From positions 1,054,001-1,118,000 of the forward strand of contig NZ_JBANDL010000002.1 in the NCBI RefSeq assembly GCF_037027445.1: a stretch of 64,000 nt of DNA, written 5' to 3'. Of this stretch, positions 1 through 64,000 are shown piece after piece. The notes beneath the pieces were generated by a model. It saw only the letters and a program-made list of their open reading frames with translations. It had not been told where the DNA came from and made no database searches. The translations under genes were made by a program, and so were the position numbers. Origin of the DNA: Lysobacter firmicutimachus. GTDB lineage: Bacteria; Pseudomonadota; Gammaproteobacteria; Xanthomonadales; Xanthomonadaceae. Numbering within the stretch: position 1 is the first letter of the stretch; every line of letters starts with the position of its first letter.

Positions 1-10
1 GGCTGACCCG

Positions 11-45
11 TCGCGCGGCGTGCGCGAAGCGGTTACAGTGTGGCC
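11..45 (+). promoter_or_regulatory. Putative promoter of trpL1-trpE; leaderless start likely
   Basis: TACAGT at 34-39 resembles a -10 box and lies six bases before the leader ATG at 46, so transcription would begin at or next to that ATG. The surrounding stretch AGCGGTTACAGT (28-39) recurs at the same distance from the second trp leader ATG (4733-4744). A TCGCGC at 11-16 is also shared at about the right -35 distance but is not a consensus -35 box. The promoter role is inferred from position and from conservation between the two copies. Confidence 0.5.
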
Positions 46-189
46 ATGAACGCCTGGGCGAACCCGCACTCCTTCTGCGCCGACGTGGGTTGGCGATGGT
101 GGCCGTCGGCCATCGTCGCTCCTGCCCACTCGCCCATGAAGGAACCGCCGCGTGATCTCGCACGAACTCTTCCAGCAGCAAGCCGCTAA
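46..189 (+). CDS. trpL: Tryptophan leader peptide upstream of trpE (trpL1)
   Basis: This 47-codon ORF begins at ATG 46 and ends at TAA 187-189, inside trpE in another frame. It has Trp at codons 4, 16, 18 and 19, with the run Gly-Trp-Arg-Trp-Trp at 15-19. Four Trp codons in 47, placed immediately before trpE, are the classic signature of a tryptophan-sensing leader. The ORF covers the trpE Shine-Dalgarno and GTG start, so its translation must interfere with trpE initiation unless ribosomes stall at the Trp run. It has no Shine-Dalgarno of its own, consistent with a leaderless mRNA; leaderless trpL is known from Sinorhizobium meliloti. The second leader at 4751 has exactly the same length, which supports it being real. 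Expression is not proven by sequence alone. Confidence 0.75.
92..120 (+). promoter_or_regulatory. Hairpin over the Trp codons of trpL1
   Basis: GGCGATGGTGGCC pairs with GGCCATCGTCGCT across a three-base GTC loop: 13 pairs including three G-U wobbles. The 5' arm holds the Trp codons 97-99 and 100-102, and Trp codon 91-93 sits at its base. A ribosome stalled there would prevent the hairpin from forming. No T tract follows it, so it is not an intrinsic terminator. An equivalent, weaker hairpin lies in the second leader (about 4802-4823). Confidence 0.55.
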
Positions 190-1627
190 CGGCTACACCC
201 GCATCCCGGTCGTGCGCGAGGTGCTGTCCGACCTCGATACGCCGCTGTCGGTCTACCTCAAGCTCGCCGACGGCCCGCATACCTACCTGTTCGAATCGGT
301 CGAAGGCGGCGAACGCTTCGGCCGCTACTCGATCATCGGCCTGCCGGCGCAGCGCGTGTACGCCTTCGCCGGGCATACCCTGTTCGTCACCGAGCACGGC
401 GAACTGGTCGACAGCCGCGTGGTCGAGGACCCCTTCGCCGAAGTCGAACGCCTGCGCACCGAGTACCAGGTGCCGAAGATCGACGGCCTGCCGGGCTTCA
501 CCGGCGGCCTGGTCGGCTGGTTCGGCTTCGAGTGCGTGCAGTACATCGAGCGCCGCCTGGCCGGTGGCGAGAAGCCCGACGAGCTGGGCACGCCCGACAT
601 CCTGCTGATGCAGAGCGAGGAAATCGCGGTATTCGACAACCTCAAGGGCCGGCTGTACCTCATCGTGCACGCCGATCCGCGCGAGCCGCAGGCCTTCGCC
701 CGCGCCAACCGCCGCCTCGACCAGCTCGTGCACCGCTTGCGCATCGGCGGCGCCAGCTACCCCGAGACGCTCGATCCGGCCGGCCTGGACGAGGGCGACT
801 TCGTTTCCGGCTTCACCCGCGAAGGCTTCATCGAGGCGGTGGAGAAGTCCAAGGAACTGATCCGCGCCGGCGACATCTTCCAGGTGGTGCTGTCGCAGCG
901 CCTGAGCGTGCCGTTCAAGGCGCGCCCGGTCGACGTCTATCGCGCCCTGCGCGCGCTGAATCCGTCGCCGTACATGTATTTCCTCGACGTCGGCGGCACC
1001 CAGGTGGTCGGTTCGTCGCCGGAGATCCTGGTGCGCCTGCAGGACGGCGAAGTCACCGTGCGCCCGATCGCCGGCACCCGTCCGCGCGGCAAGACGGTCG
1101 AGGAAGATCACGCGCTGGAAGCCGAGCTGCTGGCCGACCCCAAGGAGCGCGCCGAGCACCTGATGCTGATCGACCTCGGCCGCAACGATGTCGGCCGGGT
1201 GTCCGAAGCCAGCACGGTCGAAGTCGGCGAGCAGTTCGTGATCGAGCGCTACAGCCACGTCATGCACATCGTCAGCGAAGTCACCGGCCGCCTGCAGCCG
1301 GGGCTGAGCTACGCCGACGTGCTGCGCGCGACCTTCCCGGCCGGCACGGTCAGCGGCGCGCCGAAGATCCGCGCCCTGGAAGTGATCCGCGAGCTCGAGC
1401 CGGTCAAGCGCAACGTCTACTCCGGCGCGGTCGGCTACATCGGCTGGCACGGCGACGCCGACACCGCGATCGCGATCCGCACCGCGGTGATCCAGGACGG
1501 CCGCCTGCACGTGCAGGCCGGCGCCGGCATCGTCTACGACTCCGACCCGCAGAAGGAGTGGGAGGAGACGATGAACAAGGGCCGCGCGCTGTTCCGCGCC
1601 GTGGCCGAGGCGGCGCGCGGCTTGTAA
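152..1627 (+). CDS. trpE: Anthranilate synthase component I (TrpE)
   Basis: This is the large subunit of anthranilate synthase, which converts chorismate to anthranilate using ammonia from TrpG; it is the first committed step of tryptophan synthesis in the cytosol. The 491 aa length is usual for the family. The N-terminal LFES element (about 48-51) matches the Trp-feedback site. The chorismate-binding half carries [27 protein letters not shown] and [10 protein letters not shown]. The GTG start at 152 is chosen because AAGGA (139-143) lies eight bases upstream and the protein aligns from its first residues. The gene is separated from trpGDC by a two-component system but shares a homologous leader with it, implying co-regulation. 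The upstream leader ORF overlaps the first 38 bases of the gene. Confidence 0.97.
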
Positions 1628-1643
1628 GCGTCGCGCGTGCCCC

Positions 1644-1808
1644 TGTAGGAGCGGCGTCAGCCGCGACCACCCGAAGAGAACGAATACCACCGCAGCCGCC
1701 GAAGCGAGGATGCTTGGCGGCTGTTTCGTTCATGCCCGCGGGCTTGCGGCTTCGGTTTCAGCGCTCGCGTACATCGCTGCGGCTGTCGCGGCTGACGCCG
1801 CTCCTACA
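1644..1808. repeat. TGTAGGAGCGGC repeat, copy 1
   Basis: This 165-base unit begins TGTAGGAGCGGCGTCAGCCG and ends with the inverse complement (CGGCTGACGCCGCTCCTACA), giving terminal inverted repeats of about 24 bases. The interior contains CCGCCGAAGC and TGCTTGGCGGC, a second partial inverted pair. It closely resembles copy 2 and looks like the REP/REPIN-type or MITE-type intergenic elements typical of Xanthomonadaceae and Pseudomonas. No transposase is encoded. Confidence 0.8.
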
Positions 1809-1850
1809 GACGGCCATGCCTCGCGATCGGATGTCCGGGTCGTGTGTTTT

Positions 1851-2016
1851 TGTAGGAGCGGCGCAAGCCGCGACCACCCGAAGAGAACGAATACCACCGC
1901 AACCGCCGAAGCGACGATGCTTGGCGGCTGCTCCACGCCTTGCCCGCGGGATTGCGGCTTCGGCTCCGGCGCTCGCGTACATGGCTGCGGCTGTCGCGGC
2001 TGACGCCGCTCCTACA
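1851..2016. repeat. TGTAGGAGCGGC repeat, copy 2
   Basis: This 166-base unit is in the same orientation as copy 1 and separated from it by 42 bases. It has the same terminal inverted repeats and the same interior, with scattered substitutions (for example GTCAGCC in copy 1 against GCAAGCC here at the left end). Two neighbouring, diverged copies in direct orientation suggest local duplication or repeated insertion. Confidence 0.8.
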
Positions 2017-2169
2017 AAGAACGCGCGGCGCGGTTCGCAGCGCCGGCGGATTAAAAAAAGTTCATGCGCAGGAAAGCTGTGCGGCAGGGGCGAGGGCGCA
2101 ATCTGAGCCGGCGATGGGGACACGCCCCACCGGCCCAGACTCCCAACCCCGAACTGCAAGGAGCTTCCC

Positions 2170-2352
2170 ATGAACGTCCGCAACGCCCTGATCGCCGTCG
2201 CCCTGACCGCGTTCGCCGGTTCCGCTTTCGCTGCCGCGCCGACCACGGCCGCCGGCGCCGCGCCGGCCGCGAAGACGGTCAAGCACGCCCACCACAAGGC
2301 CAAGAAGGCGGCCAAGCCCGCGGCCGCCGCCACGGCGCCGGCGTCGAAGTGA
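2170..2352 (+). CDS. Small secreted Ala/Lys/His-rich protein
   Basis: This 60-residue ORF has a clear signal peptide: MNVRNALIAVALTAFAGSAF followed by an Ala-rich cleavage region near 21-24. The mature part is only about 38 residues, dominated by Ala, Lys, Pro and Thr, with a VKHAHHKAKK cluster carrying three His. AAGGAG (2159-2164) sits five bases before the ATG, and a strong terminator lies 130 bases downstream, so it looks like a monocistronic gene. I do not recognise a named family. Similar short Ala/Lys/His-rich periplasmic proteins are common in gammaproteobacteria and are sometimes guessed to bind metals or acid. It precedes a two-component system, but no functional link can be shown. 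Confidence 0.65.
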   Translation: MNVRNALIAVALTAFAGSAFAAAPTTAAGAAPAAKTVKHAHHKAKKAAKPAAAATAPASK

Positions 2353-2481
2353 GCCCGCGCCGGCCGCCGCCCGGCGCGGATCGTCTCCGTCCGCTGCGCA
2401 CCGCACGACCCCACTGCGTCGGTCGCCGGCCGGCCCGCTCGCCCTGAGCCCCCGAGCCCCACGCATCGTCGGCGTGGGCCC

Positions 2482-2512
2482 GATGCCCCGCCGGCCGAGC
2501 CGGCGGGGCATC
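2482..2512 (+). terminator. Rho-independent-like terminator after the small secreted gene
   Basis: GATGCCCCGCCGG and CCGGCGGGGCATC form a perfect 13-base stem with a CCGAG loop, followed by a weak T patch (GCCTTTGC). Confidence 0.65.
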
Positions 2513-2604
2513 GCCTTTGCGTCGCGGCTGATTTACCTCGCGGCCTCGACGGGCGGCGTATCCTGTCGCCGTCCTTGTTGCGCCGTCGCGAGTCCGGAGT
2601 CGGC

Positions 2605-3279
2605 ATGCGCGTCCTGATCGTCGAAGACGACCCCCATACCGCCGGTTTCATCGCCAAGGGCTTGCGCGAGGACGGCCATGCGGTCGACCACGCCGACAAC
2701 GGCAAGGACGGCCTGTTCCTGGCCACCACCGACCCCTTCGACGCGATCGTGCTCGACCGCATGCTGCCCGGGCTGGACGGCATGACCGTGCTGCAGACCC
2801 TGCGCGGCGCCGGCAACCGGGTGCCGGTGTTGCTGCTGACCGCGCTCGGCGAAATCGATCACCGCGTCGAAGGCCTGCGCGCCGGCGCCGACGATTACCT
2901 GGTCAAGCCCTTCGCCTACGCCGAGCTGTCGGCGCGGCTGGACAGCATCGCCCGCCGCGGCCAGGCCGGCGGCAGCGAGCCGACCCGGTTGCGGGTGGCC
3001 GACCTGGAACTGGACCTGCTCAGCCGCGAAGCGCGCCGCGGTGACAAGCGCATCGAGCTGCAACCGCGCGAGTTCCGCCTGCTCGAATACCTGATGCGCC
3101 AGGCCGAACGCGTGGTGACCCGGACCATGCTGCTGGAAGCCGTGTGGGACTACCACTTCGATCCGCAGACCAACGTCATCGACGTGCACATCAGCCGCCT
3201 GCGGCAGAAGATCGACCAGGGCTTCCCGCGCCCGCTGCTGCACACCGTGCGCGGCGCCGGCTACCGGCTCGGCGCATGA
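2605..3279 (+). CDS. OmpR/PhoB-family response regulator
   Basis: This 224-residue DNA-binding regulator is activated by phosphorylation from the kinase encoded immediately downstream. The receiver domain (1-115) has acidic residues D8 and D9, the phospho-acceptor D51, T79 and K101. The C-terminal winged-helix Trans_reg_C domain (about 125-224) ends with the typical VWDYHFDPQTNVIDVHISRL pattern. The start ATG 2605 is preferred over an upstream TTG (2575) because the conserved receiver fold starts there. It overlaps the kinase by four bases (ATGA), so the two are translationally coupled. The stimulus cannot be inferred from the sequence. Confidence 0.93.
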   Translation: MRVLIVEDDPHTAGFIAKGLREDGHAVDHADNGKDGLFLATTDPFDAIVLDRMLPGLDGMTVLQTLRGAGNRVPVLLLTALGEIDHRVEGLRAGADDYLVKPFAYAELSARLDSIARRGQAGGSEPTRLRVADLELDLLSREARRGDKRIELQPREFRLLEYLMRQAERVVTRTMLLEAVWDYHFDPQTNVIDVHISRLRQKIDQGFPRPLLHTVRGAGYRLGA

Positions 3280-4634
3280 GCCGCTGGCGGCCGTGGCCGC
3301 GTTCGACCAGCGCGCGGCTGGCGCTGGCGGTGACGGTGTCGTTCCTGCTCGCCTTCGTCCTGCTCGGCGTCGGCGTGCACTACGCGGTGTCGGCGATGCT
3401 GACCCAGGACGCGCGCGAACTGGTGCGGGTCGACGCCGCCGGCCTGGTCGAGTTGTACCGCGACGACGGCCGCGCCGCGCTGCTGAGCGAATTGCGCGAA
3501 CGCATCGCCGGCGACGAGGACCCGGATGCGGTCTACGCCCTGACCGCGAACGACGGCCGCATGATCGCCGGCGATTACCCGCGCTTGCCCAACCATCGCC
3601 GCGGCGCGCGCTGGATCGAATTCACCGAGCGCGACGGCGACGGCGAGCGGCGCGTGGTCGCGCAGTTGCAGCGCCTGCCGGACGGCAGCGTCTTGCTGAC
3701 CGGCACCCGTACCCGCAGCCAGGACCGGTTCCTGGCGCTGATGCTGCGCACGGCACTGATCGCGCTGGCGTTCGCGGCGAGTCTGGGCGCCTTGATCGGC
3801 TGGCTGACCTCGCGCTGGGTGTCGCGCCGGCTGCGCCATCTCGACGACACCGCGGCGCGGGTCGGCCGCGGCGAACTCGGCCTGCGCGCCACCCCCGACG
3901 GCAGCGACGACGCCTTCGACCGGCTCGCGCGCCGCTTCAACGCCATGCTCGACCGGATCGAGGAATTGCTGGGCGGCGTGCGCCACGCCACCGACCACAT
4001 CGCCCACGACCTGCGCACGCCGCTGACCCGGCTGCGCAACCGCCTGGAGGAGTTGCGCGCGCGCGCCCAGGGCGATACCGGCGCGCGCCTGGACGCTGCC
4101 ATCGCCGAGACCGACCAGTTGCTGCAGTCCTTCGGTGCGCTATTGCGACTGGCGCGGATCGAAGCGCAGCCGCCGGTGCACGACGAGCCGGTGTTGGACC
4201 TGGCGGCGTTGGTCGCCGACGCGGTCGAGCTGTACACGCCGATCGCCGCCGAGCGCGGCATCGCATTGCGTGCCGCCGCGGCGGCGCAGGCGCGGGTGCG
4301 CGGCGACGCCGACCAATTGTTCCAGTTGCTGGTCAACCTGCTCGACAACGCGGTCAAGTACGCGCCGCCGGCGACCGAGGTCGAGGTCGCCCTGCGGCGC
4401 GAACGCGACGAAATCGTGCTGGAGATCGGCGACCGCGGCCCGGGCATTCCGGCCGCGGACCGGGAGCGGGTGTTCGACCGCTTCCAGCGCCTGGAGGCGC
4501 ACCGCGGCTCGCCCGGTACCGGCCTGGGCATGAGCCTGGTGCGGGCGATCGCGCACCGCCACGGCGGCCGCATCGCGCTGCTGGATCAGGCGCCGGGGCT
4601 GCGGGTGCGGGTGAGCCTGGCGAACGCGGACTGA
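3276..4634 (+). CDS. Membrane sensor histidine kinase
   Basis: This 452-residue kinase is the partner of the regulator at 2605. It has TM1 at about 13-36, a periplasmic sensor segment of about 110 residues, TM2 at about 150-172, a HAMP linker, then HisKA with the phospho-accepting His244 in HDLRTPL. The HATPase_c domain has an N box (NLLDNAVKYAPP), a G1 box (DRGPGIP) and a G2 box (GTGLGMSLV). The short periplasmic domain has no recognisable ligand fold. It starts at the ATG overlapping the regulator stop. After its stop there are about 100 bases of G-rich sequence before the second trp leader. Confidence 0.92.
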   Translation: MSRWRPWPRSTSARLALAVTVSFLLAFVLLGVGVHYAVSAMLTQDARELVRVDAAGLVELYRDDGRAALLSELRERIAGDEDPDAVYALTANDGRMIAGDYPRLPNHRRGARWIEFTERDGDGERRVVAQLQRLPDGSVLLTGTRTRSQDRFLALMLRTALIALAFAASLGALIGWLTSRWVSRRLRHLDDTAARVGRGELGLRATPDGSDDAFDRLARRFNAMLDRIEELLGGVRHATDHIAHDLRTPLTRLRNRLEELRARAQGDTGARLDAAIAETDQLLQSFGALLRLARIEAQPPVHDEPVLDLAALVADAVELYTPIAAERGIALRAAAAAQARVRGDADQLFQLLVNLLDNAVKYAPPATEVEVALRRERDEIVLEIGDRGPGIPAADRERVFDRFQRLEAHRGSPGTGLGMSLVRAIAHRHGGRIALLDQAPGLRVRVSLANAD

Positions 4635-4680
4635 GGCCGCGGCCTGCGGCCGGCCCGGGCGGCGCCGTACGGTCGGGCCG

Positions 4681-4711
4681 GCGGGGGGCGGAGGGGGGCG
4701 GAGGGGCCGGG
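4681..4711 (+). other. G-rich tract with quadruplex potential
   Basis: Four G runs (six, six, four and three or more) separated by one to three bases lie on the + strand about 30-60 bases upstream of the trpL2 -10 box. The pattern fits a G-quadruplex motif. Whether it matters for the trpGDC promoter is unknown. Confidence 0.5.
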
Positions 4712-4714
4712 CTC

Positions 4715-4750
4715 TCGCGCAGACCCGAGCCCAGCGGTTACAGTAGGGCC
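4715..4750 (+). promoter_or_regulatory. Putative promoter of trpL2-trpGDC; leaderless start likely
   Basis: TACAGT at 4739-4744 ends six bases before the leader ATG at 4751, exactly as at 34-39 before trpL1. AGCGGTTACAGT plus GGCCATGA, with two differing bases in between, is shared by the two sites. TCGCGC (4715-4720) is at roughly the -35 distance in both copies. Confidence 0.5.
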
Positions 4751-4894
4751 ATGATCGTTCGCGCAATTCCGCAGAAATCCGCATGGGCCGGCCTGGGCTG
4801 GCGATGGTGGCGTGCCGCCTTCGTCCCCGCTTCGCCGACCTCCGAGGATTCGCTGCGTGACCCCGCCTACGACCCCCGTCCCGCCGGACGCTGA
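4751..4894 (+). CDS. trpL: Tryptophan leader peptide upstream of trpGDC (trpL2)
   Basis: This 47-codon ORF has exactly the length of trpL1. Trp occurs at codons 12, 17, 19 and 20, with Gly-Trp-Arg-Trp-Trp at 16-20, one codon later than in trpL1. The hairpin GATGGTGG/CCGCCTTC over the Trp codons is preserved with one mismatch. The ORF contains GAGGA (4844-4848) and a GTG (4857) 106 bases from its ATG, the same geometry as the trpE start inside trpL1. It stops at 4892-4894, about 220 bases before trpG. The peptide sequences are otherwise little conserved, as expected for a leader whose function is ribosome stalling. Confidence 0.72.
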   Translation: MIVRAIPQKSAWAGLGWRWWRAAFVPASPTSEDSLRDPAYDPRPAGR

Positions 4895-5129
4895 ATTCCC
4901 CCGCCGCGCCCGCGCCCGCGCGCGCCGCCCCGCCGGTTCCGCGCCGGCCGGAGCCCGCTCCGCTTCCCGTAATTCCCCTCTCCACCGGCCTGCGCGCCGG
5001 CGCGAGCGCGTGCGCCCGTCCGCGGTCGCCGCGTGCGCCGGGTCGCAGCCGGCGCAACCCGCCGCCGGCATCCTGGCCGGCCCGCACCCCGGCATCCTCC
5101 GCATTCGAGGCGCGTCATGTCCGTCCTGA
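4857..5129 (+). CDS. Candidate upstream ORF bridging trpL2 and trpG
   Basis: This 90-codon ORF starts at GTG 4857, with GAGGA eight bases upstream, the exact counterpart of the trpE GTG in the first leader element. It ends at TGA 5127-5129, 13 bases inside trpG. The product is low complexity (Arg, Ala, Pro, Ser) with no domain. The mRNA it crosses is C-rich and G-poor: by hand count, 67 C against 31 G in 4861-4980. I infer that its value may lie in being translated, which would shield the C-rich RNA from Rho and deliver ribosomes to trpG. It could equally be a decaying relic of the duplicated leader. Confidence 0.4.
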
Positions 5130-5698
5130 TGATCGACAACTACGACAGCTTTACCTACAACCTGGTCCAGTACCTGCAGGCGCTGGGCGCGCAGGTGCGG
5201 GTGATCCGCAACGACGAGCTGTCGGCGGACGAGATCGAGCGCCTGGCGCCGGAGCGGATCGTGATTTCGCCCGGCCCGTGCACGCCGGACCAGGCCGGGG
5301 TGTCGCTGGACGTGATCCGCCGACTGGGCGCCACCACGCCGATCCTGGGCGTGTGCCTGGGCCATCAGAGCCTGGGCCAGGCCTACGGCGGCCAGGTGAT
5401 CCGGGCCAAGCGGATCATGCACGGCAAGACCTCGCCGATCCGGCACGAGGGGCGCGGCGTGTTCGCCGGCCTGCCGGACGGCTACGAGGCGACCCGCTAC
5501 CACTCGCTGGTGGTCGAGCGCGAAAGCTTGCCGGATTGTCTGGAGGTCACCGCCTGGACCGAATTCGAGGACGGCGGTTTCGAGGAGATCATGGGGCTGC
5601 GCCATCGCCAGCATCCGGTCGAGGGCGTGCAGTTCCATCCCGAGTCGATCAAGACCGAGCACGGCCATGCCCTGCTGCGCAATTTCCTGCAGCGATGA
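5117..5698 (+). CDS. trpG: Anthranilate synthase component II, glutamine amidotransferase (TrpG)
   Basis: This 193-residue class I glutamine amidotransferase supplies ammonia to TrpE. The [12 protein letters not shown] start, the oxyanion strand SPGPCTP, nucleophile Cys80 ([10 protein letters not shown]), His174 and Glu176 (VQFHPES) complete the catalytic triad. ATG 5117 is chosen over upstream in-frame starts because GAGG (5106-5109) precedes it and the conserved fold begins there. It is the first gene of trpGDC. In many bacteria a single such subunit also serves p-aminobenzoate synthesis; no second pabA-like gene is in the window. Confidence 0.97.
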
Positions 5699-5818
5699 CG
5701 GCGCGCCCGCGCTACTCGGTACGCGACCTGCGCCACGGACGCGACGGCGAACGATGGCGAGGCTGAGCCCGCCGTACCCGCCGACCGCCGCACCGTTCTC
5801 CTACCAGGCCCCGATCCC

Positions 5819-6853
5819 ATGCCCTTGAATCCGCAAGAAGCCCTGCAACGCACCATCGAGCACCGCGAAATCTTCCACGACGAAATGGTCGAGCTGATGC
5901 GCACGATCATGCGCGGCGAAGTTTCGCCGACCATGACCGCGGCGATCCTGACCGGCCTGCGGGTCAAGAAGGAGACCGTCGGCGAGATCGCCGGCGCGGC
6001 CACGGTGCTGCGCGAGTTCGCCCGGCCGGTCGAGGTCGCCGACCGCAGCCATTTGGTCGACATCGTCGGCACCGGCGGCGACGGCGCGCACACCTTCAAT
6101 ATTTCCACCGCGAGCATGTTCGTGGTCGCCGCGGCCGGAGCCAAGGTCGCCAAGCACGGCAACCGCAGCGTCTCGTCCAAGTCCGGCAGCGCCGATGTGC
6201 TGGAGGCGCTGGGCGCGGCGATCGAGCTGCAGCCCGAGCAGGTCGGGCAGTGCATCGAGCGCGCCGGGATCGGCTTCATGTTCGCGCCGGTGCACCACCC
6301 GGCGATGAAGGTGGTGGCGCCGGTGCGGCGCGAGATGGGCGTGCGCACGCTGTTCAACATCCTCGGCCCGCTGACCAATCCCGCCGGCGCGCCGAGCATC
6401 CTGATGGGCGTGTTCCATCCCGACCTGGTCGGCATCCAGGTGCGCGTGCTGCAGGAGATGGGCGCGCAACGCGCGCTGGTGGTGTGGGGCCGCGACGGCA
6501 TGGACGAGCTTTCGCTCGGCGCAGGCACCCTGGTCGGCGAGTTGCGCGACGGGCAGGTGCGCGAGTACGAAGTGCACCCGGAGGATTTCGGCATCGCCAT
6601 GGCCGCCAGCCGCAACTTGCGCGTGGCCGACGCGGACGAATCCAAGGTGCTGTTGCTGCAGGCGCTGGAGAACCGCGACGGCCTGCCGCGCGAGATCGTC
6701 GCGCTGAACTCCGGCGCGGCGCTGTACGCGGCCGGCAAGAGCGAAAGCATCGCCGAAGGCATCGTCCTGGCGCGCCGGGCGATCGCTTCGGGCGCGGCGC
6801 GGGCCAAGCTGGACGAATTCGTCGCGCTGACCCGGGAATTGGCGGGGGCGTGA
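5819..6853 (+). CDS. trpD: Anthranilate phosphoribosyltransferase (TrpD)
   Basis: This 344-residue enzyme transfers phosphoribose from PRPP to anthranilate, the second step of the pathway. The PRPP-binding signature [13 protein letters not shown] (about 84-96), [15 protein letters not shown] and the anthranilate-site region typical of TrpD are present. It lies 120 bases after trpG with no terminator between them, so it is probably co-transcribed. The ATG at 5819 lacks a strong Shine-Dalgarno, but the family N-terminus aligns here. About 200 bases with a degenerate intergenic repeat follow before the next gene. Confidence 0.97.
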
Positions 6854-6980
6854 TCGCGGCATGCAGGATCGAATCTCTCGTGACCGCACTTTTTCACAGG
6901 GGCGCAGGGACAGGGGGCAGCGAGCGGCTCGGCCCCGGACGCGCCGGTTCAACCGGCTCGATGCTGCCGTTGTCGTTCCT

Positions 6981-7012
6981 TCCTTTGAAAAAAACGGGCA
7001 GGGGGGACTTGC
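6981..7012 (+). repeat. Intergenic TTGAAA...GGGG...TTGC element, copy 1
   Basis: TTTGAAA, an A run, a G-rich run and CTTGC occur in order. The inverse of 11351-11375 shows the same order (TTGAAA, GGGG, GGGG, ATTTGC). This looks like a small dispersed intergenic repeat of the genome. Only two degenerate copies are in the window. Confidence 0.4.
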
Positions 7013-7054
7013 CGTTGCCCTTGCTTCTGCCTTCTTCCTGACCCGGGAGCCCGC

Positions 7055-7396
7055 ATGACCGCCCGCTTCGCCCGACTGCCCAGCCCGCCGTACTACGCGG
7101 TGATCTTCAGCTCGCAGCGCAACGGCGAGGACGACCCCGGCTACGGCCAGGCCGCGCAGCGCATGGTCGAGCTGGCCGCGCAGCAGCCGGGTTTCCTCGG
7201 CGTCGAATCGGTCCGCGGCGACGACGGCTTCGGCATCACCGTAAGCTATTGGGCCGACGAGGCGGCCATCGCGGCCTGGAAGCGCCAGGCCGAGCACGCC
7301 GCCACCCGCGCCTACGGGCGCGAACATTGGTACGACCATTTCGAACTGCGCGTGGCCAAGGTCGAACGCGCGTATGGGAGCAAGAGCAGGGCATGA
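7055..7396 (+). CDS. Antibiotic biosynthesis monooxygenase (ABM) domain protein
   Basis: This 113-residue protein has the dimeric alpha-beta ABM fold, recognised by the pattern YYAVIFSS...[16 protein letters not shown]...[19 protein letters not shown]...[20 protein letters not shown]. Members include quinone monooxygenases, haem-degrading enzymes and many uncharacterised stress proteins. GGGAG lies five bases before the ATG. Its stop overlaps the trpC ATG (ATGA), so the two are translationally coupled. No catalytic assignment is possible. Its place between trpD and trpC suggests a role linked to aromatic or indole-type intermediates, but that is inference only. Confidence 0.85.
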
Positions 7397-8187
7397 GCGA
7401 CATCCTCAACACCATCCTGGCGCGCAAGCGCGAAGAGATCGAACAGCGCAGCCGGGTGCGTCCGCTGGTCGACGTGCGCGCGCGTGCGCAGGCGATGCAG
7501 CTGCCGACGCGCGGTTTCGTCGATGCGATCAAGCGCAAGCACGCCGCCGGCGAGGCGGCGGTGATCGCCGAGGTCAAGAAGGCCAGCCCGTCCAAGGGCC
7601 TGATCCGGCCCGACTTCAAGCCGGCCGAGATCGCGCGCAGCTACGAAGCCGGCGGCGCGGCCTGCCTGTCGGTGCTGACCGACGTCGATTTCTTCCAGGG
7701 CAGCAACGCCTATCTCGGCGAAGCCCGCGAGGCCTGCGCGCTGCCGGTGCTGCGCAAGGATTTCACCGTCGATCCGTACCAGATCTACGAGGCGCGCCTG
7801 ATCGGCGCCGACGCGATCCTGCTGATCGTCGCCGCGCTCGAAGACGGGCCGATGATCGAGATGGCCGGCCTGGCGATGGAGCTGGGCATGGACGTGCTGG
7901 TGGAAGTGCACGACATCGACGAGCTCGAACGCGCGCTGCAGACCGACTGCGAGCTGATTGGGGTCAACAACCGCAACCTGCGCACCTTCCAGGTCTCGCT
8001 CGACACCAGCCTGGAACTGCGCAGCGCGGTGCCGCCGGACCGCACCCTGGTCACCGAAAGCGGCATCGCCACCCCGGCCGACGTCGCGCGCATGCGCGCG
8101 GCCGGCATCGAGACCTTCCTGGTCGGCGAAAGCTTCATGCGCGAACGCGACCCGGGCGCGGCGCTGCAGCGGCTGTTCGCGGCGTGA
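7393..8187 (+). CDS. trpC: Indole-3-glycerol phosphate synthase (TrpC)
   Basis: This 264-residue TIM-barrel enzyme closes the indole ring from CdRP. Motifs visible include [13 protein letters not shown] (catalytic Lys), [33 protein letters not shown] and VTESGI. It is a stand-alone TrpC, not fused to TrpF. It overlaps the ABM gene upstream by four bases and the HAD gene downstream by four bases (GTGA), so the three are one translational unit. trpF, trpB and trpA are not in the window. Confidence 0.97.
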
Positions 8188-8930
8188 GCGCGGTCCGGCC
8201 CGCGCACTTCCCGCCGGTGCGCGAGGGCGCGCCGCTGGTGGTGTTCGATTTCGATCACACGCTGTACGACGGCGATTCCGGCAGTCATCTGTTCGCCTGG
8301 CTGATCAAGCGCTCGTGGTGGCGGATGGCGCTGGCGCTGCTGATCGCACCGGTGGCCGGGCCGATGGTGGCCTGGCTGCCGACCCGCCGGCGCGGCATTT
8401 CCGCCTTCGTCTGGATCGGCACGGTCGGCCTGAGCCGGGCGCGCGGCCTGGACGCGATGATCGACCGCTACGTGGCCCTGCACACCGCGCAGATCCGCGC
8501 CCGCCTGCTGCCGATCGCCCTGGACGTGCTGCATCGCCACCGCGTGCAGGGCGACCGGGTGGTGGTCGCGACCGGCGCGCCGCCGGAACTGGCGCGGGCG
8601 ATCCTGGCCTTCGTCGCCCACGAGGACGTGCCGGTGGTCGGCACCCTGGTCGGCCCGCGCCTGGGCGCGCTGGCCGCGCGTCGCCACTGCCATTCGGACA
8701 TGAAGATGACCATGCTGCGCGAGGTCGGTTTCGACGCGCCGGTGGAGATCGCCTACTCCGACAGCAGCGCCGACCTGCCGCTGTTGAAAGCGGCGCGCGC
8801 GCCGGTGGTGGTCAACCCCAAGGCCGGGCGGGTGGACATGTTCCGCCGGGTGCTGCCGCCGGGCACGCCGATCCTCAACTGGGGCTGCCCCGGCCGGGCC
8901 GGCGACCCGGTGGCCCCGGCCGAGCTCTGA
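8184..8930 (+). CDS. HAD-IB family phosphatase, PgpC/YfhB-like
   Basis: This 248-residue HAD-superfamily subfamily IB hydrolase has motif [14 protein letters not shown] with the nucleophile and acid Asp pair, motif II in [11 protein letters not shown], and motif III/IV with Lys and [12 protein letters not shown] hydrophobic stretch (about 45-65, [20 protein letters not shown]) could be a membrane anchor, as in phosphatidylglycerophosphatase C (YfhB/PgpC). It starts at a GTG overlapping the trpC stop. The enzyme could instead be a phosphoserine-type phosphatase; the membrane stretch favours a lipid phosphate substrate. It is translationally coupled to trpC although no metabolic link is evident. 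Confidence 0.85.
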
Positions 8931-9089
8931 GGCCGGCGGGGGGCGCCGGCGCCGGCGTGGCCCGGTGGAGGCCGGCATCGGCCCGACACGAAAGCGGTGA
9001 TCCGCCCTGCGCGGCGGCTTCCCGGGGATTGGCCGGATCGGCCGATCCGCCGATTCGAGGCCGCTGCGGCGGCGCTTCGATAGACAGGG

Positions 9090-9551
9090 TCAATCGCCGA
9101 GGGTCTTGACGAACTTCACCGAGCCGTCGGCATAGCCGCAGCGGCGGTAGAACTCGTGGGCCTCGAGGCGGGCGCTGTTGCTGGTGACTTCGATCCGGCT
9201 GACCCCGTCGCGGCGGGCGCGGCGCTCGACCTCGCGCAGCAGCAGGCGGCCGATGCCCTGGCGATAGCAGGAGCGGGCGACCACCAGGGCGGTGATCCGG
9301 GTCAGGTCTGCGCCATGGGTCAGCGAATAGCGGGTATGGCTGGCGACCAGGCCGCAGGCGTGGCCGTCGAGTTCGGCCAGCAGCAGGTAGTGGCGCGGGT
9401 CGTCGCGGAGCACGGCGATGCGCTCGGCGGCCTCATCGCGGGTGCAGGGGTAGCCGAGCTGGCTCAGCAGCTCGGCCACGTCGCTGGCGTCGCCCAGTTC
9501 CGCGAGCCGCACCCGGGGTGCGGTCTCGGCGGACGGTGCGACTCGTCCCAT
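9090..9551 (-). CDS. GNAT-family N-acetyltransferase
   Basis: This 153-residue acetyl-CoA-dependent acetyltransferase has the motif A loop RQGIGRLLLREVE (acetyl-CoA pyrophosphate binding, Q/RxxGxG/A type) and a C-terminal EAHEFYRRCGY element. The substrate cannot be inferred. The gene starts six bases after the clp stop, so it is probably in the same leftward transcript and would then share Clp-gene expression. A conserved neighbour of clp may be involved in protein or small-molecule acetylation, but this is speculation. Confidence 0.88.
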   Translation of the reverse strand: MGRVAPSAETAPRVRLAELGDASDVAELLSQLGYPCTRDEAAERIAVLRDDPRHYLLLAELDGHACGLVASHTRYSLTHGADLTRITALVVARSCYRQGIGRLLLREVERRARRDGVSRIEVTSNSARLEAHEFYRRCGYADGSVKFVKTLGD

Positions 9552-9557
9552 CGGGAC

Positions 9558-10247
9558 TTAGCGGGTCCCGTACAGAACGACGGTCTTGCCGCGGGCGTGG
9601 AGCTTGCCGTCGGCCTGCAGCTTCTTCAGCACGCGGCCGGCCATCTCGCGCGAGCAGCCGACCAGGCGCGAAAGCTCCTGGCGGGACACGCGCAGCTGGG
9701 TGCCCTGCGGGTGGCTCATGGCCTCGGGTTCCTTGGCCAGGTCGTGCAGGGCGCGCACGATGCGGTCGGTCACGTCGAGGAAGGCCAGGCGGCCGGCCTT
9801 GCGGCTGGTATCGAGCAGGCGCCGGGAAATCTGCGCGCCGATCGCGTACAGCAGCTTGGGCGCGTCCAACGACAGCCGGGTCAGCAGCAGGTCGTAGAGG
9901 CGCTCGTGGCCGATCTCGGCGAGCTCGCAGGTGCTGCGGGTCCGCAGGATCACCTCGCGGTGGTCGCTCTCGATGAACAGGCCGAGTTCGCCCACGAATT
10001 CGCCCTGGCCGAAATAGCCCAGGACCAGTTCGCGGCCGTCCTCTTCTTCGGTGATGATGCTCACCGAGCCGGAGACGACATAATAGAGGGTGCTGGCCGG
10101 GTCACCGGGGCGGAACACGTCCGTGCGGGACGGGTAGCGGCGGCGATGGCAGTGGGCCAGGAAACGTTCGATCGTTGCGCCGTCAGGCAACAACGGGCTG
10201 TTGGTTCGGCGCAGTGCGGTCAAGGGAGCTACCGGGTTGGCGGACAT
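9558..10247 (-). CDS. clp: CRP-like global regulator Clp
   Basis: This 229-residue CRP/FNR protein has an N-terminal cyclic-nucleotide-binding fold (about 30-140, with RPGDPASTLYYVVSGSVSII and GEFVGELGLF) and a C-terminal winged helix with RVSRQELSRLVGCSREMAGR (about 178-197) as recognition helix. It matches the Xanthomonas Clp pattern throughout. In Xanthomonas, Clp binds c-di-GMP, which releases it from DNA, and the glutamate reported for this at residue 99 corresponds to Glu98 here. In Lysobacter, Clp controls lytic enzymes, HSAF-type antibiotics and pili. It is divergent from speD across a 215-base intergenic region and leads a transcript with the GNAT gene. Confidence 0.96.
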   Translation of the reverse strand: MSANPVAPLTALRRTNSPLLPDGATIERFLAHCHRRRYPSRTDVFRPGDPASTLYYVVSGSVSIITEEEDGRELVLGYFGQGEFVGELGLFIESDHREVILRTRSTCELAEIGHERLYDLLLTRLSLDAPKLLYAIGAQISRRLLDTSRKAGRLAFLDVTDRIVRALHDLAKEPEAMSHPQGTQLRVSRQELSRLVGCSREMAGRVLKKLQADGKLHARGKTVVLYGTR

Positions 10248-10462
10248 TGGGAGTGGGCTTCGTCTGTCGGCCGAGCTTAGGGCGATCCGGCCGCTGGGGC
10301 AAATCCTGCCCCTGAAAATCCCGGTCCGATAGAGAGCGATGATGGAAGCGCAGAAGCGGTCACGCTTTTGTAATCGACAACGCCCAAAAACGCGGTGCGT
10401 TTCCCCCCGGGGCCAATTGCCTCATAATCGCGGCCCTCGCCGTCCGTCCGGATCCTCCTACA

Positions 10463-11257
10463 GTGGTCAAGCCGTTGCCGCGCCTGCGGTTGCAGGGTTT
10501 CAACAACCTCACCAAGGCCCTCTCGTTCAATATCTACGATGTCTGCTTCGCCGCCTCGGAAGACGAGCGCAGGCGCTATATCGAATACATCGACGAGGCG
10601 TACAACGCCGACCGCCTCACCCAGATCCTCACGGATGTGGCGGAAATCATCGGCGCGAACATCCTCAACATCGCCCGCCAGGACTACGACCCGCAGGGCG
10701 CGTCGGTCACCATCCTCATTTCCGAGGAGCCGGTGATCGACAAGAAGGCCGCCGGCAAGGAGATCATCTCCGACGCCGTGGTCGCGCACATGGACAAGTC
10801 GCACATCACCGTGCACACCTATCCGGAAACCCATCCGGACAGCGGCATCGCCACGTTCCGCGCCGATATCGACGTCGCCACCTGCGGCGTGATTTCGCCG
10901 CTGAAGGCGCTGAATTACCTGATCGAAAGCTTCGAGTCCGACATCGTGGTGATGGATTACCGCGTGCGCGGCTTCACCCGCGACATCAAGGGCAAGAAGC
11001 ACTACATCGACCACAAGATCAATTCGATCCAGGATTATCTGGCCAAGAACATCAAGTCGCGCTACGAGATGCTCGACGTGAACGTCTATCAGGAAAACAT
11101 CTTCCACACGAAGATGCACCTGAAGGAATTCGACCTCGACACCTACCTGTTCGAGGAGAAGGCCAAGAACCTGTCGTTCAAGGAGCGGATGAAGATCGAG
11201 GCGCGCCTGCGCCGCGAGATCGAAGAGCTCTACCACGGCCGCAACCTGGCCGATTGA
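10463..11257 (+). CDS. speD: S-adenosylmethionine decarboxylase proenzyme (SpeD)
   Basis: This 264-residue enterobacterial-type AdoMet decarboxylase makes decarboxylated AdoMet, the aminopropyl donor for spermidine. The proenzyme self-cleaves at Ser113 in [11 protein letters not shown] to create the pyruvoyl cofactor, and the rest of the fold ([20 protein letters not shown]) is intact. The length equals the E. coli enzyme. The start is GTG 10463. A -10-like CATAAT lies at 10423-10428, about 35 bases upstream. A perfect 10-pair terminator follows the stop by 24 bases, so it is monocistronic. speE is not in the window. Confidence 0.97.
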
Positions 11258-11280
11258 GTCGGTTGCTGCGCCGCAACGCC

Positions 11281-11310
11281 GAAGCCCGCCGCAAGGCGGG
11301 CTTCGCGTTT
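11281..11310 (+). terminator. Terminator after speD
   Basis: GAAGCCCGCC and GGCGGGCTTC form a perfect 10-base stem with a GCAA loop, followed by GCGTTT. Because coq7 ends shortly downstream on the other strand, the hairpin may act in both directions. Confidence 0.75.
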
Positions 11311-11350
11311 GCGGGCGGGCGATCGGAACGAGGCCAGGGTCAAGGCAGGA

Positions 11351-11375
11351 GCAAATCCCCAGTCCCCTGTTTCAA
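11351..11375 (-). repeat. Intergenic TTGAAA...GGGG...TTGC element, copy 2
   Basis: Read on the minus strand, it runs TTGAAAC, AGGGGA, CTGGGGA, TTTGC, which is the order seen at 6981-7012. It lies between speD and coq7 with no ORF. Confidence 0.35.
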
Positions 11376-11428
11376 CGGGGACTTCGGCGAGGCGGAAGGT
11401 CCTGGCCGGCGCTTGCCGCTTCAAGACC

Positions 11429-11456
11429 AATCCCGAATCCCCAATCCCCAATCCCG
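11429..11456. repeat. Four tandem AATCCC[C/G] heptamers
   Basis: AATCCCG, AATCCCC, AATCCCC and AATCCCG follow one another without gaps. The same heptamer family recurs at 60775-60802 (as GATTGGG/GAGTGGG on the + strand) and at 60854-60881. It is a dispersed micro-repeat just beyond the coq7 stop. Confidence 0.85.
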
Positions 11457-11461
11457 GCCGT

Positions 11462-12103
11462 TCAGATCCTGTAAGCGACCGACTTCATCAGCTTCGACGC
11501 CGCCGCCATCAGCGCCGGCACCGGCATCGGCAAGATGCGCGCGCCGGCGGCCTCGGCGTTTTCGGCATGGCGGGCTTCGTCGGCTTTCATCGTGCGCAGG
11601 ATCGCGCGGCTGCGCTGGTCGCCTTCGGGCAGCGACTGCAGGTGCTCGTCGATATGGGCCTCGACCTGGCGCTCGGTTTCGACCACGAAGCCCAGGTTCC
11701 AGCCGTCGCCGCGCAGGCCGGCCAGGGCGCCGATGGCGAAGCTGCCGGCGTACCACAGCGGGTTGAGCAGGCTGGGGCGGCTGTCGAGTTCGCGCAGGCG
11801 GTCGGCGCACCAGGCCAGGTGGTCGGTCTCTTCCTGGGCGGCGTGCAGCAGGTGTTCGCGGGTGGCCTCGTCGCGCGCGACCGCGGCCTGGCCGCAGTAC
11901 AGCGCCTGGGCGCAGACCTCGCCGACGTGGTTGATCCGCATCAGCCCGGCCGAATGGCGGCGCTCGTCGGGCTCCAGCACCAGCTCGGCGGTGCTGCCGG
12001 CCGGGTTGGGGCGCTCGGCCGCGGGCGCGCCGAACACGGTGTCGAGGGCGCGCTGCGCTTCGGCCAGCGTGCGGTCCAGGGGGGTGAGGCGGCGGGTCGT
12101 CAT
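11462..12103 (-). CDS. coq7: 2-polyprenyl-3-methyl-6-methoxy-1,4-benzoquinone monooxygenase (Coq7)
   Basis: This 213-residue di-iron hydroxylase performs the C6-type hydroxylation late in ubiquinone synthesis at the membrane surface. The iron ligands lie in repeated ExxH-type motifs: [37 protein letters not shown] and [10 protein letters not shown]. It belongs to the Coq7/UbiF-replacement type found in xanthomonads and pseudomonads. It is transcribed leftward, with its 3' end beside a heptamer repeat and the speD terminator. 192 bases with no visible gene separate it from the Fe-S protein gene upstream on the same strand. Confidence 0.96.
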
Positions 12104-12295
12104 GAACGCGATTCTACGGCGCGCGCGTCAGGGTTGCGGGCCCGGAGGCGGGTGGACAAATCGTCCGGGACGGGGGCGGCCCGGCCGTCGCTGGGGCGAA
12201 AGCCGATGCTCGGGGCGTTGCCTCGGTGCGGCCCGGGTTCCCGCCTGCGCAGGACGGTCGGCAAGCGGATCGAGCCGGGGTGGGGCAGGCGGCGA

Positions 12296-13450
12296 TTACG
12301 CCGCTTGCTCCGCGTCCAGGCATTGCGCCAGAAACTCCAGCGGATGCAGCACGGGCAGACCGGTGCCGCCGGCCAGATGCAGGCGGCAGCCGATGTTGGC
12401 GCTGAGCAATACCGTCGCGCCGCTGCGCGCGAACTGCTCCAGCAGCGGTGCGCGGAAATCGGCGGCGCGCGCCGGATCGGTCAGCATCTGGCTGCCGGAC
12501 GCGCCGCAGCAGCCGTAGCCGGCGTCGAGTTCGACCACCTGCAAGTGCGGCACCCGCGCCAGCAGGCGGCGCAGGGCCGGCGCGGAGCGCGACAGGTTGC
12601 GTTGGCTGCAGGGCAGGTGCAGGGCCACGCGCTGCGCGGCCGGGCGGAAGCGCAGGCGTTCGCCGTGTTCGGCGAGGAAATCGATCGCGTCGCGGGCGCC
12701 GCCCAGCGATCGCGCCAGCGACTCGTGGCAGCCGCTGGCCAGGGTCAGCACGGTCCGGTGGCCGGAGAAGGCGCGGCGGTTGGCGTCGGCCAGCGCCTCC
12801 GCGCCGGCGGGGTCGCCGGCATGGGCGTGCAGGGCGCCGCAGCAGCCCTGGCCGGCGGGTGCGTCCAGGGCGATGCCGACGGCGGCCGCCAGGCGAGCCA
12901 GCGCCGTACGCAGCGGCCGTTCGTAGGCGCCGGCGACGCAGCCCACGAATACGGCGGCGCGGGCCTGTGGCGTCGGCGCAGACGGGCTGGCGGCGGTCCG
13001 CGGCGGCGCCGGCGGCCGCGGCAGCGGGCGCCAGGCCGCCGGCAGGGCCGGGTGGGCGAGCCGGTACAGGCTCAGCGCGGCGCCGAGCAGGCGCGGCCGT
13101 GCCGTGAGGGCCTCGATCAGGCGCTGTCGCCACGGCGGCGGCCGGCGCTCGCGCTGACGGCTGCGCGCGGCGACCAGCAGGCTGCCGTACTCGACCCCGG
13201 CCGGGCACACCGCCTCGCAGCTGCGGCAGCCCAGGCAGTGGTCCAGGTGGGTGTCGGCGACCACGGTCGCCGGCACGGTGCCCAGGGCCAGGGCCCGCGC
13301 CAGCGCGATCCGGCCGCGAGGGGACTCGGCTTCGAGCCGGTCGCGGCCGTAGGTGGGGCAGGCCGGCAGGCACAGCCCGCACTGCACGCAGCGGTCGGCC
13401 AGGGCGACCAGCGGCAACGGGTCCGGGGTCGGCGGGCGGGCGGCGGGCAT
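12296..13450 (-). CDS. GlcF-like (Fe-S)-binding CCG-domain oxidoreductase subunit
   Basis: This 384-residue protein has two ferredoxin-type 4Fe-4S motifs near the N-terminus (CVQCGLCLPACPTYG at about 21-35 and CLGCRSCEAVCPAG at about 72-85) and two CCG domains (GCCGALHAH and GCCGASGSQ) that bind further clusters. This layout is that of glycolate oxidase subunit GlcF and related LldE/HdrD electron carriers. The FAD subunit (GlcD) that would be its partner is not in the window, so the substrate is uncertain. It diverges from rplM, whose promoter lies within 31 bases of its start codon. Confidence 0.88.
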   Translation of the reverse strand: MPAARPPTPDPLPLVALADRCVQCGLCLPACPTYGRDRLEAESPRGRIALARALALGTVPATVVADTHLDHCLGCRSCEAVCPAGVEYGSLLVAARSRQRERRPPPWRQRLIEALTARPRLLGAALSLYRLAHPALPAAWRPLPRPPAPPRTAASPSAPTPQARAAVFVGCVAGAYERPLRTALARLAAAVGIALDAPAGQGCCGALHAHAGDPAGAEALADANRRAFSGHRTVLTLASGCHESLARSLGGARDAIDFLAEHGERLRFRPAAQRVALHLPCSQRNLSRSAPALRRLLARVPHLQVVELDAGYGCCGASGSQMLTDPARAADFRAPLLEQFARSGATVLLSANIGCRLHLAGGTGLPVLHPLEFLAQCLDAEQAA

Positions 13451-13480
13451 CGGCGCATGCTAGCACCGGGCCGGGTCGAC

Positions 13481-13509
13481 TTGCGGCGGCGGGGCGGGAC
13501 CGCTATGAT
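13481..13509 (+). promoter_or_regulatory. Promoter of rplM-rpsI
   Basis: TTGCGG (13481-13486) and TATGAT (13504-13509) are spaced by 17 bases, a good sigma-70 match. It leaves a leader of about 100 bases before the rplM ATG, long enough for ribosomal-protein feedback control, though I cannot identify a specific L13 or S9 binding structure in it. Confidence 0.7.
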
Positions 13510-13619
13510 CTCGCCTCTTTCGCTCCACCTTTCCAAACGCGAGGCGAAGTTCCGCCCGCCCAGGCCACGCGGCCGGCGTCCGGAATCAGCCCGACCAGTC
13601 ACCCATAGCAGAATCCTCA

Positions 13620-14048
13620 ATGAAGACCTTTACCGCCAAGAACGAGACCGTCCAGCGCGACTGGTACGTCGTCGACGCGTCGGGCAAGACGCTCGGCCGC
13701 TTGTGCTCCGAACTCGCGCGCCGCCTGCGCGGCAAGCACAAGCCTGTCTACACCCCGCACGTGGATACCGGCGATTACCTGGTGGTGATCAACGCCGAGA
13801 AGATCGCGGTCACCGGCAACAAGCTGCAGGACAAGATGTACCACCGTTTCACCGGTTACATCGGCAACCTGAAGAGCGAGACCCTGGGCCAGGCGCTGGA
13901 GCGCCACCCGGAGCGCGTGATCGAGATCGGCGTGAAGGGCATGCTGCCGAAGAACCCGCTGGGCCGCGCCATGTACCGCAAGCTCAAGGTCTACAAGGGC
14001 TCCGAGCATCCGCATGCCGCCCAGCAGCCGCAGCCGTTGGACATCTAA
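13620..14048 (+). CDS. rplM: 50S ribosomal protein L13
   Basis: This 142-residue ribosomal protein makes an early-assembling contact with 23S rRNA. It shows the family pattern from [20 protein letters not shown] through [18 protein letters not shown] to [20 protein letters not shown]. The length is normal. It is the first gene of the universal rplM-rpsI operon, with rpsI 15 bases downstream. Confidence 0.99.
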
Positions 14049-14063
14049 GGTAAAGATACGAAC

Positions 14064-14456
14064 ATGGCTATCCAGCAGAACTACGGCACCGGCCGCCGCA
14101 AGTCCTCCACCGCTCGCGTGTTCCTGCGCAAGGGCGAGGGCAAGATCACCATCAACCAGCGTTCGATCGAAGAGTTCTTCGGCCGCGAGACCGCGCGCAT
14201 GATCGTGCGCCAGCCGCTCGAGCTGACCCAGTCGACCGACAAGTTCGACGTTACCGTCACCGTCGCCGGCGGCGGCATCACCGGCCAGGCCGGTGCGATC
14301 CGCCTGGGCATCGCCCGCGCGCTGGTCGAGTACGACGAAACCCTGAAGTCCGAGCTGCGCAAGGCCGGCTTCATGACCCGCGACGCCCGCGAAGTCGAGC
14401 GTAAGAAGGTCGGTCTGCACAAGGCGCGTCGCGCCACCCAGTTCTCGAAGCGCTAA
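14064..14456 (+). CDS. rpsI: 30S ribosomal protein S9
   Basis: This 130-residue ribosomal protein has a C-terminal tail, [11 protein letters not shown], that reaches the P-site tRNA anticodon. [13 protein letters not shown] and [19 protein letters not shown] are the family blocks. The length is usual. It is co-transcribed with rplM and followed by a hairpin overlapping the tRNA-Gln promoter. Confidence 0.99.
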
Positions 14457-14473
14457 TCTTCGATTACTGCACG

Positions 14474-14512
14474 TTCCGCGGCTTCGAATTGTTTTTGCAG
14501 CCGCGGAATTTT
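14474..14512 (+). terminator. Terminator-like hairpin after rpsI
   Basis: TTCCGCGGCT (14474-14483) and AGCCGCGGAA (14499-14508) form a perfect 10-base stem with a 15-base loop, followed by TTTT. The loop contains most of the tRNA-Gln -35 region, so terminator and promoter overlap. The long loop makes it a weaker terminator candidate. Confidence 0.5.
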
Positions 14513-14522
14513 GCGCTAGAAT
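14494..14522 (+). promoter_or_regulatory. Promoter of tRNA-Gln
   Basis: TTTGCA (14494-14499) and TAGAAT (14517-14522) are 17 bases apart, and the tRNA begins nine bases after the -10 box. Confidence 0.65.
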
Positions 14523-14530
14523 CTGTTCCA

Positions 14531-14606
14531 TAGCCCCGTCGCCAAGCGGTAAGGCATCTGACTCTGACTCAGACATTCGGTGGTTCGAATCCATCCGGGG
14601 CTGCCA
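14531..14606 (+). tRNA. tRNA-Gln (anticodon CTG)
   Basis: The acceptor stem TAGCCCC/GGGGCTG (with the weak first pair usual in tRNA-Gln), D arm GCCAAGCGGTAAGGC, anticodon stem TCTGA/TCAGA with loop CTCTGAC (anticodon CTG), and T arm with GGTTCGAATCC form a complete cloverleaf. CCA is encoded (14604-14606). A strong terminator follows. Confidence 0.95.
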
Positions 14607-14643
14607 AACAAGATCGCTGAGGACCGCCAGGTCCAGGCGCAAC

Positions 14644-14671
14644 AAAAAACCCGCCTTTCGGCGGGTTTTTT
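14644..14671. terminator. Bidirectional terminator after tRNA-Gln
   Basis: AAAAAACCCGCC and GGCGGGTTTTTT form a 12-base stem with a TTTC loop and T runs on both strands. It serves the tRNA on the + strand and the GNAT gene on the minus strand. Confidence 0.92.
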
Positions 14672-14705
14672 GTTTTTCGTCCGCGCAAACCGCCCTGCGG
14701 CCGAT

Positions 14706-15185
14706 TCAGCCCAGCGGCCGGATCAGGCTGATCTCGTCGCGAAGCGGGATGCCGTGCCGGCCGAGCAAGGGGATCGCGGGGTCGGCTTCGCGCTCCAGGT
14801 CGATCGCGCCCGCGACGAGGCGATGCAGGCGGAAGCCGCGCCGCTGATAGAAGCGCAGGGCGTCCAGGTTGTCGTTGGTGGTTCGGGTCAGCAGTGCGCG
14901 CAGGCCGAGCGCGCAGGCTCGCCGGGCGGCGAGTTCGACCAGCGCGGTGCCCAGGCCGGCCCGCGGCCGCACGGCGTCGAGAGTGACGATTTCGCTGTGC
15001 CCGGCTTCGTCGAGCAGGGTCGCCAGCGCGGCGATGCCGCCTTCGTCGTGGCCGATGAAGCCGGGCAGGGCCGCGGCGTCGATGGCGCGGCCGTCGAGCA
15101 CGATCGTGGCGTTGCCCCAGCGCGCCACGAGGAAGCGACGGACGGCGTCGCGGTCGGCGGGGGCCAGCGGGCGCAGCGGAATCAT
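14706..15185 (-). CDS. GNAT-family N-acetyltransferase
   Basis: This 159-residue acetyltransferase has the acetyl-CoA loop RPRAGLGTALVELAARRA and a C-terminal NDNLDALRFYQRRGF motif, the typical GNAT beta5-alpha4 end. Similar proteins are annotated as acyltransferases of unknown substrate. The start ATG (15183-15185 on the minus strand) is chosen because the fold begins at MIPLRPL; much longer upstream extensions run antisense through the sigma-factor gene and are not real. It diverges from the ECF sigma gene. Confidence 0.88.
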   Translation of the reverse strand: MIPLRPLAPADRDAVRRFLVARWGNATIVLDGRAIDAAALPGFIGHDEGGIAALATLLDEAGHSEIVTLDAVRPRAGLGTALVELAARRACALGLRALLTRTTNDNLDALRFYQRRGFRLHRLVAGAIDLEREADPAIPLLGRHGIPLRDEISLIRPLG

Positions 15186-15401
15186 GGGCGGCTCGTCGGT
15201 CGGTTCATGCGGTCGATCCGCGCGTTCGAATCGGCCGCGGAGGCAAGCCCGAGACTGTACTCGTCGCGGCGTCGCCGGGCGACGCGCGATCCGGCGGTTG
15301 GCGCACGCCGCCGCGCATCGCCGCATGCGAAATCGTGGCGGCCGTCGCGTCGGATTGCGCGCGACTGCGCGATGCTCGGCGCGCGCCCGACGTGGGCGCG
15401 C

Positions 15402-15974
15402 ATGGACGGCGTCGAGGGGCGCGTGGACGAGGATCTGACCGTTCTGCTGCACGGCTGGCGCGCGGGCGATGCGGCCGCGCGCGACCGCCTGTTCGTCCAG
15501 GTCTACGACACCTTGCGCGGCATGGCTGCGGCGCGGCTGCGAGCGCGCGGCGGCGAGCGCACGTTGCAGGCCACGTCCCTGGTCAACGAAGCCTTGATGC
15601 GGTTGCTCGGCGGTGCGGTCGACTGGCAGGACCGCGCGCATTTCTTCGCCTTGGCCGCGCTGAAAATGCGTTCGGTGCTGGTCGACGAGGCGCGCGCGCG
15701 CGCCGCCGACAAGCGCGGCGCCCATCCGGTGATGCTGACCCTGTCGCATGCCGACCTCGGCGGCGGAGCCACCGCCGGATTGGACGTGCTGGCCCTGCAC
15801 GAGGCCTTGCAACGTTTGTCCGAACGCGATCCGCGCGCGGCGCGTGCGGTGGAGATGGCGTACTTCGGCGGCATGGCGCAGAACGAGATCGCCTGCGTGC
15901 TGGAAGTGTCGCTGCCCACGGTCGAGCGCGACCTGCGCTTCGCCCGCGCCTGGTTGAGCCAACAATTGAGCTGA
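15402..15974 (+). CDS. ECF-type sigma-70 factor of the kinase-linked group (TIGR02999-like)
   Basis: This 190-residue alternative sigma factor has region 2 (about 12-85, with LQATSLVNEALMRLL) and region 4 (about 125-185, with LSERDPRAARAVEMAYFGGM and VSLPTVERDLRFARAWL). These patterns are those of sigma factors encoded next to Ser/Thr kinases rather than anti-sigma factors (ECF43-like; in Xanthomonas citri the EcfK/PknS pair controls a type VI secretion system). The kinase gene follows 37 bases later. ATG 15402 is preferred because upstream codons are not conserved in type. Targets are unknown; no type VI genes are in the window. Confidence 0.88.
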   Translation: MDGVEGRVDEDLTVLLHGWRAGDAAARDRLFVQVYDTLRGMAAARLRARGGERTLQATSLVNEALMRLLGGAVDWQDRAHFFALAALKMRSVLVDEARARAADKRGAHPVMLTLSHADLGGGATAGLDVLALHEALQRLSERDPRAARAVEMAYFGGMAQNEIACVLEVSLPTVERDLRFARAWLSQQLS

Positions 15975-16011
15975 GCGGCCGGGCGTGCTCGCGCGCGGCG
16001 CAGGAGAGCAC

Positions 16012-18840
16012 ATGCAGACCGAGCATTGGCGGGAGTTGCGGCGCTTGTTCGATGCGGCCTGCGATCTGCCGCCGCCGCGCTGGCGCGAGACGCTGGCCGG
16101 GCTGAGCGAGGACCCGGCCTTGATCGAAGAGGCGCTGCAACTGCTCGGCGCGCAGACCGACGAACTCGGCGCGGTGGCGCGGCCGCTGCAGGCGTTGCTG
16201 GAGGCCGGCACGGGCGTGGCCGACGAGGGCGCCGGCGATCCGCTCGTCGAGCCGCGCATCGGCGATAGGCTCGGGCCCTGGTTGCTGGTCGAGCGCGTCG
16301 CCAGCGGCGGCATGGGCACGGTGTTCGTGGCCGAGCGCGCCGACGGCCTGTTCCGCCAGCAGGCCGCGATCAAGCTGCTGCGCAGCGACGGCCCGCATGG
16401 AGTCCGCATCGACCGCGACGAGTTCGCCCGACGCCTGGCCGCGGAGCGGCAATTGCTGGCCGAGCTGCAGCACCCCAACATCGCCCGCCTTTACGACGGC
16501 GGGACCACGCCCAACGGCCAGCCGTACCTGGTCATGGAGTACGTGCAGGGCGAGCCGCTGGACGAGTACTGCAAGCGCCGCCGGCCCGACCTCGAACAGC
16601 GCCTGCGCTTGTTCCAGCGCGTCTGCGGCGCGGTGCAGAGCGCGCACCAGCGCCTGATCGTGCATTGCGACCTCAAGCCGGCCAACGTGCTGGTGGCCGA
16701 GGACGGCGAGCCGGTGCTGCTGGATTTCGGCATCGCCCAAGCGCTGGACCGGCAGCAGGGCGATCCCGAGCGCGGCAACGCGTTCTGCACGCCCGCCTAT
16801 GCCAGCCCCGAGCTGCTCGGCGGCGCGCGGGTCAGCGTGGTCAGCGACGTGTTTGCGCTCGGCGTGCTGCTGACCGAACTGCTGGCCTGCCGCACGCTCG
16901 GCCGCGGCGTCGGCGACCGCGACGTCGCGGTGCCGACGCCGAGCGAACTGGCCTCGCCGCGCTGCCCCTGGCGCGGCAAGTTGCGCGGCGACCTCGACGC
17001 CATCGCCCGGCGCGCTTGCGCGCTGGATCCGCGCCTGCGTTATTCCTCGGTCGAAGCCCTGGCCCAGGACATTCTGCGCCACCAGCGTCGGCGACCGGTG
17101 TCGGCGCGCGCGCCGAGCTGGAGCTATCGCTTCGGTCGTTACCTGCGCCGGCACTGGCGCGAAGCCACGGCGACCGCGGCCGTGCTGGCACTGGCGGTCG
17201 GTTTCGTCTGGCGGGTCAGCGCCGAACGCGCCCGCGCCGAGCGCGAGGCGGCGGTGGCCGGGCAGGTCAGCGAATTCCTGGTCTCGGCGTTCGACGCCGC
17301 CGACCCGAGCATGCGCGGCGCGCGTGCGCGCCAGGACGTCAGCGCGCGCCATGTGCTCGACGCTTCGGCCGCGCGCATCGAGCACGGTCTGGACGAAACT
17401 CCGGCGATCCGTGCCCGCCTGCGCGCGGTGCTCGGCCGCGCCTACCGCAATCTCGGCCAGCCGCAACGCGCGGAAGCGCTGCTCGATCGCGCCGCGCGCG
17501 AGTTTCTCGATCCGGCCGTGGCGCAGCCTGAGCGCGCCGCGCAGGCGCTGCTGGAGCTGTCGCGTTCGCTCAGCGAACGCCAGTACGGCGCGCAGGCGGT
17601 GGCCGCCGCGCAGCGCGCGCTGGCGTTGCGGCAGGGGCAGGCCGACGCGCGCGGGTTGGCCGAGGCCTACGACGTGCTCGGCCTGGCCCGCGTCGCCGAC
17701 AGCCGCTACGATCTGGCCGCGGACGCGTTCGCGCAAGCGCAGGCCCTGCGGCGCAAGTACGCGATGCGGCAATCGTCGCAGGAGCGCGCGGCGATGCTGG
17801 GCCACCTCGGCCAGTTGTACCGCCGCCGCGGCGAACTCGGCCGCGCCGAAGCCGCGTTCCGCGAAGCCCTGGACTTGGCCCGCGCCGACGGCGCGCACAG
17901 CGTCGCCGCGCAGGTGCAGCAGTTCTACCTGGCGAAGGTGCTGTTCGGCCAGGGCCGTGTCGCCGAGACCCGGCGCGAGTTGGCGGACAACCTCGGCCTG
18001 GCGCGTGACCTGTACGGCGAGCAGAGCGACATGGTCGCCAACATCCACGTCGACATCGCCGATGCGGCTCAGGACATGGGCGATTACCGCGCCGCGGGCG
18101 ATCACTACCGCGCCGCGTTGGCGATTATGGCGCGGGTGGCCGGCGCGCGCAGCCTGGACTATGCGCGGGTGCTCAACAACTACGCGACGCTCGCCGACGA
18201 ACGCGGCGACGTCGGCGAAGCCGAGCGGCTGTGGCGCGAGGCGTTGTCGATCCGCCGCGAGCACCTGGACCCTCAGGAGCGACGCGTGCTGCGGGTGGAA
18301 AGCTACCTGGGCCGGTTGCTCGCCCGCGCCGGCCGCGGCGAAGAGGCGCGGCCGCTGGTCGAGCGCGCGTATGCGGTATGGCGCGAGCGCTACGCCGACG
18401 ATCTGGCCGGTGTGCTGACCGCCGACCTGGGCCGGATCGAGTGGCTGCTCAGTCGCGACCGCCTGGACGCCGCCGCGGCCGGGCTGGATGCGATCGACCT
18501 CGGCCGCGGCGAGTACAACGCTTTCCTGCTGGCCCGGATACCGGCGCTGCGCGCGGAACTGGCGCAGCGCCGCGGCGACCGCGAGCGCGCGGTGTCCGGC
18601 TGGGCGCAGGTGGTGGCCGAGAGCGCCGGACGCAACGGCGAGGCGCAAGTCCTCACCGCCAAGGCGCGGATTCCGTATGCCGAATCGCTGCTGGCGCGCG
18701 GCGACCGCGCGGCGGCGCTGGCGCAGTTCGAAGCCGCAGCGCCGTTGCTGCGCAAGGAGTTGCACCGCGACGCGCCGTTGTTGCGGCGGGTCGACGCGCT
18801 GGAGCGCGCGGTAAAGTCCGAGAGCCTTGCCGCGCGTTGA
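16012..18840 (+). CDS. Membrane serine/threonine protein kinase with TPR-type repeats
   Basis: This 942-residue Hanks-type kinase has a short N-terminal helical region, a kinase domain (about 83-350) with a Gly-rich loop ASGGMGTVF, Lys121 in AIKLL, catalytic HCDLKPAN (Asp220, Asn225) and DFG at 238-240, a TM segment at about 385-402, and a periplasmic or extracytoplasmic part rich in TPR-like helical repeats (for example LGHLGQLYRRRGELGRAEAA). The catalytic loop has Cys in place of the usual Arg, as in non-RD kinases. AGGAGA precedes ATG 16012, so this start is chosen over GTG 15985. It is presumed to phosphorylate the upstream ECF sigma factor in response to a signal sensed by the repeats. 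Confidence 0.9.
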   Translation: MQTEHWRELRRLFDAACDLPPPRWRETLAGLSEDPALIEEALQLLGAQTDELGAVARPLQALLEAGTGVADEGAGDPLVEPRIGDRLGPWLLVERVASGGMGTVFVAERADGLFRQQAAIKLLRSDGPHGVRIDRDEFARRLAAERQLLAELQHPNIARLYDGGTTPNGQPYLVMEYVQGEPLDEYCKRRRPDLEQRLRLFQRVCGAVQSAHQRLIVHCDLKPANVLVAEDGEPVLLDFGIAQALDRQQGDPERGNAFCTPAYASPELLGGARVSVVSDVFALGVLLTELLACRTLGRGVGDRDVAVPTPSELASPRCPWRGKLRGDLDAIARRACALDPRLRYSSVEALAQDILRHQRRRPVSARAPSWSYRFGRYLRRHWREATATAAVLALAVGFVWRVSAERARAEREAAVAGQVSEFLVSAFDAADPSMRGARARQDVSARHVLDASAARIEHGLDETPAIRARLRAVLGRAYRNLGQPQRAEALLDRAAREFLDPAVAQPERAAQALLELSRSLSERQYGAQAVAAAQRALALRQGQADARGLAEAYDVLGLARVADSRYDLAADAFAQAQALRRKYAMRQSSQERAAMLGHLGQLYRRRGELGRAEAAFREALDLARADGAHSVAAQVQQFYLAKVLFGQGRVAETRRELADNLGLARDLYGEQSDMVANIHVDIADAAQDMGDYRAAGDHYRAALAIMARVAGARSLDYARVLNNYATLADERGDVGEAERLWREALSIRREHLDPQERRVLRVESYLGRLLARAGRGEEARPLVERAYAVWRERYADDLAGVLTADLGRIEWLLSRDRLDAAAAGLDAIDLGRGEYNAFLLARIPALRAELAQRRGDRERAVSGWAQVVAESAGRNGEAQVLTAKARIPYAESLLARGDRAAALAQFEAAAPLLRKELHRDAPLLRRVDALERAVKSESLAAR

Positions 18841-18930
18841 GCCCCCCCCCCGCGACGTGCGCCGGCCGGGTGCGGCGCATCGGCGTCGGCATCGGCCTCG
18901 ATTGCGCGAATGCGCCGTGGCCGAAACGAC

Positions 18931-18958
18931 GAAACGCCGCCCTCGCGGGCGGCGTTTC
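18931..18958. terminator. Hairpin terminator between the convergent kinase and M23 genes
   Basis: GAAACGCCGCCC and GGGCGGCGTTTC form a perfect 12-base stem with a TCGC loop. It lies between two genes that face each other and could serve both. Confidence 0.7.
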
Positions 18959-18980
18959 GCGGCGACGCATCGCTCCGGGC

Positions 18981-20957
18981 TTACTCGATGGCTTGCACGT
19001 CCACCAATCGCAGGTTCTGGGTCGCGTACTTCTCCGACGACTGGAACAGCCCCTGCCAGCCCTTCACCGCCTCCAGCGCGGTGACGCCGCTGCCGGCGCG
19101 GTACACGCCGACGTAGTTGCGCACGCCGGCTTCGACGAAGGTGTCGACATCGATCAGGCGGTAGCCGGCATTGGACAGCTCGTGCCACTTGGCGACGAAA
19201 GCGCTCCACGAGGGCGAACGCGCCAGCTCGCTGTTGTCGCTGCCGGCGCGGTACACGCCGACGTACTGGCGCTGGCCGTTGCCGAGGTCGAAGCTCTCCA
19301 TGTCGATCAGGCGCAGGCCCAGGCCCTCGGCGATCTCGCGCTGGTTGGCGAAGGCGCTGTAGCCGGTGTGGCTCCACAGGCCGGCGTGATCGTTGCCCGG
19401 GCGGAACACGCCGACGTAGTGGCGCTCGTTGCCGCTGAGATAGGTGGTGAGGTCGACCAGGCGCTGGCCGTCGTCGCTGAGCTCCTTCCACACCGCGGTG
19501 AACTGCTCCCAGCTGGCGCCGTTGTAGAGCGCGCCGCCGCCGCTGCCGCGCTTGAACACGCCGACGAAGTGGCGGTCGCCGTTCTCGACGAAGGTGTCGA
19601 TGTTCTCCAGGCGGAAGCCGTCGCCGACCAGCTCGTTGCGCTTGGCGACGAAGCTGCTCCAGCTGGGCTTGTTGATCCGGATCTCGATCGCGTTGCTCGG
19701 GCGCCAGACGCCGATGAAGGTCTTCTCGTCCTTCTCTGCGGCGTCGAAGGGGAACGCGGCGCTGGAGGGATAGATCAGGCTGTAGGGATGCGGCGCGGAG
19801 TGGTTACTCAGCGCGGTCCAGTCGCTGGGGTCCATGCTGCCCAGCCCGGCCATCGTGTTGGCTTCGCCGCGGGTCAGGCTCTGGATCTCATCGAAGGTCA
19901 TCGGGCGCGGACGCTTGTCGGTGCCGACGCACGGCGTGCCGCTTTCCTTGCTTACGTGCACGTGCAGGTGCGGGCCGCTGGAGGCGCCGGTGTAGCCGAC
20001 CTTGCCCAGGTACTGGCCGCGCTTGACCGTCGCGCCCGGCACCAGCAGTTCGGCCGGGATCGAACCGGGCTGCAGGTGCGCGTACAGGGTGATCTCGTTG
20101 CCGTTCTTGAGGTTGAGGAAGTTGCCGCCGCTGGAGTATTTGCCGGTGCTCGGCGACACCGGTGCGGGCTCGAGTTCGTCGGACACGCGGGGGAAGTTCT
20201 TCCACTCCGGCAGGTCGTTGAGCGCGCTGCAGACGGTGCCGTCGGTCATCGCGTACACCGGCAGGCCGTAGGCGCGCTGGCCCTCGGTCTGGGTCGAGGT
20301 CGCGCCCGGACGCTTGGCGTCCCAGAAGCTGCCGTTCCAGCCGGCGACGCTGGTGTCCAGACCGAACGCCTGGGTGTTGCCGAGGTGATTGCTGGAGGTC
20401 TGCCAGGCTTCGTTGGGACGCAGATCGTTGGCGCGGGCGGCGTAGTTCAGCGGGCCGCCCTGGTTGGTGGTGGTGGCCAGCGGCAGCGTCTTCACCACCG
20501 GGTTGGCATAGCCCTGCAGATAGACCGCGATCTTGACCGTGGCCGGGTAGGGCGCATTGATCACGATCGGAAACGAGCTCGGTATCTTGGGCGCGGTCTC
20601 GTCGGGGTTGTACCAGTTGCAGCGGCAGTTCCAGAACTCGATTTCGGTGCCCGGCGCGATCTCGGCCGGGGTCAGGTAGTTGGAGGCGATCTGGTCCTGG
20701 ATTTCGACCTTGACGACCTTGAGCGGAACCGTGTCGTTGTTGCGCAGGGTCATGCCCATCGAGATGCGGCCTTGCATGACGCCGCCGACCTTGGCCGGGC
20801 CGATCGGTTCGAGCACGACCTTGCCGGCCTCGAGCGGATTGAACACGGTGACGTTCAAGGCCTGGGCCTGGGCGCCGCCGGCGGCGCACAGGGCGAGCAG
20901 CAGCGCGGCCGGCAGCGAGCGCAGGGCCAGGAGGGAGGCGGAAGATTGCGATTTCAT
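18981..20957 (-). CDS. Secreted M23 metallopeptidase with C-terminal BTRD1-like repeats
   Basis: This 658-residue protein has a signal peptide (about 1-31, ending AAGGAQA). The M23/LytM region (about 180-345) contains a first His/Asp site in NHLGNTQAFGLD, YAHLQPG, and the zinc-site motif HLHVHV near residue 330. From about 395 to the end there are five repeats of about 45 residues with the pattern W..F......L...G.RL.D.. ..YVGV(Y/F)R.G, matching bacterial tandem repeat domain 1. M23 enzymes cut peptide cross-links of peptidoglycan, and Lysobacter secretes many for bacteriolysis. AAGGAG lies nine bases before ATG 20957. It is monocistronic, with a long divergent region upstream. Confidence 0.88.
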   Translation of the reverse strand: MKSQSSASLLALRSLPAALLLALCAAGGAQAQALNVTVFNPLEAGKVVLEPIGPAKVGGVMQGRISMGMTLRNNDTVPLKVVKVEIQDQIASNYLTPAEIAPGTEIEFWNCRCNWYNPDETAPKIPSSFPIVINAPYPATVKIAVYLQGYANPVVKTLPLATTTNQGGPLNYAARANDLRPNEAWQTSSNHLGNTQAFGLDTSVAGWNGSFWDAKRPGATSTQTEGQRAYGLPVYAMTDGTVCSALNDLPEWKNFPRVSDELEPAPVSPSTGKYSSGGNFLNLKNGNEITLYAHLQPGSIPAELLVPGATVKRGQYLGKVGYTGASSGPHLHVHVSKESGTPCVGTDKRPRPMTFDEIQSLTRGEANTMAGLGSMDPSDWTALSNHSAPHPYSLIYPSSAAFPFDAAEKDEKTFIGVWRPSNAIEIRINKPSWSSFVAKRNELVGDGFRLENIDTFVENGDRHFVGVFKRGSGGGALYNGASWEQFTAVWKELSDDGQRLVDLTTYLSGNERHYVGVFRPGNDHAGLWSHTGYSAFANQREIAEGLGLRLIDMESFDLGNGQRQYVGVYRAGSDNSELARSPSWSAFVAKWHELSNAGYRLIDVDTFVEAGVRNYVGVYRAGSGVTALEAVKGWQGLFQSSEKYATQNLRLVDVQAIE

Positions 20958-21345
20958 GATGACGAACTCCTTGTCGGGTTGGGATCGCGCGGGCGCAGAG
21001 GGACGTGCCCTCAACCGCCGCGGCGGACGCGCGGTCCGCCGCTACGGCTGGGCCTGCCCCGGTGGACCCGGGCGTGACCACGCCGCGCTTGATCCAAACA
21101 ACCGGCGAACGGCGCCCGATCCCCTCACGGCGCAGCGAACTTTTTTCGGATTTTTTGCAAGTGTCTGATTCGAAAGGATCGGTCGCCGTCGTCACGGCCC
21201 CGGACTCGTCCCGGCCAGCGGCGGCCAGCCGGCTCGGGCGACAATCGCTGCCGCAGCGGGGGCCGGCGCGGCGCCATCGGAATGCCCGGCTAATCCGTTA
21301 CAATTGAAACCAATCGACCCGAATGCACCGAACCTCGAGGCCTGG
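20958..21345. other. Divergent intergenic region between the M23 peptidase and fumarylacetoacetase-family genes
   Basis: The 388 bases hold an A+T patch with two T runs (21141-21156) that probably belongs to the peptidase promoter, and a -10-like TACAAT at 21299-21304, about 40 bases before ATG 21346. No ORF or RNA gene is convincing. Confidence 0.5.
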
Positions 21346-22326
21346 ATGAAACTCGGATCCCTGAAGGAAGGCGGCCGCGACGGCACGCTGATCGTCGTCT
21401 CGCGCGACCTGACCCGCGCCGTGCGCGCCACCGGCATCGCCGACACCCTGCAGCGCGCGCTGGAGGATTGGTCGAACGCGGCGCCGCGCTTGAACGCACT
21501 GTCCGACGCGTTGAACGAGGGCCGCGCCGACGGCGCCTTCGAGCTCGACTTCGCCGCCCTGGCCGCGCCGTTGCCGCGCGCCTACGAATTCGTCGACGGC
21601 AGCGCCTACCTGCCGCACGTCGAGCGCGTGCGCCGCGCGCGCGGCGCCGAGGTGCCGGAAAGCTTCTACGTCGATCCGCTGATGTACCAGGCGGTCAGCG
21701 CCGGCTTCTACGGCCCGCGCGACCCGGTGCGCGTGCCCGACGAGGCCTACGGCATCGACCTGGAGGCCGAAGTGGTGATCGTCACCGACGACGTGCCGAT
21801 GGCGGCGACGCCGGAGCAAGCCGCCGGGCATATCCAACTGATCGGCCTGGTCAACGACGTCTCGCTGCGCAATCTGATCCCGAACGAACTGGCCAAGGGC
21901 TTCGGCTTCCTGCAGTCCAAGCCGCGTTCGGCGCTGAGCCCGGTGTTCGTGACCCCGGACGAACTCGGCGTGGCCTGGCAGGACAGCAAGGTCCACCTGC
22001 CGCTGCTGACCCACATCAACGGCGAATGGTTCGGCGCGCCGGAAGCGGGCGTCGACATGCAGTTCAACTTCGCCCAGTTGGTCGCCCATGCGGCCAAGAC
22101 CCGGCCGCTGTCGGCCGGCACCATCGTGGGTTCCGGCACCGTCGCCAACCAGGACACCTCGCTGGGCGCGTCCTGCTTCGCCGAGCGCCGCACCGTCGAG
22201 ACCCTGGAGCAGGGCAAGCCGGTGACGCCGTTCATGAGCTTCGGCGACACCGTCCGCATCGAGATGCTCGATCGCGACGGCGTCAGCCTCTTCGGCGCGA
22301 TCGAGCAGCGCATCGAAAGGCCCTGA
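21346..22326 (+). CDS. Fumarylacetoacetate hydrolase family protein
   Basis: This 326-residue protein of the FAH fold presumably splits fumarylacetoacetate to fumarate and acetoacetate, the last step of tyrosine breakdown. Supporting motifs are FVDGSAYLPHVERVR, the metal-site Glu pair in YGIDLEAEVVIVTDD, LVNDVSLRN, KPRSALSPVFVTPDEL and TIVGSGTVAN. ATG 21346 (MKLGSLKEGGRDGT) is preferred to an upstream TTG at 21304 that overlaps the likely -10 box. maiA follows 278 bases later, which supports the tyrosine route. FAH-fold proteins also include other hydrolases and decarboxylases, so the precise activity rests mainly on context. Confidence 0.88.
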   Translation: MKLGSLKEGGRDGTLIVVSRDLTRAVRATGIADTLQRALEDWSNAAPRLNALSDALNEGRADGAFELDFAALAAPLPRAYEFVDGSAYLPHVERVRRARGAEVPESFYVDPLMYQAVSAGFYGPRDPVRVPDEAYGIDLEAEVVIVTDDVPMAATPEQAAGHIQLIGLVNDVSLRNLIPNELAKGFGFLQSKPRSALSPVFVTPDELGVAWQDSKVHLPLLTHINGEWFGAPEAGVDMQFNFAQLVAHAAKTRPLSAGTIVGSGTVANQDTSLGASCFAERRTVETLEQGKPVTPFMSFGDTVRIEMLDRDGVSLFGAIEQRIERP

Positions 22327-22347
22327 GCCACCGCCGGCAGAGCCGCG

Positions 22348-22373
22348 AAACGGGCCGCGACTGCGGCCCGTTT
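22348..22373 (+). terminator. Terminator after the FAH-family gene
   Basis: AAACGGGCCGC and GCGGCCCGTTT form a perfect 11-base stem with a GACT loop, followed by TCGTTGCTG. It suggests that maiA may have its own promoter or depend on read-through. Confidence 0.65.
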
Positions 22374-22604
22374 TCGTTGCTGCGTCCGGCGCGCGCCGTG
22401 CGCCGGCGCGATGCGCCGATGCGCTTTCCGCCCGGCGGCGCCGTCGTGCGGCCGAGCGGCGGCCCGATCGCGTGTGCGCCCGGTTAAGGTGCGCGACGCC
22501 GGCCGCATCGAAACGGGGCCTGAGTCGCAGGCCGGCGCCGCGGCGACCCCGTGCGCGGCCTTTACTCGTTACTCTTCAACCGTTCCTCAGCCAAGGCAGT
22601 CCCG

Positions 22605-23264
22605 GTGAGCGATCAACTGCGTCTCTATTCGTACTGGCGGTCCAGCGCGTCCTATCGCGTGCGCATCGGCCTGAATCTCAAAGGCCTCGACTACGACATC
22701 GTTCCGGTGCATCTGGTCCGCGACGGCGGCGAGCAGCATCGGCCCGACTATCGCGCGCTGAATCCGCAGGGCCTGGTGCCGATGCTGCAGCACGGCGAGC
22801 GGCACATGACCCAGTCGCTGGCGATCCTGGAGTACCTCGACGAAGTCTGGCCGCAGGCGCGCTTGCTGCCGAACGAGCCCGGCCGGCGCCAATGGGTGCG
22901 CTCGATCGCCCAGACCATCGCCTGCGAAATCCATCCGCTGAACAACCTGCGCGTGCTGCAGTACCTCGACGGCACCTGGAACGTGCCGCAGCCCGAGCGC
23001 GACGAATGGGTCAAGCACTGGATCCACGACGGTTTCGCGGTGCTGGAGACGCTGCTCGCCGCGGGTGCGGCCCAGGCCGAGTTCTGCGCCGGCGATGCGC
23101 CGGGCCTGGCCGATTGCTGCCTGGTGCCGCAGATGTACAACGCGCGCCGATTCGGCGTGGCGCTGGAGCCGTTCCCGACCCTGCAGCGGATCGAGCAGGC
23201 CTGTCTGGCGCTGCCCGCGTTCGAGGCCGCGCGCCCGGAAAACCAGCCCGACCGGCCGGCCTGA
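22605..23264 (+). CDS. maiA: Maleylacetoacetate isomerase (zeta-class GST)
   Basis: This 219-residue glutathione-dependent enzyme isomerises maleylacetoacetate to fumarylacetoacetate. The zeta signature YWRSSASYRVRIGLNLK at the N-terminus contains the catalytic Ser. The NPQGLVPML and TQSLAILEYLDE blocks bind glutathione, and HPLNNLRVLQYL lies in the C-terminal domain. The GTG at 22605 gives the usual start (VSDQLRLYSYWRSS); an upstream in-frame start at 22551 adds an unconserved tail. It belongs with the FAH gene in tyrosine catabolism. hmgA is not in the window. Confidence 0.94.
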   Translation: MSDQLRLYSYWRSSASYRVRIGLNLKGLDYDIVPVHLVRDGGEQHRPDYRALNPQGLVPMLQHGERHMTQSLAILEYLDEVWPQARLLPNEPGRRQWVRSIAQTIACEIHPLNNLRVLQYLDGTWNVPQPERDEWVKHWIHDGFAVLETLLAAGAAQAEFCAGDAPGLADCCLVPQMYNARRFGVALEPFPTLQRIEQACLALPAFEAARPENQPDRPA

Positions 23265-23300
23265 GCCGGCGCCGCGCGCGCCAGGGCCCGCAAAACCAAA

Positions 23301-23328
23301 CAGCCGGCGGTCGCAAGACCGCCGGCTG
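23301..23328. terminator. Bidirectional terminator between maiA and pilU
   Basis: CAGCCGGCGGTC and GACCGCCGGCTG form a perfect 12-base stem with a GCAA loop, followed by TCGTGTTTT on the + strand and preceded by CAAAACCAAA (T-rich on the minus strand). Confidence 0.85.
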
Positions 23329-23356
23329 TCGTGTTTTCGTCCGTCCGGCCGTCCGC

Positions 23357-24472
23357 TCAGTGCGTCGCCGAAGCGTCGTACATGTCGGCGTAAGGATCGT
23401 GCTCGCCGCTGCCGCCTTCGGACAGGCGGAACTTCAGCGCCAGGCCGTCGCGCGAGTCGGCGGCCTTGAGCGCCTCCTCCATCTCGATCCGGCCTTCCTT
23501 GTACAGCCGGAACAGGCACTGGTCGAACGACTCCATGCCGTCTTCCAGCGATTCTTCCATCGCCTGCTTGATCTCGTGGACCTGGCCGCGACGCATCAGG
23601 TCGCGGATGTGCGGAGTGTTGATCAGCACTTCCGCCGCCGGCAGGCGGCGCCCGTCGGTGCCGACCACCAGGCGCTGCGAGACCACCGCCTTGAGGTTCA
23701 GGGCGAGGTTCATCAGCACGTTCTTGTGCGCGGCTTCGGGGAAGAAGTTGAGGATGCGCTCCAGGGTCTGGTCGGCGTTGTTGGAGTGCAGCGTCGCCAG
23801 GCACAGGTGGCCGGTTTCGGCGAACGCGATCGCCGCCTCCATGGTGGTGGCGTCGAGGATTTCGCCGATCAGGATCACGTCCGGCGCTTCGCGCATCGCG
23901 TTCTTGAGCGCGTTGTGGAAGGCGTGGGTGTCCAGGCCGACTTCGCGCTGGTTGACGATCGACTTCTTGTGCTTGTGCAGGTACTCGATCGGGTCCTCGA
24001 TGGTGAGGATGTGGCCGGCGGTGTTGCTGTTGCGGTGATCGATCATCGAGGCCAGCGTGGTCGACTTGCCCGAGCCGGTGGAGCCGACGATCAGGACCAG
24101 GCCGCGCGGCGCCATGATGATGCTCTTGAGCACCTGCGGCAGCTGCAGCTCCTCGATGCTCGGGATGATGCTGCGGATGGCGCGGATCACCATGCCGACT
24201 TCGCCGCGCTGCTTGAACACGTTGATGCGGAAGCGGCCCGCGTCGGGCAGGGCCAGGGCCATGTTGAGCTCCAGGTCGCGCTCGAACTGCGGAACCTGGC
24301 CCTCGTCCATCAGCGAATAGGCGATCTTCTTGACCATGCCGGCGGGCAGGCCGGTATTGCCGAGAGGGTACAGCCGGCCCTCGACCTTGATGTACACCGG
24401 CGCGCCGGTCGTCAGGAACATGTCCGACGCGTTCTTTTCCGTCATCAGCTTAAGGAAATAGCCGATGTCCAT
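23357..24472 (-). CDS. pilU: PilT/PilU-family type IV pilus retraction ATPase
   Basis: This 371-residue hexameric ATPase sits at the base of type IV pili in the inner membrane. It has Walker A GSTGSGKST (130-138), an Asp box ILTIEDPIEYLHKHKKSIVNQ, a Walker B region DVILIGEI, and a His box TGHLCLATLHSNNADQTLERI. The sequence is closer to PilU than PilT: the Walker B segment reads ILD where PilT usually has MRD, and the C-terminus is extended. PilU cannot retract alone but assists PilT; pilT is not in the window. It is monocistronic and convergent with maiA. Confidence 0.92.
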   Translation of the reverse strand: MDIGYFLKLMTEKNASDMFLTTGAPVYIKVEGRLYPLGNTGLPAGMVKKIAYSLMDEGQVPQFERDLELNMALALPDAGRFRINVFKQRGEVGMVIRAIRSIIPSIEELQLPQVLKSIIMAPRGLVLIVGSTGSGKSTTLASMIDHRNSNTAGHILTIEDPIEYLHKHKKSIVNQREVGLDTHAFHNALKNAMREAPDVILIGEILDATTMEAAIAFAETGHLCLATLHSNNADQTLERILNFFPEAAHKNVLMNLALNLKAVVSQRLVVGTDGRRLPAAEVLINTPHIRDLMRRGQVHEIKQAMEESLEDGMESFDQCLFRLYKEGRIEMEEALKAADSRDGLALKFRLSEGGSGEHDPYADMYDASATH

Positions 24473-24568
24473 GCATTCTTACCCCTTGTTGACGGCGCGT
24501 ACCGTTGCAAGCACGCTGCCGGCTTCCGACAATGGCCGTGCGATATCCTTCCCGTACGGCGCTCCCCA

Positions 24569-24946
24569 ATGACCGCAAGCTTCGCACACTTTCGTTTGCC
24601 GCTGCTGGCCGCAGTTCTCGCTTCGGCCCTGGCCGGCTGCGCGTCCACGCCGCCGCCCACGGGCGAGCTTTCCGCCGCCCGTCAGGCGGTGATGCGCGCC
24701 GACGACGCCGACGCCGACCAGTATGCCCCGCAGGACCTCAATGCCGCCCGCAGCGCGCTCAGCGCGGCCCAGGCGGCGATGTCGCAGGGCAAGGACGAGG
24801 ACGCGCGGCGGCTGTCGCTGACCGCCTCCGCAGAAGCCGACCTGGCCTACGCGCGCAGCCGGGAGGCCGTGGTCCGGGCCGAATTCGACCAGCGCCAGGG
24901 CGAGATCGCCGAGTTGCGGCGCCGTCTGCAGGAGGGCGGCCGATGA
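24569..24946 (+). CDS. DUF4398-type lipoprotein
   Basis: This 125-residue lipoprotein has a signal sequence ending in the lipobox LAGC (Cys about residue 23), then a helical region rich in Ala, Asp and Glu (LSAARQAVMRADDADADQYAPQDLNAARSAL) typical of DUF4398. It would be anchored in the outer membrane with its coiled coil in the periplasm. It overlaps the next gene by ATGA. In pseudomonads, DUF4398 proteins precede OmpA-like peptidoglycan-binding proteins; here the partner keeps the coiled coil but has no OmpA domain. Confidence 0.85.
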   Translation: MTASFAHFRLPLLAAVLASALAGCASTPPPTGELSAARQAVMRADDADADQYAPQDLNAARSALSAAQAAMSQGKDEDARRLSLTASAEADLAYARSREAVVRAEFDQRQGEIAELRRRLQEGGR

Positions 24947-25566
24947 ACGCGCGCCTGTCCGCCTGCCGTCTGGCCCTGGGCCTGGCCCTGATCTGCGCCG
25001 GCGGCCTGGCCGCCGCGGCCCCGGCCGAGGACCCCGAGCTGGCCCGTCTCGGCCAGCGCCTGAGCGCGATCGAGGCCCGCCCCGACGCCGCCCAGTTCGG
25101 CGCCTACGAGCGCCTGCGCGCCCGCCAGGCCATCGACGCGGCGCGCGAGGCGCGCAGCCGCGACCGCGCCTGGGCTGTGCGGATCGCCGATCGCCGGGTC
25201 GAGACCGCGGAAATCGTGTCCCGCACCCAATTGGCCCAGCGCGAGATCGACCGCCTCGACCGCGAGCGCAGCGAATTGCTGGTCGAGGCCAGCCGCCGCG
25301 ACGCCGAGCGCGCCCGCGCCGAGGCCGAACGCCTGCGGGTGCAGGCGCAGATCCAGGCCGAGGAGGCCGAGCGCCTGCGCCAGGCCGCCGATCAGGAGGC
25401 CCTGGCCCGGCAGGAGGCCGAGGGCCTGCTCGACAACGTCGCCAGCCAGCAGGCGGCCAAACTCAAGGCCGCGCGCGAACGCGACGCCGAGTTGGCACGG
25501 CAGGAGGCCGAACTGCTCGGTCAATCGCCGGCGGCCCCCAAGCCCAAGCCGAAAAAGAAGAAGTAA
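24943..25566 (+). CDS. Periplasmic coiled-coil protein, partner of the DUF4398 lipoprotein
   Basis: This 207-residue protein has a signal peptide (about 1-26, ending LAAAAPA). A long charged helical region (about 30-195) is dense in Glu, Arg and Ala, with heptad-like EAERLRQAADQEALARQEAE stretches, and the end is basic (PKPKPKKKK). It resembles the N-terminal DUF4398/coiled-coil half of longer DUF4398-OmpA proteins but stops before any OmpA domain, so it may be a truncated or specialised version. It is translationally coupled to the preceding lipoprotein gene. Function unknown; an envelope-spanning or scaffold role is plausible. Confidence 0.8.
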   Translation: MNARLSACRLALGLALICAGGLAAAAPAEDPELARLGQRLSAIEARPDAAQFGAYERLRARQAIDAAREARSRDRAWAVRIADRRVETAEIVSRTQLAQREIDRLDRERSELLVEASRRDAERARAEAERLRVQAQIQAEEAERLRQAADQEALARQEAEGLLDNVASQQAAKLKAARERDAELARQEAELLGQSPAAPKPKPKKKK

Positions 25567-26000
25567 GCCCGCCGCCGTCCGGCGGGCGGCGGGGCGGCTC
25601 CCGACGAACGGCCGCGCCTGCCGTTGCGGGCAGGCGTCGCCTGCGGCGAGTCGCGCCTGGGGCCCTTGGCGGGGCAGAAATGCTAGTTAAAACAATGGTC
25701 TGGGCGGGCGATGGCGGTCGATCCCGGCGAATCTGGCTGGACCCTGAAAACGGTTGCAGCCGGCCTTGCCGGATGTCGGGGACAGGAGTAGGGTCAAACG
25801 ACCAAGCGATTCCGCAGTCGCTTGGCGAGAGCCAGGCCGATGACCGATACGCCCCTGACGCAGGATCCCGCCGCCGCACACCCGCATGCGGCCGGGCGGC
25901 GTGAAGCCGGCGCCGTGTCCCGCCTGACCCACCTCACGCTCCCCCGCGACGCCCTGGTCTCACGGCCGGGGCGTTTGCATTAGTGCTGAAGGAGGCTTTC
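25567..26000. other. Long intergenic region upstream of ydcH-like gene
   Basis: The 434 bases include a hairpin CCAAGCGA/TCGCTTGG (25802-25825, eight-base loop), a possible 47-codon ORF from ATG 25840 to TAG 25983 (MTDTPLTQDPAAAHPH...) with no good Shine-Dalgarno, and ACGCCC...GGGCGT followed by TTTGCAT near 25945-25976 that could be a weak terminator. A TAGTTAAAACA patch near 25684 could be promoter sequence. No known riboswitch is recognised. Confidence 0.4.
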
Positions 26001-26219
26001 ATGTTCGAAGAACGACCGCAGCCCGAAATCGACGCGCTCATCAAGAGCAATCCGGAGTTCAAGCAGCTCTACCAGCGCCACAAGGACCTCGACAAGAAGG
26101 TCATGGACGCCGAGCTCGGCGTGTTGCCGATCGACGACACCACCCTGGGGCAGATGAAGCGCGAGAAGCTGGCTGCGAAGGACCGCCTGGTGCAGCTTTA
26201 CGAGCAGCAGCACCACTGA
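26001..26219 (+). CDS. YdcH family protein (DUF465)
   Basis: This 72-residue all-helical hairpin protein shows the DUF465 pattern: PEIDALIKSNPEFKQLYQRHKDLDKKV followed by LGQMKREKLAAKDRLVQLYEQQ. A strong AAGGAGG (25988-25994) sits six bases before ATG 26001, which is therefore preferred over the in-frame TTG upstream at 25986. The family is widespread in proteobacteria but has no established function. The gene is isolated between two gene-poor stretches. Confidence 0.9.
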   Translation: MFEERPQPEIDALIKSNPEFKQLYQRHKDLDKKVMDAELGVLPIDDTTLGQMKREKLAAKDRLVQLYEQQHH

Positions 26220-26543
26220 AGGATGCTGCGGCGCCGGCGCGAGGCCGGTGCCGCGACGGCGGGGACGGCGATGTCCCGGCCAGGATCGAAGCGGACCCCG
26301 ACCCGCCCGCGGTCGCGGTCCCCGGCTTAGCGCGGGCGGCGGCGGTCATCCTCGTCGACCGCCGCCGCCCGCGGCTACCACGCCCGCGCCTTGGCGCTCA
26401 TCGTCCGGATTCGTACCGGAACCGGCGAGCCCGTCGCGACCGCGGCGCCGGCACGCTGCGTTCTCCGCGGCCGGCGGGCGCAGCCCGCGGAGGCCCCGCT
26501 AGAATGGCCGGGAACCGCCGCATGGAGCGGCTGCAGGATCCGC
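26220..26543. other. Gene-free GC-rich region before cbs
   Basis: The 324 bases contain several GC hairpins (for example CCGCCGCCCGCGC patches near 26330-26370) and a -10-like TAGAAT at 26500-26505, about 38 bases before the cbs ATG. No protein or RNA gene is seen. Confidence 0.5.
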
Positions 26544-27914
26544 ATGGCCATTCACTCTTCCGTACTCGAACTCATCGGCAATACTCCGATCGTCAAGGCG
26601 CAGCGCCTGGATACCGGCGTCTGCGAGCTTTACTTCAAGCTCGAATCGCAGAACCCCGGCGGGTCGATCAAGGACCGGATCGGTCTGTCGATGATCGAAG
26701 CCGCCGAGAAGGCCGGCAAGATCAAGCCCGGCGACACCCTGGTCGAGGGCACCGCCGGCAACACCGGCATCGGCCTGGCCCTGGTCGCCCAACAGAAGGG
26801 CTACAAGCTGCTGCTGGTGGTGCCGGACAAGATGAGCCGGGAGAAGATCTTCAACCTCAAGGCGATGGGCGCGCAGGTCGTGCTGACCCGGTCCGACGTC
26901 GCCAAGGGCCACCCGGATTACTACCAGGACATGGCCGAGCGGATCGCCCGCGAGACCCCGGGCGCGTATTTCATCAATCAGTTCGGCAACCCCGACAACC
27001 CGGCCGCGCACGAGTTCGGCACCGGCCCGGAAATCCTCGCCCAGATGGACGGCAAGCTCGATGCGATCGTGTTCGGTTGCGGCAGCTCCGGCACCATGAC
27101 CGGCCTGTCGCGCGCGTTCGCCAAGCTGTCGCCGTCGACCGAGCTGGTCCTGGCCGACCCGGTCGGTTCGATCCTGGAGGAATACATCAACCGCGGCACG
27201 CTGTCGGACAAGTCGGCGAGCTGGATGGTCGAGGGCATCGGCGAGGACTTCCTGCCGCCGATCTCGGACTTCACCCGGGTCAAGCGGGCCTATGCGATCT
27301 CCGACAAGGAAAGCTTCCTGACCGCGCGCGAACTGCTGGAGAAGGAGGGCATCCTCGGCGGCTCCTCGACCGGCACCCTGCTGGCCGCGGCGCTGAAGTA
27401 CTGCCGCGAGCAGACCGAGCCCAAGAAGGTGCTGGTGTTCGTCTGCGACACCGGCAACAAGTACCTGTCGAAGATGTACAACGACTACTGGATGCTCGAC
27501 AACGGCTTCATCGAGCGTCCGCGCCACGGCGACCTGCGCGATCTGATCCTGCGCCCGTACTCGCAGCGCGACACGGTCGTGGTCGGTCCCGGCGACCTGC
27601 TGGTGACGGCGTACCAGCGCATGAAGCTCTACGACGTATCGCAGTTGCCGGTGATGGACGGCGAGCACATCATCGGCATCGTCGACGAGAGCGACGTGCT
27701 GCTGCACGTCTACGGCGACGAGTCGCGCTTCCGCGACCCGGTGTCGACCGCGATGGTCAGCAAGCTCGACAAGATCCCGGTCGGCGAGCCGATCGAGTCG
27801 TTGCTGCCGGTGTTCGACCGCGGCCATGTCGCCATCGTCATGGACGGCGAACGCTTCCTCGGCCTGATCACCCGCATCGACTTGCTGAACTTCCTGCGCC
27901 GCCGGGTGCAGTGA
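26544..27914 (+). CDS. Cystathionine beta-synthase with C-terminal CBS domain pair
   Basis: This 456-residue PLP enzyme condenses homocysteine with serine (or acetylserine) to cystathionine, the first step of reverse transsulfuration. The PLP lysine is Lys43 in PGGSIKDRIG; GTAGNTGIGLALVA binds substrate and GCGSSGTMTGLSRAF the cofactor phosphate. Residues about 335-456 form two CBS motifs (LPVMDGEHIIGIVDESDVL and VAIVMDGERFLGLITRIDLL), which in many proteins bind adenosyl ligands. Cysteine synthases lack this tail, so CBS is preferred. metB follows 239 bases downstream, completing the pathway. Confidence 0.93.
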   Translation: MAIHSSVLELIGNTPIVKAQRLDTGVCELYFKLESQNPGGSIKDRIGLSMIEAAEKAGKIKPGDTLVEGTAGNTGIGLALVAQQKGYKLLLVVPDKMSREKIFNLKAMGAQVVLTRSDVAKGHPDYYQDMAERIARETPGAYFINQFGNPDNPAAHEFGTGPEILAQMDGKLDAIVFGCGSSGTMTGLSRAFAKLSPSTELVLADPVGSILEEYINRGTLSDKSASWMVEGIGEDFLPPISDFTRVKRAYAISDKESFLTARELLEKEGILGGSSTGTLLAAALKYCREQTEPKKVLVFVCDTGNKYLSKMYNDYWMLDNGFIERPRHGDLRDLILRPYSQRDTVVVGPGDLLVTAYQRMKLYDVSQLPVMDGEHIIGIVDESDVLLHVYGDESRFRDPVSTAMVSKLDKIPVGEPIESLLPVFDRGHVAIVMDGERFLGLITRIDLLNFLRRRVQ

Positions 27915-27925
27915 CCGGCCGGCGG

Positions 27926-27952
27926 GCGGGCGCGCCGCGACGGCGCGCCCGC
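27926..27952 (+). terminator. Hairpin after cbs
   Basis: GCGGGCGCGCCG and CGGCGCGCCCGC form a perfect 12-base stem with a CGA loop. No T tract follows (GTTCAGG), so its termination strength is uncertain. Confidence 0.5.
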
Positions 27953-28153
27953 GTTCAGGACGACCGGGCCGGGCGGCACGCCTTCCACCCGTTCAGTTCG
28001 CGACCGGGCGCACAGACTCGGTCGCGCCGGCCGCCACGGCCCGCCTGCACCCCGGCTGAAGTCCCGGCCGGCGCGAAGAGCCCCTCACCGCGGCAATGTT
28101 AGAATTCGCGGTTACGCCAAATGGCGCGACATCCAGCGAATGGGACGGATTCA

Positions 28154-29335
28154 ATGAGCCAACAGCAGGCAAAGGGCGGGGCGTCCAAGCTCGGCCTCGG
28201 CACTCTCGCGATCCATGCGGGACAGTCGCCCGACCCCAGCACCGGCGCGGTCATGCCGCCGATCTACGCGACCTCGACCTACGCCCAGCGCAGCCCCGGC
28301 GAACACCAGGGCTTCGAGTACTCGCGCAGCCACAACCCGACCCGCTTCGCCTACGAGCGCTGCGTCGCCGGCCTGGAAGGCGGTAGCCGCGGCTACGCCT
28401 TCGCCTCCGGCCTGGCCGCGACCTCGACCATCCTCGAGCTGTTCGACGCCGGCAGCCACGTGATCGCGATGGACGACGTCTACGGCGGCACCTACCGCCT
28501 GTTCGAGCGCGTCCGCCGCCGCTCCGCCGGACTGGACTTCAGCTGGGTCGACCTCAGCGACGTCGCCGCCTTCGAGGCGGCGATCCGCCCCGAAACCAAG
28601 CTGGTCTGGATCGAGACCCCGACCAACCCGTTGCTGAAGCTGGTCGACATCGCCGCGATCGCCGCGATCGCGCGCAAGCGCGGCCTGGTGGTGGTGGTCG
28701 ACAACACCTTCTCCTCGCCGATCCTGCAGCGCCCGCTCGAACTGGGCGCGCACATCGTCATGCACTCGGCGACCAAGTACCTCAACGGCCATTCCGACAT
28801 CGTCGGCGGCATGGCCGTGGTCGGCGACGACGCCGACCTGGCCGAGCGCCTGGGCTTCCTGCAGAACGCGGTCGGCGGTATCCAGGGCCCGTTCGACAGC
28901 TTCCTGGCCTTGCGCGGCCTGAAGACCCTGCACCTGCGGATGAAGGCGCACTGCGAGAACGCGCAGGTCCTGGCCGAGTGGCTGGAAACCCATCCCGCGG
29001 TCGAGAAGGTGATCTATCCGGGCCTGAAGTCGCATCCGCAGCACGCCCTGGCCCAGCGCCAGATGCACGGCTACGGCGGCATGATCAGCCTCTTCGTCAA
29101 GGGCGGCCTGGACGGCGCGCGGCGGATGATGGAACGCTGCGAGCTGTTCACCATCGCCGAGTCGCTCGGCGGCGTGGAAAGCCTGGTCAATCATCCGGCG
29201 GTGATGACCCACGCCTCGATCCCGCCCGATCGCCGCGCCGCCCTGGGCATCGCCGACAACCTGGTGCGCCTGAGCGTGGGCGTGGAGGATGCGGCCGACC
29301 TGAAGGCCGAGCTCGAGCGGGCGCTGAGTGCTTAA
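28154..29335 (+). CDS. metB: Cystathionine gamma-lyase/gamma-synthase family PLP enzyme
   Basis: This 393-residue Cys/Met-metabolism PLP enzyme has Lys208 in HSATKYLNGHSD, the Schiff-base site; GLAATSTILELFDAGSHVIAMDDVYGGT and WIETPTNPLLK are further family blocks. Sequence alone does not separate gamma-synthase (MetB) from gamma-lyase (Cgl). The upstream cystathionine beta-synthase gene favours a gamma-lyase role in turning cystathionine into cysteine. ATG 28154 follows a -10-like TAGAAT (28100-28105) by about 50 bases. The O-antigen cluster begins 48 bases after the stop. Confidence 0.93.
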   Translation: MSQQQAKGGASKLGLGTLAIHAGQSPDPSTGAVMPPIYATSTYAQRSPGEHQGFEYSRSHNPTRFAYERCVAGLEGGSRGYAFASGLAATSTILELFDAGSHVIAMDDVYGGTYRLFERVRRRSAGLDFSWVDLSDVAAFEAAIRPETKLVWIETPTNPLLKLVDIAAIAAIARKRGLVVVVDNTFSSPILQRPLELGAHIVMHSATKYLNGHSDIVGGMAVVGDDADLAERLGFLQNAVGGIQGPFDSFLALRGLKTLHLRMKAHCENAQVLAEWLETHPAVEKVIYPGLKSHPQHALAQRQMHGYGGMISLFVKGGLDGARRMMERCELFTIAESLGGVESLVNHPAVMTHASIPPDRRAALGIADNLVRLSVGVEDAADLKAELERALSA

Positions 29336-29383
29336 GACCATGATCGTGGTGCGCTGGAAGCTCGCGTGCAGGAGCGCGCGCCC

Positions 29384-30727
29384 ATGACCGCTGCCGCTTT
29401 CGACTCCACCCGCGGCCTGTTGGCGCTGTGGGCCTGGGGGCGCCGGCAAGCCTGGCTACAAGGCGTGTATCGGCTTGTTCCGCAGCGCGCCCGCTACAAG
29501 GTGTCGTTCGAACTGGCGCGCCGGGCGAGCCGACGCACCCGCTTCCCGCGAACCGAGTCCTGGTCGCGGCCCATAGCGACGTCCACGCCGGCGGCGCCGG
29601 CGGCGCCGGCGATCGGCGCGGGAGCCAACATCCTGGGCTACCTGCGCGGCCAGTTCGGTTTGGCCGAAAGCGCGCGAATGTATTCACGCGCGCTGCTCGA
29701 TGCGCGTTATCCCGTGGCTCTGTTCGATGTCGCCATCGATCTGCCGCACGGTCTCGACGACCGCAGTGTCGAGGCGCATATCGGCGACGCCACGCCTTAC
29801 TCAACCAGCATCCTATTCGTCAATCCCGATTGTCTGCAGCCGGCTATGGATCTCATCGGCCCGGCGCGCCTGCGCGGCAAGCGGTTGATCGCCTGCTGGT
29901 TTTGGGAGTTGCAGGACATTCCGCACGATTGGTTGCCGGCGATCGAGCTGGTGGACGAAATCATGGTCGCGTCCGAGTTCGTCAAGGACGCCTTCGAGCG
30001 GGTCACCGACAAGCCGGTGTTCTGCGTCCCGTTGCCGTTGAGCCCGGTGCCCGACAGCGGCCTGCAGCGTGGCGACTTCGGCTTGCCGGAAGATTCTTTC
30101 GTTTTCCTGTGTACGTTCGACTTCAACTCCTGGGTGCATCGCAAGAATCCGTTCGCGGTGATCGAGGCTTTTCGGCGGGCGTTTCCGCAAGGTCGCGATG
30201 ACGTGCAGCTGCTGGTTAAGTCCAGCAACGGCCATCGCCACCCGGACAAGTTCCTCGAGCTGCTGGCGGCAAGCGCACAGGATCCGCGCATAGTGGTGCG
30301 CGACGAAGTCATCGACCGCGCGCATGTTCACGCCCTGCAGCGTTGCGCCGACGTCTACGTATCGCTGCATCGCGCCGAAGGCTTCGGCTTGGGGCTGGCC
30401 GAGTGCATGGCAATGGGCAAGCCGGTAATCGCCACCGGGTGGTCCGGCAACGTCGACTTCATGGACCAGGCCAACAGCTGTTTGGTTGGCTATCGGCTGG
30501 TGCCGGTAGGCGACGGAGAATATCCGCATCCCGATGGAGCGCTGTGGGCCGAGGCCGATGTGGACGAGGCAGCCGCGCACATGCGGCGCCTGGCCGACGA
30601 CCGCGGCTATGCGGCGGGCTTAGGCGCGCGCGCGGCGCAGTCCGTTGCGGCGAGGTTATCTCCGCAAGCAGCTGCGGCGGCGCTGATCGCGCGACTCGAA
30701 GCCGGGTCGGTCGGAGGACTGAGCTGA
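29384..30727 (+). CDS. Glycosyltransferase family 4 protein, first gene of the O-antigen operon
   Basis: This 447-residue cytosolic GT4-type enzyme has an N-terminal basic segment, an acceptor half starting at GANILGYLRGQFGLAESARM, and a donor half with LLVKSSNG, ADVYVSLHRAEGFGLGLAECM (the E-x7-E motif) and GKPVIATGWSGNVDFM. AGGAG sits nine bases before ATG 29384. The donor may be GDP-D-rhamnose or GDP-mannose, given the neighbours, but this is inferred. It lies 87 bases upstream of wzm on the same strand. Confidence 0.88.
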   Translation: MTAAAFDSTRGLLALWAWGRRQAWLQGVYRLVPQRARYKVSFELARRASRRTRFPRTESWSRPIATSTPAAPAAPAIGAGANILGYLRGQFGLAESARMYSRALLDARYPVALFDVAIDLPHGLDDRSVEAHIGDATPYSTSILFVNPDCLQPAMDLIGPARLRGKRLIACWFWELQDIPHDWLPAIELVDEIMVASEFVKDAFERVTDKPVFCVPLPLSPVPDSGLQRGDFGLPEDSFVFLCTFDFNSWVHRKNPFAVIEAFRRAFPQGRDDVQLLVKSSNGHRHPDKFLELLAASAQDPRIVVRDEVIDRAHVHALQRCADVYVSLHRAEGFGLGLAECMAMGKPVIATGWSGNVDFMDQANSCLVGYRLVPVGDGEYPHPDGALWAEADVDEAAAHMRRLADDRGYAAGLGARAAQSVAARLSPQAAAAALIARLEAGSVGGLS

Positions 30728-30814
30728 TGCGTTCCGGTTGCATCATCGGCGCCGCACGAATCGGATCCGCATCGTGCGGTCCGCGCGTCGCCTCGGATTT
30801 GGTTGGAGACCTCA

Positions 30815-31609
30815 ATGCGTGACCTGATTCTCGCGATATGGCGCTATCGCTTCTTCATCGCCTCATCAATCAAGAATGATCTGCGTTCGCGTTTCGTGCG
30901 CAGCAAGCTAGGCGGCTTATGGATGATCATCCATCCGCTGATGCAGGTGCTGATCTTCGCCCTGATTCTGTCGGAGGTGCTGGCGGCCAAGCTGCCTGGC
31001 ATCGACAACAAGTACGCCTATGCGCTGTACCTGATGGCTGGAATGACGTGCTGGTCGTTGTTTGCCGAGACCATCTCGCGCTTCCTGAGCCTTTTCGTCG
31101 ATAACGGCAACCTGATGAAGAAGATGGCGTTCCCGCGCATCTGCCTGCCGATCATCGCGGCTGGCACCACGTTGGTGAACAACGTGTTGTTGTTGCTGGC
31201 GATCTTCGCGGTTTTTGCGGTGCTGGGGCATTTCCCCGGCGCCACGGCTTTGTGGTTGCCGTTGTTGATGTTGTTGACCCTTGTGTTGGCGATGGGCTTC
31301 GGCATGGTGCTCGGCGTGCTGAACGTGTTCATGCGCGATATCGGCCAAGTGGTGCCTGTGGTGCTGCAGGCGCTGTTCTGGCTGACGCCGGTGGTGTACG
31401 TGATCAAGGCCTTGCCGGAGCACTACCATCAGTGGTTCCGGCTCAATCCGATGTATCCGTTGGTGACCAGCTACCAGAACGTGCTCGTGTTCCAGAAGCC
31501 GCCGCTGCTGGCGGATCTGGCCTGGTTGTCCGTGTGGGCGGGAGCCTTCATGTTCATCGGTTTCTGGACCTTTCGGCGCGCCAGCCCTGAAATGGTGGAC
31601 GTGTTATGA
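30815..31609 (+). CDS. wzm: O-antigen ABC transporter permease (Wzm)
   Basis: This 264-residue ABC-2 type inner-membrane permease has six hydrophobic segments, and the early motif SKLGGLWMIIHPLMQVLIFALIL is typical of polysaccharide exporters. GGAG is six bases before ATG 30815; the TTG at 30803 is too early. With Wzt it would move undecaprenyl-linked polymer to the periplasm. It overlaps wzt by four bases (ATGA). Unlike Wzy-dependent systems, no wzx or wzy is present, which fits a homopolymer built fully in the cytosol. Confidence 0.93.
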   Translation: MRDLILAIWRYRFFIASSIKNDLRSRFVRSKLGGLWMIIHPLMQVLIFALILSEVLAAKLPGIDNKYAYALYLMAGMTCWSLFAETISRFLSLFVDNGNLMKKMAFPRICLPIIAAGTTLVNNVLLLLAIFAVFAVLGHFPGATALWLPLLMLLTLVLAMGFGMVLGVLNVFMRDIGQVVPVVLQALFWLTPVVYVIKALPEHYHQWFRLNPMYPLVTSYQNVLVFQKPPLLADLAWLSVWAGAFMFIGFWTFRRASPEMVDVL

Positions 31610-32838
31610 ATGGCGGCGCATTGCAGGTTCATCGGCTTGGCAAGGCCTATCGGCATTGGCGCAGCGAGTGGCTGCGGGTGGCCTCGTGGTTCGGCCTCTA
31701 CACCGGCGTCGCGGATGAGCATTGGGTGTTGCGCGACGTTTCGTTCTCCGTCGCGCCCGGCGAGAGCGTCGGTATCGTCGGCCAGAATGGCGCCGGCAAG
31801 AGCACCTTGCTCAAGTTGGTGACCGGCACCTCGCGGCCGACCGAAGGCGCGGTGGGCGTGCAAGGCCGGGTCGCGGCGATCCTGGAGCTGGGGATGGGCT
31901 TCAACCCCGATCTTACCGGCCGCCAGAACGCATTCCATTCGGCCGGTCTGATGGGCTATTCCGAGTCCCAGATCGCCGCCGTGATGCCCGAGATCGAGCG
32001 CTTCGCGGAGATCGGCGAGTACTTCGACGAACCGGCGCGGACGTATTCCAGCGGCATGCAGATGCGCGTAGCTTTCAGCGTGGCGACCGCGATCCGGCCT
32101 GACGTGCTGATCGTCGACGAAGCGCTGTCGGTCGGCGACGCCTATTTCGTCCATAAGAGCTTCCAGCGTATTCGCGAGTTCCGCGAAGCGGGAACGACCT
32201 TGCTGATCGTTTCCCACGATGCGGTCGCGATCCAGTCGATGTGCGACCGTGCGGTACTGCTGGATGCGGGGCGTTTGGTATTGGACGGGCCGCCGCAGGA
32301 AGTCTTCGACTATTACAACGCGATGATCGCGGACAAGGAAAACGCCTCGATCCGGATCGAGGCCAGCCAGGGCCACGTGGCCACCCATTCCGGCTCGGGC
32401 GAAGCGGTGTTCGAATCGGTCGGGTTGTTCGACGCACAGGGGCAGCCGGTCGAGTTCGTCGAAGTGGGGGCGCCGCTGACGCTGCAAGCGCGAGTCCGAG
32501 CGAACGAAAAAATTCCACGCCTGATTTTCGGCTACATGCTGCGCGACCGGCTCGGCCAGCCGATTTACGGCACCAACACCGACCACACCGCTCAGCCGGT
32601 GGAAGGCTTACGCGAAGGCGACGAAATTGTTTTCCGGGTGTGCTTCCAGGCCGATCTGGGCGTCGGGTCGTATTCAATATCGGTCGCTCTGTCGAGCACC
32701 GAAACCCATTTGGTCAAGAACTACGAGTGGCGCGACATGGCCGTGCTGTTCACCGTGGCCAACGCTGCCAAGCCGAGATTCGTGGGTCTTGCTTATCTGC
32801 CGGCCTCGATCGAGGTCCAGCATAAGCATGGAGCATGA
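31606..32838 (+). CDS. wzt: O-antigen ABC transporter ATP-binding protein (Wzt)
   Basis: This 410-residue ATPase has Walker A GIVGQNGAGKSTLLK (Lys65), signature YSSGMQMRVAFS, and Walker B DVLIVDEALSVGD. The C-terminal Wzt_C domain (about 260-405) has the beta-sandwich pattern (GEAVFESVGLFDAQG...) that recognises the finished chain end in E. coli O8/O9a type systems. Its presence implies a capped O-polysaccharide, and the next gene encodes a candidate capping methyltransferase. It partners with wzm. Confidence 0.94.
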   Translation: MNGGALQVHRLGKAYRHWRSEWLRVASWFGLYTGVADEHWVLRDVSFSVAPGESVGIVGQNGAGKSTLLKLVTGTSRPTEGAVGVQGRVAAILELGMGFNPDLTGRQNAFHSAGLMGYSESQIAAVMPEIERFAEIGEYFDEPARTYSSGMQMRVAFSVATAIRPDVLIVDEALSVGDAYFVHKSFQRIREFREAGTTLLIVSHDAVAIQSMCDRAVLLDAGRLVLDGPPQEVFDYYNAMIADKENASIRIEASQGHVATHSGSGEAVFESVGLFDAQGQPVEFVEVGAPLTLQARVRANEKIPRLIFGYMLRDRLGQPIYGTNTDHTAQPVEGLREGDEIVFRVCFQADLGVGSYSISVALSSTETHLVKNYEWRDMAVLFTVANAAKPRFVGLAYLPASIEVQHKHGA

Positions 32839-32922
32839 GGCCTTAGCCGCTGGAGCGTGGTTCGCGGTGAGGGCGACCCTGCGATCCGCGCCGGCATCCA
32901 ATCGAGATCGAGAGAGAGTGAC

Positions 32923-34325
32923 ATGAGTGCTTCATTTATGACGTTCGATGTCGGACACGTGCTTCGCCGCGTCCGCAACGAAGTGGCCCGGCTGGGTGGC
33001 AGCCCCGAGGCGTTGGGCGGGGATTTTCTCGACGGGGGAGAGGATTCCCTGCCGCGCTGGCGCCCGGTGACGCCTCCGCTCGAGCGCAAGGCAGCGTACA
33101 CTCTGGGCGAGCTTCTGGCCTATTCGGACGAGGCTTTCATCGAAAATGCCTACATGGCGATCTTGCGCCGCCGGCCCGACGAAGGCGGCGGCCGCGCCTT
33201 GACCGAAGCATTGCGCAGCGGTCAGCTGACCAAGATCGGCGCGCTTGGCGAACTGCGCTGGTCGGCCGAAGGGATGCTGTATCAAACCCACATCGACGGG
33301 CTACTGGTTCCCTACACTTTCTTCAAATGGTCGCGCAAACGGCTGATCGGCCCGGCGCTGCGATGGGCCCACGCGGTGTTGCGGCTGGGCGACATGCCCA
33401 GGCGCGCCGCGGCCGGAGAGGCGGCGCAGAGTCGCGAGACCCGCGAACTGGGCCGCCTTGTCAACACGCTTTCGCTGGCAACCGAGGCGCGCCTGGCGCG
33501 CGTCGAGTCCTGGGTGGACGCCGCCACCATCGCCGCGCGCGAGGAGGCGCGGACCGAAAAGACCTTGTTCGAGCGTTTGGCCCGGGTCGAGGCCTGGATC
33601 GATGCCCAGGCCGCCGAGAAGGCGGCGAGCGAATCGCGCGAGCAGGCCTTGGCGCCGTTGTACGTGCGCTTCGAGGAGGCGTTTCGGGGCGCGCCGGATT
33701 TGATCCGCCAGCGCGCGCTGCCGTATCTGGGAATGGTACAGGCAGCCGGCTTGGGGACGGCTGCCGCGCCGATCGTCGACGTCGGCTGCGGCAACGGCGA
33801 ATGGCTGGAATTGCTGCGCGACCACGGCCTGGTCGGACGCGGCATCGATACCAACGCGACGTTCGTGCAGAGCTGCCGCGCACGCGGGCTGGATGCAATG
33901 GAAGGTGACGCCCTGGCCTTGTTGGCCTCCATGCCGGACGAGTCGGTCGGCGCCGTCACCGGCATGCACATTGCCGAACATCTGCCGTTCCCGGTCCTGG
34001 TGCAACTGGTCGACGAATGCCGGCGGGTCATCCGTCCCGGCGGAATGTTGATCCTGGAGACGCCGAACCCGGAGAATCTGCTGGTCGCATCCCACTATTT
34101 TTACTTCGACCCGACTCACCGCAATCCGTTGCCGCCGCTGGCGCTGCAGTGGCTGGCTGGGGAACGTGGCTTCGAGCATGTCACGATCGAGCGACTGACC
34201 ATCGGACGGGAAATCCAGGCGCCGCCGTTGCTGCCCGAAGATGCAGCCGGCGCGGCTTCGATCAACGTCATGCTGAGCTTGCTGCACGCCGCGCCGGATT
34301 ACGCGATTGTCGCGAGGCGCGGACA

Positions 34326-34329
<4 letters not shown>
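32923..34329 (+). CDS. SAM-dependent methyltransferase with DUF4214-like and coiled-coil regions (candidate chain terminator)
   Basis: This 468-residue protein has three parts. An N-terminal DUF4214-like segment (about 65-120, FIENAYMAILRRRPDEGG) comes first. A charged, coiled-coil-prone middle follows (about 165-250, with TEARLARVESWVDA repeats). The C-terminal class I methyltransferase (about 270-430) has motif I VDVGCGNGEWLELL, the acidic GIDTN, and MHIAEHLPFP. In Wzm/Wzt_C systems a methyltransferase such as WbdD caps the polymer and sets chain length. This arrangement and the coiled coil are consistent with that role, which remains inference. The start ATG follows a GAGAGAGAG purine run; it overlaps rmd by four bases. 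Confidence 0.85.
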
Positions 34330-36217
<1,888 letters not shown>

Positions 36218-36263
36218 GGCGGACGCAGCGCGCGGTACACATACGGTCGAGACAGACAGAAAT

Positions 36264-38723
36264 ATGAGAATTGCAGTAGACCTTCAGTCTTGCCAGACCG
36301 ATTCCCGGGACCGGGGCATCGGGCGTTACGCGATGAGTCTGGTCGCGGCGCTGGCGATGGCGTTGCCCGAGGGCGACGAGTTGGTGATCGCCATCGACGG
36401 CACCGACGATCGGCGCGCGAGTGAGGTTCGTCGCGAGCTTCGGCGCGCTGGCGTGGGCGCGAAGGTCGTCGCATACAACTATCCGGCGAGCCGTTTCACC
36501 GATCAGTCCCAGGATCTGGTGGCGGCCGCCGGAACGTTGCGATCGCAATTCTTCCGTTCTTTGGATCCGGATGTGGTTTTGGTCAGTTCGTTCTTCGAGC
36601 TGGGCAGCAACTTCACCACCGAGCTCGACGAAGCGGTGCTCGATGGAATCAAGACCGCAGTCATCGCGTACGATCTGATCCCGCTGCTGTACCCGGACCG
36701 CTACCTGCGTCCAGGCGAGTTTGTGTCCAGCTGGTATCCGGCGAAGATCGAACGGTTCAAGAAGTTCGATATGTTCTTTGCCATTTCCAAGGCGACCAAG
36801 CGCGATCTGATCGAGCATCTTGGAATCGAGCCGGAGCGCATCCACGTCATCGACGCGGGCTGGGACGACAAGCTCGCTGTGTCGGCGCACAGCGACGGAG
36901 TCGATCGGATCACGGAGCTGGGCATCGATAGGCCGTACGTTCTGATGGTCGGCAACGCCGACTGGCGCAAAAACTGCATGGGCGTCCTGCGCGCATTCTC
37001 GGATTTGCCGGCCAGCGTTTCCAAGGAACACCAATTGGTGTTCACCCAGGTCGGCCAAGACGTGCGCGATGCGCTGGAGAAGGAGTACGCCCACCTGCGC
37101 GACCGGGTGATCGTAGCGGGCAAGGTCGACGAGGCCACTCTGGCCCAGTTGTACCGCCGTTGCCGGGTGTTCTATTTTCCGTCGTTGTACGAAGGCTTCG
37201 GCCTGCCTGTGCTGGAGGCGATGGCGTTCAACGTGCCGGTGCTGTCGTCCTCGCTCGGTGCGTTGCCGGAAGTCGTGCACGACGAGCGCGTCCTGTTCGA
37301 TCCTGCCGATGCGGCGGCGTCAGAGAGGATACTGCGCCGGGCTCTGCAGGACGAGGCGTTCCGCGAGTCGCTCAGCCGCGGAGCGCGCGAGCACGCGCTG
37401 CAGTTCACCTGGGAGCGCTGCGCGCGTTTGCTGCTGGATGGGTTGCGCGAGCGGAGCGTCGTCGGATGCGGCGAGGAGCGCTCACCATGGATTCCGCAGA
37501 ACGAGGACGTTCAGCGCTTCGCTAGGGCGATGATGCAGACCGAGGCGGATTTCGCCGCAGGCTTGAAGTTCGGACTGGAGTCGATCGCCTCGCGCGGCCG
37601 GCGCCGCATTCTGGTCGACATCACCGAGGTGGTGAGGTTGGATGCGCGCAGCGGGATCCAGCGCGTGGTACGCAACTACATGGCCGGCCTGTTCCGCGCC
37701 GCACATTCATCGAACGACGCAGTGGTCGAGCCGATCTGTTGGACCGAAGACGGCGTCCAGTACGCGCGTAGTTTCGCCCGCGAGCGCTTCGGCCTGGACT
37801 GTGAGGGCGCCGACGATCTGGTTCAGGCGTTCGCGAACGACTTGGTCTTCATGGTGGATTCGTCCTGGTGGTCGCCCAGCCGCTTCGACGAGCTGCATCG
37901 GCAGGTCGGGCGGGCCGGCGGCGAGATCGTATGGATGGTATACGACCTCGTGCCGATCAATGCGGCGGAGTACTGCGATCCGGTCATGCCACCTGTGTTC
38001 TCTCAGTGGCTGGAACATGTCGCCGCGACCGCCGACGGATGCGTGTGCATCTCGGAAGCTACGCGCGCGGACCTGGAGAGGTTCTTCGACGAACTCAAGA
38101 TCGAGTCGCGGCCGTGGACGCGGAGCCTGCACCTGGGCAGCGATCTGGAATCGGGGCGGGTAGCGGCCCCGAGCGAGCTGGCTGCGGAAGTGATCGAGAA
38201 GATAGGGGCGGCCCCGCTATTCGTCGCGTTGAGCACGCTGGAACCGCGCAAGGACTACGCTACGATACTGACGGCATTCGAAGGCCTTTGGGCGACAGGC
38301 GCCGATGCTGTACTGGTGATTATCGGCAAACAGGGATGGAACGTCGAAGCCTTGGCGGAGCGCATCCGCAAGCATTCCGAACTCGGCCGGAGGCTGTTCT
38401 GGCTGGACGCGGCCGGTGACGGCGATGTGCAGGCGTTGCTATCCAAGGCCACGGCCCTCATCCAGGCCTCGGTCGCCGAAGGCTTCGGGCTGGCGGTGGT
38501 GGAGGCCGGCAGCCTCGGCGTGCCACTGATTCTCAGCGATCTCGCGGTTTTCCGCGAAATCGCTGCCGATGAAGCCTCGTATTTCGCAGTAGGTGATCCG
38601 GATGGGCTGGCCGGAATAATTTCCCAAAGTCTGCTCACGGGACGGTGGCTAAAACCAGTGGGCATACGCACCATGACCTGGGCCGAGTCCAGCTCGAGAT
38701 TGCTGGCGCTTCTGATGCGCTGA
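36264..38723 (+). CDS. Tandem two-domain GT4 glycosyltransferase
   Basis: This 819-residue protein has two full GT4 modules. The first (about 1-385) starts MRIAVDLQSCQTDSRDRGIG and contains YFPSLYEGFGLPVLEAM; the second (about 450-819) starts RRILVDITEVVRLDARSGIQ and contains IQASVAEGFGLAVVEAG. Each carries the E-x7-E motif. Dual-GT4 proteins of this sort polymerise alternating linkages in D-rhamnan or mannan chains (for example WbpX- or WbdA-like enzymes). It is the last gene of the rightward operon; 46 bases separate it from gmd. Its linkage pattern cannot be read from sequence. Confidence 0.88.
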   Translation: MRIAVDLQSCQTDSRDRGIGRYAMSLVAALAMALPEGDELVIAIDGTDDRRASEVRRELRRAGVGAKVVAYNYPASRFTDQSQDLVAAAGTLRSQFFRSLDPDVVLVSSFFELGSNFTTELDEAVLDGIKTAVIAYDLIPLLYPDRYLRPGEFVSSWYPAKIERFKKFDMFFAISKATKRDLIEHLGIEPERIHVIDAGWDDKLAVSAHSDGVDRITELGIDRPYVLMVGNADWRKNCMGVLRAFSDLPASVSKEHQLVFTQVGQDVRDALEKEYAHLRDRVIVAGKVDEATLAQLYRRCRVFYFPSLYEGFGLPVLEAMAFNVPVLSSSLGALPEVVHDERVLFDPADAAASERILRRALQDEAFRESLSRGAREHALQFTWERCARLLLDGLRERSVVGCGEERSPWIPQNEDVQRFARAMMQTEADFAAGLKFGLESIASRGRRRILVDITEVVRLDARSGIQRVVRNYMAGLFRAAHSSNDAVVEPICWTEDGVQYARSFARERFGLDCEGADDLVQAFANDLVFMVDSSWWSPSRFDELHRQVGRAGGEIVWMVYDLVPINAAEYCDPVMPPVFSQWLEHVAATADGCVCISEATRADLERFFDELKIESRPWTRSLHLGSDLESGRVAAPSELAAEVIEKIGAAPLFVALSTLEPRKDYATILTAFEGLWATGADAVLVIIGKQGWNVEALAERIRKHSELGRRLFWLDAAGDGDVQALLSKATALIQASVAEGFGLAVVEAGSLGVPLILSDLAVFREIAADEASYFAVGDPDGLAGIISQSLLTGRWLKPVGIRTMTWAESSSRLLALLMR

Positions 38724-38819
38724 GCGGAGCGCATCTGTGAGTGGGTTGAGAACCCTTCACTGTGTCGGTCAACTCCTGTATCGGAGTTCATGGCGGCTTG
38801 ACTGGCGCTTGAAGCGCAG

Positions 38820-41114
38820 TCAGTCATATTCTATGCGTAAGCGGATCATTCCGATTCCAAGCTTGCGTACGTCCGCGCTGACTCCAAGCCGCTGCGGAGA
38901 TATCGGCGCCGCCGGAATGAACTCGATGGCGTTGGTGGATTCGCCAACCAAGTCGACAGGCAATCGCACTTCCTTGCCATCTCCGCCGATTCGTAAGGCA
39001 TAGCTTTGAGTCCCTATTTTGACGACCACTTTGTCGTTCTCGGGCTGGAATGCTCGGGCCGTCAGTATTAGGGAGAACTTCTTAGGCAGCGGCGATATAA
39101 GCTCCAACTTGACGCTTGGAGCGATGTTGGCGTCAGACCAGCGCCCCCATTGCTCACGTCCTGAGAGCCCTGTTGCGTCCTTGACGAAATAAGGCCAGCC
39201 GTCCTTGGAAAAATCGACTCCCTCCTTGAACGCGAGCCGCTGGGGGGCGCGCGTGGACTCGCCGGCTGCTGCGGGGATGGGGCTGGAGTTCGAGTCATCT
39301 GCCGGCTGCGCGGCATCGTGCTTTGTCGGGCCGAACTTGAAGAAAATGATTTCCCCGTCGGTTCGCGACAGGGCTGCCTTAGAGCCGTAACGTGCGGTTA
39401 GCTGTGCTAAGAGTGTGTCCGCATGGTCAGCGAAACCGCGGCGATCGATGTAGATGCCGGCAAATCCCATGCGCTCGACAACTTGGAGTTGTGTGGCCAG
39501 TGGTTGGCTGGCGAGCGTCCTATAAAACAGGTCTCCTTTGCGACCTTTCATTCCTCCGAAACTCCAGTTCAGCGCCTTTGAATGCAAGAACCCGATGGCG
39601 AGCTCATAGCTGACCAATTGGTGCACCGGCGAGGATTCCGGGAACGGCATGTAGGGAAGCTGGTAGATTGCGCTGCCAGGGGGCAATTGCCGTTCTATTT
39701 TGGCTATAAACTCGCGATCTTGATCGAACGCCTGTTCTACCTGCACGTTACAGGGTCGGCAGACTGGGGTGGATTGATCGTAAAGTCCCAAGGATCCTAG
39801 CGCCAAGCCGCAGCAGCCCAGCGTCAGTCGGCGCTTTGACGTGGGTACAAGGCGCGCAGTGAGGATCTGTATTGCTAGGAAGCAAAGCGAGATCGAGGCG
39901 AAGGCGATGAAGACGCTGATGCGGTTCCAGCCACGAATAGACGCGGAGATTGTGGACGAAAAGAGCGTGCCTAGGCCACCGATGGTGCCGAAAGCGAATA
40001 GGACCAGGGCTAATAAGGTTAGGAACGCCAATCTTTGGTCGGTGCTGCCTCCGGAAAGCCGAATCAGCAAGATCGCCCCAGCCAAAAGAAATCCTACTGT
40101 TCCGAGCGCGCCCAGCGTGGCGGTCGAATTTTCGTTCACCAACGGAAAGCTGGCCCGATAGGTGTTTCCTATCGCCGCCAAACGCGGAACGCGATGATCG
40201 GCTCGAGGCAGGATGAGTTGCATCATCTTAAGCCCGTAAACTTCTGACTCCACCGGCGATCTGGCTGCGACCTCGGGGTTAGGGCCGTTAGCCGCTCTGT
40301 TCGCCAGGCTGGGCGCAAGGTTCAGCATAGTGCCAATCACAATCAATGCGATAGCGCCGACGGCAGGAAGCGCAACCGTCGCAGTGCGGTTTCGGATGCC
40401 GGCTGCTGCTCCGGCGATGCTAAGGACAATAATACCGAAAAACGCGTAATAGACGCCGAAGCAGGCCAGTAGGATTAAGCTGGCGCAGATGGAGATGAGC
40501 TTGCAGGGTCCCAGGGTCTTCAGGTTCCCAGACGGTTCTGCAAAAAAAATCCGCAACCCGACATAAAAGAAGAGCGGTACAACAAAGTACCAGGTGTAGA
40601 AAAGATGCGGCAGCCTAAGGAAATGAAAAGGTAGAAAAGCAAACGCAAGCGACGCGCTAGCTGCCAGGTTGCGAGACAGTCCCAATGTTCTGAGCACGCA
40701 GAACGCGGCGATGAACGTCGCTGGAAAACCCAGTAGGAAGTAGAGATTGAAAGCCGACTGATAGCTGCCGGTAATGGCGCCAAGCAGTTTCAGCAACGCG
40801 AGGTTGGCTGCGTCTGAGTTTGGATAGTCGAGAAAGTTCGAACCAAATGGGTAGCCGTTGCGGGGATTATCCGATAGCCAGCCCTCCATGACACGCTGGA
40901 TCATCCAAGAATGGCTCAATCCATCGCCGGAATAGACGTAAGGATAGTTCAGGTTCGGCAGCAAACCTTCAGGCCATCCTGACATTAGAATGCTGGCGAG
41001 TACGAAGCTGAAGATCGCTCCTAGCGACCACCACCTCCAATCGGATGCAAACACGCCTCGTATCGACGCAGGCCTGAAGGGCTGTAAAGGAGGCTGGGCG
41101 ATTTGTGGCTTCAT
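38820..41114 (-). CDS. Large polytopic membrane protein, GtrC-like (possible GT-C glycosyltransferase)
   Basis: This 764-residue protein has about ten hydrophobic segments between residues 30 and 450 and a long C-terminal soluble part with LAFKEGVDFSKDGWPYFV and a beta-rich end, resembling the DUF7024-type tail seen in envelope glycosyltransferases. YPYVYSGDGLSHSWMIQRVM near residue 58 includes acidic residues after the first TM, as in GT-C enzymes. It is the last gene of the leftward operon and overlaps gtrA, which suggests it transfers a lipid-linked sugar to the O-polysaccharide in the periplasm. The sequence is visibly richer in A and T than neighbouring housekeeping genes. No named family is certain. 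Confidence 0.72.
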   Translation of the reverse strand: MKPQIAQPPLQPFRPASIRGVFASDWRWWSLGAIFSFVLASILMSGWPEGLLPNLNYPYVYSGDGLSHSWMIQRVMEGWLSDNPRNGYPFGSNFLDYPNSDAANLALLKLLGAITGSYQSAFNLYFLLGFPATFIAAFCVLRTLGLSRNLAASASLAFAFLPFHFLRLPHLFYTWYFVVPLFFYVGLRIFFAEPSGNLKTLGPCKLISICASLILLACFGVYYAFFGIIVLSIAGAAAGIRNRTATVALPAVGAIALIVIGTMLNLAPSLANRAANGPNPEVAARSPVESEVYGLKMMQLILPRADHRVPRLAAIGNTYRASFPLVNENSTATLGALGTVGFLLAGAILLIRLSGGSTDQRLAFLTLLALVLFAFGTIGGLGTLFSSTISASIRGWNRISVFIAFASISLCFLAIQILTARLVPTSKRRLTLGCCGLALGSLGLYDQSTPVCRPCNVQVEQAFDQDREFIAKIERQLPPGSAIYQLPYMPFPESSPVHQLVSYELAIGFLHSKALNWSFGGMKGRKGDLFYRTLASQPLATQLQVVERMGFAGIYIDRRGFADHADTLLAQLTARYGSKAALSRTDGEIIFFKFGPTKHDAAQPADDSNSSPIPAAAGESTRAPQRLAFKEGVDFSKDGWPYFVKDATGLSGREQWGRWSDANIAPSVKLELISPLPKKFSLILTARAFQPENDKVVVKIGTQSYALRIGGDGKEVRLPVDLVGESTNAIEFIPAAPISPQRLGVSADVRKLGIGMIRLRIEYD

Positions 41115-41536
41115 CGTGTCCGGCTCTCGTCAGAACGTTGTTTGTCAACCAAGGCGCCGGCTTTGCGGAGCACGAACTTGTTCATCAGATAAGTTATTGG
41201 AACCATCGCTGCGGTCACGATTAGCGGCCCTAGCGATTCTGGGACATGGGCAAATTCGATTATTATTGCCAGAAGTGCCGCCGACGCTGCGTACTGGACG
41301 ATATAGACGATAGGATAGGCCAGCAGTCCCTTCCACGACATCGGTACTTTGAACACGAGAGTCGAATTGACCCAGTACGCGAACAGGATGCCAAGCGCGT
41401 AAGCGATCAGGTAGGACACCTGATAGCTCATCAACGTGTTGAGTGCTAGGTAAACTGTGTAAGTGAAACCCGTGTTCGCGACGCCTCCGACCAGGAAGCG
41501 CAACCAGCGCTTGGTCTGGAATCGAGGTTCGATCAT
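41111..41536 (-). CDS. GtrA-family membrane protein (putative lipid-sugar flippase)
   Basis: This 141-residue protein has four TM helices and the GtrA pattern [20 protein letters not shown]...[18 protein letters not shown]. GtrA proteins are thought to flip undecaprenyl-phosphate-linked sugars to the periplasm for O-antigen modification. It overlaps the wxcM-like gene upstream and the large membrane protein gene downstream by four bases, so all are translationally coupled. Its presence with a GtrB-like enzyme completes a gtr-type modification set. Confidence 0.88.
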
Positions 41537-42486
41537 CGCTGGGACGCTTCGCGGCGCGCCAGTTTCATAAATTCGGAATAGTCTCGAATATAATCGTCGG
41601 CTTCGTACGGATGCGATGCGAACACCAGTAGAACAGCGTCGCTGGAGTATTTGTATTGAATGCCCCAGGTCATCGGCGGCAAGTATATGCCCTTGTCGGG
41701 CGAATCCAACAGCACCTCACAGCGGGACTCGCCGTCGTCGGCCACGACCGCGCAACTGCCTTTTACGCAAATCAGGAACTGTTCGCAGTGATGGTGCGCA
41801 TGCTCGCCGCGAGTCTTTTCGCTGGGAACGTCAAACACCAGGAAATAGCGCTTTGGTTCGAACGGAATGTCCTTGAGGAACTCGCCGACGGTCAGCGCGC
41901 CTCGCATGTCTTGGACAGATTTGAAGCGGTGCAGGGTGACTCCCTTTACCCCCACGGAAACGATCGATGGGCCGCTGTCCGGATTGCTGTTGGTCGTTTT
42001 TTCGTTAGGCGCTGATGCGTTCTCTACGTAACCGGCAATGCGCGCTGGCGAGCCGTAGACGATGGCGTAGGGTGGAACAGACTTAGTTACAACCGCGCCG
42101 GCGCCGACCATCGCATGGCGGCCGATAATTACCCCTGGCAGTATCACCGCTCCGCCGCCGACCGATGCTCCGGTTTCGATATGGGTTTGAAGAAACCGAT
42201 CCGGATAGACTTTTGAGCGTGGAAACTTGTCGTTAGTGAACGTCACGTTGGGGCCGATGAAGACATCGTCCTCCACGCAAATGCCGTCCCACAGGTATAC
42301 GCCGGACTTGACGGTGACCCTATCGCCGATTACCACGTCGTTCTCGACAAAGGTATGGGCGCATAGATTGACGTCGGCGCCAATGCGAGCGCCAGCTAGA
42401 ACTACTGCTGACTGCCATATCGTCGTGCCCGCGCCGATTTGCGTGGTCTGCACGTCCGCGGTTTCATGGATCTTGACATTGTTCAT
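41533..42486 (-). CDS. wxcM: Bifunctional dTDP-sugar acetyltransferase/3,4-ketoisomerase (WxcM-like)
   Basis: This 317-residue fusion has an N-terminal left-handed beta-helix acetyltransferase (about 1-155) with hexapeptide-type repeats such as [22 protein letters not shown] and [25 protein letters not shown], and a C-terminal cupin of the FdtA/WxcM type (about 185-310, with [18 protein letters not shown] and DYIRDYSEF). The cupin would isomerise dTDP-4-keto-6-deoxyglucose and the acetyltransferase would N-acetylate the 3-amino sugar made by the aminotransferase gene upstream, giving dTDP-3-acetamido-3,6-dideoxyhexose. The same fusion is known from Xanthomonas campestris WxcM. rmlA and rmlB are not in the window. 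Confidence 0.88.
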
Positions 42487-43433
42487 TGCGGTTCCCGATC
42501 GTTGGCGTGTTTCATGCTTACTACGGCGAGGGGGCGTTGTTTGCTGTTTTCATATCCTCGCCAAGCGTAAGTACCAACCAGCCCAAGTCCCAATAAATTC
42601 AGTGTGCCGAAAAACAGGACGACTAACATGGTTGCGGCGTAGCCCGGTACAGCGATGCGCCCGCTTAGCGATGCGATCAATACGATCGCGCCCAGCACAA
42701 ATGACAAGGCTGATCCCGCCGCGCCAGCACGGATCAGTAGTTTGATGGGGTAGTCGGTGAAGGCGAACACGCTATCCATCATGTATTCGACTTTCTTGCG
42801 CAGAGTCCAAGCTGATTTTCCGTGCTCGCGCTGGAGGCGCTCATAGCTGACCAACTTGCGTCGGAAGCCCAGCCAGAAGATCAATGCGATCAGGGACGAG
42901 CGCGATTCCTCCAGCCGCAACAGCTGATCTCGGAAGATCTGGTTACACCCGAACACGTCCACGCCGCCTTCCGGCATTTCGCGCACTACCAAGCGACGGT
43001 ACAGTCCCCAAAACAGGCCCGAGGCCATTCGGGACAGCAGCGGATCCTTGCGGCCTGTACGCGTTCCGATCGCAACGTCGCATTGGTCGGATTCCAGCGT
43101 CTTGAAAAAGGTGATCAGCAGTTCCGGCGGCTCCTGTAGATCGGCCGCCATGACCCCGAAATAACGGCCACACGCCGCTTCGAGCCCGGTGCGGATCGCC
43201 GGGAACGAGCCGAAGTTACGCGAGTGCGCCAACAATTGTGCGGGAAATTCGAGCCCGTCCAGCGCTGCGCTCAGCAGCGCGTACGACTGGTCAGGGCTGC
43301 CATCGACGACGAAGACTGCTTCCATTCTTCCGCTCAGCTCGCGGTTCATGGTTGCAAGTGTCAGCAGCAGCTGAGGAATCGACCCTTCGTTTTTGTAGAC
43401 CGGGATGACCGTGCTGAAAGTTACGGTTGCCAT
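42483..43433 (-). CDS. Family 2 glycosyltransferase, GtrB-like
   Basis: This 316-residue protein has a GT2 domain (about 1-225, starting [19 protein letters not shown] with the acidic motif [12 protein letters not shown]) and two C-terminal TM helices (about 235-260 and 270-295). This is the layout of GtrB/DPM-type enzymes that load a nucleotide sugar onto undecaprenyl phosphate. The donor is presumably the dTDP-acetamido sugar made by the neighbouring genes. It overlaps the aminotransferase stop by 13 bases and the wxcM start by four. Confidence 0.9.
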
Positions 43434-44515
43434 GAGTTAACGCTCGCAACGACTTGTTCGATTTGCGCGTCGGTCATTTCCGGATAACAGGGGAGGGTCA
43501 GGATTTCCACCGCCAGACGCTCGGTGTTCGACAAGCGGACATCGGCGTAGCGGTCGCCGAATACCGGCTGGCGATAGTCGGGGACTGGATAGTGGATATC
43601 CGACGCGATGCCCTGCGCGCGCAAGTGCTGCCGCAAGGAGTCGCGCTGCGCGCTGCGCAATACGTACAAATGGCCGACGTATTCCGGGCCCGCGGCGGCG
43701 GGCGGTTCGACTTGTGGATGGCAAATGCCGGCGTTGTAGCGCGCGGCGATTTCGCGACGGCGCTCGTTTCCGGCGTCCAAGCCCGGCAGGAACGTGGACA
43801 GAATCGCGGCCTGCATTTCGTCCAGTCGGGTGTTGCGTGCGCCGTCGAATTCCACGTTGTACTTGTCGGTCCAGCCGTACTGGCGAAGGCGGCGGATGCG
43901 TTCGGCGACGTCGGCGTGCCGAGTGGTCGCAGCACCGCCGTCGCCAAGGGCGCCAAGGTTCTTGGTGGGATAGAAGCTGAAGCTGGCAGCGTCGCCGAAG
44001 GTGCCAACCATGCGGCCCCCGACCTGCGCGCCATGGGCTTGAGCGCAGTCTTCGAGCAGCTTTGCGCCGCTGCCGGCGCAGAGTTGGGCGATCTGGGAGA
44101 TTTCCGGGGTCGCTAGGCCATAGAGGTGGGTCACCACGACGAACCTGACGCCGGCGGCGATTGCACGTTCGACTTCGATGAGCGAGACGTTGCGGGTATT
44201 CAGGTCGACGTCGAGGAAGAACGGCTCGGCGCCGATAGCTCGCACCGCAGTAGCGGTGTACATGCCGGCGTTAGCGACAGTGGCGACCTTATCACCGGGG
44301 CCAACGCCGAAAGCGCGCAACGCCAGTTCGATGGCGTCGGTACCGTTGCCCACACTGACGCAGTACTCGACGCCCAGGTACTGAGCGAAGGCCGATTCGA
44401 ACTGCTTCACTTCGGGACCGAGCACCAACCAGCCGCTGGTAAGCACGCGCTGGATCGCACCTGTGATCGCCTGCTCATTGGCCTTGATGCGGGCGGAAAG
44501 GTCGTTGATTTGCAT
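43421..44515 (-). CDS. DegT/DnrJ/EryC1 sugar aminotransferase (FdtB/QdtB-like)
   Basis: This 364-residue PLP enzyme aminates the 3-keto sugar nucleotide. Lys185 in SFYPTKNLGALGDGGA is the Schiff-base residue, and EDCAQAHGAQVGGRMVGTFGD and LPCYPEMTD are family blocks. It is the first gene of the leftward five-gene operon, with the GtrB-like, WxcM, GtrA and membrane protein genes following in overlap. The product stereochemistry (Fuc3N or Qui3N) depends on the ketoisomerase and cannot be decided here. Confidence 0.9.
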   Translation of the reverse strand: MQINDLSARIKANEQAITGAIQRVLTSGWLVLGPEVKQFESAFAQYLGVEYCVSVGNGTDAIELALRAFGVGPGDKVATVANAGMYTATAVRAIGAEPFFLDVDLNTRNVSLIEVERAIAAGVRFVVVTHLYGLATPEISQIAQLCAGSGAKLLEDCAQAHGAQVGGRMVGTFGDAASFSFYPTKNLGALGDGGAATTRHADVAERIRRLRQYGWTDKYNVEFDGARNTRLDEMQAAILSTFLPGLDAGNERRREIAARYNAGICHPQVEPPAAAGPEYVGHLYVLRSAQRDSLRQHLRAQGIASDIHYPVPDYRQPVFGDRYADVRLSNTERLAVEILTLPCYPEMTDAQIEQVVASVNSWQP

Positions 44516-44617
44516 GAGCTCTCACTTCTGGTTGTGCTAGGTGGTGGGCGCGCGATTTGGACGATGGTTCGGTTGCGGGATTTTGTAGGCTCCGCGCGCC
44601 CTCATACATAACCGCAT

Positions 44618-44646
44618 ATAAGACGAAAACCGGCACGAGGCCGGTT
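44618..44646 (-). terminator. Terminator of the etfBA transcript
   Basis: On the minus strand AACCGGC and GCCGGTT form a 7-base stem with a CTCGT loop, followed by TTCGTCTT. It sits between etfA and the leftward O-antigen operon and would separate the two same-strand units. The promoter for the aminotransferase operon must lie between it and 44516, where TATGTATGA-type A+T sequence is seen. Confidence 0.65.
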
Positions 44647-44734
44647 AAGGAAGATATCTACTGCGGCGAACGGCAGGGGGCGTCGGGGCAAGCCGCAAAC
44701 GCGCCAGCGGCGCGCTGCGGCCTGCTGACCCGGA

Positions 44735-45676
44735 TCAGGCCAACGCCGCTTCCAACTCCGGCAACAGCTTGAACAGATCGCCGACCAGGCCGATATCGGC
44801 GATCTCGAAGATCGGCGCGTCGCCGTCCTTGTTGATCGCGACGATGGTGCCGGCGTCCTTGATCCCGGTCAGGTGCTGGATCGCGCCGCTGATGCCGACC
44901 GCGACGTACAGCTCGGGGGCGATGATCTTGCCGGTCTGGCCGACCTGCAGTTCATTCGGCACATAACCGGCGTCGACCGCGGCGCGCGATGCGCCGACCG
45001 CCGCGCCGAGCTTGTCGGCGAAGTCGTAGATGATCTTGAAGTTGTCCGCCGAGCCGACGCCGCGGCCGCCGGAGACGACGCGCTTGGCGCTCTGCAGGTC
45101 GGGACGGTCGGACTTGCCGGCGGCCAGGCCCCGGTAGCGGGTGTGGCTGGGCAAGGCGACGTCGACCGGCGCGGCTTCCACCGCGGCGCTGCCGCCCTTG
45201 CCGGCTTCCGGCCAGGACGCGGTGCGCACGGTGGCGACCACGGCGTGATCGGCCGGCGCTTCGACGGTGACGATGGCGTTGCCGGCGTAGATCGGGCGCT
45301 TGAAGGTGTGGCTGCCTTCGATCGCCATCACGTCGGAGACCTGCGACACGCCGAGCAGGGCCGCGACGCAGGGCATCAGGTCCTTGCCGAAGGTGGTCGA
45401 GGGGCCGAACACGTGGCTGTAGCCCTTGCCCAGCGCGGCGATCTGCGGCGCCTGGACCTGGGCGATGGCGTCGGCGTTGGCGGCGTTGGCCACGGTCAGC
45501 ACGCGGGCGACGCCGGCGATCTGCGCGGCTTCGGCGGCTACGCCGGCCGGATCGGCGGCGAGCACGACGATGTCGATGGATTCGGGTTTGAGCGCCTGCG
45601 CGGCGGAGACGCACTTGGCGGTCGAGGCGTTGAGCTTGCCTTGCAGGTGTTCGGCGACGATCAAAACCTTACTCAT
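44735..45676 (-). CDS. etfA: Electron transfer flavoprotein subunit alpha
   Basis: This 313-residue subunit forms a heterodimer with EtfB. FAD sits in the C-terminal domain ([11 protein letters not shown], about 205-215; [21 protein letters not shown], about 250-270). It collects electrons from acyl-CoA and other dehydrogenases. The start ATG overlaps the etfB stop by one base (TGATG). The electron acceptor, ETF-ubiquinone oxidoreductase, is encoded about 9 kb away at 53548. Confidence 0.97.
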
Positions 45677-46422
45677 CACAGCAACCCCTTCTGCTTCAGT
45701 GCGGCGACCAGTTCGGCCGCGTCCTTGACCATCACGCCCTTGCTGCGCTTCGCCGGCGGTGCGTAATGGGTGGTTTTCAGCGTGTCGCCGGTGTCGACGC
45801 CGAGCTCGCCGAACTGGATCGTTTCCAGCGGCTTGCTCTTGGCCTTCATGATGTCCGGAAGCTTGATGAAGCGCGGCTCGTTGAGGCGCAGGTCGGTGGT
45901 GACCACCGCCGGCAGATCCACTTCCAGGGTTTCCAGGCCGGCGTCGACTTCGCGCACGACCGTGGCCTTGCCGCCTTCGACGTCCAGCTTGGAGGCGAAG
46001 GTCGCCTGCGGACGGCCCCACAGGGTGGCGAGCATCTGGCCGGTCTGGTTGGCGTCGTCGTCGATCGCCTGCTTGCCCAGGATGACCAGGTCCGGCTGCT
46101 CCTTCTCGATCAGCTTGAGCAGGGCGCGCGCGGCGGTCAGCGGCTGGATCGGCTGCTCGCTGACCACGTGCACGGCACGGTTGGCGCCCATGGCCAGGCC
46201 GTTGCGCAGGTGGGCCTGGGCGTCGGCGGGGGCGATCGTCGCCACCACGACCTCGGTGGCGATGCCCTTGTCGCGCAGGCGCAGGGCTTCTTCCAGGGCG
46301 ATTTCGTCGAACGGATTGGCCGACAGCTTGACGCCGTCGGTGACCACGCCGGAGCCATCCGGCTTGACCTGAATGCGGACGTTGTAGTCCACCACGCGCT
46401 TGTAACCGACGAGGATCTTCAT
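45676..46422 (-). CDS. etfB: Electron transfer flavoprotein subunit beta
   Basis: This 248-residue subunit starts MKILVGYKRVVDYNVRIQVK and includes LVILGKQAIDDDANQTGQ, the AMP/adenine-binding region, and the recognition-loop ALRLRDKG region. The length is normal. It is the first gene of etfBA, with ATG at 46420-46422 on the minus strand. A 457-base region separates it from the tailspike-like gene on the other strand. Confidence 0.97.
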   Translation of the reverse strand: MKILVGYKRVVDYNVRIQVKPDGSGVVTDGVKLSANPFDEIALEEALRLRDKGIATEVVVATIAPADAQAHLRNGLAMGANRAVHVVSEQPIQPLTAARALLKLIEKEQPDLVILGKQAIDDDANQTGQMLATLWGRPQATFASKLDVEGGKATVVREVDAGLETLEVDLPAVVTTDLRLNEPRFIKLPDIMKAKSKPLETIQFGELGVDTGDTLKTTHYAPPAKRSKGVMVKDAAELVAALKQKGLL

Positions 46423-46879
46423 CGTGCGGGGGTTCCTTGTGGGGGGGCTGGCCGGGCGGCCGACAGCCCTCGATTCTAGCGGAGACGGGGCTGTGGGGGC
46501 AGTGCACGCGGATCCGCTGTATCACGCGGCGAAGGGGAGGCAAATGGGGGGGGCTCGGTTGAAAGATGAACCTCGGCCAAGTAGTTCCACCGAGCAGGCT
46601 GATGGCTGAAGAGCTGAACAGGAGGTTGCGGCCTCTGTGGATAACGTGGTGGGGCAGGCTTGAGGCGGTACGGGGCGGCTTCAGTCTGGTTTTCGATGAC
46701 TGTCTTTCCCAGGACGGTTGGACTGTGGCCGTCTCGCAGCGAGGGCCGCGCAAATGCCGCGTATGTCGCTTGATCGTTGCGTGTTGTCGCGTCGCAGGAT
46801 GTGCGCACCGGATGGCCTAATCTTCATAAGACGCTCTATAAGGCGCTCTGCTCGCAACCGAATGTTAAGGAGGATGGCT
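46423..46879. other. Divergent intergenic region between etfB and the tailspike-like gene
   Basis: The 457 bases contain a TATAAG at 46837-46842, about 37 bases before the start at 46880, as a possible -10 box for the + strand gene. A perfect but single DnaA-box 9-mer (TGTGGATAA, 46636-46644) is also present. No convincing ORF or RNA gene is seen. Confidence 0.5.
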
Positions 46880-48454
46880 ATGATCAATATTTCCGATAGG
46901 GACAGTGTCATTGCTTCTGCTGATGGTACTGCTGAGGACAAATCAACAGAGCCTCAAGCTGCAGTCGGGAGTTTAATGTCGCCCGAGAGCTCTGCCGAGA
47001 TAGGGTTTATTGGCGGCGCGAGTGCAGGTGCCGGGACTGTACAGGCCGAACTGCGAGAACGCGCGAGCATTGCGGACTTCGGTGCGGTCGGCGATGGCTT
47101 GGCAGACGACACGGCCGCAGTGACGTCGACGATCGCGTTCGCGCTCGACAATAATGTGCGTTATCTATTTGTTCCGTCAGGCGTTTATCGCTTGACAGCG
47201 CCGATAGTTATCGGTGGAAGCCTGTGGCTTGACGGCGATGGCGTAGAACCTTACGAAGGATTCAGTCCCGGTCCGGGGCCCAACCAGCGAGGCGGAGGCT
47301 CTTGGTTCTTTCTCGATCATGCCGGCAAAGGCTTCATCCTTCAGCGTCCATCGGTTGGCAATAGTGCGAGCGGCATCTCGATATCGTGGCTGGGGACCTT
47401 CCGCGCTCATACGGTCGGCGCACCGGGGACTACGTTCGTTCCCACGGTATACGACTACGATTTCACGGTTGATGACGCGGATGCGCTTTTCGACAACGTT
47501 ACGTTGCTAAATGCCTACAATGGCATCCAGGTGCTCAACGGCAATGCCGGCCGCTTGACCACGAGCAACTTACGTGGACAGCCGCTCAATATTGGCATTT
47601 TTATAGACCAAGCCTACGACGTTGTAAGAATAACGGATACGCATTTCTGGCCTTTCTGGTCCCAGTCCGAAGATGTGGCAAAATATCAGCTCAATCACTC
47701 TCGTGCGATCGTTTCCGCGCGCAACGACAATCCTTTGATCGTCAATTTGTTCTGTATCTTCTACAAGATCGGATTGCATGTCGTAGGCAACGGTTTCGGC
47801 ACCACTAATAAGTTGAAGCTGGTGAATGCGGACTTTGATCGCGGTCAGTATGGTATTTATGTGGAGCCATCCGCGGTCGGGCATACCGGCATGTATACCA
47901 ACGTAACCGCACAGGGTGAGGTCGGATCGCTCGCGACCTTTGCGAGCAACAACTCTGGTGTTTCGGTCAACGCGATTAATTGCGTCATGAATTTTTCCGG
48001 GCTGGATTTGGCGGAGCATCGGGGCCCAAGTCTTGACGCGAACGCCGCCGGTATCGAGTTGAACGTGGCCCAGCTTCAAGCTGGAAACTGGAATGGTTCG
48101 GGGCTCGGATTCGGCTGTGTCCAGGCGGCCTCGGGCGCCGTGGTGGAAATTAGCGACCGGCCGAAATTTTTCGGTGGCGGAGGAGCGGCGGTATTTTCCG
48201 GAAACGGAGAAATCTCCGCGCCGTTGCGCGCAGGTACATCGAGTGCAAACACGGACGCGAATGGCGACGTCGTAATTACGCATAATTGCCCAATCACCCC
48301 GCGTAAAATCTTCGTGACGCCATCCAATTCCGTCGGGCTGATTTGCACGGTTCGCGCCCGTGGTCCGACGACCTTTATCGTGCGGCTATTCGATTCTGCC
48401 GGGAACGCGTGGGCCTCGGGAGACGCAAAATTCGACTGGAAAGCCGAATACTGA
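46880..48454 (+). CDS. Pectate-lyase-like beta-helix protein resembling a phage tailspike
   Basis: This 524-residue protein has no signal peptide. A short variable head (about 1-65) is followed by RASIADFGAVGDGLADDTAA (about 66-85), the entry motif of the Pectate_lyase_3/GH28-type right-handed beta-helix. Irregular beta repeats follow, then a C-terminal domain with SSANTDANGDVVITHNCPIT and TTFIVRLFDSAGNAW that resembles trimerising ends of phage tail fibres and spikes. AAGGAGG (46867-46873) is six bases before ATG 46880, so this start is chosen over ATG 46874. The gene is more A+T-rich than its neighbours and has no other phage genes near it. A depolymerase or O-polysaccharide-binding role is possible. 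Confidence 0.75.
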   Translation: MINISDRDSVIASADGTAEDKSTEPQAAVGSLMSPESSAEIGFIGGASAGAGTVQAELRERASIADFGAVGDGLADDTAAVTSTIAFALDNNVRYLFVPSGVYRLTAPIVIGGSLWLDGDGVEPYEGFSPGPGPNQRGGGSWFFLDHAGKGFILQRPSVGNSASGISISWLGTFRAHTVGAPGTTFVPTVYDYDFTVDDADALFDNVTLLNAYNGIQVLNGNAGRLTTSNLRGQPLNIGIFIDQAYDVVRITDTHFWPFWSQSEDVAKYQLNHSRAIVSARNDNPLIVNLFCIFYKIGLHVVGNGFGTTNKLKLVNADFDRGQYGIYVEPSAVGHTGMYTNVTAQGEVGSLATFASNNSGVSVNAINCVMNFSGLDLAEHRGPSLDANAAGIELNVAQLQAGNWNGSGLGFGCVQAASGAVVEISDRPKFFGGGGAAVFSGNGEISAPLRAGTSSANTDANGDVVITHNCPITPRKIFVTPSNSVGLICTVRARGPTTFIVRLFDSAGNAWASGDAKFDWKAEY

Positions 48455-48465
48455 GGTACGGTGAT

Positions 48466-49275
48466 TCAGCATCCCCGGTTGGATTGGACTGTGAGAATCT
48501 GCGCCCCGGTCCAGGTCTGACCGGGCTGCAACCTCACCGGCTGCAGCACCTGTGCGGCCTCGACGCAGACGAAGCGGCGGTACCCGTCGGGTTCCAAGTC
48601 GGACAGGCCTGCGGCCAGTTCGGCGCCGGGATTCCACACCACGGTGTCGGCGAAGCCCTCGGCTTCGAAGCGCAGCATATGCTCGCCGTCGGTGACGCGC
48701 AGCAGGCGACGGGTGTCGGCGTAGATGCGGTCGACCTCGCCGCCGAAGCGCACCGGTGCGCCGCTGGGCGGGCAGGGCGCGCCGCCGCGCGCGGAGTCGA
48801 TGTAAGGCCGGTCTTCCAGGCCGTGAACCTGGGTCTCGGCGATGTCGCCGACAGCCAGGTAGGTATGCAAGGCGGCGCTGAACTCGAACGGGTCGGCATC
48901 GGCGTTGTGCACGGTCAGGGTGATGCGCAGGCGGTCCTCGCCGGGTTCGACGTCGAGCTCCGCCCCGAAGCGGTAGGGCCAGTGGCGGCGGGTTTCCTCG
49001 CGATCGCGCAGGCGAAAGCGTAGACGTTCGGGGTCGGGCTCGGTTTCCCAGGTGAGGGTGCGCGCGAAGCCGTGCCGCGGCCCGGGGCCGCGCGCGGCGA
49101 ACTGCGGAAAGATCACCGGCACGCCGCCGCGGATCGCCGCGCCAGAAACGTCCGCCCGCGGGCTCAAATACAGGCGTTCGCGGCCGCGGCAATGCCAGGA
49201 CAGCGCCTGGGCGCCGAACGCGGTGGCTTCGACTCGGCTGTCGCCCGGGCCGCTCATTAATAATGTGTTGTGCAT
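48466..49275 (-). CDS. D-hexose-6-phosphate mutarotase (YeaD family)
   Basis: This 269-residue aldose-1-epimerase-like protein of the YeaD group has IRGGVPVIFPQFAARGPGPRHGFAR with the catalytic-site His, HTYLAVGDIAETQVHGLED, and WNPGAELAAGLSDLEPDGYRRFVCVE with the catalytic Glu. It interconverts hexose-6-phosphate anomers. It is convergent with the tailspike-like gene, 11 bases away, and divergent from xanB, a hexose-phosphate enzyme. Confidence 0.9.
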   Translation of the reverse strand: MHNTLLMSGPGDSRVEATAFGAQALSWHCRGRERLYLSPRADVSGAAIRGGVPVIFPQFAARGPGPRHGFARTLTWETEPDPERLRFRLRDREETRRHWPYRFGAELDVEPGEDRLRITLTVHNADADPFEFSAALHTYLAVGDIAETQVHGLEDRPYIDSARGGAPCPPSGAPVRFGGEVDRIYADTRRLLRVTDGEHMLRFEAEGFADTVVWNPGAELAAGLSDLEPDGYRRFVCVEAAQVLQPVRLQPGQTWTGAQILTVQSNRGC

Positions 49276-49409
49276 GTGCGCTAGCGTGGACGCCCCAGTC
49301 AGGCGCCCATTTTAGCCTCGACCCGCCGCCAGTCAGGCGCCGTGAAGCCGGTCGTGACGAGGTTCGGCTATCCTTGGCGGCCCTTTCCGTTCCGAAATCT
49401 GGAGCCAGG

Positions 49410-50822
49410 ATGCTTCATCCCGTCGTTCTCAGCGGTGGCAGCGGTTCGCGGCTTTGGCCGCTTTCGCGCCAGAACCAGCCCAAGCAATTTCTGACGTTGA
49501 TCGGCGATCACTCGCTGTTCCAGGAAACCATCCTGCGCGCGAGCGCGCTGCCGGATGCCGGGGCGCCGGTGACGGTGTGCGCCGAAGACCATCGATTCAT
49601 GGTTGGCGAGCAATTGCAGGAAATCGATGTCGCCAACGGCGCGATCATTCTTGAGCCGATCGCGCGCAACACCGCGCCGGCGATCGCCCTGGCGGCCCTG
49701 CACTTGGTCGCACAGGAGCCCGATGCGACCATGCTGGTGCTGCCGGCCGATCACCTGATCGAAGACGTGCAAGCGTTCCGCGAGGCGGTCGCGCGAGCCT
49801 CGACCCTGGCCGCGCAGGACTGGCTGGTGACGTTCGGCATCGAACCGGATTACCCGGAAACCGGCTATGGCTACATCGCTCGCGGCGATGCCCTCGACGG
49901 CGCCGGCTACCGGGTGGCGCGCTTCGTCGAGAAGCCCGACCTGGCGACCGCCGAGCGCTACCTTGCCGAAGGCACCTACGCCTGGAACTCAGGCATGTTC
50001 CTGTTCAAGGCGCAGCGCTATCTGGACGAGCTGACGCGCCTGGCGCCGGCCATCGTCGAAGCCGCGCGCGCGGCCTATTCGCAAGCGCAGACCGACCTGG
50101 ATTTCATCCGCCTCGGCAAGGACGCGTTCGCCGCCAGTCCCAACGATTCGATCGATTACGCGTTGATGGAGAAAACCGAGCACGCCGCGGTGGTGCCGGT
50201 CAGCTGCGGCTGGAGCGATATCGGTTCGTGGTCGTCGCTGTGGTCGGTCGCACAGCGCGACGACGACGGCAACCGCTACGAGGGCGACGTGATTTCGGTG
50301 GACACCCGCGACAGCCTGGTGCGCGCTTCGGACCGGCGCATGATCGCGACCATCGGCGTCGAGGATCTGGTGATCGTCGATACGCCGGACGCTACCCTGG
50401 TCGCCCGCAAGGACCGGGTCCAGGACGTCAAGACCATCGTCGACAAGCTCAAGCAGGCCGGGCGCCAGGAGCATCTGTTCCACCGCAAGGTATACCGCCC
50501 CTGGGGCAACTACGATTCGATCGACATGGGCGACCGTTTCCAGGTCAAGCGCATCGTGGTCAAGCCGGGCGCGGCCTTGAGCCTGCAGAAGCACCACAAG
50601 CGCGCCGAGCATTGGATCGTGGTATCCGGCGTGGCCGAGGTGACCTGCGACGACAAGGTGTTCGAGCTGCGCGAAAACCAGAGCACCTATATTCCGCTGG
50701 GCAGCGTGCATCGCCTGCGCAATCGCGGCACCCAGCCGGTCGAGCTGATCGAGGTGCAGTCGGGCAGCTATCTGGGCGAGGACGATATCGTCCGTCTGGA
50801 AGACGTCTACGGCCGTTCCTGA
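49410..50822 (+). CDS. xanB: Bifunctional mannose-1-phosphate guanylyltransferase/mannose-6-phosphate isomerase (XanB)
   Basis: This 470-residue type II PMI-GMP enzyme makes mannose-6-P from fructose-6-P and GDP-mannose from mannose-1-P. The N-terminal nucleotidyl-transfer part has VLSGGSGSRLWPLSR and RFVEKP; the C-terminal cupin isomerase has KPGAALSLQKHHKRAEHWIVVSG. In xanthomonads, XanB feeds both xanthan and O-antigen. Here it supplies GDP-mannose to gmd and rmd. Start ATG 49410 follows GGAG (49401-49404). manB/xanA, needed for the Man-6-P to Man-1-P step, is not in the window. Confidence 0.95.
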   Translation: MLHPVVLSGGSGSRLWPLSRQNQPKQFLTLIGDHSLFQETILRASALPDAGAPVTVCAEDHRFMVGEQLQEIDVANGAIILEPIARNTAPAIALAALHLVAQEPDATMLVLPADHLIEDVQAFREAVARASTLAAQDWLVTFGIEPDYPETGYGYIARGDALDGAGYRVARFVEKPDLATAERYLAEGTYAWNSGMFLFKAQRYLDELTRLAPAIVEAARAAYSQAQTDLDFIRLGKDAFAASPNDSIDYALMEKTEHAAVVPVSCGWSDIGSWSSLWSVAQRDDDGNRYEGDVISVDTRDSLVRASDRRMIATIGVEDLVIVDTPDATLVARKDRVQDVKTIVDKLKQAGRQEHLFHRKVYRPWGNYDSIDMGDRFQVKRIVVKPGAALSLQKHHKRAEHWIVVSGVAEVTCDDKVFELRENQSTYIPLGSVHRLRNRGTQPVELIEVQSGSYLGEDDIVRLEDVYGRS

Positions 50823-50843
50823 CCGGCGCGGCGAGTTTCGACG

Positions 50844-50867
50844 GAAGACCGGCTTCGGCTGGTCTTC
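50844..50867 (+). terminator. Terminator after xanB
   Basis: GAAGACCGGC and GCTGGTCTTC form a 10-pair stem with one G-T wobble and a TTCG loop, followed by TCGTTTGC. Confidence 0.6.
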
Positions 50868-50910
50868 TCGTTTGCGGGCTCCAAACGGCCGGGCGATACG
50901 CGCCCGCGGC

Positions 50911-51822
50911 TCAGGATGCAGCGCTGGTCTGCAGCAACTCCGCCAGCGCTTCGGCGAAGCGCGCCGCGCTGCCGGGGGCGTGTTCGAAAAACAGCGAGGG
51001 CTCGCACAGTTCGAGTTCGAGCAATTGCGGGCGGCCGTCTCCGTCGCGGATCAGGTCGACGCGCGCGTACAGCAGCGGGTCTTCCAGATCGAGTCGGGCG
51101 CCGGCGGCGCTGAGCGCGTGCAGGGCCGCGGTGAGTTCGTCCTCGCCGGGTTCGCGCGCGGCGATGCGCTCGGTCGCGCGCAGGTTCAAGGCCTCGTCGC
51201 GATGCAGCATCGCGCCCTTGCGGATCGCGTGGCTGAAGACGCCGTTGACGTGGATCAGCGCGGTCTCGCCGTCGCGGTCCACCGAGGCCAGATACGGCTG
51301 CAGCAGCACGCTGCGGCCGTCGTCGAGCAGGCGCGCGACGTGGTTGGCGGCGGCGAATTCCTGCGAACGGGCGTAGCGCTGGGTGTCGCGCGAGCCGGCG
51401 CTGACCGCGGGCTTGACCACGAACTCCTCGCACTCGGCATGCGCGGCGAGAAACTCCTGCAGCGCCGGCAGCGGATCGGCATCGGGTTCGACGAAGGCGC
51501 TGGGCACGACCGGCACGCCGCGTGCGGCGAGATCGGCGAGATAGTGCTTGTCGCTGTTCCAGCGCACCACCGCCAACGGGTTCAGCAGCCGGGTGGCGGC
51601 GTCGACGCGCGCGCACCAGTCGAGGAACTCGTCCAGGCGCTGGGTGTAGTCCCAGGGCGAACGCAGCAATACGGCGTCGTATCGGCCCCAGGCCACGCTG
51701 GGATCGTCCCAGGCGCGGATGTCGGCGGCCAGGCCGAGGTCGGCGCAGGCTTGCCGCAGCGGCAGCAGGTCCTGGTCTTGTCCGAGGGCGGCGATGGCGG
51801 TGACCAGGGCGATTCGGCTCAT
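50911..51822 (-). CDS. ATP-grasp domain protein (RimK/glutathione-synthetase-like)
   Basis: This 303-residue ATP-grasp enzyme has a preATP-grasp domain (1-90, with LLRSPWDYTQRLDEFLDW), a nucleotide-binding Lys in FVVKPAVSAGSRDTQRY, LLQPYLASVDRDGETALIHVNG, and the metal-binding end RPQLLELELCEPSLFFEH. Such proteins ligate a carboxylate to an amine. The family is common in actinomycetes and xanthomonads but its substrate is unknown. It is convergent with xanB and divergent from scoA. Confidence 0.82.
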   Translation of the reverse strand: MSRIALVTAIAALGQDQDLLPLRQACADLGLAADIRAWDDPSVAWGRYDAVLLRSPWDYTQRLDEFLDWCARVDAATRLLNPLAVVRWNSDKHYLADLAARGVPVVPSAFVEPDADPLPALQEFLAAHAECEEFVVKPAVSAGSRDTQRYARSQEFAAANHVARLLDDGRSVLLQPYLASVDRDGETALIHVNGVFSHAIRKGAMLHRDEALNLRATERIAAREPGEDELTAALHALSAAGARLDLEDPLLYARVDLIRDGDGRPQLLELELCEPSLFFEHAPGSAARFAEALAELLQTSAAS

Positions 51823-51954
51823 GGCGCAAGTCTAGCGTCGCTGCGGCGAAAGGGCGGGGGCGGCAACGGCATTGTCGCGGCATTGCCCGAAAGTCCGCTA
51901 CGTCCGCCGCCTGCGGCAGGCTAAACTTCGCATATCCCGCAAAGGAGTTGTCCC

Positions 51955-52695
51955 ATGGCCCAGGCCTCATCCGCGACGCCCGCCCGCGGCGGCGCGAACA
52001 ACAAGCTGTACCCCGACGCGCAGACCGCCCTGCAGGGCGTGGTCGGCGACGGGCAGACCCTGGCCGTCGGCGGCTTCGGCCTGTGCGGCATTCCCGAGGC
52101 GCTGATCGGCGCGCTGCGCGACAGCGGCGCCAAGGGCCTGACCGCGATCTCCAACAACGCCGGCGTCGACGGTTTCGGCCTTGGCCTGCTGCTGGAAACG
52201 CGCCAGATCAAGAAGATGATTTCGTCCTACGTCGGCGAGAACAAGGAATTCGAACGCCAGTTCCTGTCCGGCGAACTCGAACTCGAGTTCAATCCGCAAG
52301 GCACCCTGGCCGAGCGCCTGCGCGCCGGCGGCGCAGGCATTCCGGCGTTCTTCACCCGTACCGGTTACGGCACGGTGGTGGCCGAAGGCAAGGAGACGCG
52401 CGAGTTCGACGGCCACCACTACGTGATGGAAACCGCGCTCAAGGCCGACGTGTCGCTGGTCAAGGCGTGGAAGGCCGACAAGGCCGGCAACCTGGTGTTC
52501 CGCAAGACCGCGCGCAATTTCAATCCGGCCTGCGCGATGGCCGGCAAGGTCTGCATCGCCGAAGTCGAGGAACTGGTCGAGATCGGCCAGATCGATCCCG
52601 ACCAGGTGCATCTGCCGGGCATCTACGTCGACCGCATCGTGGTCAACGCCACGCCCGAAAAGCGCATCGAACAGCGTACGGTCCGCGCCGGTTGA
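51955..52695 (+). CDS. scoA: 3-oxoacid CoA-transferase subunit A
   Basis: This 246-residue subunit of succinyl-CoA:3-ketoacid CoA-transferase has [14 protein letters not shown] and the GEF-type FFTRTGYGT region. It activates acetoacetate, and acetoacetate is the product of the tyrosine pathway genes at 21-23 kb. AAAGGAG precedes ATG 51955. The B subunit is 103 bases downstream. Xanthomonas homologues are called lpsI/lpsJ from proximity to LPS genes. Confidence 0.94.
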
Positions 52696-52798
52696 CGCTG
52701 CGCGTGCCGCGCCGCCCGGCTCCGAACGGCCTTACGGCGCAGCTCGGATTGTCCCCGTCGCAGCTTATCTCCGACCTCTCATACAGGTAGATCTATCC

Positions 52799-53431
<633 letters not shown>

Positions 53432-53461
53432 ACGTCCCTGGTCTGCGCCGCCTAGGAAAAC

Positions 53462-53496
53462 GCAAACGGCGCGATCGATCCGATCGCGCCGTTTGC
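53462..53496. terminator. Strong bidirectional terminator between scoB and ETF-QO
   Basis: GCAAACGGCGCGATCG and CGATCGCGCCGTTTGC form a perfect 16-base stem with an ATC loop. It lies between convergent genes. Confidence 0.8.
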
Positions 53497-53547
53497 GCAT
53501 CTCCGGACCGGCGGCCGACGCAGACGCGCGCCACCGCCGCCGTTGTC

Positions 53548-55200
53548 TCACAGGTTCTGGTAGTTCGGCCCGGACCCGCCTTCCGGGGTGACCCAGTTGA
53601 TGATCTCGTACGGGTCCTTGATGTCGCAGGTCTTGCAGTGCACGCAGTTGGCGGCGTTGATCTGCAGGCGCTTGGCGCCGGCCTCTTCGACGATCTCGTA
53701 CACGCCGGCCGGGCAGAAGCGGGTGCAGGGGTTGCCGTATTCCTCGGCGCAGCGGGTCACGCAGACGTTGGTGTCGGCGACCTTGAGGTGCACCGGCTGG
53801 TCTTCGTCGTGCTCGGTCGCGGCGAAATACACCGCGGCCAGGCGGTCGCGCGGGGCCAGGCTGCGCTCCAGGTAATCGCGCTTGGGCTTTTCGGCCTCGC
53901 CGAGTTTCTGCAGCGAGGACCAGTCCGGCTTGTTCTTCAGCGTCCACGGCGAGGCGCCGCCGGTCAGGGTTTCCCAGGCCGCGTTGAGCATGCCGAACCA
54001 CAGGCCGCGCTTGAAGCCCGGCTTGACGTTCCGCACTTTCTTCAGCTCGCTCATGATCTCCGAGCCGCGCAGCTTGGCGTCGAAGCCCTGCGGCGACAGC
54101 TGCGAGCCGGCCAGGTGGTCGGCGGCGAGCATGCCGCTGCGGATCGCCTGGTGGGTGCCCTTGATCTTGGGCACGTTGAGCAGGCCGGCGGTGTCGCCGA
54201 TCAGCAGCGCGCCGGGCATTTCCAGCTTGGGCAGCGACTGGAAGCCGCCGGTGACGATGGCGCGCGCGCCGGCCGAGACGATGTTGCCGCCGTCCAGCAG
54301 CGGCTTGACCATCGGGTGGTTCTTCCACTGCTGGAACGCTTCCCAGGGCTTGTAGTCGGGATCGCGGTAATCCAGGCCGCTGACGTAGCCCAGCGCGATC
54401 CGGCCCTTGTCCAGGTGGTACAGGAAGCTGCCGCCGTAGGTGTGGCTGTCGGCCGGCCAGCCGAAGCTGTGCACGATCTTGCCCGGGGTCGTCCGGTCTT
54501 CGGGCACCTGCCACAGCTCCTTGATGCCGATCGAATAGCCCTGCGGGTCGCTGTCGGCGTCGAGCTTGAAGCGCTTGATCAGGCGCTTGGTCAGATGGCC
54601 GCGCGCGCCCTCGGCGAACACGGTGACCTTGGCGCGGATGTCGATGCCGGCGGTGAAGCCGGGCTTGTGGCTGCCGTCCTTGGCGATGCCCATGTCGCCG
54701 ATGCGCACGCCGGCGACGCGGCCGTCGGCGTCGTGCAGGGTTTCGGCGGCGGCGAAGCCCGGGTAGATCTCGACCCCCAGCGCCTCGGCCTGCGGCGCCA
54801 GCCAGGCGCACATCGCGCCCAGGCTGACGATGACGTTGCCGTGGTTGTTCATGCCCGGCGGCACCGGCAGCTTGCGTCCGCCGGTCTTGCTGAGCAGCCA
54901 GAACTCGTCCTCGGTCGCCGGCACGCAGATCGGCGGCGGGTTGTCGCGCCAGCCCGGCAGCAACGCATCCAGCGGACCGGTCTCGATGACCGCGCCGGAC
55001 AGGATGTGCGCGCCGATGGTGCTCGACTTCTCGATCACGCAGACCGAGATCTCGGGATTGAGCTGCTTGAGCCGGATGGCGAAGGACAGGCCGGCGGGAC
55101 CGGCGCCGACGGTGACGACGTCGTATTCCATGACGTCGCGTTCGATTTCGATGGCTGGCGTGTCGGACGGCTGGACCGTGTCGATCGGCTGTTCGCTCAT
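53548..55200 (-). CDS. Electron transfer flavoprotein-ubiquinone oxidoreductase
   Basis: This 550-residue membrane-associated flavoprotein passes electrons from EtfAB to ubiquinone. The N-terminal FAD motif VVTVGAGPAGLSFAIRL (about 28-44), the ubiquinone-site region GYSIGIKELWQVPEDRTTPGK, and the C-terminal 4Fe-4S ligands CTRFCPAGVYE and NCVHCKTCDIKDP are complete. The length fits bacterial members. It works with etfAB at 44735-46422, possibly in fatty-acid and amino-acid oxidation, which also suits the neighbouring scoAB. Confidence 0.96.
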   Translation of the reverse strand: MSEQPIDTVQPSDTPAIEIERDVMEYDVVTVGAGPAGLSFAIRLKQLNPEISVCVIEKSSTIGAHILSGAVIETGPLDALLPGWRDNPPPICVPATEDEFWLLSKTGGRKLPVPPGMNNHGNVIVSLGAMCAWLAPQAEALGVEIYPGFAAAETLHDADGRVAGVRIGDMGIAKDGSHKPGFTAGIDIRAKVTVFAEGARGHLTKRLIKRFKLDADSDPQGYSIGIKELWQVPEDRTTPGKIVHSFGWPADSHTYGGSFLYHLDKGRIALGYVSGLDYRDPDYKPWEAFQQWKNHPMVKPLLDGGNIVSAGARAIVTGGFQSLPKLEMPGALLIGDTAGLLNVPKIKGTHQAIRSGMLAADHLAGSQLSPQGFDAKLRGSEIMSELKKVRNVKPGFKRGLWFGMLNAAWETLTGGASPWTLKNKPDWSSLQKLGEAEKPKRDYLERSLAPRDRLAAVYFAATEHDEDQPVHLKVADTNVCVTRCAEEYGNPCTRFCPAGVYEIVEEAGAKRLQINAANCVHCKTCDIKDPYEIINWVTPEGGSGPNYQNL

Positions 55201-55432
55201 GCTGGCGGGACTCTGGCGTGCAATGCGACATTGTCGCGGGTTTGCGCCGGCAGCGCCAAGCCGGGGCCGTGCCGGCCCTGCGGCGGGCGTCGCGTTTAAA
55301 ACGCGTTGAGCGCCGTTTCACGCTCGTTCCCGGACGTTGGCTCCGGCCGGCGTATGGAGGCCGCGTCGGCGGCGGGTGGGCGGGAGCCGGATCCGGAACG
55401 CGGTGCGCGCCGGCCGCGTGCTAGCGTGCGGC

Positions 55433-56023
55433 ATGCCCTTGCAACGACTGCCGCTGGAAGACGCCGAACTGGCCTTCGACCCGCATTGGCTGGCGCGCGA
55501 AGACGCCGACGCGCTGTTCGCGGCGCTTCGCCAGGGCATCGACTGGGAAGTGCACCGCATCCGCCTGTTCGGACGCGAACACGATTCGCCGCGCCTGAGC
55601 AGTTGGATCGGCGACGCCGAGGCGCGCTACCGCTATTCGGGCGCGCTGTTCGAGCCGCGGCCGTGGCCGGCGGCGTTGTTGCCGGTGCGCGCCCGTTTGA
55701 GCGCCGAACTCGGCGCGAGGTTCAACAGCGTGCTGGCCAACCGCTACCGCGACGGCCGCGACGCGATGGGCTGGCACAGTGACGACGAACCCGAGCTGGG
55801 GCCCGCGCCGACCATCGCTTCGCTGAGCCTGGGCGCGCCGCGTCGGTTCGCGCTCAAGCACCGCCGCCGCGACGGCCTCAAGGCCGCGCTGGAACTCGGC
55901 CACGGCAGCCTACTGGTGATGGCCGGGCCGACCCAGGCCAATTACCGCCACGCCTTGCCGCGCACGGCGCGGCCGGTCGGCGAACGGATCAACCTGACCT
56001 TCCGCGCGATCCGGCCGCGCTAG
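55433..56023 (+). CDS. AlkB-like 2-oxoglutarate/Fe(II) dioxygenase
   Basis: This 196-residue dioxygenase presumably repairs alkylated DNA or RNA bases by oxidative demethylation. The iron ligands His115 and Asp117 (GWHSDDEPEL) and His173 (YRHALPRT), and the 2-oxoglutarate residues in RINLTFR (Arg185 and Arg191), are intact. It resembles the ALKBH2/3-like bacterial group rather than E. coli AlkB. ATG 55433 is chosen because the N-terminal fold starts there. It ends nine bases before the convergent GH16 gene. Confidence 0.92.
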   Translation: MPLQRLPLEDAELAFDPHWLAREDADALFAALRQGIDWEVHRIRLFGREHDSPRLSSWIGDAEARYRYSGALFEPRPWPAALLPVRARLSAELGARFNSVLANRYRDGRDAMGWHSDDEPELGPAPTIASLSLGAPRRFALKHRRRDGLKAALELGHGSLLVMAGPTQANYRHALPRTARPVGERINLTFRAIRPR

Positions 56024-56032
56024 CCACGCGGC

Positions 56033-57220
56033 TCAGGGCCTGCGCCAGGCGCGGATGTAGTCGACGTAGGTGATCGCCGACTGGGTCGCCGCCGCCGGCG
56101 GCTTGCCGGCGTAGACGAACTGGTCGACCAGGATCGAGGTTTCGATCTGGCTGGCGTTGGCGGTGGTGCGCACCAGGCGTCCGTCGATGTAGAAGCGGGT
56201 CGCGTCGGGGGCGATGTCGGCGCCGTAGACGTGGTAGTCGGCGCTGGGATCGAAGCCGGGCGTGTGCACGTGGCTGTCCAGCGCCTCCGCGCCGTTGCGG
56301 ATCACGTACTGGTTCAAGTACAGCCGGGTCTTGTTGTCGGAGTAGTACTCGAACACGTCGGTTTCGTTCCACTGCTGCGCGCCGGGCGCCTGGAAGGTCC
56401 AGAACGCCGGCCAGAATCCGGCTGCGGCGGGCAGCTTCATGCGCGCCTCGATGAAGCCGTAGCGGAAGTTGTAGCTCGGGTGCGAGGACAGCAGGCAGGA
56501 GGTCCAGTCGTAGCTGCGTCCGGAGGGCGACACCACGCGTTCGCGTTTGGCCAGCAAGCGCAGCGCGCCGCCGGCGACCGAACAGTTCGCGGCCTGGTTC
56601 CACTCCAGTTGCTGATTGCCGGGGTTGCCGTGGCCGTGGTCGGACTCGGCCGAAGAGGTGTCGGCCCATTTGCTCCAGTTCACGGCCGTCCCGTCGAACT
56701 CGTCGCCGAAGGCGTAGACCCAGTCGTTGCCGGCGCCGAGCGGGCGAGTCGCGGCCGGATCGCCGCCGGGCGCGGCGACGACCGTGAAGCTGCGTTCGGG
56801 GACGAGGTCGGTCCAGCGGCCGCCGGCGTAGTACGACAGCCAATAGCGGTACTGGCCGGGCGGGAAGCGGCCGCTGCCGATGAGGGTACGTTCGCTGGCG
56901 CCGACGCTGTAGCCGCTTTGGTGGCCGAGGTCGAAATTGCGCCCGCCGCCGTCGCGCACCGCGAACACGATCTGGTCGTAGACCACCGGCTGGGGGTTTT
57001 GCAGCCGGGCGCCGAACAGCACGGTCTGCTCGGCGGTGGGGGCCGGCAGGTCGCGGCCGATCGCACGCAGCGGGGTCGCGCCGACGGTTTCGTAGTCGAT
57101 CACGCCGGGCGGGGTAGCCCGGGTCGGACCGAGGGCCACCATCCCGCCGAAGGCCAGCGCGAGGGCGAGCAGGGCGGGCCGCGAAGCGGCGCGGCGGCGG
57201 TGCGGCGAGGGTGCGGACAT
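56033..57220 (-). CDS. Secreted family 16 glycoside hydrolase (laminarinase-like)
   Basis: This 395-residue secreted enzyme has a signal peptide (about 1-35), a linker/beta domain (about 40-155), and a GH16 catalytic domain (about 165-395) with the motif ETDVFE (Glu286 nucleophile, Asp288, Glu291 acid/base). WPAFWTFQAP and GFIEARMKLP are family blocks. GH16 enzymes of this type cut beta-1,3-glucans such as fungal cell walls, in line with the antifungal habit of Lysobacter, but agarase and porphyranase members share the motif. It is monocistronic. Confidence 0.9.
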   Translation of the reverse strand: MSAPSPHRRRAASRPALLALALAFGGMVALGPTRATPPGVIDYETVGATPLRAIGRDLPAPTAEQTVLFGARLQNPQPVVYDQIVFAVRDGGGRNFDLGHQSGYSVGASERTLIGSGRFPPGQYRYWLSYYAGGRWTDLVPERSFTVVAAPGGDPAATRPLGAGNDWVYAFGDEFDGTAVNWSKWADTSSAESDHGHGNPGNQQLEWNQAANCSVAGGALRLLAKRERVVSPSGRSYDWTSCLLSSHPSYNFRYGFIEARMKLPAAAGFWPAFWTFQAPGAQQWNETDVFEYYSDNKTRLYLNQYVIRNGAEALDSHVHTPGFDPSADYHVYGADIAPDATRFYIDGRLVRTTANASQIETSILVDQFVYAGKPPAAATQSAITYVDYIRAWRRP

Positions 57221-57389
57221 GGCGCCTCCGGTGCGCGGCGAGGCTGGCCGCGCGCTCTAGGTTGCGCAGTCTAGGAGCGCACCGGGGCCCGGCCTGTGCC
57301 GGCGGTCACCCGATTACAAGCTCTCTCGAGCGGGCGTTTCGGGGGAGCTCTTCGCGGGCCGCGTCGCGCCGGCCCGAAACGGCGCGGCC

Positions 57390-58049
57390 TCAGCGCTTAT
57401 GGCTCTTCTCGTGCGCCGAGCCGGTGTCCAGCGTCCAGCCGGCCAACTCGCCGGTGGTCGCGGCCAGCGAGTGCTCGAACGCGGCGACGACATCGCCGAC
57501 CTCGGTCGTCGCCGCCGGCGTCGACTGCAGGAAGGTGCGCTGCGCGACCACTTTCTGGTCGGGGTTGTGCAGCAGCTTGGCGTTGAGTTCGATCACCGCC
57601 GACGGCAGGGCCTGGCCGGCGTAATCGGATTCGAACCGGCGCAGGTCCAGCACCAGTTTGTAGTCGGCGCCGATGCCGCTGCCCTGGCGCGCCACGGCGG
57701 CGATCTTGCCGGAGTCCTCCAGCGTGCGCAGCAGCGCGTCTTCGATCATGGCGCTGGGCAGCTTGGCCCAGGCCGCGCCCTTGTAGACCTGGAACTCGTC
57801 GCCGTTGGGACGCACGGCGATGCGCAGGCTGTCGATCATGCGCGCTGCGGTCGGCGCGGTGACCGACAACTGCCAGTCGGCCTGCGGCCAGGCCGGGTCG
57901 GCCGCCACGCGCGGGTCCGGCGCGTACTGGGTGGTCGGGTTCTTCGGCTTTTCGTCGAGGATCGAGCAGCCGCCGAGCAGGGCGGCGGCGGCCAGCGCGG
58001 CGGCGAACGCGCGCAGCGCGGGCGGGGTCAGGGTCGGGATGCGGATCAT
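57390..58049 (-). CDS. ABC-type transport auxiliary lipoprotein (PqiC/YmbA-like)
   Basis: This 219-residue lipoprotein has the lipobox LLGGC (Cys about residue 28), then an ABC_trans_aux-like region (SVTAPTAARMIDSLRIAVRPNGDEFQVYKGAAWAKLPSAMIEDALL). It would act in the outer membrane with the MCE protein encoded just upstream. The start ATG (58047-58049 on the minus strand) overlaps the MCE stop. It is the last gene of the five-gene Mla-like operon. Confidence 0.88.
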   Translation of the reverse strand: MIRIPTLTPPALRAFAAALAAAALLGGCSILDEKPKNPTTQYAPDPRVAADPAWPQADWQLSVTAPTAARMIDSLRIAVRPNGDEFQVYKGAAWAKLPSAMIEDALLRTLEDSGKIAAVARQGSGIGADYKLVLDLRRFESDYAGQALPSAVIELNAKLLHNPDQKVVAQRTFLQSTPAATTEVGDVVAAFEHSLAATTGELAGWTLDTGSAHEKSHKR

Positions 58050-58987
58050 CGGGCGGCCGGCTCCGGTTCGAATTCCTTGGTGGCGTCGCGACCGAGCAGG
58101 TAGCGGGTCGGGTTGCTGTCGAGGCGGTCGCTGATCCGGCGCAGGTCGCGCACCAGCACGCGCAGCTCGGCCAGGGTCGGGCCGAGCTGGGCCAGGCCGT
58201 CGTTGGCGAAGCTGCTGATCGCGGCGCGATTGTCGTTGAGGATGCCGTTGGCGCCGGTGGCGGCCGAATCGAGCTTGGTCAGGGTGCTGTCGAGCTTGGC
58301 GACGATGCCCGGCAACTTGCCGGCGATCTCGCGGTCGACGGTCTCGACCGCGCGGTTGGTAGTGTTCAAGGTCGCGCTGAGCTGTTCGCTGGATTTGCGC
58401 GCGTTGGCGATCAGCGCGCGCAGGTCTTCGCGCTGGTCGGCGATCGAGCCGGTCAGCGATTCGATGTTGGCCAGGGTCTTGGAAACGTGCTCGACGTTGT
58501 CGTCGCTGAGCACCTGGTCCAGGCGCGCGACCAGGCGGTTGGCGGTGTCGGCGATGTTCTGCAGCGCCGAGGCCTCGGTCTGGATGATCGGGATCTCGCT
58601 GCCGCGTTCGGCGTCGGCCAGGGCCGGGCTGTTCGGGCTTCCGCCGGTGAGCTGGATGATCGGGCTGCCGGTGATGCCGGTCATCGACAGCTTGGCGCGG
58701 GTGTCGGTCTTGATCGGCGCGTCGGCCTGCAGGCGCAGCTTGGCGATGACCCGGCGCGGGTCGTCCGGCGCCAGGCTCAGCTGCTGCACGGTGCCGACCG
58801 AGATGCCGTTGTACTGCACGTTGCTGCCTTCGGACAGACCGGTCACCGGTTCGTTGAAGATCACCGCGTACTCGCGCCAGCCGCGCTCGGAGGAGTACTT
58901 CGCCGCCCACAACGCGAACAGCAACAGGAACAGCGTCACGAGAATCGTGAACGCGCCGATCAGGACGTAATTGGCCTTGGTTTCCAT
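58046..58987 (-). CDS. MCE-domain lipid-transport protein (MlaD-like)
   Basis: This 313-residue protein has an N-terminal TM (about 7-30, VLIGAFTILVTLFLLLFALW) and an MCE domain (about 38-120, FNEPVTGLSEGSNVQYNGISVGTVQQL...ITGSPIIQL). The helical tail (about 130-290) is longer than in E. coli MlaD and resembles PqiB/LetB-type single-MCE proteins. It carries phospholipids between membranes with the ABC permease and ATPase. The upstream gene in the operon is the CPBP protease. Confidence 0.9.
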   Translation of the reverse strand: METKANYVLIGAFTILVTLFLLLFALWAAKYSSERGWREYAVIFNEPVTGLSEGSNVQYNGISVGTVQQLSLAPDDPRRVIAKLRLQADAPIKTDTRAKLSMTGITGSPIIQLTGGSPNSPALADAERGSEIPIIQTEASALQNIADTANRLVARLDQVLSDDNVEHVSKTLANIESLTGSIADQREDLRALIANARKSSEQLSATLNTTNRAVETVDREIAGKLPGIVAKLDSTLTKLDSAATGANGILNDNRAAISSFANDGLAQLGPTLAELRVLVRDLRRISDRLDSNPTRYLLGRDATKEFEPEPAAR

Positions 58988-59033
58988 CAGGCACCTTCAG
59001 TACGACTGGGCGTCGCCGCCGCTTTGGCCGGCA

Positions 59034-59957
59034 TCATGCCAGCATGGGATAGGTAAACGCGGTGAAATGAATGAAGTTCAGGCCGAAGTGAGCCAAAACC
59101 GCGCCGAACAGACCGCCGCGGCGGTAGGCCCAGCCGTAGGCCAGCCCGGCCAGGGTCGCCAGCAGCACCCAGCGCGCGCCGCCGCCGGCATGGACCAGGC
59201 CGAAGGCCAGCGCCGACACCACGATCGCCAGCGCATCGCCGTGGCGCAGCGCGCGCCAGCGCTGTTGCAATGCCTGCTGCAGATAGCCACGGAACATCGC
59301 CTCTTCGGTCAGCGCCACCAGCAGCAGGTTGTTGGCCGCCCACAGCGGGGCGAAGCCCGGCCATTTCGGCGCCCAGGCGACCACGCCCAGCAGCAGAGCC
59401 AGGCCCAGGCAGGCGAGAGCGGCGGCGCCGGCACCGATCGCGCCGGCGCCCAGTGCCGCGCCCCAGCCCGGACCGAACAATGGCGGATGCGCGGGCGCGG
59501 CGACATCGCCGCCGCCTTTGCCGTGCGCGCTGGCGCCGATCCAGCACAGCAGCAGCCAGAACCCGGCCAGCGGCTTGTCGAAGTTGAGGTACAGCGACAT
59601 CGGCGCGGCGTCCGCGCTCAGGCGCAGGCCGTCGGCCAGTTGCGGGTTGCGGAAACCCGGCATCAGGTGCAGGCCGAGCGCGAAGGCGACCACGACGAAC
59701 AGGGCGTGGCCGGCGACCCGCGCCGGTTTGGCCCGCGCCGGGCGCACCAGCCATGCAGCCAGGCCGAGCAGGGCGAAGGCGGCCAGTGCCGGCGGCGCGA
59801 GCAGGCCAAGCGCGAAACCGGCGCCGACCGCGACGGCGAGCAAGACCGCGCTGAGCGCATGCGCGCGCGGCCACCACAGCAGGGCCGCAGCCAGGCACAG
59901 CACGCCCCAGGCGGCGAGGCTCGGCAGCTGCGCAGGGTCCGGGGGCCAACCGCTCAT
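59034..59957 (-). CDS. CPBP-family intramembrane metalloprotease
   Basis: This 307-residue membrane protein has about eight TM segments. The CPBP motifs are in order: EEAMFRGYLQQAL (motif 1, Glu-Glu and Arg), ALAFGLVHAGGG (motif 2, His), and HFGLNFIHF (motif 3, His). Such proteins are CAAX-type proteases, often of unknown substrate in bacteria. Its ATG overlaps the stop of the ATPase gene upstream and it lies 46 bases before the MCE gene, so it is embedded in the lipid-transport operon, which suggests processing or regulation of a component. Confidence 0.86.
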   Translation of the reverse strand: MSGWPPDPAQLPSLAAWGVLCLAAALLWWPRAHALSAVLLAVAVGAGFALGLLAPPALAAFALLGLAAWLVRPARAKPARVAGHALFVVVAFALGLHLMPGFRNPQLADGLRLSADAAPMSLYLNFDKPLAGFWLLLCWIGASAHGKGGGDVAAPAHPPLFGPGWGAALGAGAIGAGAAALACLGLALLLGVVAWAPKWPGFAPLWAANNLLLVALTEEAMFRGYLQQALQQRWRALRHGDALAIVVSALAFGLVHAGGGARWVLLATLAGLAYGWAYRRGGLFGAVLAHFGLNFIHFTAFTYPMLA

Positions 59958-60748
59958 GCGCCGGCCGCGTCCGCGTCGCGGAGGTTGCGCGCGCGCGTGA
60001 CCTGGGCGGCGCGCGCGCGCGGGCCGTGGAAGTACTCCTGCACCCAGGGATGATCGAGCCGTTCGACGTCCTCGATCGGCGCGCAGGCGACGACCTTCTT
60101 GTCGGCCAGCACCGCGATGCGGTCGCAGATCGCGTACAGGGTGTCGAGGTCGTGGGTGATCAGGAACACGGTCAGGCCCAGCGCCTGCTGCAAGGTGCGG
60201 ATCAGGCGGTCGAAGGCGGCGGCGCCGATCGGGTCGAGGCCGGCGGTGGGCTCGTCGAGGAACAGCAGCGGCGGGTCCAGGGCCAGTGCGCGCGCCAGGC
60301 CGGCGCGCTTGCGCATGCCGCCGGACAGCTGCGAGGGCAGCTTGTCGATCGCATCGGCGGGCAGGCCGGACAGCTTGACCTTGAGCAGGGCCAGTTCGTA
60401 GCGCAGCGAGTCGGGCAGTTCGCCGTGGTACTCCTTGAGCGGCACCTGCACGTTTTCGCCGACGGTCAGCGAGGAGAACAGCGCGCCGTCCTGGAACAGC
60501 ACCCCGGTATTGCGCTCGATCTCGCGGCGCAGCCGCGGGTCGGGGCTGCGCGCGTCGATGCCGAGTACCTCGATCTCGCCGGCGTCGGGCCGGCGCAGGC
60601 CGAGGATGGAGCGCATCATCACCGACTTGCCGGTGCCCGAGCCGCCGACCACGCCGAGGATCTCGCCGCGGCGCACGTCCAGGTCCAGCCCGTCGTGCAC
60701 GCGCTGTTCGCCGAATTGGTTGACCAGGCCGCGGATGCGGATGATCAC
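59954..60748 (-). CDS. ABC transporter ATP-binding protein (MlaF-like)
   Basis: This 264-residue ATPase has Walker A GVVGGSGTGKS, signature LSGGMRKRAGLARAL, Walker B PLLFLDEPTAGLDP and switch His (ITHDLD). The MlaF type is shown by its partners: permease upstream, MCE protein and lipoprotein downstream. The GTG at 60748 with GAAGG upstream is preferred. A longer version from TTG 60805 would place the GATTGGG heptamer repeat inside the N-terminus, but the repeat lies outside genes in its other copies. Confidence 0.86.
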   Translation of the reverse strand: MIIRIRGLVNQFGEQRVHDGLDLDVRRGEILGVVGGSGTGKSVMMRSILGLRRPDAGEIEVLGIDARSPDPRLRREIERNTGVLFQDGALFSSLTVGENVQVPLKEYHGELPDSLRYELALLKVKLSGLPADAIDKLPSQLSGGMRKRAGLARALALDPPLLFLDEPTAGLDPIGAAAFDRLIRTLQQALGLTVFLITHDLDTLYAICDRIAVLADKKVVACAPIEDVERLDHPWVQEYFHGPRARAAQVTRARNLRDADAAGA

Positions 60749-60774
60749 GTCGTCGCCTTCGGCGCCGACGTCGG

Positions 60775-60802
60775 GATTGGGGAGTGGGGAGTGGGGAGTG
60801 GT
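60775..60802. repeat. Heptamer repeat GATTGGG/GAGTGGG, four units
   Basis: GATTGGG, GAGTGGG, GAGTGGG and GAGTGGT run in tandem between the permease and ATPase genes. On the minus strand this is the same family as AATCCC[C/G] at 11429-11456. Whether it is coding depends on the ATPase start; I favour non-coding. Confidence 0.75.
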
Positions 60803-60853
60803 CAAAGCAGGGCTCCGTTGGGGTACGGCAGCGCTCGGCTTTGGCCTTTAGCC

Positions 60854-60881
60854 AATCCCGAATCCCGAATCCCGGATCCCG
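60854..60881. repeat. Heptamer repeat AATCCCG, four units
   Basis: AATCCCG three times and GATCCCG once run in tandem, just beyond the 3' end of the permease gene. Together with 60775-60802 the two blocks flank a 51-base stretch and are inverse in orientation. Confidence 0.8.
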
Positions 60882-60884
60882 GCC

Positions 60885-62006
60885 TCACCAGCCCATCTCC
60901 ATGAACCAGATCGCGAAGAACGCGTCGAGCACGATCACCAGCGAGATCGCCTGGACCACGCTGGAGGTGGTGCGTTCGCCGACCGATTGCGCGGTGCCCT
61001 TGACCTGCAGGCCCTCCAGGCAGCCGATCAGGCCGATCAGCAGGGCGAACACCGGGGCCTTGGACATGCCGACCAGGAAATGGCGCAGCTGCATGGTGTC
61101 GTGCATGCGCGTCAGGTACTGCGGCGGCGGGATGTCCAGGCCGTAGGCGCCGACGGTGAGGCCGCCCAGCAGGCCGGCGACCATGGCGATGAAGGTGAGC
61201 AGCGGCAGCATCACCAGCAGCGCCAGCACGCGCGGGATCACCAGCAGGTCGATCGGGTCCATGCCCAGGGTGCGGATCGCATCGACCTCTTCGCGGCTGA
61301 CCATCGCGCCGATCTGCGCGGTGAAGGCGCTGGCGGTGCGGCCTGCCAGCACGATCGCGGTCAACAGCACGCCGAACTCGCGCAGGAAGGAGATGCTGAC
61401 CAGTTCGACCACGAAAATGGTGGCGCCGAAGTCTTTGAGGATGGTCGAGCCGAGGAAGGCCACCACCGCGCCGACCAGGTAGCAGAGCAGGGCGATCAGC
61501 GGCACCGCGTCGAGGCCGACCTGCTCCATGTGGTGCACGGTCGCGGTCGGCCGGAAACGGCCCGGGCTCTTGAACAGCCGCAGCATCTTGACCAGGGTTT
61601 CGCCGAAGAAGGCGACCAGGGCCAGCACTTCCTTCCAGTTGTCGGTGACCGCGAAGCCCAGGCGCGCGAGCGCGGCCTGGAAGCCGTACTCGCGCTTCTT
61701 CTTCGGCCGCTCGTCGGCGACGTCCTCGATCGCGCTGACCAGGGCGCGGTGGCTGTCGTGGAAGGAGAACGCGGTGTCGAAATCGAGTTGGCGGCGGCGC
61801 GCATAGCGCATCAGCTGCAGCACGCCGACCGAATCCAGGCGTTCGACCCCGCGCGCATCGATCTCGGTCGCGCCTTCCGGCGCATTCTTGAGCGCGTCGC
61901 CGATGCGCAGGGCGTGTTCCAGCGTCCAACAGCCGGACAGGCGCAGGCGCGAAGGCGCTTGGCCGTCGGCGGCGATTTCCGGCGCGTGCGAGGTCGATGC
62001 GGTCAT
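60885..62006 (-). CDS. ABC permease with N-terminal STAS domain (MlaE-like)
   Basis: This protein of about 373 residues has an N-terminal STAS region (about 15-105, LRLSGCWTLEHALRIGDAL and GVERLDSVGVLQLM) fused to the MlaE/YrbE permease (about 120-373, with GRTASAFTAQIGAMVSREEVDAIRTLGMDP). E. coli splits these functions between MlaB and MlaE. ATG 62006 with GAGAG upstream is preferred over ATG 62069, which has no Shine-Dalgarno. It is the first gene of the operon permease-ATPase-CPBP-MCE-lipoprotein, presumably for phospholipid transport that keeps the outer membrane asymmetric. Confidence 0.88.
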   Translation of the reverse strand: MTASTSHAPEIAADGQAPSRLRLSGCWTLEHALRIGDALKNAPEGATEIDARGVERLDSVGVLQLMRYARRRQLDFDTAFSFHDSHRALVSAIEDVADERPKKKREYGFQAALARLGFAVTDNWKEVLALVAFFGETLVKMLRLFKSPGRFRPTATVHHMEQVGLDAVPLIALLCYLVGAVVAFLGSTILKDFGATIFVVELVSISFLREFGVLLTAIVLAGRTASAFTAQIGAMVSREEVDAIRTLGMDPIDLLVIPRVLALLVMLPLLTFIAMVAGLLGGLTVGAYGLDIPPPQYLTRMHDTMQLRHFLVGMSKAPVFALLIGLIGCLEGLQVKGTAQSVGERTTSSVVQAISLVIVLDAFFAIWFMEMGW

Positions 62007-62224
62007 AGGCTCTCGGGCGGGAGAATACAGGCTAGGAGCGGACAGGTGAGTGTCGGGTGTGCGGTCCATGCGGGGGCGTGCGGGGCCGCTTATGCGACAG
62101 CGCCTCGCTCGCGCGCGGCGGGATCGGGCCGGCGCGGCCGCATCCGCCTGACTCTGACTGCCGCATGCACCGGCGGCGCGCGGCGTCTGCCCAGCGACGC
62201 GCGCGCATGCGATGCTTCGCGGCT

Positions 62225-63475
62225 ATGTCCGCCCCGCATCCGCTCAGCGCCACCAGCTACGCGGCCCGCATCGCCTTCGTGGTCGAGCTGGCCGAACGCC
62301 TGCACAGCTATGGCACCACGGCTCAGCGCCTGGAAGCGGCGGTGACCGCAGTGGCGCAGAAGCTGCGCCTGGAATGCGAGCCCTGGTCCAATCCGACCGG
62401 GTTGATCCTGACCTTCAGCGACCCGCAACGACCGCTGGGCGACAGCGACACCACCCGGGTCATCCGGCTGCCGCCGGGCGAGAACGATCTGTACCGGCTC
62501 AGCGAAACCGACCGCATCGCCGAGGAGGTGATGGCCGGCCGGCTCGACCTGGCCGCCGGGCATGCCGCCCTGGAGGCGTTGGACCGGCCGCGCACCCGGC
62601 GCTGGCGGGCGATGCAGGTGATCGCCTACGGCCTGGCCGCCGGCGCGGTCGCCAGCCTGCTGCGCCTGCCCTGGCTGGACATCGGCGTGGCCGCGGTGAA
62701 CGGCCTGATGATCGGCCTGCTGGTGGACTTCTCCGGCCAGCGGCCGCGACTGCGCGAGGCGCTGGAAGCGATCGCCGGCGTGTTCGCCGCCGCCGCGACC
62801 GTGCTGGCGGCCAATTTCGTCGCTCCGTTGAACCAGAACACGGTGATCATCGCCTCGCTGATCGTGCTGCTGCCCGGTATGGCGCTGACCAACGCGGTCA
62901 ACGAGCTGACCAGCCAGCATCTGGTCTCGGGCACCGCGCGTTTCGCCGGCGCGGTCACCACGGTGGTCAAACTCGCGGTCGGCACGGTGATCGGCCTGTA
63001 CCTGGCCGACCTGATCGGGTTGGAGCCGGTGGTGCGGGCCTGGCGTCCGCAGGAGTCGTGGGTGGAATGGTGCGGCCTGGCGGTATCGGCCTATGCCTTC
63101 GCGGTTTTGTTCCGCGCCGATCGCCGCGATTATCCCAAGGTGATGGCGGCGGCCGCGGGCGGTTATCTGATTTCGCGTTTCGGCGGCCTGGCCTGGGGCA
63201 ACCCGGCGGGGATCTTCCTCGCCGCCCTGGTCATGACCGCGCTCGGCAACGCCTATGCGCGCTGGGGCAACCGGCCCGGCGCGATCATCCGCGTGCCCGG
63301 CATCATCCTGCTGGTGCCCGGCAGCGTGAGCCTGCGCGGGCTGCTGACCATGCTGCAGCAGCAGGACGTCCACGTCGGCCAGGACGCGGTGCTGGCGGTG
63401 GTCAATATCCTGTTGGCGCTGATCGCCGGGCTGATATTCGGCAATCTGCTGTTGCCGGCCCGGCGCAATCTCTGA
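62225..63475 (+). CDS. Threonine/serine exporter family protein (ThrE-like)
   Basis: This 416-residue protein has an N-terminal ThrE/DUF1212 domain (about 1-250) starting FVVELAERLHSYGTTAQRLE, followed by ten hydrophobic segments; the second half (about 270-416) is a DUF3815-like ThrE_2 domain with PGIILLVPGSVSLRGLLTML. Homologues export threonine and serine in Corynebacterium. ATG 62225 gives the natural start; ATG 62207 is an alternative. It is monocistronic and divergent from the Mla-type operon. Confidence 0.88.
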   Translation: MSAPHPLSATSYAARIAFVVELAERLHSYGTTAQRLEAAVTAVAQKLRLECEPWSNPTGLILTFSDPQRPLGDSDTTRVIRLPPGENDLYRLSETDRIAEEVMAGRLDLAAGHAALEALDRPRTRRWRAMQVIAYGLAAGAVASLLRLPWLDIGVAAVNGLMIGLLVDFSGQRPRLREALEAIAGVFAAAATVLAANFVAPLNQNTVIIASLIVLLPGMALTNAVNELTSQHLVSGTARFAGAVTTVVKLAVGTVIGLYLADLIGLEPVVRAWRPQESWVEWCGLAVSAYAFAVLFRADRRDYPKVMAAAAGGYLISRFGGLAWGNPAGIFLAALVMTALGNAYARWGNRPGAIIRVPGIILLVPGSVSLRGLLTMLQQQDVHVGQDAVLAVVNILLALIAGLIFGNLLLPARRNL

Positions 63476-63558
63476 TCCGGCTCCGCCGGGCGCCGATCCG
63501 GCCGCCTGCGTCCCCGGCCGAGTCCGGCCGGCTCCCATTCCCTGGCGGGTCGAATTCG

Positions 63559-63594
63559 CCGCACCGCTCCCCCGGGCAGCGGTGCGGCCGGTTT
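63559..63594. terminator. Terminator after the ThrE-like gene
   Basis: CCGCACCGCT and AGCGGTGCGG form a perfect 10-base stem with a short C/G-rich loop, followed by CCGGTTTTT. Confidence 0.75.
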
Positions 63595-63649
63595 TTCGCC
63601 GACGCAATGGAAAACGCCGGCGGCTGCCGGCGCCTGCGGCCGAAGCCGG

Positions 63650-64000
63650 TTACTTGATCAGGAAATCGTCGAGCTTGCGGCCCGCGGCGGTGTAGGCGGC
63701 CAGCCAGCGCGGCTGCTTGCCGCGACCGGTCCAGGTTTCGCCGGTATTGGCCGGATTGCGGTACTTCGGCGCGACCTTGCCGAGCGGCTTGCGCGCCTTG
63801 CGCACGCCGGCGGCGGCCGGCTTGGCGGCCTTGGGGCCGGCCTTGGCGGCGCGCGGTGCGGACGCGGCGCCGAACAGTTCTTCGATGGTGTAGCCCTCGG
63901 CCTTGACCAGCTGGGCGATTTTCTTGCGCACTGCAGCAACCGGCTTGCGCTTGTTGAGCGTGGTTTTGCGCTTCTTGGCCTGGCTGATCAGGGATTCGAG
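63650..64000 (-). CDS. H-NS-like histone-family DNA-binding protein (partial; 5' end beyond the window)
   Basis: The 117 codons in the window lack the start. The readable sequence runs ...SLISQAKKRKTTLNKRKP, then an Ala/Lys/Pro-rich linker with KAGPKAAKPAAAGVRKARKP, then the C-terminal H-NS DNA-binding motif YRNPANTGETWTGRGKQPRWL (H-NS core about 35-40 residues from the end). It is a xenogeneic silencer type protein that compacts A+T-rich DNA. The apparent ATG/GTG starts inside the window are internal. The length of the missing N-terminus is unknown. Confidence 0.85.
   Translation of the reverse strand, partial: LESLISQAKKRKTTLNKRKPVAAVRKKIAQLVKAEGYTIEELFGAASAPRAAKAGPKAAKPAAAGVRKARKPLGKVAPKYRNPANTGETWTGRGKQPRWLAAYTAAGRKLDDFLIK

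Follow-up and report, generated by a model that had tools for sequence, protein, structure and literature searches.

Paralogous tryptophan leaders ahead of trpE and trpG in Lysobacter firmicutimachus as predicted translational switches

The split tryptophan genes trpE and trpGDC of Lysobacter firmicutimachus are each preceded by a leader element which, judging by sequence comparison and RNA folding, is fairly probably a tryptophan-specific translational switch; at the second locus, a putative spacer cistron (ORF2) would carry the ribosomes to trpG. The window (the whole stretch of DNA analysed, 64,000 nucleotides) contains trpE, encoding anthranilate synthase component I, with a GTG start (152–1627; PF00425, PF04715), trpG, encoding the glutamine amidotransferase component, with an ATG start (5117–5698; PF00117), trpD (5819–6853; PF00591) and trpC (7393–8187, start approximate; PF00218). 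These genes and all other features described here lie on the + strand.

The geometry reported for the two sites in a preliminary description was re-read base by base and found to be accurate. At both sites TACAGT (34–39 and 4739–4744) is followed after 6 bases by the leader ATG (46 and 4751), the leader ORF comprises 47 codons (46–189 and 4751–4894), and Gly-Trp-Arg-Trp-Trp occupies codons 15–19 in the trpE leader and codons 16–20 in the trpG leader. A GTG lies at +106 from each leader ATG (positions 152 and 4857) and is preceded, with eight-base spacing, by GAAGGA (138–143) at trpE or GAGGA (4844–4848) at trpG. The bases around the two GTGs match at 17/24 positions when re-counted, and both MFE folds include a hairpin that spans the Trp codons. 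The +106 GTG is the gene start at trpE only, where the leader ORF continues, out of frame, over the first 38 nt of trpE; trpG starts at ATG 5117, and GTG 4857 opens a separate ORF (4857–5129) that overlaps the first trpG codons, a point absent from the preliminary description. The trpG copy would drive this intermediate ORF and not trpG directly, and the predicted architecture is one of Shine–Dalgarno sequestration, not of termination; neither had been recognised. The overall interpretation as two homologous trp leaders is supported by the sequences.

A profile built from trpE leaders alone matched the trpG leader (4713–4859) with E=5.7e-21; profiles of one copy detect the other, and the two leaders are, by this measure, paralogues. 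The conservation foreseen for related genomes held within the genus: the trpE leader with its 106-base spacing was present in 20/20 genomes, and so was a trpG leader whose second start lies at +106. Beyond the genus, the trpG leader is uncommon (leaders before trpG in 5/54 sampled genera) and the spacing variable. A search of the genus with the leader pattern was positive in 19 of the 20 genomes, and the backward control gave 0 matches in any; a context-free 12-base pattern was uninformative (matches in 297/297 genomes). Such elements, at any site, were found with an RNA model in 210/269 good family genomes. Strong matches in an order-level search of 250 genomes were confined to the window's family, and four matches in other families were weak (E 4e-5 to 1e-3). 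Among 30 two-hit genomes (a survey that left out G209, G267 and G270), second matches beyond genera g1, g45, g19, g26 and g52 were weak or unlinked. At trpG, L192 and L196 yielded no leader by regular expression, the stretches taken for L197 and L244 were without trpG, and the leaders of g45 were read in 10/12 genomes (G129 and G247 left out).

The distance from leader to trpE equals 1 modulo 3 in 68/68 leaders (13 distances), a count that includes related strains; nine more loci yielded no leader by regular expression. The leader ORF overlaps the trpE start in 64 of these 68, and short leaders ending before the second start were found in the other four and at L004; no Trp run was seen before trpE at L007 and L009. 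A short leader tree, with no quoted support, hints that the trpG leaders of g1, g45, g26 and g52 stand apart from most trpE leaders. An origin of the trpG leader as the abandoned old trpE leader was rejected: trpE retains its own leader in 20/20 genomes of the genus, and in genus genomes with a single pattern match this match lies before trpG.

Candidate promoters, whose function is suggested by position and motif, precede both leaders. In addition to the −10-like TACAGT, which at the trpE leader is conserved with one-base variants, there is a −35-like GTCGCGC (10–16) at the trpE leader and a −35-like CTCGCGC (4714–4720) at the trpG leader. GTCGC was found at −36 to −38 from the leader ATG in 20/20 genus trpE leaders; a GTCGC- or CTCGCG-like match at −36/−37 was found in 14/20 genus trpG leaders and missed in 6/20. 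The −35-like motif was present in all 14 trpG leaders of g45, g26 and g52, and at that position in 0/7 trpE leaders of L001–L006 and L008. Neither leader promoter was called in a sigma-70 scan. Because TACAGT is so near the ATG, the leader mRNA should be leaderless, and the sequence suggests such a transcript at trpE.

In the MFE folds, a segment immediately 5′ of the Trp codons base-pairs with the Shine–Dalgarno sequence that serves the +106 start, and this helix encloses the Trp hairpin. At trpE, the anti-Shine–Dalgarno TCCTTC (70–75) pairs with 138–143 around a 13-bp hairpin (92–120; TGG run from 91) that also appears in the consensus; at trpG, AATCC (4776–4780) pairs with GGATT (4846–4850) around a hairpin at 4800–4825 (TGG run from 4799). 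The latter helix is short in the window (5-bp core) and longer in some relatives. The arms of the helix co-vary among family leaders. In a swap test (114/116 aligned matches, 104 without duplicates, 29 dissimilar leaders), the own duplex gave −14.20 kcal/mol versus −11.24 (sd 0.44) for permuted arms, and 0/20000 permutations were as low. The Shine–Dalgarno sequence was unpaired at 0.11 versus 0.30 with the upstream part shuffled, and was lower in 34/39. For the genus trpG alignment, the paired cells in one member's fold were exceeded by 0/500 shuffles; in the same-fold test, double-change cells (13/500) and the covariation score (5/500) were rarely matched, and double-change pairs (336/500) and pair types (480/500) were not above shuffles. 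As in a translational attenuator, codons at which ribosomes could stall lie in a leader ORF before the gene, and the downstream Shine–Dalgarno sequence is predicted to be sequestered in a conserved structure, with mixed shuffle controls.

We propose that the promoter, which stops 6 nt short of the ATG, gives a leaderless leader mRNA, in which the Shine–Dalgarno sequence of the +106 start would be held by the segment 5′ of the Trp codons, as folding and the swap test indicate. With tryptophan, ribosomes would traverse the leader, the Shine–Dalgarno sequence and the start, and finish 38 nt beyond the start; the hairpin would re-close behind them, so that the second start would be little used. 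Without Trp-tRNA, a ribosome would park on WRWW, ∼45 nt upstream of the Shine–Dalgarno sequence, and disturb the helix, leaving the start free. The freed start would be that of trpE itself at the first locus and that of ORF2, a frame apparently without sequence constraint, at the second, where translation would bring ribosomes to trpG through the stop/start overlap and would probably shield the C-rich RNA from Rho. With the same type of switch at both loci, the split trpE and trpGDC would answer one signal; the one-regulon response put forward in the preliminary description is plausible.

Stalling was modelled by masking a ribosome on the first Trp codon. Shine–Dalgarno accessibility rose, giving partial opening, in all 21 of the distinct trpE leaders (from 0.01 to 0.19 as a mean for the genus). 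At trpG, only 5 of the 18 distinct leaders of the genus were opened by the masked ribosome (the mean went from 0.19 to 0.16), and in the trpG leader of the window's species (L087) accessibility fell from 0.25 to 0.15; when RNA 5′ of the ribosome was barred from pairing, it rose in 12/18 (mean 0.29). Over all leaders, accessibility went from 0.10 to 0.20, and with 5′ RNA excluded to 0.29, which is the shuffled level. Over all leaders, opening did not sharpen at the Trp codons: any ribosome past about codon 5 opens equally, so that the Trp codons are not distinguished by folding. The modelled stall step at trpG is weak.

ORF2 (4857–5129) comprises 90 codons from its GTG, and its stop codon TGA (5127–5129) falls inside trpG. 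In each of 34 trpG leaders, drawn from four genera, it reaches trpG; 30 of them keep the standard frame (exceptions L094, L184, L193 and L194). No stop precedes the trpG ATG in 33 of the 34, the remaining one stopping 3 nt before it; a TGA overlapping the first trpG codons ends the frame in 30, and three run on into trpG. The other two frames across the spacer are open in 10/34 and 0/34. Where two sequences share at least 88% identity, the indels between them (seven events) all have lengths that are multiples of 3. An open ORF2 frame in a single genome is not significant (shuffle probability 0.14–0.76), and none of the three trpG leaders located in g19 had a recognisable ORF2. The conserved stop/start overlap is that expected of a coupled cistron pair, and ORF2 is best described as a putative translated spacer. 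We give even chances to a history in which a copy of the trpE switch was placed before trpG, and between switch and gene there evolved a cistron unconstrained in its product, kept open and in frame only for ribosome travel and exclusion of Rho.

That ORF2 encodes a real small protein would fit a frame extending to trpG in every leader, but is very improbable: substitutions per codon position (0.146/0.149/0.169) have no codon-position bias and amino acids drift freely, the length ranges from 44 to 136 codons where the end is near trpG, and a Pfam search gave no match at E 0.001. Also unlikely is the reading that duplication left an inert leader before trpG and that an internal promoter (GATAAT within ORF2) drives the gene. 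GATAAT occurs in 25/34 spacers, and the few trpG leaders opened by stalling would suit such a leftover; however, the leader, its spacing and the ORF2 frame are maintained across the genus, GATAAT is missing in the window's genome, in G116 of the same species and in G252, and its best −35 partner matches 3/6 bases.

Trp-run leader peptides ahead of trpE are a textbook arrangement, and Trp runs ∼137 nt upstream of trpE at Marinobacter loci L056 and L068 agree with classical transcription attenuation, in which, ahead of both trpE and trpG, an intrinsic terminator would compete with the Trp hairpin. We regard this as improbable here, given the mere 106 nt between leader start and trpE start, the leader ORF passing through the gene start in nearly all leaders, and the absence of the two marks of a trpL-type attenuator: three terminator-like sites were found in 1–5700 versus 2.1 expected, none between leader and gene, and an Rfam search at E up to 10 placed no leader family over either leader. 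A chance miRNA match (E 0.96) was returned on the opposite strand of the first leader. A reading in which Rho regulates, with translation of the leader and ORF2 deciding termination in the C-rich stretch and Shine–Dalgarno pairing secondary, is rather unlikely. In its favour, C exceeds G in 34/34 spacers, C excess along the + strand of the window peaks in 260-base windows that lie on ORF2, stalling opens few trpG leaders, and toiL-topAI is reported to couple both effects (PMC12121999). Against it, the co-varying helix and the frame with its stop overlap at trpG favour translation as such, and trpE has no spacer.

If the translational switch is real, the trp genes of Xanthomonadaceae have a predicted translational attenuator that is amino-acid-specific, apparently terminator-free and equipped with a leaderless sensor peptide; copying of the switch would be a suggested way to re-join a split pathway. 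ORF2 would then be a frame under selection to be translated, not for the product encoded, and would offer a natural case in which to test whether a frame can be conserved for translation as such. A literature search outside subscription papers on trp regulation and attenuators did not turn up a description of either leader; the trpE leader may have been predicted earlier.

In E. coli trpL, as here, a Trp-run leader peptide and a hairpin over the Trp codons precede trpE; unlike trpL, the present leaders have no terminator, are predicted to sequester a Shine–Dalgarno sequence and overlap the gene. In translational attenuation of the ermC type, leader stalling likewise releases a sequestered Shine–Dalgarno sequence, but it is drug-induced and uses alternative hairpins, and leader and gene do not overlap. 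The LEU element before leuA in Actinobacteria also places an amino-acid codon run in a Shine–Dalgarno-pairing structure; in that element it is the leucine codons that pair with the Shine–Dalgarno sequence, in a pseudoknot or alternative hairpin, and phylum and gene differ (PMC1262725). In E. coli toiL-topAI, a ribosome stalled on an upstream ORF is reported to alter, similarly, a structure occluding the downstream ribosome-binding site, with termination by Rho as a consequence of repression. The signals sensed by toiL are antibiotics, at several positions (PMC12121999), whereas the trp leaders would use Trp codons and a biosynthetic gene; their leader is probably leaderless and overlaps the start of the gene, and trpG has in addition a putative spacer cistron.

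The coordinates of the preliminary description for the two tryptophan leader ORFs (46–189 and 4751–4894; 47 codons each, with a WRWW run) were all correct on re-reading of the sequence. The first leader stands at the start of the window and is followed on the + strand by trpE (152–1627), a response regulator (2605–3279), a histidine kinase (3276–4634), the second leader and then trpG (5117–5698), with trpD and trpC downstream; all lie on the same strand, and the genes were assigned with Pfam. A GTG had also been reported 106 bases after each leader ATG. GTG 152 is the trpE start; GTG 4857 opens a separate frame of 90 codons (ORF2) and not trpG. The earlier reading had overlooked that GTG 152 lies within the first leader ORF and that ORF2 ends at 5129, 13 bases into trpG.

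The two-component system (2605–4634) between trpE and trpG recurs, at least partially, in loci from three other genera of the family (g45, g26 and g52). A REP-like or mobile repeat (1643–2018) just 3′ of trpE comprises two near-identical copies with units of 80 and 76 nt (95 % and 93 %) and inverted arms of 24–26 nt (92–100 % complementary). The small ORF at 2170–2352 is Ala/Lys-rich, with a signal-peptide-like start (by eye) and no Pfam match.

The twin leaders are real, conserved and homologous. Homology, previously argued from shared geometry, was borne out by a nucleotide profile built from trpE leaders alone, which detected the window's trpG leader (E=5.7e-21); the reverse profile, from genus trpG leaders alone, detected the trpE leader (E=7.3e-16). 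The trpE leader with its 106 nt spacing to GTG is conserved in 20/20 genus genomes, as is the trpG leader with a start codon at +106. A strict pattern matched in 19 of the 20 genomes (backward control: 0 matches). Of the 20 trpG leaders, that of genome G241 has its TACAGT 7 bases from the ATG. A covariance model built from 30 leaders (cut-off E 0.001) matched 224/297 family genomes, 210/269 of good quality, and 38/54 genera; these counts cover any genomic site and include some weak matches. Outside the family, just four matches, all weak, were obtained among 250 order genomes searched.

Second, trpG-linked leaders were read in the window's genus, in g45, g26 and g52, and also in g19, where their form is short and different. 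Nine named relatives (L001–L009: an uncultured Xanthomonadaceae, Pseudoxanthomonas, Vulcaniibacterium, Lysobacter xinjiangensis, Xanthomonas, Stenotrophomonas, Luteimonas, Rehaibacterium) had no WRWW-type run within 700 bases 5′ of trpG (0/9), L001 and L008 showing a single W-x-W each that was not leader-like; 5′ of trpE, a Trp-run leader was present in seven and no Trp run in L007 and L009. The g19 trpG leaders (L189, L190, L191) end directly after WRWWR, and no ORF2 was recognised. In g26, trpE leaders L193, L194, L195 and L197 end directly after WRWWP without overlapping the trpE start, unlike the trpG leaders read there, which remain long.

Across 68 family leaders, related strains included (nine further loci had no regex match), the leader ORF passes through the trpE start in 64, and 13 different distances between the two starts occur, each of them 1 mod 3; the trpE start was placed by extrapolating from the protein match, so that its frame is fixed but its precise base is not in every case. 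Indels between these starts thus keep frame, as would be expected if leader translation across the trpE start matters.

The surprising part is the putative translated spacer before trpG, ORF2. In 34 trpG leaders (20 from the genus, 10 g45, three g26, one g52) a GTG, or once a TTG, forms a second start in the +1 frame, between +100 and +109. The frame runs without a stop 5′ of the trpG ATG in 33/34 and stops 3 nt before it in one; its stop is a TGA overlapping the first trpG codons in 30/34 (exceptions: loci L094, L184, L193 and L194), and the remaining two frames are open in 10/34 and 0/34. The case for ORF2 as a translated frame is comparative and does not come from a single genome, where an open frame is unremarkable (14–76 % of shuffles remain open). 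Pairs at least 88 % identical show seven indel events, all multiples of three; gaps not divisible by three in alignments of more distant pairs were taken for alignment noise, because total ORF2 lengths, with the exception of L094, preserve the frame. Pooled substitutions at the three codon positions were 0.146/0.149/0.169, and a Pfam search gave no match. The spacer is C-rich (C>G in 34/34), and in a scan of 260-base windows along the + strand of the whole window, C excess peaked on ORF2; if untranslated, its RNA would be a putative Rho target. The −10-like hexamer GATAAT occurs within ORF2 (4857–5116 and relatives) in 25/34 spacers, being absent from the window's genome, same-species G116, G252 and six others; it is perhaps the −10 of the ancestral trpG promoter, on which the copied switch would have been superimposed.

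TACAGT or a one-base variant lies 6–7 bases 5′ of the start codon in nearly all leaders listed, so transcription would start at or near the leader ATG, which probably makes the leader mRNA leaderless. Further upstream, at −36 to −38 from the ATG, a GTCGC- or CTCGCG-like motif was found in 20/20 genus trpE leaders, 14/20 genus trpG leaders and 14/14 trpG leaders of g45, g26 and g52, and in 0/7 trpE leaders of L001–L006 and L008. A generic sigma-70 scan called neither leader promoter.

By RNA folding, every distinct leader listed gave a single long stem. At its base the Shine–Dalgarno sequence of the second start pairs with the segment immediately 5′ of the Trp codons, which are themselves located in the 5′ arm, closer to the tip. 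Among 29 dissimilar leaders the two segments fit better within than between genomes (−14.20 versus permuted −11.24 kcal/mol, sd 0.44; 0/20000). Genus trpG leaders contain five base pairs changed on both sides, all in the outer helix formed by these segments. In a shuffle control on their alignment, scored on the fold of one member, the structure beat the shuffles in cells paired (0/500), double-change cells (13/500) and covariation score (5/500), with no excess of double-change pairs (336/500) or pair types (480/500); the mixed result is partly due to a sub-group with shifted register.

The Shine–Dalgarno sequence was unpaired at 0.11 versus 0.30 with shuffled upstream sequence (lower in 34/39). 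In the folding calculations, a ribosome masked on the first Trp codon increased accessibility across the whole leader set from 0.10 to 0.20, and to the shuffled level (0.29) when the 5′ RNA was also barred from pairing. Among trpE leaders this opened 14/14 from the genus (0.01 to 0.19) as well as 7/7 others, and among genus trpG leaders only 5/18 (0.19 to 0.16; 12/18 with 5′ RNA excluded); in the window species' own trpG leader accessibility fell (0.25 to 0.15). Given this partial opening at trpE and scant opening at trpG, a model of ribosome dwell time, combined with running ribosomes that physically cover the start, fits better than a sharp two-state fold, particularly at trpG.

The available portions of PMC2965389, PMC5343134 and PMC2395257 contain nothing on Xanthomonad trp leaders, and PMC10219788 makes no mention of the terms searched for. 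The leaders are apparently a new variant of leader-peptide control and not a new kind: of the systems compared, toiL–topAI (PMC12121999) comes nearest in mechanism, and among amino-acid cases the nearest is the LEU element (PMC1262725).
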